Positions 1-30,877 of a stretch of 30,877 bases of DNA are shown piece after piece. This DNA comes from a virus: positions 1-30,877 of IMG/VR virus record IMGVR_UViG_3300027969_002047. The stretch is one strand, 5' to 3'. The translations under genes were made by a program, and so were the position numbers. The notes beneath the pieces are model-generated. The model was not told the origin of the DNA. It searched no databases and saw only the letters and a program-made list of their open reading frames with translations. Each line of letters opens with the position of its first letter. Position 1 is the stretch's first letter.

Positions 1-502
1 CTTTGGCTTTCTTTTTCTTTTTGTTTTCTTCAAAGGTATGAATAAACTCAGAGATATTATCATACAATTCAAACTGGCGAACATTACCATTTTCGTCCTC
101 GTACATCTCACCTTCATCTAACAAACCAAATTGTTCGGTAGCTTTATACTTCACATACAATTGCTTTTTCTCTTTCATGATACGGCGAAGAAACGCATAG
201 TAAATGATCTGAGTAAAATAAGCAAAAGGATTTTTAGACTTATCAGGATCAAAATTACGGAAATACATCAAACAGTTTTCAATGCCGTCTGAAATCATTT
301 CATCTCGGAAAGAATATGATATAAAATTAGGCTTGCGTGACAAATGGTCAGCAATCTTCAAGAAACATTCACCAATATAATTTGGTATGGATGGTTCAGG
401 TTTATTTTCATTCTTTGCCTTATCACAGTTTTCTCTGTAAGCTATTAAAGCCTGTAGAAAATCTGCGTTGTTTACATAATGTTTTGGTTTCTTCTCACTC
501 AT
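1..502 (-). CDS. 55: Late-transcription sigma factor gp55 (partial, 3' end cut)
   Basis: This gene encodes the phage sigma factor that directs host RNA polymerase to T4-type late promoters. The visible 167 codons begin MSEKKPKHYVNNADF and run off the window at base 1 with no stop; T4 gp55 has about 185 residues, so little is missing. A central stretch (about residues 75-110) carries RDEMISDGIENCL, DPDKSKNPFAYFTQI and YYAFLRRI, which match the sigma region 2-like core of the gp55 family. The ATG at 502 follows AGAAGG. It is the last gene of the uvsY-uvsW block. Its target sites (TATAAATA) are found upstream of several structural genes in this window, which supports the call. The 66-base gap before it shows no convincing promoter. 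Confidence 0.9.
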   Translation of the reverse strand, partial: MSEKKPKHYVNNADFLQALIAYRENCDKAKNENKPEPSIPNYIGECFLKIADHLSRKPNFISYSFRDEMISDGIENCLMYFRNFDPDKSKNPFAYFTQIIYYAFLRRIMKEKKQLYVKYKATEQFGLLDEGEMYEDENGNVRQFELYDNISEFIHTFEENKKKKKAK

Positions 503-568
503 ATTTACCTTCTTTTCGCTTGACTTAGGGCTTGACAACTGTTATTATCTCGGTGTTCCGTTTTAAAA

Positions 569-1000
569 TTAATGTAACCTAATATTCTTTTTAGGTTTAT
601 ATAATTCTTGTATTGATTCAATTTCATCTTCTTCCTCATCATCTAGTTCATCTTCATATACACCTTCTTCAGAATCATCTTCCAAAAATTGTCTTAGTGT
701 TTCTTCTTCTTCTTTTTTAAATTTCTCTAAATTGTCTACCAACTTAACATAATAGTCTTTGATCATCAACTTAGGTTCAACAGTAGTCAAAATATCAGAG
801 GTATAAATTGTTGCCGTATTATCTACTATCAATTCAGCAGGAAGCCAAGGTGCAATAAGCAATAAAGATCCATTCTTAATTCTTTTAAATATTACAGTCA
901 TAGGATCTTTTAACATTACCATTTTTGTTTCTAAATCTTCATAACATGTACAGATAATATCTTCACCACTTTGTAGTCTTATTAGTTTAATTTCAGGCAT
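569..1000 (-). CDS. Conserved acidic phage protein of unknown function
   Basis: I do not recognise a defined function. The 143-residue protein has an N-terminal half (MPEIKLIRLQSGEDIICTC, residues 1-80) that looks like a small beta barrel of Sm-like type. A strongly acidic tail follows (about residues 96-130, rich in E and D) with a basic end, KPKKNIRLH. Its ATG overlaps the last codons of uvsW by 8 bases, so the two are probably translationally coupled. It sits between uvsW and gene 55. That position suggests a role in replication, recombination or late transcription, but this is inference from context only. Confidence 0.8.
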   Translation of the reverse strand: MPEIKLIRLQSGEDIICTCYEDLETKMVMLKDPMTVIFKRIKNGSLLLIAPWLPAELIVDNTATIYTSDILTTVEPKLMIKDYYVKLVDNLEKFKKEEEETLRQFLEDDSEEGVYEDELDDEEEDEIESIQELYKPKKNIRLH

Positions 1001-2465
1001 TTTTTAACTCTATGTTATAAAACTTGTAGTTGAATTTTTCATCATCATATATTTTAACACGTTCTATGAAATGTTTCAAGGTATAATTAGCATGTTTGCC
1101 TACTCTAAAGTCATCAGCAATATCAAACAATGTAGCTTCTGTTTTGTTATCACCAATTCTTAATCCTCTACCTATCGACTGAAGGTTACGAACTCTTGAC
1201 TTAGAGGGTGATGCAAAAATGATATTATGCAAATTACGGATGTTAACACCAGTACTGAAAGTACCGTAACTTGCAACAATAATTGCATCGTTTTGTTTCT
1301 CTGTAATAGATCGTATAGATTCCCTAACTTCAACATCGGTGCCACCATATACGAAAAATACATGCCTTTTACCTGCAGCATCTTTGATACCATTATATAA
1401 ATCTTTTCCATGTTTTTCCACTAACTGAAATAATATTAAAGTATTACCCTCTAATGAGAGTGTTAAATTTTTAATAAAGTCGTTTCTTGCTTTGTTTAAT
1501 ACAATATAGTCTTTCTCAGTATTATAATCCCATTGTCTAGACATTTTACAAATGTGTTCAGGGTATTTAAGTATTAAACATTTAATTTTAAAATCTGCTA
1601 ATTGTTTGTTATCAATTAATTGTTTAGTTGTTGTTGCTTGATACACCGGTCCAAATAGACCTTCAAGTACCAACTTGTGTGTTTGTGTTCCATCTAATGT
1701 GCCTGTACAACCAATTCTATATGATGCATTGGTTAAACCCGTCATGATTGATGCAAGTGATTTGGCTTTATAGAGGTGAGATTCATCACCCAATACAAAA
1801 TCAAATTGTTCAAAGTATTCTTTTGGATATTTATAGATTGATTGCCATGTTACTATTGTCAACAACTTGTCTGTTGATTTTTCTTTACCTGCATACTGGC
1901 GATGCACATTTGATTCGGCATCATAACCATATGATACAAAATCTGAGTACATTTGTTCCACCAAGGAAGTGGTTGGAACAATCAATAGACCTTTTTTGAA
2001 GTCCGCTTCTTGTAGATAACGGAGTATAATATAAAGTATGAGTGACTTACCTGAACCTGTAGGTGATAGAATCATTATGCGTTTGTTTCTTACCGCATGT
2101 ACAAACGATTGTAATTGATAATCACGAACTTCAATTGATTCTGGTAAGTTTAATGTTTTAATAAACTCTACAGCTTCAATCAATGAAAAGTTTTCTGTTA
2201 TAGAAACCTTATCATCAACAGATATAGAATAGTTTCTCTCTTTGCAAAACTTTTTAATATAAGGAACTAAACCACGGTAAATAGTAAAAGTACGCAGATC
2301 AGCTAAGCGTATTTTGCCGTCCCAAAATTTAGATTTAAAAGCAGGAGAGAATTGATGGCCGGGAACATAGAAAGTAAAGTAATCTGAAAGTTCTTGCGCT
2401 AAACTTTTTTCACATTCAAATTTAACATATACTTCATCTAGTTCATGTATTAGTAAATTAGACAC
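993..2465 (-). CDS. uvsW: UvsW-like DNA/RNA helicase (recombination and origin control)
   Basis: This is a superfamily 2 helicase. In T4, UvsW unwinds R-loops and branched recombination intermediates and helps switch replication from origin-dependent to recombination-dependent mode. From the chosen start, the N-terminal substrate-recognition domain covers about residues 1-90. Walker A is SPTGSGKS (about 134-141), the DEAD-type box is DESH (about 227-230), motif III is TGT and motif VI is QSIGRGLRIG near the C-terminus. I chose GTG at 2465 (490 residues). It overlaps the end of uvsY by 8 bases and aligns with the T4 N-terminus (SNLLIHELDEVYVKFEC against IKVHFHDFSHVRIDC). The frame stays open to a TTG at 2489, but that start has no Shine-Dalgarno sequence and would add 8 unmatched residues. 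Confidence 0.93.
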   Translation of the reverse strand: MSNLLIHELDEVYVKFECEKSLAQELSDYFTFYVPGHQFSPAFKSKFWDGKIRLADLRTFTIYRGLVPYIKKFCKERNYSISVDDKVSITENFSLIEAVEFIKTLNLPESIEVRDYQLQSFVHAVRNKRIMILSPTGSGKSLILYIILRYLQEADFKKGLLIVPTTSLVEQMYSDFVSYGYDAESNVHRQYAGKEKSTDKLLTIVTWQSIYKYPKEYFEQFDFVLGDESHLYKAKSLASIMTGLTNASYRIGCTGTLDGTQTHKLVLEGLFGPVYQATTTKQLIDNKQLADFKIKCLILKYPEHICKMSRQWDYNTEKDYIVLNKARNDFIKNLTLSLEGNTLILFQLVEKHGKDLYNGIKDAAGKRHVFFVYGGTDVEVRESIRSITEKQNDAIIVASYGTFSTGVNIRNLHNIIFASPSKSRVRNLQSIGRGLRIGDNKTEATLFDIADDFRVGKHANYTLKHFIERVKIYDDEKFNYKFYNIELKNA

Positions 2466-2892
2466 CTTGAATAAATTTTTCCCAGTCAATAAATGATTTT
2501 AATTCCCAAGCACGATTGTTTAATTCTTTCAATATGCTGGTACATACATCAACCATTTCTTCATTAATAAGTTTTGATGCTAACAAACGATTAACATCTT
2601 CGTCTGCTTCCATATATGTAGACAACTCGGCTTTGATCACATATGGAAAAGGTTCCCATCCACGTTTCTTTAATTCATCATCATCTAACTTGCCTGTATA
2701 ATACTCCCACTTTAATTTTTTCATTTTATTATATTTAAACTCTGCCTCTTTAACCATCAAACGATGCTTAGACAATATGTTTAAATATTTACTATGAAGT
2801 TTAGGAATATCCAGTAAAGCTTTACCTGGTTCGGTGCGATCTATGTCCGCATCTTTAGTCCACATACTCAATAATTCGTCAAGTTTTTCCAT
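2458..2892 (-). CDS. uvsY: UvsY recombination mediator
   Basis: The 144-residue protein matches UvsY, which loads the phage recombinase UvsX onto gp32-covered single-stranded DNA. T4 UvsY has 137 residues. The sequence has the family's helical, charged character: N-terminal MEKLDELLSMWTKDADID, a basic middle (KYNKMKKLKWEYYTGKL) and a C-terminal NNRAWELKSFIDWEKF. It directly precedes uvsW, as in many T4-like phages. The ATG follows AAGGAG with 6 bases between. That ribosome binding site lies in a 7-bp hairpin, and a perfect sigma70 promoter ends just upstream (see separate entries). uvsY is therefore probably expressed from its own host-type promoter rather than by read-through from the capsid genes. 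Confidence 0.92.
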   Translation of the reverse strand: MEKLDELLSMWTKDADIDRTEPGKALLDIPKLHSKYLNILSKHRLMVKEAEFKYNKMKKLKWEYYTGKLDDDELKKRGWEPFPYVIKAELSTYMEADEDVNRLLASKLINEEMVDVCTSILKELNNRAWELKSFIDWEKFIQGV

Positions 2893-2896
2893 AAAA

Positions 2897-2915
2897 AATC
2901 TCCTTACAGGAGATT
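2897..2915 (-). promoter_or_regulatory. Hairpin able to mask the uvsY ribosome binding site
   Basis: AATCTCC (2897-2903) and GGAGATT (2909-2915) pair perfectly over 7 bp around a 5-base loop. In RNA the 3' arm contains the GGAG Shine-Dalgarno sequence of uvsY. The 5' arm overlaps the promoter -10 box, so transcripts started near 2906 should lack it, while read-through transcripts from upstream genes would contain the whole hairpin. Confidence 0.65.
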
Positions 2916-2941
2916 ATACACTAATTAAAATAACTTGTCAA
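2900..2941 (-). promoter_or_regulatory. Consensus sigma70 promoter of uvsY
   Basis: On the minus strand TTGACA (2941-2936), a 17-base spacer and TATAAT (2918-2913) form a perfect sigma70 promoter. The expected start is near 2906, about 14 bases before the uvsY ATG. The -35 box lies in the last codons of the tail-tube-like gene. Such a promoter would be used by unmodified host polymerase, so the uvsY-uvsW-55 block can be made before late proteins. Confidence 0.85.
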
Positions 2942-3464
2942 CATTATAATAGGCAAATCTGAATGATGCATCAGCAGTTAGTATGGTATCTGGACTATCA
3001 CCGGTAGATACCACAAAAGAAGATAGACTTACAGGAAATAAATCTACAAACTTAAAATTATAATATGGTTTATTTGAAGATGATAGTAGTGTTAATGTAC
3101 CATCTGAAAATTGTGGAGTATTTGTTTGTTTATACCGAGTAAAGTTATTTAAATTGTTTAAGTTTTCATATTCGGCAAAATCAGTAGGGAAAGTCATAGC
3201 ACGAAGCCAATCATGTATTTCTAACCATGCTTTAAGTTCTTCATCAATATAGAAAGTGACATTCATTATGTCATATATTAATTTTTCACCAGGTGAATAC
3301 AGGTCTACAAATGGATTGTTTCTAGGTATCTCACTAGTGGATATTCCAGGTACACTTACTGACTGACAAAAGTATTGTACATTAGGTACCCTTCCAAAGT
3401 TCAGTATAAACTTATTTGGATGTAAAAAATTAGGATTAGATGGATTTCTTGTAATTGCTGTCAT
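2925..3464 (-). CDS. Tail-tube-fold protein (gp19-like paralogue, between gene 23 and uvsY)
   Basis: The 179-residue protein resembles tail tube proteins of contractile phages: an N-terminal PNKFILNFGRVPNVQYF strand pair, a CQSVSVPGI segment (compare CRSAQLPGS in the gp19 of this phage), a central NVTFYIDEELKAWLEIHDWLRAM helix region and a C-terminal DASFRFAYYNVDKLF strand. It may be a tube-initiation, cap or tail-completion component rather than the main tube subunit. By position it fills the slot where related aquatic T4-like phages tend to carry a tail-completion gene (gp3), so that is a real alternative. It lies downstream of the gene 23 terminator, which should lower its transcription relative to capsid protein. 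The exact role is inferred from fold-like similarity. Confidence 0.75.
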   Translation of the reverse strand: MTAITRNPSNPNFLHPNKFILNFGRVPNVQYFCQSVSVPGISTSEIPRNNPFVDLYSPGEKLIYDIMNVTFYIDEELKAWLEIHDWLRAMTFPTDFAEYENLNNLNNFTRYKQTNTPQFSDGTLTLLSSSNKPYYNFKFVDLFPVSLSSFVVSTGDSPDTILTADASFRFAYYNVDKLF

Positions 3465-3482
3465 AGTGATTTATTTAGGCGC

Positions 3483-3512
3483 AAAAAAAGAGGCACCTTG
3501 CGATGCCTCTTT
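3483..3512 (-). terminator. Intrinsic terminator after gene 23
   Basis: A perfect 9-bp stem (AAAGAGGCA, 3487-3495, with TGCCTCTTT, 3504-3512) encloses an 8-base loop. It is followed on the minus strand by a run of seven T (3489-3483, part of it shared with the stem). It lies 44 bases past the stop codon of the major capsid gene and just before the next gene. Confidence 0.92.
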
Positions 3513-3556
3513 CGAACAGTCCTTTTTTATAATTTTTATTATAGGACTTATTTTGA

Positions 3557-4891
3557 TTACATTAAGTTTGCAATCTTGAACGCACGGTAGTACAGGTTGG
3601 TACGAGCATTGATAGCGCCCAAACCTTGTGTAGAACCTTCTGCGAATGGGTTGGCAACTAGACCATAACGAGTCTTGAAACCAATTTTTGGTTGGAAGTT
3701 GTTTGTATCAACTGCACGAACCATTTGCAAAGGAACATATGGGCAATAGAACAAACCAGCGTCATATGCATTAGAACCTTTGTAACCCATTACAGCAAAC
3801 TCAGAAGTAGAGTTAGCAGCAAAGTACGGGTCAATGTAAACCTTGATACGACCGAACAATGTACCAGCAAATGTATTGCCTGTATCATCAACAGTCAGGC
3901 TAACTTGACTATTCAAAGCAGATTGGTAGTCTAATAGACCAGCCATTGCGAGGGCAGATGCAACGTCTGAAGAACAGATCATTACGTTACCTTTACCACG
4001 GCGAGTTGTCTTAGCAATAACGTTTGCTTCACGCTCTAATTGGAATGCCAAACCTTTGATCTTTTCAACCATCCAGCGACCGTTTGAATCTGTATCCAAG
4101 TCAAAAGTACCTTGAGTTGTTGTACCAACTTGAGCACCAACTTTAGCAGATGTGTAGATTGTACGGATAACTTCACGGTTGATCTCAGCAAGAATCTCTG
4201 TGGAGAGAATGTTTGCCAATTCAGTTTCAGCGTCAAGACCATGAACAGCTTTTAAGTCTTGTGCGAGTTCCATTGAGTACTCAGCTTTCAGAGCACGGGA
4301 CTTAGCAGTTACAGAAACCTTCTCAATAGAGAAAGCCATTTCGTTGAAAGTCAAATCTTCAGCAACAGAAGTGGCCATTGCTTGACCAGTTGCCATAGTA
4401 GAAGCGAATACGTTTTGGTTACCCAAAGCAGTGTTAGCAGCAAGGCTAATATCTGTTTGTGCGCTTTTTGTACCAGAGAAACCTGTATTGGCTTCGTTGT
4501 AGAATGCCTCAGTTGCACCAGCAGTAACGTTTTGTGATGCGTATGTAGAACGCATTGCAAAAATCAAACCAGTAGGACCTGTCATTGGTTGTACACCGCA
4601 AAGGTCATAAGCGATAAGATTTGGTAAAGAACGGCGAACTAAACTGATCAAGATTGGATCGAAACCAGCAACTGGACCGCCAGCAGCAGAACCACCAGAG
4701 TAGCCTGTGCCACCTAATGAGTTAGTTGGAGCTGTTTCATACAAAATGCCAGATGACTTTTGCATTTCTTGAGCTTGGTTCTCAAGAATAACAGCTGTAA
4801 CAGCCTTACGATATGGGTCTTTAATAGCAGGCAGATCAGGGTGATCTAGAACGCCTTCCCATTTTTTCTGTAAATTTTCGGACAAATACAT
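3557..4891 (-). CDS. 23: Major capsid protein gp23
   Basis: This is the hexamer-forming major head protein of T4-like phages, with an HK97-type fold. It has 444 residues and T4 gp23 has 521; shorter versions are usual in aquatic relatives. Family landmarks include MYLSENLQKKWEGVLDHPDL at the N-terminus, GFDPILISLVRRSLPNLIAYD after the leader, GPTGLIFAMRS, and the C-terminal YYRAFKIANL. The leader should be removed by the gp21 protease. A plausible cleavage site after LYE (residue 52) fits the L-x-E preference of that protease. The ATG follows AAGGAG. The gene lies directly after gene 22 and ends at a strong terminator, consistent with very high late expression. No gp24-like vertex protein follows it in this window. 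Confidence 0.97.
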   Translation of the reverse strand: MYLSENLQKKWEGVLDHPDLPAIKDPYRKAVTAVILENQAQEMQKSSGILYETAPTNSLGGTGYSGGSAAGGPVAGFDPILISLVRRSLPNLIAYDLCGVQPMTGPTGLIFAMRSTYASQNVTAGATEAFYNEANTGFSGTKSAQTDISLAANTALGNQNVFASTMATGQAMATSVAEDLTFNEMAFSIEKVSVTAKSRALKAEYSMELAQDLKAVHGLDAETELANILSTEILAEINREVIRTIYTSAKVGAQVGTTTQGTFDLDTDSNGRWMVEKIKGLAFQLEREANVIAKTTRRGKGNVMICSSDVASALAMAGLLDYQSALNSQVSLTVDDTGNTFAGTLFGRIKVYIDPYFAANSTSEFAVMGYKGSNAYDAGLFYCPYVPLQMVRAVDTNNFQPKIGFKTRYGLVANPFAEGSTQGLGAINARTNLYYRAFKIANLM

Positions 4892-4908
4892 TTAAATCTC
4901 CTTAGTGT

Positions 4909-5982
4909 TTAAAATTTTGTTTTGGAAATTGCTTGAGAAACGGCGGCAACAAAAGGATCATTGATTTCTTTTTGTTCACCAGTTGCTTCTTCAATTTTCT
5001 CATGTAACTGCTCAGCATCAGCTTTTTTAACACCTGATGGGAAATAGTTCTCACGGATTGTTTCAAGTTTATCTTTGTATTCTTCCTCTGTGGAGAATTC
5101 AACACTCTCTGCGAGTGATTTGATTTTTTCAACTTGAGTTGCGGCGAGACCTTCGCAGACTTGATGAGTAATTTCTACTTTGCGTGATTCAATTAACTGT
5201 TTGTTTAAGTCAACAGCACGCTCAATTTCTTCGTTGAGTTTGCTTTCGAGTTCTTCAACTTTACCAGCAAGTTCGTCAACTAAATCAATTTTTTCAGATG
5301 GAACATCGATGTAATGTTCTGCAAACAGGTTGCGTAGACCAGAAATGAATTCTTCGGTGATCTCAGCACGTAGACCTGATTCGATTGCAATTTGATTATC
5401 TTCCAACCAGTGGTCAACCACATAGTTTAGGTAGTCATCAACCTTTTCTGTTAATTCGGTTTGAACTGAAGTGAGTGCTTCTTCAAGCATACCAGCATAT
5501 TTGGCTTCAATTTCTTCTTCAATTTGAGTAACACGATCTTCAACACGTGCTTCAAAAATTGTAGAAACTTTAGCTTTAAAATCTTCAGAAATAGTAGAGT
5601 CGTCAGCAAACAAGGCATCAACATCTTCCTTCATCTTTGCTTTCCATTCTTTCTTTTCTTCGAGTTGCTCAGAGGCAACTTCAGCTGTTTCTTCTTCAGA
5701 AATAATTTCTTCACCTTCTGTTTCTTCGGATTCCTCTTTTTTCATTTTGAGTTGTGTGTCCGATGAAGCGTCTGATGGTTTGGTTGTTGGGGCAGTTGCA
5801 GATTTCGCAGCCTTAGTCGTATCGATTTTATTCGAATTGTCATCCGGTTTTGAATTCTGCGGTGTAGGACCACCAAGGTCTACAACCTGACCTTCTAATT
5901 TTTGCGGAGGCATAGCTGGGGCTGAACTCTTGCCACCGGCGAGAATATCAGCTGCTGCTTCCATTAGTTTATTTGTTGCCAT
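4909..5982 (-). CDS. 22: Prohead scaffold core protein gp22
   Basis: This is the major internal scaffold of the prohead, around which gp23 assembles and which gp21 later degrades. The 357-residue protein is acidic, longer than the T4 protein (269), and has typical layout: a low-complexity N-terminal region rich in P, S, T and A (about 15-80), then long E/K-rich coiled-coil helices (about 80-300), then a short C-terminal VAAVSQAISKTKF that is conserved in the family. It is placed between genes 21 and 23, as in T4. The ATG follows AAGGAG, and a perfect late promoter lies 22 bases upstream. The extended N-terminal region is the unusual part; its function is unknown. Confidence 0.93.
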   Translation of the reverse strand: MATNKLMEAAADILAGGKSSAPAMPPQKLEGQVVDLGGPTPQNSKPDDNSNKIDTTKAAKSATAPTTKPSDASSDTQLKMKKEESEETEGEEIISEEETAEVASEQLEEKKEWKAKMKEDVDALFADDSTISEDFKAKVSTIFEARVEDRVTQIEEEIEAKYAGMLEEALTSVQTELTEKVDDYLNYVVDHWLEDNQIAIESGLRAEITEEFISGLRNLFAEHYIDVPSEKIDLVDELAGKVEELESKLNEEIERAVDLNKQLIESRKVEITHQVCEGLAATQVEKIKSLAESVEFSTEEEYKDKLETIRENYFPSGVKKADAEQLHEKIEEATGEQKEINDPFVAAVSQAISKTKF

Positions 5983-6004
5983 TAGGAATCTCCTTATGAT
6001 TTCT

Positions 6005-6012
6005 TATTTATA
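6005..6012 (-). promoter_or_regulatory. T4-type late promoter of gene 22
   Basis: TATAAATA reads on the minus strand from 6012 to 6005, a perfect match to the T4 late -10 element. It lies 22 bases before the gene 22 ATG, in the short gap after gene 21. It should drive genes 22 and 23 with the phage sigma factor gp55. Confidence 0.85.
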
Positions 6013-6015
6013 AAA

Positions 6016-6666
6016 TTAAAGTTTTCTGAGGTAATTTTCAAATATTTGGAGTGCAACTTCCTCAATTTGTTTCTTGGAAGCACTCTTTATTTGTTTCTTT
6101 GCTCTGTCAAAATCCGCTTCTACAAAGCGTCCTTCAACAAACATCCATTCTTTATTTTCCATAATACCGTTAACGAAAGCACCCGGTGCAGATGGATCAG
6201 CAACAATATCAGCTGCAGTTGCAAGTTTAAGATCATCTTGTACCAAATTATAACCTTCTTTGGTTTGTATTACAGAACCCAAAGCTCTTGAGGAAACACC
6301 AATACTCACATCATTATCGATAAAATCTTTAACAATTTTACCATATGGTGTATCCAAGATTAATGCTTTCCCGTAGAAGGTGTCACCATCTTCTTCAAGG
6401 GAAACAATTTTGTGAGATACCCTCTCTAAATTAATTGTAGGTGTGTCTGGATGGCCTAGTTCTCCAAGAGCACGATTAGTCTTAATAAATTCTTCGTTGT
6501 ACCGTTCTACTTCAGAACGCAAAGTGTCCATTTTGTACATACGATTATTACGATTTACTTTGTCACCTACAAGGAAAGTACCTTCAATATAAAGATGTTT
6601 TTTGCCGTTTTCGGAAGCTTCTGTGAGATACTTTACGTTCTCAACTGTTTCTCTAATAAGTTTCAT
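6016..6666 (-). CDS. 21: Prohead core protease gp21
   Basis: This serine protease (family S77) sits in the prohead core and matures the head by cutting gp23 and the scaffold proteins. It has 216 residues, against 212 in T4. The likely catalytic residues are His72 in ALGELGHPD and Ser125 or Ser126 in SIGVSSRALGSV, the two best conserved motifs of the family. The N-terminal MKLIRETVENVKYLTEA and EGTFLVGDKVNRNNRMY are also typical. It follows the 122-residue unknown gene by one base and precedes gene 22, the order found in T4. It probably belongs to the transcript that begins at the gene 67 late promoter. Confidence 0.95.
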   Translation of the reverse strand: MKLIRETVENVKYLTEASENGKKHLYIEGTFLVGDKVNRNNRMYKMDTLRSEVERYNEEFIKTNRALGELGHPDTPTINLERVSHKIVSLEEDGDTFYGKALILDTPYGKIVKDFIDNDVSIGVSSRALGSVIQTKEGYNLVQDDLKLATAADIVADPSAPGAFVNGIMENKEWMFVEGRFVEADFDRAKKQIKSASKKQIEEVALQIFENYLRKL

Positions 6667-6667
6667 T

Positions 6668-7036
6668 TTACAGATCCGTTAATGATGGGCTATAAGTTGC
6701 GGTTTTGCTTACTGACATAATTAAAGTACCACCTGTACCACTATTTGTTACATAAATGTTTGCAGTAGAAGTATTGGCAAGTGCAATATCATATTGCGCC
6801 AAAGGCCAATCATTACCACCTGGCAAATCTAAAACTAAAGTACCGGTGTTATCGTTGCCACGATATACTTTCCAAAATCCATCTGAAGCAGACATAACAT
6901 GTGTAAATGTTGCACCAGTAATAATTTCTGTTGTTGTATTTGTTGATAGAGCAGTTAAATCAATACGTGTAGCTGTATTACCAGTTACACGAATGGTAGA
7001 TTTACTTCTCTTACTGTTTAAAATTTCGTATGGCAT
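6668..7036 (-). CDS. Small beta-rich protein of unknown function in the head module
   Basis: I do not recognise a named family. The 122-residue protein is rich in T, S, N and G, has no predicted membrane segment or signal peptide, and looks all-beta (TIRVTGNTATRIDLTAL, GFWKVYRGNDNTGTLVLDLP, NIYVTNSGTGGTLIMSVSK). This composition is typical of small virion surface proteins such as capsid decoration proteins or fibre tips. It sits between gene 68 and gene 21 with one-base gaps on both sides, so it is cotranscribed and perhaps coupled with the core genes. A capsid decoration role is a guess from position and composition. Confidence 0.75.
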   Translation of the reverse strand: MPYEILNSKRSKSTIRVTGNTATRIDLTALSTNTTTEIITGATFTHVMSASDGFWKVYRGNDNTGTLVLDLPGGNDWPLAQYDIALANTSTANIYVTNSGTGGTLIMSVSKTATYSPSLTDL

Positions 7037-7037
7037 T

Positions 7038-7457
7038 TTACTTTAGTCCCATTGATGTGCGCCTACGCATTGACATTTTTCTTTTCAATAGCGAACGGCG
7101 CAGTTTTGCCCTTCTAGTTGTTTTCCATGATCGTTTTAATAAACGAGCCTTTTTAATTCTTGTTGTTGCTGATATACGCACAACACGATTACCTGCAACT
7201 CTATAACCTTTAATACCTGATCGCTTGCGGTTCTTCTGAACTACAATACGACCAGCTGAATTTCTTCTAACTCTACGGCGAATCTTTTCAATTCTACCTT
7301 GTTTAATAATATTAGTGTTACCTTCTTCTAACATGTCCTCTACAACATAATTCTTTGCTTCTTCTAATCTTCTTTTAGCAATTTCATCAAGGCGATTGAA
7401 TAGATGTTGCTTAGCCTCATCTAAATTGCCTTTTGATAATGCTTCTATAAATTTCAT
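7038..7457 (-). CDS. 68: Prohead core protein gp68
   Basis: The 139-residue protein matches gp68 in size (141 in T4), position and composition. It has an N-terminal helix, MKFIEALSKGNLDEAKQHLF, followed by a very basic body rich in R and K (about residues 55-139, for example RRVRRNSAGR and KRKMSMRRR). gp68 is a minor prohead core component that affects head shape and is cut by the gp21 protease. The basic region could contact the acidic scaffold or DNA. Its ATG overlaps the stop of the preceding gene (ATGA), which indicates translational coupling within the core operon. Confidence 0.82.
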   Translation of the reverse strand: MKFIEALSKGNLDEAKQHLFNRLDEIAKRRLEEAKNYVVEDMLEEGNTNIIKQGRIEKIRRRVRRNSAGRIVVQKNRKRSGIKGYRVAGNRVVRISATTRIKKARLLKRSWKTTRRAKLRRSLLKRKMSMRRRTSMGLK

Positions 7458-8236
7458 TTTAATTTACTAAATGAAAAATCTGCTGCTTTCTTCATGTGAT
7501 GTGATGATCTTGCCACCATATCAGCAAACTTCTTTTTATTAACATCATTCAAATTTTTATGAATGGTTAATACCGCATGAGCGGTTTGTACATCCACCTT
7601 ACTAGCAGAACCATCTTTATGGTTTACTGTGCCGTGTTGGTGACTGTCTTTAATCTTTTGTAGTTGACCAATGGCATCTACGGATTCTTTAACAGTTTCT
7701 TCAGCTTGAATAGCGGCATCGCCACCATATGGAACTGAAAAATACTTATCCAATTTTTTACTATAATACAAAGCAATTTTAGTACCATTTGGGTACATAC
7801 GAATTGCTTCTCTCTTTAACAATAAAGTAATAGGAGGATCTATATTTAGTGCCTCTTCAATGATTTCATTATCTTCTTTAATGGAAGCAGTAACGATACG
7901 ATGCGCTCTAACTTTTCTACCAGAAGGTGATACTTTATAGTCTGATGAATCTACCACTTCTTCTCCAGCACCTTCTCTTACCGCACGGCGAGTTTGCTGA
8001 AATAGTTGTTTATTGTTTGTAACAACATCTATCATTTGATTTAATAGTTGTTGTACAATAGTTTTTTCAGATGCAGTTAATACTGGTGTATCTTCTTTCA
8101 TCTTGTTTAAAACATGATGAATCTTTTGTAACTGTGTTGCGTTACCTAAACCTGATCGCACCAAAGTGTCAAACTTTTTATAGTCTGACTTACCTTCTTC
8201 TAACGAGATATTTTTAAAATCGCTTAAAAATTTCAT
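7454..8236 (-). CDS. Probable extra prohead core protein, inserted between genes 67 and 68
   Basis: T4 has no gene here, so this 260-residue protein is an addition to the 67-68 pair. Its N-terminus MKFLSDFKNISLEE resembles that of gp68 (MKFIEALSKGNLDE), hinting at a shared core-targeting helix. The rest is helical and charged in the first third (LQKIHHVLNKMKEDTP), followed by a conserved middle (PPITLLLKREAIRMYPNGTKIALYYS shortened to REAIRMYPNGTKIALYYS) and a His-rich C-terminal section (DSHQHGTVNHKDGSASKVD). It overlaps gene 67 and gene 68 by ATGA junctions on both ends. A structural head role is inferred from this coupling. I see no enzymatic motif. Confidence 0.75.
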   Translation of the reverse strand: MKFLSDFKNISLEEGKSDYKKFDTLVRSGLGNATQLQKIHHVLNKMKEDTPVLTASEKTIVQQLLNQMIDVVTNNKQLFQQTRRAVREGAGEEVVDSSDYKVSPSGRKVRAHRIVTASIKEDNEIIEEALNIDPPITLLLKREAIRMYPNGTKIALYYSKKLDKYFSVPYGGDAAIQAEETVKESVDAIGQLQKIKDSHQHGTVNHKDGSASKVDVQTAHAVLTIHKNLNDVNKKKFADMVARSSHHMKKAADFSFSKLK

Positions 8237-8412
8237 GCAGTTTCTTCTGTTGATTCCGTTTCTTTGCCGTTAAAAACATCAGAGGCCATTTCTTGTTTTT
8301 TGTTTGCCAAAGCTTCCATAGCCTTAGCTGAAATAAGATTGTTCAGAGTGTCTTGTGCCTCAGCAGCTTGACCTGTACTCACTTGTTTAATAAATGCTTG
8401 AATTTGTTCCAT
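8233..8412 (-). CDS. 67: Small prohead core protein gp67
   Basis: This 59-residue open frame begins MEQIQAFIKQVSTGQAAEAQ and ends ETESTEETA. It has the right place (between 20 and 68), small size (T4 gp67 has 80 residues) and acidic, helical character for gp67, a scaffold component cut into internal peptides during head maturation. The ATG at 8412 has a good AGGAG ribosome binding site 6 bases upstream, and a perfect late promoter precedes it. Its stop overlaps the next ATG (ATGA). The protein is short and poorly conserved in sequence, so the name rests mostly on position and composition. Confidence 0.82.
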   Translation of the reverse strand: MEQIQAFIKQVSTGQAAEAQDTLNNLISAKAMEALANKKQEMASDVFNGKETESTEETA

Positions 8413-8424
8413 AATTATCTCCTA

Positions 8425-10080
8425 TTATTTCTTATTTATACCTAATGAATATTTTTCAACTTCAGAATCTAGTTGCGGTGTTATCGACTCCGAGGAGCTG
8501 TCCTCTTGTGTGTTGTCTTGGGGAGGAAACTCTGTTGGTGAGGCACCTTCTTGGCCGAGAACGGGACCTTGCTGACTGGAAGGGAGGGTTTCGTTTTCAT
8601 TTTTAAGCTCCTTATCTATTTTTTTAATATCATCATCGGTCATTCTAAGTACATTCTTTTTAACCCATGATTGTGAGTAATATCTTCCTACAAAAGGATC
8701 AATAAGAGTTAACAAATTGATTCTTTCACGATTAAGTTCAACCTCACTTAATTCGGTAAAGTTATTATCTTTTCTAAAATCGTAATAGATGTATTCTTTA
8801 AAATCATCCCACTCATCAGTAGTGCAAATACCTTTTAATACTAATTGTTTTTGTAGTGCATGATCAAACAATTGTGTAAATTTGTTGCGAAGTCTAGTGA
8901 TAAATTTCATAAACTTAACTTCATCACGGGTAACTTCTGTACTACGACCAACACCGATCATACCACCACCTTGTGGTTCTAAACGAGAGATTGGTACATT
9001 TAATGAGTTAAGTAACTTCTGTCTAAAGTATAGAACATCTTCCATCTGTCCAAGATTTTGACCAGCTGGTAATGTAGTGATCTCTGTACCTTTACCACCT
9101 TCACGGCGAGGTAACCAGAAATCTTCCAACATTGACATGTGTTTGCGATCATCACGCAACTGACCTGATTCAGCATCATAGACCATTTTGTTACGATACT
9201 TGACCATAATATCACGAAGATATTGTTCAGCTTTACCTTTTGGTAAATTACCTACATCAATGTAAAAAATACGGCGTTCAGGTGCTCTTGAAATACGGTA
9301 AATAACAACCGCATCTTCAATCATACGCAACTGATTTAAAGGTTTAATGGCCTTATGTAGATAAGAGATTACAAAAGTATTCTTTGCATCCATTAAACCT
9401 GAGTTAACATTTAAAATAGCATCAGCAGCAATACGAAGTCCAGAACTTACTTGTGCAGTATAGTTTTGTGTTGTGGTGCCTTTGTCATTATAAACATAAT
9501 ATTCGGCAATAGATTTAATAACTGAAGCACCAGTTTTTGGATCTCTATCTTTTTGAATCTCACGAACTTTACGAATCTTTCGTGGGTCAATAAATCGTAA
9601 TTCTTGAATACCTTGTCTAGGGTTTTTATCATCCACTACAACATGGTAATAAATTCTACCATCAATATACCATCGTTTGAAAAGATCATCTGCAAGATTA
9701 TTAAAATTCATCATGCGAAGAACTGCATCAAATTCTTCTTTAATCTTTTTCTTAATTGTTTCTGGTTGTTTTAATTTATCTAAAACAATATCAAGACATG
9801 TACCGTCATCGTCATGAGTGATAGCTTCATTCACAACTTCATCAATGGCCATCTCCAATTCTGGATGATTTGCCATCTCACGATAACGAGTAATTAATTC
9901 TAGTTCATTACGGACAGCACCTTCTAAATCAACATATGTGCCGTAATGGGCATTTTGAGTGATGTTGACTGCACCATCATCAATCGCCTCTGTTGGAAGT
10001 GCAAAAGATGCCTGTTCGGGTTTTTGTACCTGAACTACATCTTTTTGACCGAGAGTAAAACCGAAAAGTTTTATTGCCAT
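8425..10080 (-). CDS. 20: Portal vertex protein gp20
   Basis: gp20 forms the twelve-subunit portal ring through which DNA enters and to which the neck attaches. The 551-residue protein matches T4 gp20 (524) throughout. Landmarks are YREMANHPELEMAIDEVVNE, IYYHVVVD, ELRFIDPRKIRKVREI, RRIFYIDVGNLPKGKAEQYL, MLEDFWLPRREGGKGTEI and SLNVPISRLEPQGG. The C-terminal tail (about residues 500-551) is rich in Q, S and E and probably disordered. The start lies just past the terminator of gene 19, and no late promoter is visible in the 47-base gap, so expression probably depends on read-through or on a site inside gene 19. Confidence 0.97.
   Translation of the reverse strand: MAIKLFGFTLGQKDVVQVQKPEQASFALPTEAIDDGAVNITQNAHYGTYVDLEGAVRNELELITRYREMANHPELEMAIDEVVNEAITHDDDGTCLDIVLDKLKQPETIKKKIKEEFDAVLRMMNFNNLADDLFKRWYIDGRIYYHVVVDDKNPRQGIQELRFIDPRKIRKVREIQKDRDPKTGASVIKSIAEYYVYNDKGTTTQNYTAQVSSGLRIAADAILNVNSGLMDAKNTFVISYLHKAIKPLNQLRMIEDAVVIYRISRAPERRIFYIDVGNLPKGKAEQYLRDIMVKYRNKMVYDAESGQLRDDRKHMSMLEDFWLPRREGGKGTEITTLPAGQNLGQMEDVLYFRQKLLNSLNVPISRLEPQGGGMIGVGRSTEVTRDEVKFMKFITRLRNKFTQLFDHALQKQLVLKGICTTDEWDDFKEYIYYDFRKDNNFTELSEVELNRERINLLTLIDPFVGRYYSQSWVKKNVLRMTDDDIKKIDKELKNENETLPSSQQGPVLGQEGASPTEFPPQDNTQEDSSSESITPQLDSEVEKYSLGINKK
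8433..8440 (-). promoter_or_regulatory. T4-type late promoter of gene 67
   Basis: TATAAATA reads on the minus strand from 8440 to 8433, a perfect late -10 element. It lies inside the last codons of gene 20, 20 bases before the gene 67 ATG. It should drive the chain 67, extra core gene, 68, the 122-residue gene and 21. Confidence 0.85.
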
Positions 10081-10094
10081 TATTCATTCATCCT

Positions 10095-10129
10095 AAAAAA
10101 ATAAAAGTAGGGGAATATCCCCCACTTTT
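10095..10129 (-). terminator. Intrinsic terminator between genes 19 and 20
   Basis: An 11-bp stem (10103-10113 with 10119-10129, one G-T pair) closes a 5-base loop, and is followed on the minus strand by a run of seven T (10101-10095). It begins inside the gene 19 stop codon. Gene 20 starts only 15 bases further on. Confidence 0.93.
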
Positions 10130-10673
10130 ATACCACAGCGTCTTCAGCCGATTCCCACCATTGGTAGGAGAGAGTTACGGTGAATTCTTCAATCGCATCG
10201 TTTGAACCCCAATCTAATTCAATTGGAGCTATATCCGTTGGAAACAAACCAATAAACTTGTACTTCTTAATTGTATCGCCTGCTTTACCGAATTGGCGAA
10301 CTTCACCATCAACAGTATAACTAACAGGTGTTTGAGCTGCAGGATTACGAACATTTAATGAATGACTGTTCATGCTATTCATCCATCTTTCAAATGCATT
10401 ACGGATAACAAAATCTTCGTCATTAATAACGTTGATTGTCCAGTCTGCAAATGTTCTATTGCCTACAAATTTTAATTCACGACCAAAATAATTTACAGGC
10501 ACAACACCAAGTGTTGAACCTGGCAATTGTGCGCTACGACACATGAATGTCGTTTTTTGTTGTGCTGTTCCTGGTGCTGCAAAATTAGGAAATGGTAGCG
10601 ACACCTCAAATAAATTTGGGCGGGCACCATCTCCAGTCATCTGAGAGCGGAATTGATTTACATTAAATGCCAT
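10128..10673 (-). CDS. 19: Tail tube protein gp19
   Basis: gp19 is the inner tube subunit of the contractile tail. The 181-residue protein is slightly longer than T4 gp19 (163) and keeps its pattern: RPNLFEVSLPFPNF, CRSAQLPGS, VGNRTFADWTINVINDEDF, KYKFIGLFPTDIAPIELDWG and the final FTVTLSYQWWES. It lies between sheath and portal genes, as in T4. The ATG has AGGAG upstream, and a near-consensus late promoter overlaps the end of gene 18. The gene ends in a strong terminator, which fits a protein needed in over a hundred copies per virion. Confidence 0.96.
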   Translation of the reverse strand: MAFNVNQFRSQMTGDGARPNLFEVSLPFPNFAAPGTAQQKTTFMCRSAQLPGSTLGVVPVNYFGRELKFVGNRTFADWTINVINDEDFVIRNAFERWMNSMNSHSLNVRNPAAQTPVSYTVDGEVRQFGKAGDTIKKYKFIGLFPTDIAPIELDWGSNDAIEEFTVTLSYQWWESAEDAVV

Positions 10674-10692
10674 TTGATTTCTCCTATCTCTC

Positions 10693-10700
10693 TATTTATT
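10693..10700 (-). promoter_or_regulatory. Probable late promoter of gene 19
   Basis: AATAAATA (10700-10693 on the minus strand) matches the late -10 element at 7 of 8 positions. Its distance to the gene 19 ATG (19 bases) is the same as for the perfect sites at genes 22 and 67. It overlaps the stop codon of gene 18. Confidence 0.55.
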
Positions 10701-12393
10701 AGAATCGTCCAACGATTTCGTCAAATGATACACCGGTACGGGTAGCAACGAAATTGAGTTGAATGAAGTTGATTGAACGAGCAGGCTTAATGTAAATGTC
10801 ACCAACAAAACGATTGGTATCAATAACTTCAGCAGTATTATTTGTAGTATCACAAACAACACGGAAGTCATAGATGCCACGGCGACCTTGAACATCACGC
10901 AAGAACGGTTCAACTAAGTTAACAAATTGAGCTCTTGTGAAGTCGTCATTGAATTCAAATAGTGAAGAACGAGCAGCCTTAGCAACAGCCTTCTCTAATA
11001 CAATGAATAAACGGCGAACATTGATGCGATCAAATGAAGATGGTTTTGTCAAGAAAGTTTTATCACCATAAAGAATTGTACCTTCACCAGGGAATGTTAC
11101 AACTGGATTGATACCATTTCTGTATAATGTATCTCTTTGTGATGTTGTTGGATTCCAAGAAAGCTTAATTACATTCTTGATTTGACCACGATTAATACCT
11201 GCTGGTGAGAACCATGGATCACGTTGCAAATCTGTTCTTGCACATAGACCGGCTACATCACCATTAAGTGGTACCCAACGATATACATCATTGTATTTGT
11301 CAAATTGATATTTCCAACCAGAATCGCAAACAACATATGAACTAGCTAAAGAAGCTAGAGTTGATCGCCTCCAAGTTTCAAGAGCAGTAGTTTCACTACC
11401 TGCATTGTCAATCACATCAGTTCTTTGCGGTGAAATAAACACAACACAGTCCTTTCGACTATCAGCAATAGCTGAAAGAGCGGTAACTGTTGAAGAACCT
11501 GTAGTTTCGCCAGCAAGAATGAATGAAATATCTACTGAATCTGGATTGTTGAATAGATCGTAAGATACATTTCGGTTAGCAGCTGAAGGAGCAGCGGTAA
11601 CACCACCACTTAAAGTGTAGTCTGTTGAAGCAACTTGTGTGTAAACTAAGTTGTCGCCAGCAATTCTACCCCAATTTGTACCTTCTGATGGATGTGACAA
11701 CCACCAAATATATTTGGAACGACTATTAATAACATCTTTGTAATAGTTACTTGAACCGTCATCGGTCTTAGCATCAGAAGCTTTAGAAACAAAAGCAAAT
11801 TTCTCTAAAACAGTATTAGCTGTACCACTAATTCTGCCGGTAGTATCGAGAACTACAATATGAATTTCGTCATTAGCTAAAATGTCATTACTGTTATTTC
11901 TAGTTACATAGTCTGAAGTTTTTGGATAACCATCAAATTGGTCAGTATATGCCCAAGAAGCTAAGAGTGTAGTGTTAGCATCGCAAATAGAAACTTTAAG
12001 AGAGTTACCTAAAAGACCTGGATATTTTGCACCAAAAACATTTGAACCTGAACCTGAAGAATGGTTATCATCATAGTCAGAACGATTTTCGATTAAAACA
12101 CCAGTTCCAGTTGTAGTAGCATTAAATGCACCACTACCTAAAGAACGTACGATGCGTAAGTCATTTGAATATTGTAAAAAGTTTGATGCTGTGAAAAAGC
12201 TAGTGAATGTATTACTATCGGGTTTGCCAAATCTTTCGACCAACTGAACTTCATTTGAAATAGAAACTATTTCATTTGCAGGTCCCCATTGAAAATCTCC
12301 GGCAAAAGCACCAACAGTAGTAGAAACAGAAGGAATAGCTGTAGTAAGGTCAACTTCTGAAACATTCACGCCTGGTGATAGTTGAAAAGCCAT
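10699..12393 (-). CDS. 18: Tail sheath protein gp18
   Basis: gp18 is the contractile sheath subunit that drives the tube into the host envelope. The 564-residue protein has the classic sheath N-terminus (FQLSPGVNVSEVDLTT), a variable outer region in the middle (about 90-330) and the conserved C-terminal core domain: LWRRSTLASLAS region, WNPTTSQRDTLYRNGINPV, GDKTFLTKPSSFDRINVRRL and the last strand VSFDEIVGRF. T4 gp18 has 659 residues; the difference lies in the outer domains. The ATG follows AAGGAG. A near-consensus late promoter lies 45 bases upstream in the gap after gene 17. Confidence 0.97.
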   Translation of the reverse strand: MAFQLSPGVNVSEVDLTTAIPSVSTTVGAFAGDFQWGPANEIVSISNEVQLVERFGKPDSNTFTSFFTASNFLQYSNDLRIVRSLGSGAFNATTTGTGVLIENRSDYDDNHSSGSGSNVFGAKYPGLLGNSLKVSICDANTTLLASWAYTDQFDGYPKTSDYVTRNNSNDILANDEIHIVVLDTTGRISGTANTVLEKFAFVSKASDAKTDDGSSNYYKDVINSRSKYIWWLSHPSEGTNWGRIAGDNLVYTQVASTDYTLSGGVTAAPSAANRNVSYDLFNNPDSVDISFILAGETTGSSTVTALSAIADSRKDCVVFISPQRTDVIDNAGSETTALETWRRSTLASLASSYVVCDSGWKYQFDKYNDVYRWVPLNGDVAGLCARTDLQRDPWFSPAGINRGQIKNVIKLSWNPTTSQRDTLYRNGINPVVTFPGEGTILYGDKTFLTKPSSFDRINVRRLFIVLEKAVAKAARSSLFEFNDDFTRAQFVNLVEPFLRDVQGRRGIYDFRVVCDTTNNTAEVIDTNRFVGDIYIKPARSINFIQLNFVATRTGVSFDEIVGRF

Positions 12394-12438
12394 AGTTTAA
12401 TCTCCTTTATTTGCAGGCTGATATGCGTTTTTATGATG

Positions 12439-12446
12439 TATTTATG
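12439..12446 (-). promoter_or_regulatory. Probable late promoter of gene 18
   Basis: CATAAATA (12446-12439 on the minus strand) matches the late -10 element at 7 of 8 positions. It lies in the 56-base gap between genes 17 and 18, with a leader long enough to include the AAGGAG site. Confidence 0.6.
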
Positions 12447-12449
12447 TTT

Positions 12450-14087
12450 TTATAAAATTGAGGATGGATATCCACGGTCTTGCACAAAAGACCATCTATT
12501 ATTACCATCGTCAATGACTTCTTCTTTGATACCATCATCAAAAATACCTACAGGTGCAATATTTTCTTCGACCAATAAGTTTTGTTCTTCAACCAATCGC
12601 CTACGAATATCTCCGTTTGTTGTTTCTTTGAAGAAACTCTGTGCAGCCAACCAAGAAAACATGACCAAAGTCATAGCCATGTCATCATGATTGCCTTCTT
12701 CAGCTTTGTAAGTATCTTTATCTCTTGAAAAGGTATATAGTTCCAACAAAGTGTCTTGGTCATTAATGATGAGTTTGTCACTCTCCACCATGGCCTTAAA
12801 GTTGGCACAACCAATTTTCTTTACTGAAGTGGTTGTTCTAAGTCCAAAAGAAACCGATTTCTTAAAACCAGCTGAAATGTGTTGACCTTTAATATTATGA
12901 TGTTCTAACTTAAAAATATTGTCATATTCAAGGTCGTAATGTAATATGTCTACCACTTGTTGACCAATGTTGTTGGTCTCTGCAAGAATGAAAGCTTCAT
13001 TATACTTCATACCTGCTGAGTAGATAAGTGTAGGGTAAATCAATGTTGGTATTTTATTGTTTCGATATTTTGCCACCTGTCGATAAGGTATGGAAGTAAC
13101 ATCGATTACTGAAAACGCAGAATAGTCTAGACCAACACCTTCTGAACTATCTACTGTAATGACATACATGTGACCTTTTTGCGGATACTCATACACATCA
13201 AAACCATCAGACGATTCTATTGGAGTTTCATATGCTAACGATTTAAGTTTTGCCGCAGAGATAAGCGTTGCGGTTGAACCAATAAATTCTGTTTCAAACT
13301 CTTGCCTAAACTGTTCTTCTGAGGTGTTGCGTATCGTTTCTTCTTTCCACCTTTGATCACGACCTGGTACCATAGACCAATGAACTTCGACTGGCTTATA
13401 TAAACTTCTTCTCTCTGTGGCATCTTTCCACATTTTATAAAAAAGATTCAATCCATTTGGTGTTGAAACGATAATAACTTTTGTTGATTGACCAGATGAG
13501 ATAACCGGATAGGTTGATGTAAAGAATTCTTCTGCAATATTATTAGGTACGAAAGCAAACTCGTCCAAAAATACTAAGTTATATGTACCGCCTCGAACAC
13601 CAGCGCCAGAAGTTGCGTAAGCATATATCTTAGATTTGTTTTCTAATTCAATGTTACCTCTATTCCAAACTAAAATACCTTGTTGCATCCAAGTAGGTAA
13701 ATATTCATAGGCATATTGTACTCGACCTAAAATTTCACGAGCAAGAGAACCTTTGTTGGCAAGAATTGCAATTGAATAGTTGTCGTTGAACAAAACAGAC
13801 CACAACATATATCCAACAGTCGTGGTCGTCTTTCCAACTTGTCGTGGCATCTTTGCAATACAGAATCGATTGTTGTGGAAATCTCGCACCATATCTTCTT
13901 GGAACGGCCACATTTCGAACGGCACAAGACCACGATCTACGTTAACAATTTTAACATAGTTCTTAATAAAATAAATGGGATCATTCATACACTTGGCAAT
14001 TTCAACTAATTGCTCTTCCGTGTATGATATTTCAGTACCAGGTTTTTTTAAACTGGAGTTACCTAGGTAACCATCATCAATAGCCAT
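12450..14087 (-). CDS. 17: Terminase large subunit gp17
   Basis: gp17 is the packaging motor and nuclease that cuts concatemers and pumps DNA into the prohead. In 545 residues the ATPase domain shows Walker A MPRQVGKT (80-87), Walker B LVFLDEF (171-177) and the coupling motif VSTPNG (about 207-212). The C-terminal RNase H-like nuclease shows acidic residues in TVDSSEG (Asp313), LAETNN (Glu370) and NHDDMAM (Asp468/Asp469), the arrangement found in T4 gp17. It starts 3 bases after the Dps-like gene, so the two are probably cotranslated. It is shorter than T4 gp17 (610), mainly at the ends. Confidence 0.97.
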   Translation of the reverse strand: MAIDDGYLGNSSLKKPGTEISYTEEQLVEIAKCMNDPIYFIKNYVKIVNVDRGLVPFEMWPFQEDMVRDFHNNRFCIAKMPRQVGKTTTTVGYMLWSVLFNDNYSIAILANKGSLAREILGRVQYAYEYLPTWMQQGILVWNRGNIELENKSKIYAYATSGAGVRGGTYNLVFLDEFAFVPNNIAEEFFTSTYPVISSGQSTKVIIVSTPNGLNLFYKMWKDATERRSLYKPVEVHWSMVPGRDQRWKEETIRNTSEEQFRQEFETEFIGSTATLISAAKLKSLAYETPIESSDGFDVYEYPQKGHMYVITVDSSEGVGLDYSAFSVIDVTSIPYRQVAKYRNNKIPTLIYPTLIYSAGMKYNEAFILAETNNIGQQVVDILHYDLEYDNIFKLEHHNIKGQHISAGFKKSVSFGLRTTTSVKKIGCANFKAMVESDKLIINDQDTLLELYTFSRDKDTYKAEEGNHDDMAMTLVMFSWLAAQSFFKETTNGDIRRRLVEEQNLLVEENIAPVGIFDDGIKEEVIDDGNNRWSFVQDRGYPSSIL

Positions 14088-14090
14088 TGT

Positions 14091-14525
14091 TTACTTTGTA
14101 AAACTTCTTAACATCCAGCCGTGTTTTTGGTGTTGATCTAAAATATCTTGTAAAAAATTACCTACTGCCGGTTCATTTGCACTTTCAGCAGCTGCAATAC
14201 CGGCACGCAAATGTACCATGTATGTGTCATTACTAGTTTTTAAATCTTCAATCATGGCCAATGCACTTGGTACAGAATCTTTTTCTTCAATATCGGATAG
14301 TTCCATCATTCTGCTTAATGAAACTGGTGCATAAGAATTTAATGCTCTAATATGTTCTGCAATAGGGTCAACATTACCATATACAGATTCATAGAAATCT
14401 CCTAAGAATTCGTGATATTGTGCAAAATTTGGACCTTCAACATTCCAATGGAATGCATGTGCTTTAAAATACAACCCAAAAGTTGTACCTAAAATTGTTT
14501 TCATTTGTTCGATTAATGTTTCCAT
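14091..14525 (-). CDS. Dps-like ferritin-family protein
   Basis: Dps proteins form 12-subunit shells that oxidise iron with peroxide and can coat DNA. This 144-residue protein carries the family signature: FKAHAFHWNVEGPNFAQYHEF, then VDPIAEHIRALN. The ferroxidase ligands His26, His38, Asp53 and Glu57 keep the spacing of E. coli Dps (12, 15 and 4 residues). The Asp that in many Dps proteins follows the second His by four residues is Gly42 here, with Asp at the next position. The lysine-rich N-terminal tail that binds DNA in E. coli is absent. It lies between the two terminase genes, with short gaps on both sides. Its role may be oxidative protection of phage or host DNA; a link to packaging is speculative. 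Confidence 0.88.
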   Translation of the reverse strand: METLIEQMKTILGTTFGLYFKAHAFHWNVEGPNFAQYHEFLGDFYESVYGNVDPIAEHIRALNSYAPVSLSRMMELSDIEEKDSVPSALAMIEDLKTSNDTYMVHLRAGIAAAESANEPAVGNFLQDILDQHQKHGWMLRSFTK

Positions 14526-14532
14526 AGTATTC

Positions 14533-14910
14533 CTATTTATTAGACTTAATCATCTTGATTAAATCCTCTGTTGATCCTATGAATACCGCTTTATCGATAC
14601 TCATATTGTTTGATTGTTTAGGTTCTAAATCTCTTTTTCTTTTTTGTATTTCCATTAAGTCTTTATTCATGTCTGTCAAATGTTTTAACATGTTGGCGGC
14701 AACTTCATATGCTCTTGGATGTTCCGATTCTTTAGCAACATGCAATAGACCATCTATAGCTTCGTTGCCTTTGGCAATTAAATCACGGATATTTTCACGA
14801 GCAAACTCAGCATCATTCTGAATAGGATCTAATATGGGTACTACTTCTGTATGCACAGGTATCGGTTCTACATTTAATAATTCAGATAACTTCTCATTAG
14901 TTTTTTTCAC
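14533..14910 (-). CDS. 16: Terminase small subunit gp16
   Basis: gp16 forms a ring that recognises the DNA concatemer and stimulates gp17. The 125-residue protein is shorter than in T4 (164) and largely helical. It has a central coiled-coil region (about 35-95: DAEFARENIRDLIAKGNEAI and MLKHLTDMNKDLMEIQKRKR) and a C-terminal segment, STEDLIKMIKSN. This layout and the position upstream of gene 17 support the call. It begins with GTG (14910-14908) 4 bases after the preceding gene. In T4 genes 16 and 17 are adjacent; here the Dps-like gene separates them. Confidence 0.88.
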   Translation of the reverse strand: MKKTNEKLSELLNVEPIPVHTEVVPILDPIQNDAEFARENIRDLIAKGNEAIDGLLHVAKESEHPRAYEVAANMLKHLTDMNKDLMEIQKRKRDLEPKQSNNMSIDKAVFIGSTEDLIKMIKSNK

Positions 14911-14914
14911 TTAA

Positions 14915-15379
14915 TTAACCCCAAGTTCCACCAGTAAAGTTTATATATCTCCAAATGTTGTTTGCACCATTCGTATAGTTTTCTACACAACGATATAATT
15001 TATCATTATCAATAGCAATAAATCCTGCTAAATCACCTGGATCACCTTTAGATGTTAAAGGTATTGGTGTATGCCATTGTAGTACAACACCATCAACATT
15101 AAAAATACCAGTAACAGTTAAATTATTAGCTGTAAGATTACCTGTTACTGTGCCACCAGTCAATGAAAGTTTGGTGTTGGCTGCTGCAAAAGCTGCGTTA
15201 GCATAAACACCAGCAGAAGTTACATTCTGTATAGACCTTTCAACGGCCGCATCTATTTGTGACAGAGATGCTTTTTTAGTTAAACCAGTTTCAGTATCAT
15301 AAACAACAAAAAGTGTATTAGCTAAATTTGTTGATACTGTATTTAAAGCGGTTAGTTGTGTTATTGTTTTACTTGCCAT
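14915..15379 (-). CDS. Fibre-like structural protein between genes 15 and 16
   Basis: The 154-residue protein has three parts. Residues 1-50 (MASKTITQLTALNTVSTNLA, then LFVVYDTETGLTKKASLSQI) resemble virion attachment segments of many phage fibres. Residues 55-95 carry a fibre motif, YANAAFAAANTKLSLTGGTV plus TGNLTANNLTVTG, very like the segment at about 30600-30690 of the large tail fibre. Residues 100-154 end in DNDKLYRCVENYTNGANNIW and WRYINFTGGTWG, a common small C-terminal domain of aquatic phage fibres. It lies 3 bases after gene 15. A neck or tail appendage is likely, but which one cannot be decided from sequence. T4 has no gene here. Confidence 0.78.
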   Translation of the reverse strand: MASKTITQLTALNTVSTNLANTLFVVYDTETGLTKKASLSQIDAAVERSIQNVTSAGVYANAAFAAANTKLSLTGGTVTGNLTANNLTVTGIFNVDGVVLQWHTPIPLTSKGDPGDLAGFIAIDNDKLYRCVENYTNGANNIWRYINFTGGTWG

Positions 15380-15381
15380 TT

Positions 15382-16200
15382 TTATTCTTCTCTTATTCTG
15401 AGGCCTGTTTCGGTTACTATGTATTCGCCAGTATTTGCTACAAGGTAAGTTTCACCTAATCTTTCTTCTGAGAAACCAAACTCATCATCTGGCATAGCAT
15501 CATATGGATCAGGCATTGTATAAATTGCAGTTGCTAAATTGTATGTAGTTGTATTAGCCTGTAAGTATATATTTGTATTTGCTTGGCGAATAAGTTTACC
15601 AGTCTTAACAGCAGGCCAAATATATCCCTTTGCGGTAAATTCTAAGTCCCAAGTAATCAATCTAGTAGTCATCATGTCGCCTTCATAATCTGTAGTTGTA
15701 TTTACAGAATTAAGAATAATAGGCATGTCATATTTTTGATCCATTGGTTGAATGAAATCAACTGTGACTGTAAAATCTGGTGTAAAAAACGGTAAAATTT
15801 GTTCTAAGATTTGTGTGCCATCTTCTGTATTACGAACATAGATTGACATTGAAAAATTAAAATCATAAGGTACAGGTGCATGTTGAGTACTCAATGATGT
15901 AGTAGTGTTTGCAGAAAAATTGCGAAGCATACTCATTTGCTTACGACCTACATCATAATTCATACCCGTTAAATCAAATGAAATTCTAGGTACAACAGTT
16001 GCAATAGATTTGGTTAATGTTGGGTCAGAAGTTAACCTTGTCATATACTTTTCTTTTGCACCATATGACAACGGTACTTTAAAAATTTCTTTAGGTGTTG
16101 TACCTGCATATCTCTGAACCTGTATATCATTGAACAGAGTACCAAAAGCTACAACTACTTTACGAATTGTACGATTATAAAAATGAGATTGTCCTAACAT
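15382..16200 (-). CDS. 15: Tail sheath stabiliser / tail completion protein gp15
   Basis: gp15 caps the finished tail and joins it to the head neck. The 272-residue protein equals T4 gp15 in length and shows family motifs: the N-terminal FYNRTIRKVVVAFGTLFNDI, the VPLSYGAKEKYMTRL segment, and VPRISFDLTGMNYDVGRK. A later YDMPIILNSVNTTTDYEGD and the LITWDLEFTAKGYIWP strand are also typical. The start codon shares one base with the stop of gene 14 (TAATG), which suggests coupled translation. It belongs to the neck block that begins at gene 13. Confidence 0.96.
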   Translation of the reverse strand: MLGQSHFYNRTIRKVVVAFGTLFNDIQVQRYAGTTPKEIFKVPLSYGAKEKYMTRLTSDPTLTKSIATVVPRISFDLTGMNYDVGRKQMSMLRNFSANTTTSLSTQHAPVPYDFNFSMSIYVRNTEDGTQILEQILPFFTPDFTVTVDFIQPMDQKYDMPIILNSVNTTTDYEGDMMTTRLITWDLEFTAKGYIWPAVKTGKLIRQANTNIYLQANTTTYNLATAIYTMPDPYDAMPDDEFGFSEERLGETYLVANTGEYIVTETGLRIREE

Positions 16201-17150
16201 TAATCACCACCAAACGGATTAGTTTCTGTCCAATCTAATATTTGATCAGATTCAGTTTCAATACGGTTATTATCAGCAATATCTTCAAAGACATTATCAA
16301 GTGTAACTTTATCATCAGAGTTATTTAATACCCATGATGCATTACTAGTATCACCTTTAACACGAACATTAGGAACAAATGTACCTTGTGTACGGATTAC
16401 ATCAACATATTGTCCTGCTTTCCAAGTATGAACAATGGCCTGAACATCAGCATTAGCCGTATCTGTACCTTGGTAAATAATTTCACCAGGTTCAAATGTA
16501 CCAGAACCGCCAGTAAGATCAACAGTAAGTCGAGTTCTCTTATAGGCATCAAATACTTGTTCGTCAATTTCTGTAACACCAGTTTCAATAATTTCTTCAG
16601 AAAATACATATTGTTTAAGTTTCAATGAGTAAACATAAACATTACCACCACGACCACGGCCTAATGTGTAAAACATAGCTTGGTCATTTTCATGTTCTAC
16701 AAAAGTAATTTCAAAAAAGTTTTGTAGTAAAGGTAAATAAACTAAGTCGCCTTCTCTAGGCCTTGTAGGTGCTCGATTTTCTTCTGGAATTATATCACCT
16801 AAAATAGGTGTTTGGAAGTTTGTTGCACCAACAGTATATTTAAATCTACGGCGAGAAACAAGTAGAGTAATCTCATCACGAATCTCTAAACCAAATTTAG
16901 AAATAAAATCTTGTTCACCATCCATACCTGTAATGTTCTCAAGATACATTTCAATTTGATGAGCGCTACGATATTGTTTCATCGTATCTTCGCCATACAA
17001 CATATCTTCAGTACCACCACTACTTCTTGGTAGATAATAAACATCCATGCCATAGATACCCATAGCTTCAATAACCAAATCTTCAACAAGCAACTGCTCG
17101 TTAGTTATTTGATCCTGTGGGAATGGCTGAAAATAAAAATTAGTTGCCAC
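16200..17150 (-). CDS. 14: Neck protein gp14
   Basis: gp14 works with gp13 to seal the filled head and form the neck. The 316-residue protein is longer than T4 gp14 (256). Family landmarks are the N-terminal FYFQPFPQDQITNEQLLVED, GMDVYYLPR, DEITLLVSRRRF, RPREGDLVYLPLLQNFFEIT and the C-terminal DQILDWTETNPFGGD. The extra length lies around residues 195-280, a G/T/D-rich beta region (DLTGGSGTFEPGEIIYQG). The start is GTG (17150-17148), 2 bases after the gene 13 stop, and it overlaps gene 15 by one base at its end. Both junctions indicate a translationally coupled 13-14-15 unit. Confidence 0.95.
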   Translation of the reverse strand: MATNFYFQPFPQDQITNEQLLVEDLVIEAMGIYGMDVYYLPRSSGGTEDMLYGEDTMKQYRSAHQIEMYLENITGMDGEQDFISKFGLEIRDEITLLVSRRRFKYTVGATNFQTPILGDIIPEENRAPTRPREGDLVYLPLLQNFFEITFVEHENDQAMFYTLGRGRGGNVYVYSLKLKQYVFSEEIIETGVTEIDEQVFDAYKRTRLTVDLTGGSGTFEPGEIIYQGTDTANADVQAIVHTWKAGQYVDVIRTQGTFVPNVRVKGDTSNASWVLNNSDDKVTLDNVFEDIADNNRIETESDQILDWTETNPFGGD

Positions 17151-17152
17151 AA

Positions 17153-18106
17153 TTAACCCATTATAAAGTCAGAAGGAAGAACATTGTATGATTGCATTTC
17201 TTCTTCGATCTTGTCAATTTCCTTTTGTGCTTCGTCCATAATTCTAGGACCATCTAGTGTAACTCCACCTGGCATTTGAACACCGGCAAATTTAGAAAGA
17301 TTGGAACCCCATTGATATTTAATTAAAGCGGTTGCATATCGTTTTAAGAATCGATCATCCCAAACATCGGTCATACCTGCTTTAACAATTGAACCATTTG
17401 TAATGTTAGCTGTTGGAGTTTTTACAAGTTGTATTACTGTTGGAGATAAAATATGATTGACTTGTAATTCTGTGCCTGCAATTGTAATTACATCACCATC
17501 AAGAATTTCTTGGTCAAATTTTGTGCCTGTGCCTGTTAAAGTATTGGCCGTATTTGTGGCTGATACTGTACCAGTAAGTGTAATGGATTCAGGACTCATC
17601 TTGCGATAACATTCGATGACAACATATTCACCAACAGTAGCATCACGCTCCCAATCAATGTCAAGGAATAGTTTATTGTGATGGCGATTGAATCTGAATT
17701 GAGGAGTACCTGAGAATAAAAGATTTAAGGTACGAATGTGTTGCATGGTAATTTCATATGACACATAAGATACCGATGTGAAGTCATATAGATCGTGCAA
17801 GCGTAATTGATAACGCAAATCAAACATGTTGACAGAAGAATTGGAGTCATCAAAAGGTAAAACTCCAATGACGAAAAGAACTGGATCTGGACAATAAATC
17901 CAGCGTCTATCAATATCTTCTTGTGTGAATTTATGCTTCATGTACATCTTTTCACAACCTTCAAAATGATAGTCGTGGAAAAACTGTAAAGCATCGTCAA
18001 TGCGATCATCTACTTGATCGTCATCAACGTTAATTTGAATTACGGGAAATCCAAGCCTGCGTAGGCAATAGTCTTTAAATTCTTGTCTAGTAGATGGAGC
18101 TGGCAT
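17153..18106 (-). CDS. 13: Neck protein gp13
   Basis: gp13 sits directly below the portal ring and, with gp14, completes the DNA-filled head. In this 317-residue protein residues 1-170 match the family (EFKDYCLRRLGFPVIQINVD, DRIDDALQFFHDYHFEG, FLDIDWERDATVGEYVVIEC), as do residues 244-317 (DVWDDRFLKRYATALIKYQW, MPGGVTLDGPRI). Between them (about 174-243) lies a T/G-rich beta-type stretch, LTGTVSATNTANTLTGTGTK, that looks like a small inserted domain. A near-consensus late promoter and a hairpin that includes the ribosome binding site lie just upstream. It heads the 13-17 block. Confidence 0.95.
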   Translation of the reverse strand: MPAPSTRQEFKDYCLRRLGFPVIQINVDDDQVDDRIDDALQFFHDYHFEGCEKMYMKHKFTQEDIDRRWIYCPDPVLFVIGVLPFDDSNSSVNMFDLRYQLRLHDLYDFTSVSYVSYEITMQHIRTLNLLFSGTPQFRFNRHHNKLFLDIDWERDATVGEYVVIECYRKMSPESITLTGTVSATNTANTLTGTGTKFDQEILDGDVITIAGTELQVNHILSPTVIQLVKTPTANITNGSIVKAGMTDVWDDRFLKRYATALIKYQWGSNLSKFAGVQMPGGVTLDGPRIMDEAQKEIDKIEEEMQSYNVLPSDFIMG

Positions 18107-18131
18107 AATAGTCCTGTATGAATGGACTATT
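18107..18131 (-). promoter_or_regulatory. Hairpin able to mask the gene 13 ribosome binding site
   Basis: AATAGTCC (18107-18114) and GGACTATT (18124-18131) pair perfectly over 8 bp with a 9-base loop. The AGGA Shine-Dalgarno sequence spans the 3' arm of the RNA, directly before the ATG. The 5' arm overlaps the late promoter, so transcripts that start there should lack it and leave the site open. Confidence 0.65.
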
Positions 18132-18135
18132 TATG
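18128..18135 (-). promoter_or_regulatory. Probable late promoter of gene 13
   Basis: CATAAATA (18135-18128 on the minus strand) matches the late -10 element at 7 of 8 positions. It is 21 bases from the gene 13 ATG, the same geometry as the perfect sites at genes 22 and 67. The expected start is near 18122. Confidence 0.65.
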
Positions 18136-18155
18136 CCATTTATTTTTTATACGAG

Positions 18156-20747
18156 TTACTTGTTAGGCAGTTTTGCTGTAGGTGCTGTAAAGTTAGCGGT
18201 ATATCTTGCATAACCTTTGGTAACACGAAAATCATCAAGATAACCTTGCATATAAATTCCATAAGCAGGATTAATACCACCAACTACAAGAGTATTTTGC
18301 GTTATATTTTGAGCTCTTGTTCCTGATGCAACACTTACTCCATCAATATAAAGTGTAAGAGTTGTGCCATTTCTAACAACAGCTACATGGTGCCAAGCAT
18401 TTGGAAAATTACCAGGAACAGCATAAGATAAATCTTGTCCAGTACCATTAATCCTAAGGTAAAAACTTCCACCATTATAAAATAATCCAAGACCACCACT
18501 AGAATTTGCTGTACCAAAATCAAAAAAACCACAATTACCATTAGTTGCAACTAAAGAATATGCCCAAAATTCTACTGTAAAAGAACCGGTACCTAAAGTT
18601 TCACTAGAAGTTGGAAAAGTTACAATATCTCCAGTACCATCAAAATACATACTGCCGGTTCCATATTTGTAAACATCAGTTCTTACTTTAGCATCCGCAA
18701 CAATTTGTATATTGTTTTGCTCAGTTGCATCATAGATGCCAGCATTTTTACTCAACAATAATAGTTGAGTACCAACACCAGTTGTTAATGGAGTGGTACT
18801 AGGAGTAAATGTTGTTGAATAAAGAGCTGTACCTTTAGTAAGTTTGACATTTGAAAGATAACCAGAAAATAAAGCTGTTGCTACACTTGATATATGGCAA
18901 CCAATTGTGTGAGTTGTGCCACCATATAAAGTGCCAGTCATTGATTGTGTTGTTCCAACTTGAGTGCCATTAATAAATATTAAAAATGTAGAACCACTTC
19001 TAACTAAAGCAAAATGATTCCATGCATATAATTGCAAACTACCGGCATTATAATTAATTGCCCAATTTGAACCATCATTAGAACTTAACAATTGCAAAGG
19101 TCTGGTTCCTCCACCATTTATATCTAATCTAATTGCTGCATAACTTCCAGTATTACCATTTATGTACGCAATAGTTTGTTGACCACTACTATTAGGATAT
19201 ATCCAACCTTCAAGTGTCCAATCGCCACTTCCTAACTGTAAATTTGCATTATTTGTTATTGTCAAATAATCAGTCGTACCATTAAAATATGTGGATCCAG
19301 TATCATTATTTGCACTATAAGATGTAACATTATTGCCAAAAGGATTAAATCGTTCAACAGCTGAATCGCCAGTAACAGTTACAGCAAGTGCATTGGTTGA
19401 ATTGTCTACAAATCTGTTTGATTGACAAGTTAAAAATACTGTATTGGTAATAGCAGTTAATGGTGAAGTTGGTGGAGTAAATGCTGAAGTATAAACTGCT
19501 GTGCCTTTAACGATACGGAAATTTGAAACATATCCATTCCATAAATTAGTCGTACTGTATACACGACCTATTGAAGTAGCGGTAGTTGTCATATTTAATG
19601 ATCTGGTTACCGTATTGCTAAGAGCACCATTAATATATAATTTCTCTACACCACTTTGTCTAGTCCATGCAATATGATTCCAAGTTTGTACTGGAGCCAA
19701 TAAAGTACTATCTGTTGCAGTTGACCAACTACCAAAATTTATTGTGCCGCTGTTTCTGATAGCCATTTGCCAACCAGCATTACCATTATTTTGAGAACCT
19801 GCAAGACGACTATCTGAAGCGCCTTGGCCATAAGAATTAGCATAAATCCACATTTCAATAGTAAAATCACCTGTACCTAAAGCAAGATTTGCTCCATCAA
19901 AATCTAAATATTGACCTGATCCACTAAAAGAAGTACTCCAATTTCCTACACCAAATGGATTCACACTTCCTTGTATAGGAGTTCCTGATGGAGTTACAGT
20001 AAGATTATTATTTGAAGAATCTACAAAACTTGAATTTATTGCATCATTATTTACACCATCTGCTTGTAATAATAATGTTGTATATCCAAAATATGCATCT
20101 GCTGGAGCTACTGTCACAGTTACACTAAATGTTTTGTTTGCATCTTGTAACTCAGCATCAGTAGCGGTTATTGTAAATGAATAGGTTGTTTCAGCACCAA
20201 CACTAACTGTACCATAAAAGTATCCGTTAGCTAATAATGAAGTACCCGCTGGCAATGTGGAACCTGCTGCCACGGAATATGAAGTTGCACCAGTAGCACT
20301 AAGATTGACACCAAAAGCTGTATTGGCCAATGGACTATCCAAAGGACTTGCAGTAACCCAAGTTGGATCGGTTGAATATGTTAAACCTGAAACTCTAATG
20401 CCTGTGCCACCATCTGGATTAACAACATAAAGATTATAAGTTGCAGCTGATTTAGCTGGTACTTGAACTCTTAGTGTTGTGGAATTTACATAGGTAACTG
20501 CCGATGCTGGAGTAGTGTCGATTAATACTGTTGCACCGGACACAAAGTCTGTACCTGTAACCACAATGTAACCACCACCCACATTGACGGCTGTATCGTC
20601 AAGTACAGTAAATGCACTATTGGCCACATTGGCGTAAGCAATTTTAGGTGCCAAAGACTGTGCAAAAGCAGCTACTGCGGTATTACTTAATTGTGTGGTC
20701 TCAATTGTGTAATTACTAATCTGAGCGCCGGAGATTTTTGTGGTCAT
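18156..20747 (-). CDS. Fibre protein: IPT/Ig-like stalk with three LamG-type lectin domains
   Basis: The 863-residue protein is a probable tail adhesin. Residues 1-32 are unique and may attach it to the virion. Residues about 33-130 form an IPT/TIG-like domain (NVGGGYIVVTGTDF, VVNPDGGTGIRVSGLTY). Residues about 130-215 form a putative Ig domain (GSTLPAGTSLLANGYFYGTV, ETTYSFTITATDAE). Three concanavalin/LamG-like domains follow, at roughly 220-430, 440-650 and 655-863, each with WNHIAWTR- or WHHVAVVR-type strands and a repeated GYVSNFRIVKGTAVYTSAFT-like end. LamG folds often bind glycans. The stalk is nearly identical to that of the RCC1 protein at 27164. A perfect late promoter lies upstream. 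It closes the accessory region before gene 13. Confidence 0.88.
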   Translation of the reverse strand: MTTKISGAQISNYTIETTQLSNTAVAAFAQSLAPKIAYANVANSAFTVLDDTAVNVGGGYIVVTGTDFVSGATVLIDTTPASAVTYVNSTTLRVQVPAKSAATYNLYVVNPDGGTGIRVSGLTYSTDPTWVTASPLDSPLANTAFGVNLSATGATSYSVAAGSTLPAGTSLLANGYFYGTVSVGAETTYSFTITATDAELQDANKTFSVTVTVAPADAYFGYTTLLLQADGVNNDAINSSFVDSSNNNLTVTPSGTPIQGSVNPFGVGNWSTSFSGSGQYLDFDGANLALGTGDFTIEMWIYANSYGQGASDSRLAGSQNNGNAGWQMAIRNSGTINFGSWSTATDSTLLAPVQTWNHIAWTRQSGVEKLYINGALSNTVTRSLNMTTTATSIGRVYSTTNLWNGYVSNFRIVKGTAVYTSAFTPPTSPLTAITNTVFLTCQSNRFVDNSTNALAVTVTGDSAVERFNPFGNNVTSYSANNDTGSTYFNGTTDYLTITNNANLQLGSGDWTLEGWIYPNSSGQQTIAYINGNTGSYAAIRLDINGGGTRPLQLLSSNDGSNWAINYNAGSLQLYAWNHFALVRSGSTFLIFINGTQVGTTQSMTGTLYGGTTHTIGCHISSVATALFSGYLSNVKLTKGTALYSTTFTPSTTPLTTGVGTQLLLLSKNAGIYDATEQNNIQIVADAKVRTDVYKYGTGSMYFDGTGDIVTFPTSSETLGTGSFTVEFWAYSLVATNGNCGFFDFGTANSSGGLGLFYNGGSFYLRINGTGQDLSYAVPGNFPNAWHHVAVVRNGTTLTLYIDGVSVASGTRAQNITQNTLVVGGINPAYGIYMQGYLDDFRVTKGYARYTANFTAPTAKLPNK
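20103..20657 (-). repeat. Stalk module shared with the RCC1 fibre gene, copy 1
   Basis: This 555-base segment encodes residues 31-215 of the LamG fibre protein. It is the counterpart of 28226-28780. The encoded proteins match at most positions, and the DNA matches in long runs, for example in the part that encodes ETTYSFTITATDAELQDA. Confidence 0.85.
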
Positions 20748-20786
20748 TAGAGTCTATCCTAAAGAAGGTGGGGTAGTTTTATACTC

Positions 20787-20794
20787 TATTTATA
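20787..20794 (-). promoter_or_regulatory. T4-type late promoter of the LamG fibre gene
   Basis: TATAAATA reads on the minus strand from 20794 to 20787, a perfect late -10 element that overlaps the stop of the DUF2061 gene. It is 39 bases before the LamG ATG. A 6-bp pair, TAGAGT near the promoter and ACTCTA just before the ATG, could form a weak masking structure in read-through RNA. Confidence 0.8.
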
Positions 20795-21050
20795 ATTTAC
20801 CCCAATTGATTCGGCTCCAAACTCGTTCATGGCACCAGTAAATGAACGGTTTTAGTACCATTTCCGTAGCACCAATAGCTAAACTGACCGCAATTTTACC
20901 AGTAATTATGTAACTTATTACAATAGTAGTTAAGGTGCCACAGCATCTATAACTGTATGCTTTTACAAAACTGCGTAAGGCACTTTCTGTATTATTTAAG
21001 ACCCAACTCTTTACGAATTTTTGTAGCAGAGATTGAATGTATTGCATCAT
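20790..21050 (-). CDS. DUF2061-type small membrane protein
   Basis: The 86-residue protein carries the DUF2061 pattern across residues 20-86: ESALRSFVKAYSYRCCGTLT, then a hydrophobic segment TIVISYIITGKIAVSLAIGA, and the hallmark KPFIYWCHERVWSRINWGKL at the end. Family members are small predicted inner-membrane proteins of unknown function. In several bacteria such domains occur beside or fused to APS kinase and sulfate-assimilation genes. That association fits here, because the gene overlaps the 3' end of the APS-kinase fusion gene by 59 bases. I chose the ATG at 21050, which has AGGA 8 bases upstream; the frame is open to a TTG at 21068. A coupled role with the kinase is inferred. Confidence 0.82.
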   Translation of the reverse strand: MMQYIQSLLQKFVKSWVLNNTESALRSFVKAYSYRCCGTLTTIVISYIITGKIAVSLAIGATEMVLKPFIYWCHERVWSRINWGKL

Positions 21051-21828
21051 CAAATGTTTCCTGTTCAATTTTATAACCTACATCACGACCATAGGTAATG
21101 TTTACAATATTAGGTACTACTTGAATTTCATATTGACCTTGGAACAATGGATCCAAATCTCTACGAATGTATGATTTAACCTGTTCGATTGCAAAAGGAT
21201 TAGAACCTTGCCAACCTTGACAATCACGAATCTGAATAATTACTTGACCAGTCTTGGCAATAGATCGTTCAAACAAAGCTCGATGACCTTCATGCCATGG
21301 TTGCCAACGACCTAACATCTGTACTGTTTCTTTTTGCCAATCAAAAGTTGGACGCCTACGATTCTCAATAATGTGACTACCAATAAACTCAGCCCATTTT
21401 TCTGCATCTTGTTCTGTAACACGGAAGTCATAAACTTCAGGTTCAACAAAGGCTTTATTAGTATCTTCATACCGACCTTCTTTGATAGTATCGACCCAAA
21501 TAGTCCAATCGGCTTTAAAATTGTTACGCATCTCAACCAATGGTGCAACAAAATCGCAGATAACATAATCACCACCAGCTTCAAGTGCAAATTGTGCCAT
21601 TCTTAATGACTGTCGAATACGACCTTCTTTGGAGAAATCCCAATCATTATATTTTTTACGAACTTCATCGGCATTAAACCACTTAACTTGGCAATTAAGA
21701 TCGCCAATAAATTCATTTAATGCTCGATCATAACTTATTTCTCCGTGTTTCTCTAGGTACTTTTTGAGAGCTTGTGCTAAGAATGTTTTGCCAGCACCAG
21801 GCAAACCCATGATTAAAATCTTTTTCAT
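20992..21828 (-). CDS. APS-kinase-like / HxGH nucleotidyltransferase fusion
   Basis: The 278-residue protein has two domains. Residues 1-160 resemble adenylylsulfate (APS) kinase, which makes the sulfate donor PAPS from APS and ATP. The P-loop is GLPGAGKT (8-15), followed by NADEVRKKYNDWDFSKEGRI where APS kinase has DGD-VR and an FS-x-x-DR element, then DFVAPLVEMRNNF (compare SPYR-x-x-R). Residues 164-278 form a nucleotidyltransferase with GRWQPWHEGH (173-182) and ISATKIR (266-272). These motifs are closest to NMN adenylyltransferase, not the ATP sulfurylase motif. The protein could therefore make PAPS, work on a nucleotide or cofactor, or both. It overlaps glf by ATGA and the DUF2061 gene downstream. 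Confidence 0.85.
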   Translation of the reverse strand: MKKILIMGLPGAGKTFLAQALKKYLEKHGEISYDRALNEFIGDLNCQVKWFNADEVRKKYNDWDFSKEGRIRQSLRMAQFALEAGGDYVICDFVAPLVEMRNNFKADWTIWVDTIKEGRYEDTNKAFVEPEVYDFRVTEQDAEKWAEFIGSHIIENRRRPTFDWQKETVQMLGRWQPWHEGHRALFERSIAKTGQVIIQIRDCQGWQGSNPFAIEQVKSYIRRDLDPLFQGQYEIQVVPNIVNITYGRDVGYKIEQETFDDAIHSISATKIRKELGLK

Positions 21829-22826
21829 ATTTGTTCCTTAATAAAATTATCAACTATTGCCAATGAAGAACTGATTGCCATGTCCATATCAATATACACA
21901 TATAGACCACACCTACCAATAAACTGGACTTTTTTGTTTTTTATGTCCTTATACTTATTATATATTACTCTGTTTAAACCTTCTGAATCTTTTACTGGAT
22001 AATATCGTTCATAATTATTATCTTTATAATCACAAGGTTCTTCTAATGTATATCTTTCACCTGTACCATGCTCAGGAAACAATGACCATTTTGTAATGCG
22101 AGTATAAGGTCCATCATCAGTAAAGTTGACTACTGGTGTTGGCATATCAAAGTAAGATATTTTGGTAGACCTAAACTTAATCGACCTGTATGGTAATTCA
22201 CCATAACAGAAATCATAATACTCATCGATGGCCATAGAGTTAAAGACATATTCATAATCTTCTTCCATCTTCTTATCAAACTTGGTATTCAATAACACTT
22301 TGATATTTTTATGTTTCAATATATTATCAAAGAGTTTTTTGTATCCACCTTTAGGTAAATATTGATATTCATCGTTTGGAAAATACAACTCATTTAAATC
22401 ATTTCTTACTTTAACTCGGTTCAAAATGGTATCATCTATTTTGTCGGTTGGCAAGCCCCACATTTTTTTGGTATAAGGTGCATAGACAGTTTCGAATAAT
22501 TTATCACCTAAAATTTTTTGAGTTTCTAAATTGGGTGGTAAAGTTAGAAATTGACCTTTGTGATATGCTTTGACTTTGTGTTGGTAAGGTACCCATTCGG
22601 TGTATTGGGACAACCATTCAAATACTTTTTGGTTGTTGGTGTGAAAGATGTGTGGACCATAACGATGAACTAGAACACCATCAACCATTTCATCGTAACA
22701 GTTGCCGCCAATATGACGCCTCTGGTCAATTATGGTAATATTGTAATCTCTATTTGCCAGTTCTCTGGCTATAACCGAACCTGAGAATCCTGTTCCAACG
22801 ACCAGTATGTTTCGTTTTGTTTCCAT
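21825..22826 (-). CDS. glf: UDP-galactopyranose mutase
   Basis: This flavoenzyme converts UDP-galactopyranose to UDP-galactofuranose, the donor for galactofuranose in surface glycans. The 333 residues include an N-terminal FAD-binding Rossmann motif, VVGTGFSGSVIARELA (G11-x-G13-x-x-G16), followed by IIDQRRHIGGNCYD and the substrate region HRYGPHIFHTNN. Later landmarks are YAPYTKKMWGLP, YQYLPKGGYKKLF and a C-terminal GRCGLYVYIDMDMAI, the usual second FAD contact. Length is slightly under the usual 370-390. Its ATG overlaps the preceding glycosyltransferase by 58 bases, and its stop overlaps the next ATG, so it is tightly coupled to the cassette. Confidence 0.94.
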   Translation of the reverse strand: METKRNILVVGTGFSGSVIARELANRDYNITIIDQRRHIGGNCYDEMVDGVLVHRYGPHIFHTNNQKVFEWLSQYTEWVPYQHKVKAYHKGQFLTLPPNLETQKILGDKLFETVYAPYTKKMWGLPTDKIDDTILNRVKVRNDLNELYFPNDEYQYLPKGGYKKLFDNILKHKNIKVLLNTKFDKKMEEDYEYVFNSMAIDEYYDFCYGELPYRSIKFRSTKISYFDMPTPVVNFTDDGPYTRITKWSLFPEHGTGERYTLEEPCDYKDNNYERYYPVKDSEGLNRVIYNKYKDIKNKKVQFIGRCGLYVYIDMDMAISSSLAIVDNFIKEQI

Positions 22827-23602
22827 AATTTGATTACATCATCCTTTGTTACATAGAATGGAATGTCCATTTTATTGGACATGTGTATCACTAAAGATCC
22901 CATTGGCATAAACATTTTGAACTCTGGTTTATTCCACACCTCAGAAATAGTATTGCCTTCCCAATGATGATCTTCTTCACCAATAATTAATAGTTTATCA
23001 AAGTGTTCTTTATACTTTTTAAATACCTTTGATTGAACCATAAATGATTCTTGTGTGTACCATGTGCTTCTATAATATCTATGCTTTGTAGGAACAACTA
23101 AGCAAGGTCTAAAATAAGTGTCGTTGTGTGGATTGTTTGGATGATAATATAACTGATTAAAATCTTGTGGAAAAATACCTACTTCTAAACCAGTAATATT
23201 TGAAAGATAATTCCATGTATTAATCATTTCACCAATGGCATTAGGTAAATGTAAATAGTCATCCTCTACAATGTATACCAAGTCATCATCAGGTAAATTA
23301 TAAATGTATTTGTAAGCTACCTCAACAGAATATCTAGATTTTTTCTTGGCAGATAAACCTTCTTGATTTCTTGCTGGTAAAAAATCAATTGTTATGTATT
23401 CATGTGGTCGAATAAGTTCTTTTAATATATCTTGAAAATCAACAGAAGAATTATCATCTACAATATGTAATGTTTTTTCTGGTATATCTTTAAGATTGGT
23501 AATAATAGAATTCAAACATCTCAAAATACATTCTGATTTATCAACTATTCTGTCAGACTGTAAAGAGGTTCTATTGCAAGTTCTTAGTACAACATGAATC
23601 AT
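22769..23602 (-). CDS. GT-A fold glycosyltransferase
   Basis: The 277-residue protein looks like a family 2-type glycosyltransferase. It begins MIHVVLRTCNRTS with an early strand, has HIVDDNSS (46-53) at the nucleotide-sugar site and EDD in YIVEDDYLHLP (113-115) in place of the metal-binding DxD. A later IGEEDHHWEGNTISEVW could hold the catalytic base. It has no signal peptide or membrane segment, so it should act in the cytoplasm. It overlaps glf by 58 bases, and its ATG overlaps the methyltransferase stop (ATGA). A galactofuranosyl donor is possible because glf is next to it, but the substrate cannot be read from the sequence. Confidence 0.82.
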   Translation of the reverse strand: MIHVVLRTCNRTSLQSDRIVDKSECILRCLNSIITNLKDIPEKTLHIVDDNSSVDFQDILKELIRPHEYITIDFLPARNQEGLSAKKKSRYSVEVAYKYIYNLPDDDLVYIVEDDYLHLPNAIGEMINTWNYLSNITGLEVGIFPQDFNQLYYHPNNPHNDTYFRPCLVVPTKHRYYRSTWYTQESFMVQSKVFKKYKEHFDKLLIIGEEDHHWEGNTISEVWNKPEFKMFMPMGSLVIHMSNKMDIPFYVTKDDVIKLWKQNETYWSLEQDSQVRL

Positions 23603-24180
23603 AATTTACGAATAGCAGATTGATAACCACCAGGTAATTCAAATACTTCTAATTTGATCCAGTAACATTGCATAAAATTATCTACTGCCATTTTAGGTGA
23701 GTTGCACGGATTACTATCTTTTTTCCACACCATACTGTCATCAAATAACATTACACCACCTTTATTTAATAATTCAAATCCTAAAATACAATCTTGCAAT
23801 ACACCTGGTGCTCGGTGATCTCCATCAACATAGATAAAATCAGCTTTAACACCACGGTTATACAGGTCAATTAATCCATCAAAAGATTTTTTATTAATAA
23901 ACTCTACCACGCCTTTAGGTTCAAATTCTTCCAAGTTACTTAAAAACATTTCTTTAGTTTGTGGAATGTTTTCTTCAGGCAAATCATTACTGCTGTCATA
24001 CGGATCTATGGCATAGTGTTTATAATTTGGATTTTGTTGATGGCAAATAGCAGCAATATTAAATGTACTATCACCTTCAAAACATCCTATTTCAATTGAT
24101 ACTTTTGGAAAACCAATTGAACTTACCATGTGTTGAAAACTTCTAATTGTGTGGTCGTGGAATCTTACTGATAGTTTCAT
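23599..24180 (-). CDS. Class I SAM-dependent methyltransferase
   Basis: The 193-residue protein resembles the small methyltransferases often found in glycan clusters (Methyltransf_24 type). The SAM-binding motif I is IEIGCFEGDST (29-39), the acidic residue after strand 2 is in HYAIDPYDSS, and DFIYVDGDHRAPGVLQD (114-130) is the conserved VDGxH motif that often carries a metal or catalytic ligand. LNKGGVMLFDDS (138-149) follows. It probably methylates a sugar or another small group on a glycan; DNA or protein targets cannot be excluded. ATGA overlaps join it to the GT25-type gene before it and the glycosyltransferase after it. Confidence 0.85.
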   Translation of the reverse strand: MKLSVRFHDHTIRSFQHMVSSIGFPKVSIEIGCFEGDSTFNIAAICHQQNPNYKHYAIDPYDSSNDLPEENIPQTKEMFLSNLEEFEPKGVVEFINKKSFDGLIDLYNRGVKADFIYVDGDHRAPGVLQDCILGFELLNKGGVMLFDDSMVWKKDSNPCNSPKMAVDNFMQCYWIKLEVFELPGGYQSAIRKL

Positions 24181-24893
24181 GTTTGTAGGGTATCATTTCG
24201 AATTGTTGAACGACCTTCTAAAGGTCTACCAAGAATGGTTGTTTTGAGATTACCATCATCTTCTCTTTCTTTAACATCATATGCGTAAATACCCATTTGA
24301 TGAATTGGAAATATGTCAGCTCGAATGATAATATCTAGTGGCGCACAGATACCAAATTTAATAACATGTGCAAGCATATTCTTTGCAACGGCAGGATCAA
24401 TTGCATATGCATGAGCCCTACAAATAAAATGATAGTTTGGTCCTTCTGATGCATGAGTAGGTGTTGGTAAAACTGGCCAGCCACCATTGACCTGTTCATT
24501 ATTACCTAGGTATGCGATTGAATTAAATACAGCATGCTTAAGATATGGTTGCAACATTACAGAATCATGTTCTAGAATAACAATAGGTTTATCTAACTCA
24601 ACGCATTTAGCCCATAAAGAAATATGAGATAACGCACAAGCAACTTCACCTCTAGTCAAATAGTGATCAGTAATTTTTAACATCTTCATTACCGAACTGT
24701 TTTTAGAATGTTCGGGTTCCTTGATGCGTTGATTATACCCATCATAGGCATCCCAATACTCATAAGGCATTTTTACCTTATCACATGATTCAGCACATCG
24801 TAAGGCTACATCTTCGGATTTTTTATTATCTTTAACCCGAATGATGTAAGCCTTATCTACATCCATATTATACGAAAAAAACAAAGAATTCAT
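24177..24893 (-). CDS. GT25-type (LPS) glycosyltransferase
   Basis: The 238-residue protein matches glycosyltransferase family 25, whose members add sugars such as galactose to lipooligosaccharide. Landmarks are DKAYIIRVKDNKKSEDVA near the N-terminus, RGEVACALSHISLWAKCVEL (81-100) and PIVILEHDSVML (103-114), with the family's E-x-D-type metal site in LEHDSV. The region around CRAHAYAIDPAVAKNML also fits. The first ATG (24893) lacks a clear ribosome binding site; a second in-frame ATG at residue 10 is an alternative that gives a more usual start for the family. It lies at the head of a run of overlapping genes ending in the DUF2061 gene. Confidence 0.85.
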   Translation of the reverse strand: MNSLFFSYNMDVDKAYIIRVKDNKKSEDVALRCAESCDKVKMPYEYWDAYDGYNQRIKEPEHSKNSSVMKMLKITDHYLTRGEVACALSHISLWAKCVELDKPIVILEHDSVMLQPYLKHAVFNSIAYLGNNEQVNGGWPVLPTPTHASEGPNYHFICRAHAYAIDPAVAKNMLAHVIKFGICAPLDIIIRADIFPIHQMGIYAYDVKEREDDGNLKTTILGRPLEGRSTIRNDTLQT

Positions 24894-24910
24894 AATAAAC
24901 TTTCAAAGAA

Positions 24911-25333
24911 TTACATTAATGCATCTACATCCTCATGTGTTACAGCTGCTTCAACTTGAGCAACACGAGCATCTCTTGTTGTTCTTGCACCAGGCAATTG
25001 TTCTTCAAGTGTAGCAACTTCACCTGCAAAGTCTGGAATGTCTTTCTTCATTTCAATTTGATTTTCAATCATTGTTACGGCAAAATTAGCTTGACTAATT
25101 AAAGAACCTTTACGCTCATCAACAGTCAATTCTCTTTTACCCCAAATAATCTCAATTGGATTTTTGGTAATATCAATTGTATGTGTTGTGATAATCTCAC
25201 GATTCTCTGTAAGGTCAGGAGTAATCTCCACGGCTGGTGACCATCCGTCTTGACCCTCTGGTGCTGGGGTATCCCAAACATCCGTTACTTGACCATTTTG
25301 AACTCGAACATTGTATCCTGATCTTGTTGGCAT
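24911..25333 (-). CDS. Phage protein of unknown function, possible fibre-associated factor
   Basis: I do not recognise a named family. The 140-residue protein starts MPTRSGYNVRVQNGQVTDVW, has an aromatic and proline-rich N-terminal part (WDTPAPEGQDGWSP), a central ITKNPIEIIWGKRELTVDER and a helical C-terminal half (residues 75-140, coiled-coil-like, MIENQIEMKKDIPDFAGEVA). This mix resembles small proteins found next to fibre genes in aquatic phages, for example assembly factors. The ATG has a good AGGAG site. It sits between the sulfotransferase fusion and the glycosyltransferases, with 12- and 17-base gaps. The function is open. Confidence 0.72.
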   Translation of the reverse strand: MPTRSGYNVRVQNGQVTDVWDTPAPEGQDGWSPAVEITPDLTENREIITTHTIDITKNPIEIIWGKRELTVDERKGSLISQANFAVTMIENQIEMKKDIPDFAGEVATLEEQLPGARTTRDARVAQVEAAVTHEDVDALM

Positions 25334-25345
25334 TACTATCTCCTA

Positions 25346-27106
25346 TTACTGTTTAAATTTTTGTAAATCGTTTTTAATCTGATTAAATGGAGCAGACCAA
25401 TCTCCAAAAACTTCTTGTCTGTACAACTTCACAGAATCATACCAAACTGTGGTATTCCCCTCAGGAGCCCACAAATAATAAGGCAGAATTGGTGTTACAA
25501 TCCATGTAGGTATTCCCATTGAACCACATAAATGGGCTACTGAAGTACATGATGTGATAACTAAATCACAACTAGCTGCAGCCAATCGAGTTTCTTCCCA
25601 ATGGTTCAGCGGTACTTCTTTTACCCAATATGGTTTAAATTGAGAACCTTCATCTCTCTGTAACGAAATGAATTCTGCTTCTACATCATCTAAGGCATCA
25701 AATAGATTAGTTGGTGGAAAGATCCGATGTTGTTCATGTTCGAACTGTGGATTACCTTGCCATCTTAAACCAATTCTTAAACCTTTATGAGGTTGTACTG
25801 CTGGTTTATTTATATAAGATTTTCCTGATATATCCTTATACTCGTAACCTAACAGAGGTATGGTAGACATAGATGGTGCCCAAAAATCATGAACTACCCC
25901 ATACACGGCATCATGCTGAACCACCGCAACGACTCCTTCTATATCACGGAATAGTGTCGCCAACGCACCAGAACAGGCCACAATCACTTCACCAGCAATC
26001 TTTGCAATATCTCTTGCGTAACGAACTCCGTGAATCTGGTCGCCTAATCCGCCTTCTAGATTTAATAGTACCGTTCCTTTAGACTTGCCGTCCCACATAG
26101 GCATTGGTGATCTAGGTGGTTCATTACCAAAAACACCTTCATCTCGTCCACGGAATAATAAGTTTTCACCTTCTAAAAGTTTACCTTGTTGCATTAAATA
26201 CCAACCACGATTAAAGGCTGCACGATTGTTCCAAGGTTCTTCTTGTTCAATCTTTTGCGCTAATCTCCAACCTTCTTTAAAGTCGCCCATTAGACCAGCA
26301 GCTAACTGCATATCAAGGTCGTGAATAGGTTTATTGGCAGCTTTTTCTCCTAACCAAAATCTTGGTTGTACAAAGTCCCAATAACGATGTTTCAATACTT
26401 CTTTAGAATCTTCTTTGTGTTGATAACCTAATTTAGGGTTAACATCATGAAGGCCTTTTACTTCCCAAACTTCTTCATCTTTTTCTTGTAGATTTGTTCC
26501 GTCAATGGCATTTAAATCATATTCGTATTCAGGTAATTGTAAAAACTCATGAACCCGTTTTAATTCTTTTTGTGGATCATTCATTAGATCATCATAGTCA
26601 ACAATCAAAAAACATTCAGGTGCAAATGAATATCCTTTTTCAAATGATTGATATGATTCTTTAAGGTGTTTAATAAGATCATCTTTAAGTAAAAAGTGAT
26701 CTAAATCTTTTGGTTTGGCAATACGAACAAAAGAAGCGGCACAATCTTCCACTTTACGAACTGTAGCAATAATCTTAGGTTTATGTCCAAGAACTTTAGA
26801 CATAGTACGCATGTTAGTATCATCTGCCCAACCTCGAGCTTTGTCAAGAATAATAGGTTTATCAATATCATCATATTGAGTTTTACAGATGTTATTTAAA
26901 ACATGCTGAATTTTTTCTTCTTCTTTTTTCTGATCTGATTGAGCTCTTGTGGACAAACTATCTGCCCATGCTCTTAAAGTACCCACTAAAGTATCTAAAA
27001 GATTAGAGGTAGATGTGGCATGGATTTTTGGATTTTGGCTGAGAATAGCAGCCAAGACTGTTGAACCAGAACGTGGTAGTCCTGATAGGAAATAAATCTT
27101 TTTCAC
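25346..27106 (-). CDS. Sulfotransferase - TPR - glycosyltransferase fusion
   Basis: The 586-residue protein joins two enzyme types. Residues 1-250 resemble PAPS-dependent sulfotransferases: the 5'-phosphosulfate loop is YFLSGLPRSGSTVLA (5-19), IIATVRKVEDCAASFVRIAK (112-131) fits the 3'-phosphate-binding region, and DYDDLMNDPQKELKRVHEFL is a typical late motif. Residues about 255-325 look like TPR helices (NRAAFNRGWYLMQQGKLLEG). Residues 345-586 resemble the GT-B-fold C-terminal half of heptosyltransferase or TPR-linked glycosyltransferases: LLNLEGGLGDQIHGVRYA, LRIGLRWQGNPQ and CDLVITSCTSVAHLCGSMGI. I chose GTG at 27106, with AAAGG about 6 bases upstream and the P-loop-like motif right after; the frame is open to a TTG at 27121. 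It may sulfate and glycosylate the same glycan. Confidence 0.85.
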   Translation of the reverse strand: MKKIYFLSGLPRSGSTVLAAILSQNPKIHATSTSNLLDTLVGTLRAWADSLSTRAQSDQKKEEEKIQHVLNNICKTQYDDIDKPIILDKARGWADDTNMRTMSKVLGHKPKIIATVRKVEDCAASFVRIAKPKDLDHFLLKDDLIKHLKESYQSFEKGYSFAPECFLIVDYDDLMNDPQKELKRVHEFLQLPEYEYDLNAIDGTNLQEKDEEVWEVKGLHDVNPKLGYQHKEDSKEVLKHRYWDFVQPRFWLGEKAANKPIHDLDMQLAAGLMGDFKEGWRLAQKIEQEEPWNNRAAFNRGWYLMQQGKLLEGENLLFRGRDEGVFGNEPPRSPMPMWDGKSKGTVLLNLEGGLGDQIHGVRYARDIAKIAGEVIVACSGALATLFRDIEGVVAVVQHDAVYGVVHDFWAPSMSTIPLLGYEYKDISGKSYINKPAVQPHKGLRIGLRWQGNPQFEHEQHRIFPPTNLFDALDDVEAEFISLQRDEGSQFKPYWVKEVPLNHWEETRLAAASCDLVITSCTSVAHLCGSMGIPTWIVTPILPYYLWAPEGNTTVWYDSVKLYRQEVFGDWSAPFNQIKNDLQKFKQ

Positions 27107-27163
27107 AAAAACACCTTTCAAATAATTAAATCATAATAATATATATGCTACTTAAAAATTAAA

Positions 27164-28861
27164 TTAATTGGCGGTAACAGCTATAGAACTACGACCAAAA
27201 GAAAATACTTTACTCCAATTTGTTCCTGTTCCAACCTGTACAGGACTTGATACATCGCCACCTCTGTTAAGTCCTAATTGTCCCGAATTGGAACCCCAAC
27301 TCCACAAAGTACCATCAGTTTTAATTGCTAACACATGTTCTAGTCCACCAAATACCTGACTCCAAGTTGTGCCTGAACCTACTTGTGTTGGACTGGATTT
27401 GTAAACTGTATCATTTAATCCTAATTGGCCAGAATTATTTCTTCCCCAAGCCCATAATGTACCATCTGTTTTAATTGCTAATGTGCCATATTGAACGGCT
27501 GCTATTTTACTCCAATTTGTTGCTGAACCAATTTGATTTATATTTGAAGTATTAGTTGTATTGTTACTTCCTAATCCACCAAAAGCATTTTGTCCACAAG
27601 CCCATAATGTTCCATTAGAGCTTATAGCCACAGTATGTCCAGCTCCAACCACAGTTGCACTCCATGTTCCACCTATTTGTACAGGAGTTGTATAGCTGTT
27701 TGTATTATTTTGTCCTAATTGTCCTGCACTATTTCCTCCCCACACCCATAATGTTCCATCGGTCCTTATAGCTGCACTAAATCTTTCAGAGCTACTTATA
27801 GTACTCCATGTTGTTACTGAACCAACTTGTACTGGACTGGATTTATAAGTACTACCACCATCACCTAATCTTCCATCATTGGCACAGCCCCAAGACCATA
27901 ATGTTCCATCGGTTTTAATTGCTAATGAACATAAACCGCCGCCGGATACTTTACTCCAGTTTGTTAATGCACCAACCTGTACGGGACTAGAACGATTTGT
28001 TACATCACCGACCCCTAATTGGCCTTGTGGATTTCTTCCCCAAGTCCAAAGTGTTCCATCGGTTTTAGTAGCCAGAGCGTGGTTTGAAGTAACATGTTGA
28101 TTGCCGCCTGATACATTATTCCACGTTGTTGCTGTACCTACCTGCGTTGGACTGGATTTATAAACTCTATCATTGGTTCCTAATTGTCCATAGTCATTGG
28201 CGCCCCACAACCATAATCTTGTTGCTGGTGTTACTGTGACAGTTACGGCAAATGTTTTGTCCGCATCTTGCAATTCAGCATCAGTAGCTGTTATTGTAAA
28301 TGAATAGGTTGTTTCAGCACCAATTGTAACAGTACCATAAAAGTATCCATTAGCTAACAATGAAGTACCCGCTGGCAATGTGGAACCTGAAGCAACAGAA
28401 TATGTTGAAGCTCCTGTGGCACTAAGAGAAACATTAAATGCTGTATTTGCATTTTGATTTGATAAAGGACTTGAGGTAACCCAAATTGGACTAGACGAAT
28501 AAGTTAAACCATTAACTTTAATTCCTGTACCGCCATCCGGATTGACCACATAAAGATTATATGATGCTGCTGATTTGGCAGGTACTTGAACTCTTAAAAT
28601 TGAACTACTAACATAAGTAACGGCCGAAGCTTGTGTTGTATCAACTAATACTGTTGCACCATCCTGAAAATTAGATCCGGTAACCACAATATAACCACCA
28701 CCTACGTTAACTGCGGTGTCATCTAATACACTAAATGCACTATTAGCCACGTTGGCGTATCTAACTTTAGGTGCAATTGAACCCGCAAATGTTGAATATG
28801 TAGCATAGTCAACAAAGGTGTTTGGTGTAACGTTTGTACTAGTTATTTGTGTAAATGCCAT
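27164..28861 (-). CDS. Fibre protein: IPT/Ig-like stalk with seven-blade RCC1 propeller
   Basis: The 565-residue protein is a probable tail adhesin. Residues 1-27 are unique. Residues 28-212 repeat the stalk of the LamG fibre protein almost exactly: an IPT/TIG-like domain then a putative Ig domain. Residues 214-565 hold seven RCC1-type repeats of about 50 residues, each with an LW-x-WG strand (216, 271, 321, 371, 419, 469, 519), a QLG turn, SSP-x-QVG and IKTDGTLW. The last segment (KVFSFGRSSIAVTAN) would close the ring on the first blade, as in known seven-blade RCC1 propellers. Such propellers bind proteins or ligands in cells. Use as a phage receptor-binding head is inferred from the fibre context. 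Confidence 0.88.
   Translation of the reverse strand: MAFTQITSTNVTPNTFVDYATYSTFAGSIAPKVRYANVANSAFSVLDDTAVNVGGGYIVVTGSNFQDGATVLVDTTQASAVTYVSSSILRVQVPAKSAASYNLYVVNPDGGTGIKVNGLTYSSSPIWVTSSPLSNQNANTAFNVSLSATGASTYSVASGSTLPAGTSLLANGYFYGTVTIGAETTYSFTITATDAELQDADKTFAVTVTVTPATRLWLWGANDYGQLGTNDRVYKSSPTQVGTATTWNNVSGGNQHVTSNHALATKTDGTLWTWGRNPQGQLGVGDVTNRSSPVQVGALTNWSKVSGGGLCSLAIKTDGTLWSWGCANDGRLGDGGSTYKSSPVQVGSVTTWSTISSSERFSAAIRTDGTLWVWGGNSAGQLGQNNTNSYTTPVQIGGTWSATVVGAGHTVAISSNGTLWACGQNAFGGLGSNNTTNTSNINQIGSATNWSKIAAVQYGTLAIKTDGTLWAWGRNNSGQLGLNDTVYKSSPTQVGSGTTWSQVFGGLEHVLAIKTDGTLWSWGSNSGQLGLNRGGDVSSPVQVGTGTNWSKVFSFGRSSIAVTAN
28226..28780 (-). repeat. Stalk module shared with the LamG fibre gene, copy 2
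   Basis: This segment encodes residues 28-212 of the RCC1 fibre protein and pairs with 20103-20657. Similarity stops sharply at both ends, where each protein switches to its own N-terminus and its own head domain. Confidence 0.85.
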
Positions 28862-28869
28862 TTTATACC

Positions 28870-30877
28870 TTAAACTGGAAGTTCTCTGATTTGAATTTTA
28901 ACACCATTACTTGGTGCAGTTGTAAATGTTAGTGTTGTACCAGATACAGAATAGTCTGTAATAGGTTCTTGGCAAATACCATTCTCAAACACTAATACAG
29001 AATTTGCGGTATGACTTGAGGAAATTGTAAATGATGTACATGCACCTGTACCAGTATATACTCGACTATTGTAACGAGCAGAAGTTACATTCATCTCACT
29101 ACCAGCAACTGTTACAACTTCAATAGTATCGTTTGATGTTGCTGTACCTGTAAAAATAATGTTTGCACCAGAAACAGAGTAAGTATTTTTCTGTTGATAT
29201 ACACCATTTAAGAAAGCAAATGTTTGATTCTCAGATTGTGGTAGTGTTGATAATGTAAATGTTGTACAAGCACCTGTACCAGCAAATGTATCAATAACTG
29301 AAGTAAACGAAGTGGCATATGAACCACCACCAGAGTAAGTAGATACTTCAATTGAGGCACCGTTTGCTGGAGCACCAGAAAATACCAAAGATGAACTAGA
29401 AATATTGTACGCAGATTTTAATTGTGGTACACCGCCAACAATAACAGTAGTTAAATTTTTATCTCTAGGTATAGAAGATAAAGTAAATGTTGTACAAGCA
29501 CCTGTACCAGTAAATGTATCTACTTGATTATTAATATGTGCAGGAGTACTATTTGCAAGTACACGAACCTCAAGTACCGCATTAGCATCAAGAGCTTCAG
29601 ACAATGTAATAATGTTACTATTTAAAGTATATGCAGAAGCTTGTTGGTAAATACCATCAACATAAACAAACAATTGATTTGCAGAAGTCGGTGTGGTAGA
29701 TAAAGTAAATGTGGTATTTTGACCATTACTTGTAAAGTTTTGTAATGATGCAACATAAATTTGTGAAGTGCCAGTATTAGCTAAAGTATTTGCTAAAGAG
29801 TATGCACCATTAGCATGATTGTAAGCTAACTGGCCAACTGTACCTGGTGAACTATTAGCAGCTGCAAAGGCTGCGTTAGCATGTAAATAAGAAGCATTGG
29901 CATGAGCATATGCCAAAGTGCCAACTGTACCTTCAGCACTATTAGCAGCTGCATAAGCCGCATTGGCATGTAAATAAGAAGCATTGGCGTGAGCATATGC
30001 TAAAGTGCCTACTGTACCTTCTGCGGTATTGGCTTTATTGAAAGCGGCATTGGCTTGAATTCGTGCAAAAGTATCAACGGCAGAACCGCCTGTTGCACTA
30101 TTAGCGGCTGCAAAAGCTCCGTTAGCATAACTTGATGCACTATTAGCCGCTTGATATGCGGAGTTAGCATATGAACCAGAAGTAACTGCTCTTTGGTCGG
30201 CAGTATTGGCTGCAACAAAAGCACCATTAGCGTATGATGAAGCAGAGTTAGCAACGCCAAAAGCCGCATTGGCTTGAGTTAGTGGATCCATTCCACGAAT
30301 CAATACTGAATTAGCTGTTAGATTGGCATTTAATGTAGCAACTCTAAAACTTGGATTTGAAATGTCAATTGTTTGAGAAGTAGGTTCACCGTTCCAGTTT
30401 TCAAACAGATAGTAATAGTCATCTGCTGCACGGCGGAATAAACCTGTATGTACATTGGCACTACCATTATTATAGTGGCCTAAGAAACCAATATCAATAC
30501 TATCGCCAACATTATTTTTACCTAATTGAATAATAGAATCTTCGATAGCCAATGAACTGACATTAACTGTAACAGTAGTACCCTCAACACTCAAGTTGCC
30601 TGTAACAACAAGGTCACCTGAAATTGTACCACCAGAAGAAGATAACTTTGTATTGGCAGTTGTAAAGGCACCATTAGCATATGAAGCGGCTGAGTTAGCG
30701 GTTTGATATGCGGAGTTAGCATATGAACCAGAAGTAACTGCTTTTTGGTCGGCAGTATTGGCTGCAACAAAAGCACCATTAGCATAACTTGATGATGAGT
30801 TGGCAACACCAAAGGCTGCATTGGCATAGGCACCAGAAGTTACTGCTTTTTGATCGGCAGTATTAGCGGCCGCAAAG
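28870..30877 (-). CDS. Large repeat-rich tail fibre protein (partial, 5' end beyond window)
   Basis: The frame is open from the window end to a TAA at 28870, with 668 full codons visible, so the start is outside. The N-terminal visible part is a chain of fibre repeats such as SSYANGAFAAANSA and ADQKAVTSGSYANSAYQ, typical of trimeric phage fibre shafts. An SSSGGTISGDLVVTGNLSVE segment follows (about 30590-30640), then more A/N/Y repeats (about 29770-30300). The C-terminal part holds four beta repeats of about 70 residues, three with the TGTGACTTFTLS or close motif. A TTG near 30594 is not a real start: coding continues upstream without a stop. It should be a long tail fibre or whisker of the virion. 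Confidence 0.88.
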   Translation of the reverse strand, partial: FAAANTADQKAVTSGAYANAAFGVANSSSSYANGAFVAANTADQKAVTSGSYANSAYQTANSAASYANGAFTTANTKLSSSGGTISGDLVVTGNLSVEGTTVTVNVSSLAIEDSIIQLGKNNVGDSIDIGFLGHYNNGSANVHTGLFRRAADDYYYLFENWNGEPTSQTIDISNPSFRVATLNANLTANSVLIRGMDPLTQANAAFGVANSASSYANGAFVAANTADQRAVTSGSYANSAYQAANSASSYANGAFAAANSATGGSAVDTFARIQANAAFNKANTAEGTVGTLAYAHANASYLHANAAYAAANSAEGTVGTLAYAHANASYLHANAAFAAANSSPGTVGQLAYNHANGAYSLANTLANTGTSQIYVASLQNFTSNGQNTTFTLSTTPTSANQLFVYVDGIYQQASAYTLNSNIITLSEALDANAVLEVRVLANSTPAHINNQVDTFTGTGACTTFTLSSIPRDKNLTTVIVGGVPQLKSAYNISSSSLVFSGAPANGASIEVSTYSGGGSYATSFTSVIDTFAGTGACTTFTLSTLPQSENQTFAFLNGVYQQKNTYSVSGANIIFTGTATSNDTIEVVTVAGSEMNVTSARYNSRVYTGTGACTSFTISSSHTANSVLVFENGICQEPITDYSVSGTTLTFTTAPSNGVKIQIRELPV
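29881..30054 (-). repeat. Tandem 87-base repeat in the fibre gene
   Basis: Two tandem copies of an 87-base (29-residue) unit start at about 29881 and 29968. Each encodes a unit of type GTVGTLAYAHANASYLHANA followed by A(Y/F)AAANS. A diverged third copy continues towards 29800. Confidence 0.8.
30151..30273 (-). repeat. Long direct repeat in the fibre gene, copy 1
   Basis: This 123-base stretch is nearly identical to 30703-30825. Both encode AYQ(A/T)ANSA-, SYANGAF- and ADQ(R/K)AVTSGSYANSAY-type units. The 552-base offset is a multiple of three, so recombination between copies would keep the frame. Confidence 0.85.
30703..30825 (-). repeat. Long direct repeat in the fibre gene, copy 2
   Basis: Second copy of the repeat at 30151-30273. 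The differences seen by eye are mostly third-position changes and cluster at the two ends, while the middle (about 60 bases around the ADQKAVTSGSYANSAY codons) differs at very few positions. Confidence 0.85.

Follow-up and report, generated by a model that had tools for sequence, protein, structure and literature searches.

A swappable gene cassette that decorates the phage's own RCC1-repeat adhesin with sugar and sulfate is the best reading of the locus described here, to which we give about an even chance on the basis of gene content, predicted folds and genomic context. The window covers a complete virus record (30,877 bases) and is a genome fragment of a T4-like aquatic phage whose gp23 is 62% to 65% identical to those of phages of Synechococcus, Prochlorococcus, Pelagibacter and Methylophilales, among others. 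The cassette comprises seven genes on the minus strand (27121-20992) plus a DUF2061 gene, lies between adhesin genes and, together with these adhesins, is found directly upstream of gp13/gp14 homologues (Table 1). All genes named in an earlier note on this DNA are present there with Pfam matches, and a gene for a 140-aa protein that it did not mention belongs to the set as well.

Table 1. Cassette genes, flanking adhesin genes and promoter-like site in the window
Feature	Position	Strand	Evidence or remark
RCC1-repeat adhesin gene, TIG/He_PIG N-terminal region	28861-27164	-	Pfam RCC1 1.6e-55, WD40_RLD 1.6e-78
Sulfotransferase (ST)/GT9 fusion gene	27121-25346	-	Pfam Sulfotransfer_3 2.2e-18
140-aa protein gene	25333-24911	-	conserved position, usually directly downstream of the ST/GT9 fusion gene
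GT25 glycosyltransferase gene	24893-24177	-	Pfam PF01755 (Glyco_transf_25) 5.2e-17
SAM methyltransferase gene	24180-23599	-	Pfam Methyltransf_24 7.6e-17
GT2-like glycosyltransferase gene	23602-22769	-	Pfam Glycos_transf_2 3e-5, barely above cut-off
glf (UDP-galactopyranose mutase, 333 aa)	22826-21825	-	Pfam GLF 7.6e-44; TIGR00031 3.3e-82
Kinase/nucleotidylyltransferase gene, two-domain product	21828-20992	-	Pfam APS_kinase 7.4e-8
DUF2061 gene, small predicted membrane protein	21068-20790	-	Pfam 5.2e-17; overlaps kinase gene
TATAAATA, T4-type late-promoter-like site	20787-20794	-	39 nt upstream of LamG adhesin gene
LamG/TIG adhesin gene, downstream of cassette	20747-18156	-	Laminin_G_3 2.2e-51, TIG 4e-7

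The coupled unit that had been described from the GT25 gene through the DUF2061 gene is borne out by overlaps at its junctions (GT25/methyltransferase, -4 nt; methyltransferase/GT2, -4 nt; GT2/glf, -58 nt; glf/kinase, -4 nt; kinase/DUF2061, -77 nt), and gaps of 12 to 42 nt separate the genes ahead of the GT25/methyltransferase junction. The DUF2061 gene is not a constant member and is found in only part of the related loci. Most comparisons of the cassette enzymes give dN/dS values of 0.04 to 0.15, by which the cassette is under purifying selection, and the fastest-evolving gene (dN/dS 0.26 to 0.43) encodes the 140-aa protein, for which no credible match was found in Pfam or PHROGs. Since gene order and reading frames are also kept in other contigs, the cassette is not a chance assembly. 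Nine other contigs carry it in the same order and mostly with 80% to 94% identity, compared to only about 50% in their gp13, and this difference in sequence identity marks the cassette as a mobile, swappable module. A recombination hot spot might instead have gathered unrelated glycan genes that have no common product, as this part of the genome is hypervariable among T4-like aquatic phages (PMC7029224) and the contents of the cassette vary between relatives. Yet we consider such hitchhiking quite improbable given the shared order of seven genes at an identity far above that of gp13, the low dN/dS, the mutual exclusion of alternative sugar modules in the loci seen, and the constant company of RCC1 repeats wherever ST and GT9 are fused or split into adjacent genes.

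This association with RCC1 repeats was quantified in 59 phage loci that contain the kinase gene and extend at least 4.5 kb upstream of it. In 39 of them the ST/GT9 pair occurs together with RCC1 repeats, and the other 20 have neither (Fisher p 3.6e-16), a count made on loci that are related to one another; clustering of the kinase at 95% leaves 14 clusters with ST, 15 without and one mixed. Six loci whose sulfotransferase stands alone, with no GT9, have no RCC1 repeats either, but the repeats are still present in nine loci where GT9 and ST are separate genes in reversed order. Among loci selected for the sulfotransferase, 40 of 41 have RCC1 repeats within 2.8 kb. The ST/GT9 pair thus appears to travel with one type of adhesin, which in the window consists of Ser and Thr to 25%, suggesting that the phage decorates its own host-binding protein. 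As a counter-point, the linkage may come only from the shared location of these genes in a recombining host-recognition region.

The sulfotransferase of the earlier note has a genuine sulfotransferase fold according to profile and structure prediction, though a GT9-like domain, missed by Pfam, is fused to it. Residues 1-265 form the sulfotransferase half (Pfam Sulfotransfer_3, PF13469, 2.2e-18, above cut-off), residues ~268-330 a helical (TPR-like) linker, and residues 336-591 a GT-B domain of the heptosyltransferase (GT9/TibC) type. In the AlphaFold model (pLDDT 87), the nearest folds of the N-terminal half are TPST1/2 (TPST1, VIA-align Z 18.7 over 243 residues at 13% identity). The predicted C-terminal half has the GT-B fold of heptosyltransferases, with VIA-align Z scores of 16.1 for WaaC, 15.2 for the GT9 protein 3tov and 14.9 for TibC over 228 to 240 residues. 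Both halves thus have protein-modifying enzymes (TPST, TibC) among their nearest folds; we do not file the fusion enzyme as a BAHT, and its modelled likeness to TibC is one at the fold level. The motif LPRSGST as well as R122 and S130 are invariant in 22 sequences, and we take them to be the 5'-phosphosulfate-binding loop and the 3'-phosphate-binding Arg/Ser of PAPS-dependent sulfotransferases, respectively. No record spanning both halves was found in the annotated phage collection. Similarly, the matches listed from 190 alphaproteobacterial genomes include no full-length fusion; they cover the C-terminal GT part, apart from one with the ST part alone.

Together with the GT9-like fold, the Pfam matches support the methyltransferase and two to three glycosyltransferase domains that had been proposed for this unit, and the assignment of the UDP-galactopyranose mutase holds equally well. 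Glf combines an FAD-binding Rossmann domain with membership of the GLF and TIGR00031 profiles (PF03275, 150 bits versus a cut-off of 26; TIGR00031, 276 bits, slightly below the equivalog cut-off of 303.75). It is compact and lacks ~35 aa found in solved mutases, but its catalytic residues are kept in alignments to 1wam and 3hdq, with the motifs YGPHIFHT, YTKKMWG, VKVRNDLNELYF, PYTRIT and GLYVYIDMD aligned to 1wam. In the K. pneumoniae mutase, the catalytic residues are His63, Tyr155, Trp160, Arg174, Tyr185, Arg280, Tyr349 and Asp351. The GT2-like gene occurs in its 83% to 92% identical form only together with glf, and its product is on this sequence association a candidate galactofuranosyltransferase. 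The GT25 gene recurs in many ST cassettes. Glf is found in a minority of them, and related cassettes have glf and GT2 replaced by rfaE1, rfaE2 and hldD (TIGR02199 1e-48, TIGR02197 1.6e-60). Accordingly, glf, sulfotransferase and APS kinase do co-occur in related phages, but the combination that had been singled out as unusual is not a fixed one, given the scarcity of Glf and the many kinase genes without ST.

Of the two readings that the earlier note had left side by side, decoration of the phage's own fibers is better supported than remodelling of the host surface because of the RCC1/ST-GT9 linkage, the lack of predicted membrane segments in any of the seven cassette proteins and the position among structural genes. 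Under host remodelling, the enzymes would modify LPS or capsule of the host with Galf, sulfate and methyl groups during infection and so keep the phage or its competitors from adsorbing again. The GT25 and GT2 families, Glf and the ADP-heptose genes belong to LPS and capsule pathways, the GT9 fold with the highest Z is that of WaaC, an enzyme of LPS synthesis, and the authors of a pelagimyophage study favor the view that the glycosyltransferases in the host recognition cluster modify the O-chain (PMC7029224). That GT25 and GT2 enzymes often act on lipopolysaccharide and that WaaC scores slightly above TibC (by about one Z unit) also speaks against adhesin decoration. However, the cassette has no membrane-embedded flippase or polymerase, its linkage is to a single type of adhesin, and its place in the structural region with an expected late timing fits virion proteins better than early exclusion, so that we regard host remodelling as unlikely overall. 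Regarding this timing, six of nine minus-strand ATAAATA sites are located 8 to 45 nt ahead of a gene start (p = 2e-6), and structural genes on the strand of the cassette have late-promoter-like sites in front of them. None was found immediately ahead of the cassette genes, and late transcription is therefore assumed to occur by read-through. An ATAAATA inside the ST gene (25807) that is kept in close relatives was rejected as an internal promoter, as Tyr-Ile-Asn-Lys codons can explain its conservation. Given that the cassette genes lie among fiber genes, we consider a role in DNA glycosylation unlikely.

The APS-kinase-like enzyme indeed has an APS-kinase fold (residues 1-156), but a second, NMNAT-like HxGH nucleotidylyltransferase domain (about residues 168-277) had gone unnoticed. 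The N-terminal half matches PF01583 with 33 bits (cut-off 21) and APS kinase profiles with 1.6e-16, and its best structural neighbors are APS kinases (VIA Z 15-18, maximum 17.8), above other kinases; the apsK equivalog cut-off is missed (26 versus 139 bits). The P-loop, NADxVR, DF..EGR and FV(A/C)P motifs are conserved, and the Asn following DRxE of APS kinases is replaced. The Pfam search of the cassette gave no match to the ATP-sulfurylase domain PF01747, while the HxGH domain matches NMNAT with a profile value of 5.8e-10 (NMNAT profile, 25 bits versus a cut-off of 127, over part of the profile only). The proposed supply of PAPS is thus plausible from the APS-kinase fold but unproven, since the second domain is NMNAT-like and not an ATP sulfurylase. 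It is a distinct if doubtful possibility, compatible with either reading of the cassette, that this protein is unrelated to sulfation and serves NAD salvage or the synthesis of some other nucleotide-linked metabolite, with its gene being of general occurrence in phages and adjoining gp13 by chance. The gene is widespread in phages and SAR11 and not confined to this cassette. Besides the NMNAT match, a role apart from sulfation would fit its presence without ST in many phages (no PF13469 match in 28 of 32 divergent phage records) and its NADAR-domain gene neighbor in Stenotrophomonas phage Bhz60. Profile and fold of the N-terminal half argue against it, as do PF13469 sulfotransferases within 3.5 kb in 5 of 10 alphaproteobacterial genomes outside SAR11, a weakly scoring sulfotransferase-like gene directly upstream of the kinase gene in Asaia L216, a kinase-only version retained beside the ST cassette in L287 and L289, and SAR11 genomes with sulfotransferases that mostly have no other PAPS routes. 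As a bacterial parallel, Bradyrhizobium L211 has GT9-like, kinase and sulfotransferase genes together with a repetitive adhesin-like gene.

From the observed gene content, predicted folds, conserved order, RCC1/ST-GT9 linkage, module swapping and purifying selection, we infer all cassette functions by sequence, context and predicted structure. If the phage decorates its RCC1 adhesin, the cassette would presumably be transcribed late together with the fiber genes, and its soluble enzymes would modify the newly made adhesin, their putative acceptor, in the cytoplasm of the host. The fusion enzyme would add a sugar with its GT9/TibC-like domain and sulfate with its TPST-like domain. Extending or varying the glycan would fall to GT25 and the GT2-like enzyme, and capping it to the methyltransferase. 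Glf would provide UDP-galactofuranose for the GT2-like enzyme, and the APS-kinase protein may make more PAPS, or a donor similar to it, available; here, we infer both the donors and the order of steps. Exchange of the sugar module (Glf and GT2 here, ADP-heptose genes elsewhere) would then change the decoration. It is a long shot that one bifunctional enzyme glycosylates and sulfates (perhaps on tyrosine) the RCC1 adhesin with PAPS from a minimal two-domain PAPS synthase, an enzyme that would also serve many SAR11 bacteria as their sole sulfate-activating route.

Several known systems resemble parts of this cassette. Like human PAPS synthetase PAPSS1, the kinase protein has an APS-kinase fold and joins APS kinase first and HxGH nucleotidylyltransferase second in a single chain, but its second domain has ~110 aa and is NMNAT-like by sequence instead of belonging to the ATP-sulfurylase family; the result raises a possible sulfate-activation route in SAR11. 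Phage-borne glf is known from T4-like phages of Aeromonas, Erwinia and Agrobacterium/Rhizobium with ~32% to 42% identity to the cassette Glf (54% in Phage C48C1), and no phage cassette that combines glf with a sulfotransferase and an APS kinase was found in the part of the literature that was covered. TibC glycosylates the adhesin TibA (PMC4358343), and these bacterial autotransporter heptosyltransferases share with the phage enzyme a GT-B heptosyltransferase fold, an adhesin partner (a proposed one in the phage) and, in some phage relatives, ADP-heptose genes; unlike TibC, which is 12% to 13% identical in structural alignment, the phage enzyme is fused to a sulfotransferase. Sulfotransferases with a Sulfotransfer_3 domain also occur in marine and freshwater phages (S-SRM01, S-SKS1 and OM43 phages), where their function has been called unclear (PMC10580990); here, the domain is fused to a GT9-type domain, and the RCC1/ST-GT9 linkage names a concrete substrate candidate. 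The host recognition cluster of pelagimyophages and cyanomyophages is likewise a hypervariable island in the structural region by the neck gene gp14 with tail fibers and several glycosyltransferases, and rfaE-type genes are reported among the LPS-related genes of these phages (PMC7029224); a search of that text gave no word with "sulf", sulfotransferase included. With its variable island of fibers and glycosyltransferases beside neck genes, the cassette is a new variant of this known cluster of T4-like aquatic phages that differs in the ST/GT9 fusion, the APS-kinase protein and the linkage to one adhesin type. If adhesin decoration is true, these phages would alter receptor-binding proteins by post-translational modification and sugar-module exchange, adding a layer of host-range evolution that is invisible in fiber sequences.

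The 30,877 bases of the window make up a single complete virus record. It represents a T4-like genome fragment whose minus strand encodes homologues of the neck proteins gp13 and gp14, terminase, tail sheath, portal, prohead protease, scaffold, major capsid protein (62-65% identity to cyanophages, pelagiphage HTVC008M, and Methylophilales phages), and helicase. On the upstream side of gp13 lie a LamG/TIG adhesin, the cassette, an RCC1-repeat adhesin, and another fibre-like gene. Transcription order within the cassette (sulfotransferase fusion, 140-aa unknown, GT25, methyltransferase, GT2-like, Glf, kinase, DUF2061), overlaps of 4, 4, 58, 4, and 77 nt between successive genes from GT25 onward, and the flanking adhesins confirm the earlier note's description of overlapping glycan and sulfate genes set between adhesin genes. 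The two adhesins have a TIG-type N-terminal region in common, and C-terminally one carries LamG and the other RCC1, which looks like an exchange of tips. Of the nine minus-strand ATAAATA sites, six precede a gene start by 8-45 nt (p = 2e-6), as expected of T4-type late promoters, while the motif's number in the window shows no excess over chance. Since none of the nine lies directly upstream of cassette genes, we assume that the cassette would be transcribed by read-through from the fibre genes upstream.

Features of the window and of the phage and bacterial loci compared with it
Sequence	Coordinates	Strand	Feature
Window	28861-27164	minus	RCC1 adhesin
Window	27121-25346	minus	Sulfotransferase/GT9 fusion
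Window	21828-20992	minus	Kinase
Window	20747-18156	minus	LamG/TIG adhesin
L287	13766-16344		rfaE2, rfaE1, hldD replacing glf+GT2
L298	12068-14935		rfaE2, rfaE1, hldD replacing glf+GT2
L211, Bradyrhizobium MAG	6085-11810		Kinase between GT9-like and sulfotransferase genes
L223, SAR11	7998-8779		APS kinase and HxGH nucleotidylyltransferase as two overlapping frames
L112, Stenotrophomonas phage Bhz60	4559-6385		Kinase/nucleotidylyltransferase gene flanked by NADAR and DNA methyltransferase genes

The cassette is a module. Whether glf, sulfotransferase, and APS kinase occur together in related phages, as the earlier note asked, is answered by nine further IMG/VR contigs with the identical gene set and order, besides partial copies; one contig ends inside the sulfotransferase gene. 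Cassette genes are mostly 80-94% identical across these contigs (with lows in some of 54% for the methyltransferase and 67% for the 140-aa gene), compared with only ~50% for gp13 and ~38% for gp14 of the same loci, and dN/dS is ~0.04-0.15 in most enzyme comparisons, with exceptions reaching 0.27. Across 53 loci surveyed outward from the fusion enzyme, the core comprises the RCC1 adhesin, sulfotransferase/GT9, the 140-aa gene, and usually GT25, and the rest is exchanged: glf+GT2, ADP-heptose genes, a Gly_transf_sug gene, a DUF6445 gene, or none, with no two of these classes found in one surveyed locus. The L287 ADP-heptose cassette additionally holds a cupin gene and a kinase-only APS kinase, and in some contigs of this class the remaining structural genes look podovirus-like.

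Glf (333 aa) is shorter than solved mutases by ~35 missing aa, but when it is aligned with the Klebsiella enzyme its catalytic residues prove to be retained. An AlphaFold model of the 591-aa fusion, built with 22 relatives (pLDDT 87), best matches tyrosylprotein sulfotransferases over residues 1-265 (Z 18.7, remaining sulfotransferases scoring below) and heptosyltransferases over residues 336-591 (WaaC Z 16.1, GT9 15.2, TibC 14.9). Neither PRSGST nor the Arg/Ser pair that is predicted to contact PAPS varies across 22 sequences.

Among 59 loci found through the kinase and with sufficient upstream sequence, sulfotransferase/GT9 and RCC1 repeats are both present in 39 and both absent in 20 (p = 3.6e-16, which overstates independence because the loci are related). 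Clustering the kinases at 95% identity gives 14 clusters with the pair, 15 without, and one mixed. RCC1 is missing from six loci that carry a sulfotransferase without GT9, and it is retained in nine where the two are separate genes arranged the other way round. This association is the strongest evidence in this analysis suggesting the adhesin as substrate, a suggestion made by analogy with TibC and its adhesin TibA (PMC4358343). We give about an even chance to decoration of the phage adhesin and prefer it over remodelling of the host surface, which pelagimyophage authors favour for the glycosyltransferases of this region (PMC7029224) and which we consider rather unlikely here. Several repeats within residues 236-538 of the RCC1 adhesin carry Tyr-Lys-Ser-Ser-Pro, two with Asn-Asp upstream, and judging from sequence these are possible modification sites.

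The kinase protein joins an N-terminal APS kinase domain (profile match 1.6e-16; fold Z 15-18, higher than gluconate and shikimate kinases) to a small HxGH nucleotidylyltransferase closest to NMNAT. Its occurrence is not confined to the cassette: IMG/VR yielded at least 592 matching relatives, and the gene is present in phage isolates such as Stenotrophomonas phages (adjoining a NADAR gene in one case), in many SAR11 chromosomes (L197-L276; ~45-55% identity), and in other alphaproteobacteria. In five of ten non-SAR11 alphaproteobacterial genomes, a PF13469 gene lies no more than 3.5 kb away from it (chance well under 2% per genome, a rough estimate based on 1-7 PF13469 genes in a genome of 2-10 Mb), and in Asaia it lies directly 3' of a sulfotransferase-like gene (weak score). 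The Bradyrhizobium gene set, adjoined by a repetitive adhesin-like gene, parallels the phage cassette. Matches to ATP sulfurylase and to CysD are absent from most SAR11 genomes tested, many of which are incomplete assemblies from single cells or metagenomes, and several of the genomes carry sulfotransferases; the two domains are a candidate sulfate-activation route there. Of 32 divergent phage records with the kinase, 28 show no PF13469 match, which counts against a sulfation role. Of six large contigs picked by gp23, one has both kinase and sulfotransferase and five neither. With moderate confidence, we read the protein as making PAPS or a PAPS-like donor.

The region is the already known host recognition cluster. 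Within reach of these searches, the TPST-like/GT9-like fusion and its RCC1-adhesin linkage are new, as are the Galf/ADP-heptose module exchange and the two-domain kinase, all with predicted functions. The kinase protein resembles human PAPS synthetase in domain order, yet has no ATP-sulfurylase match.
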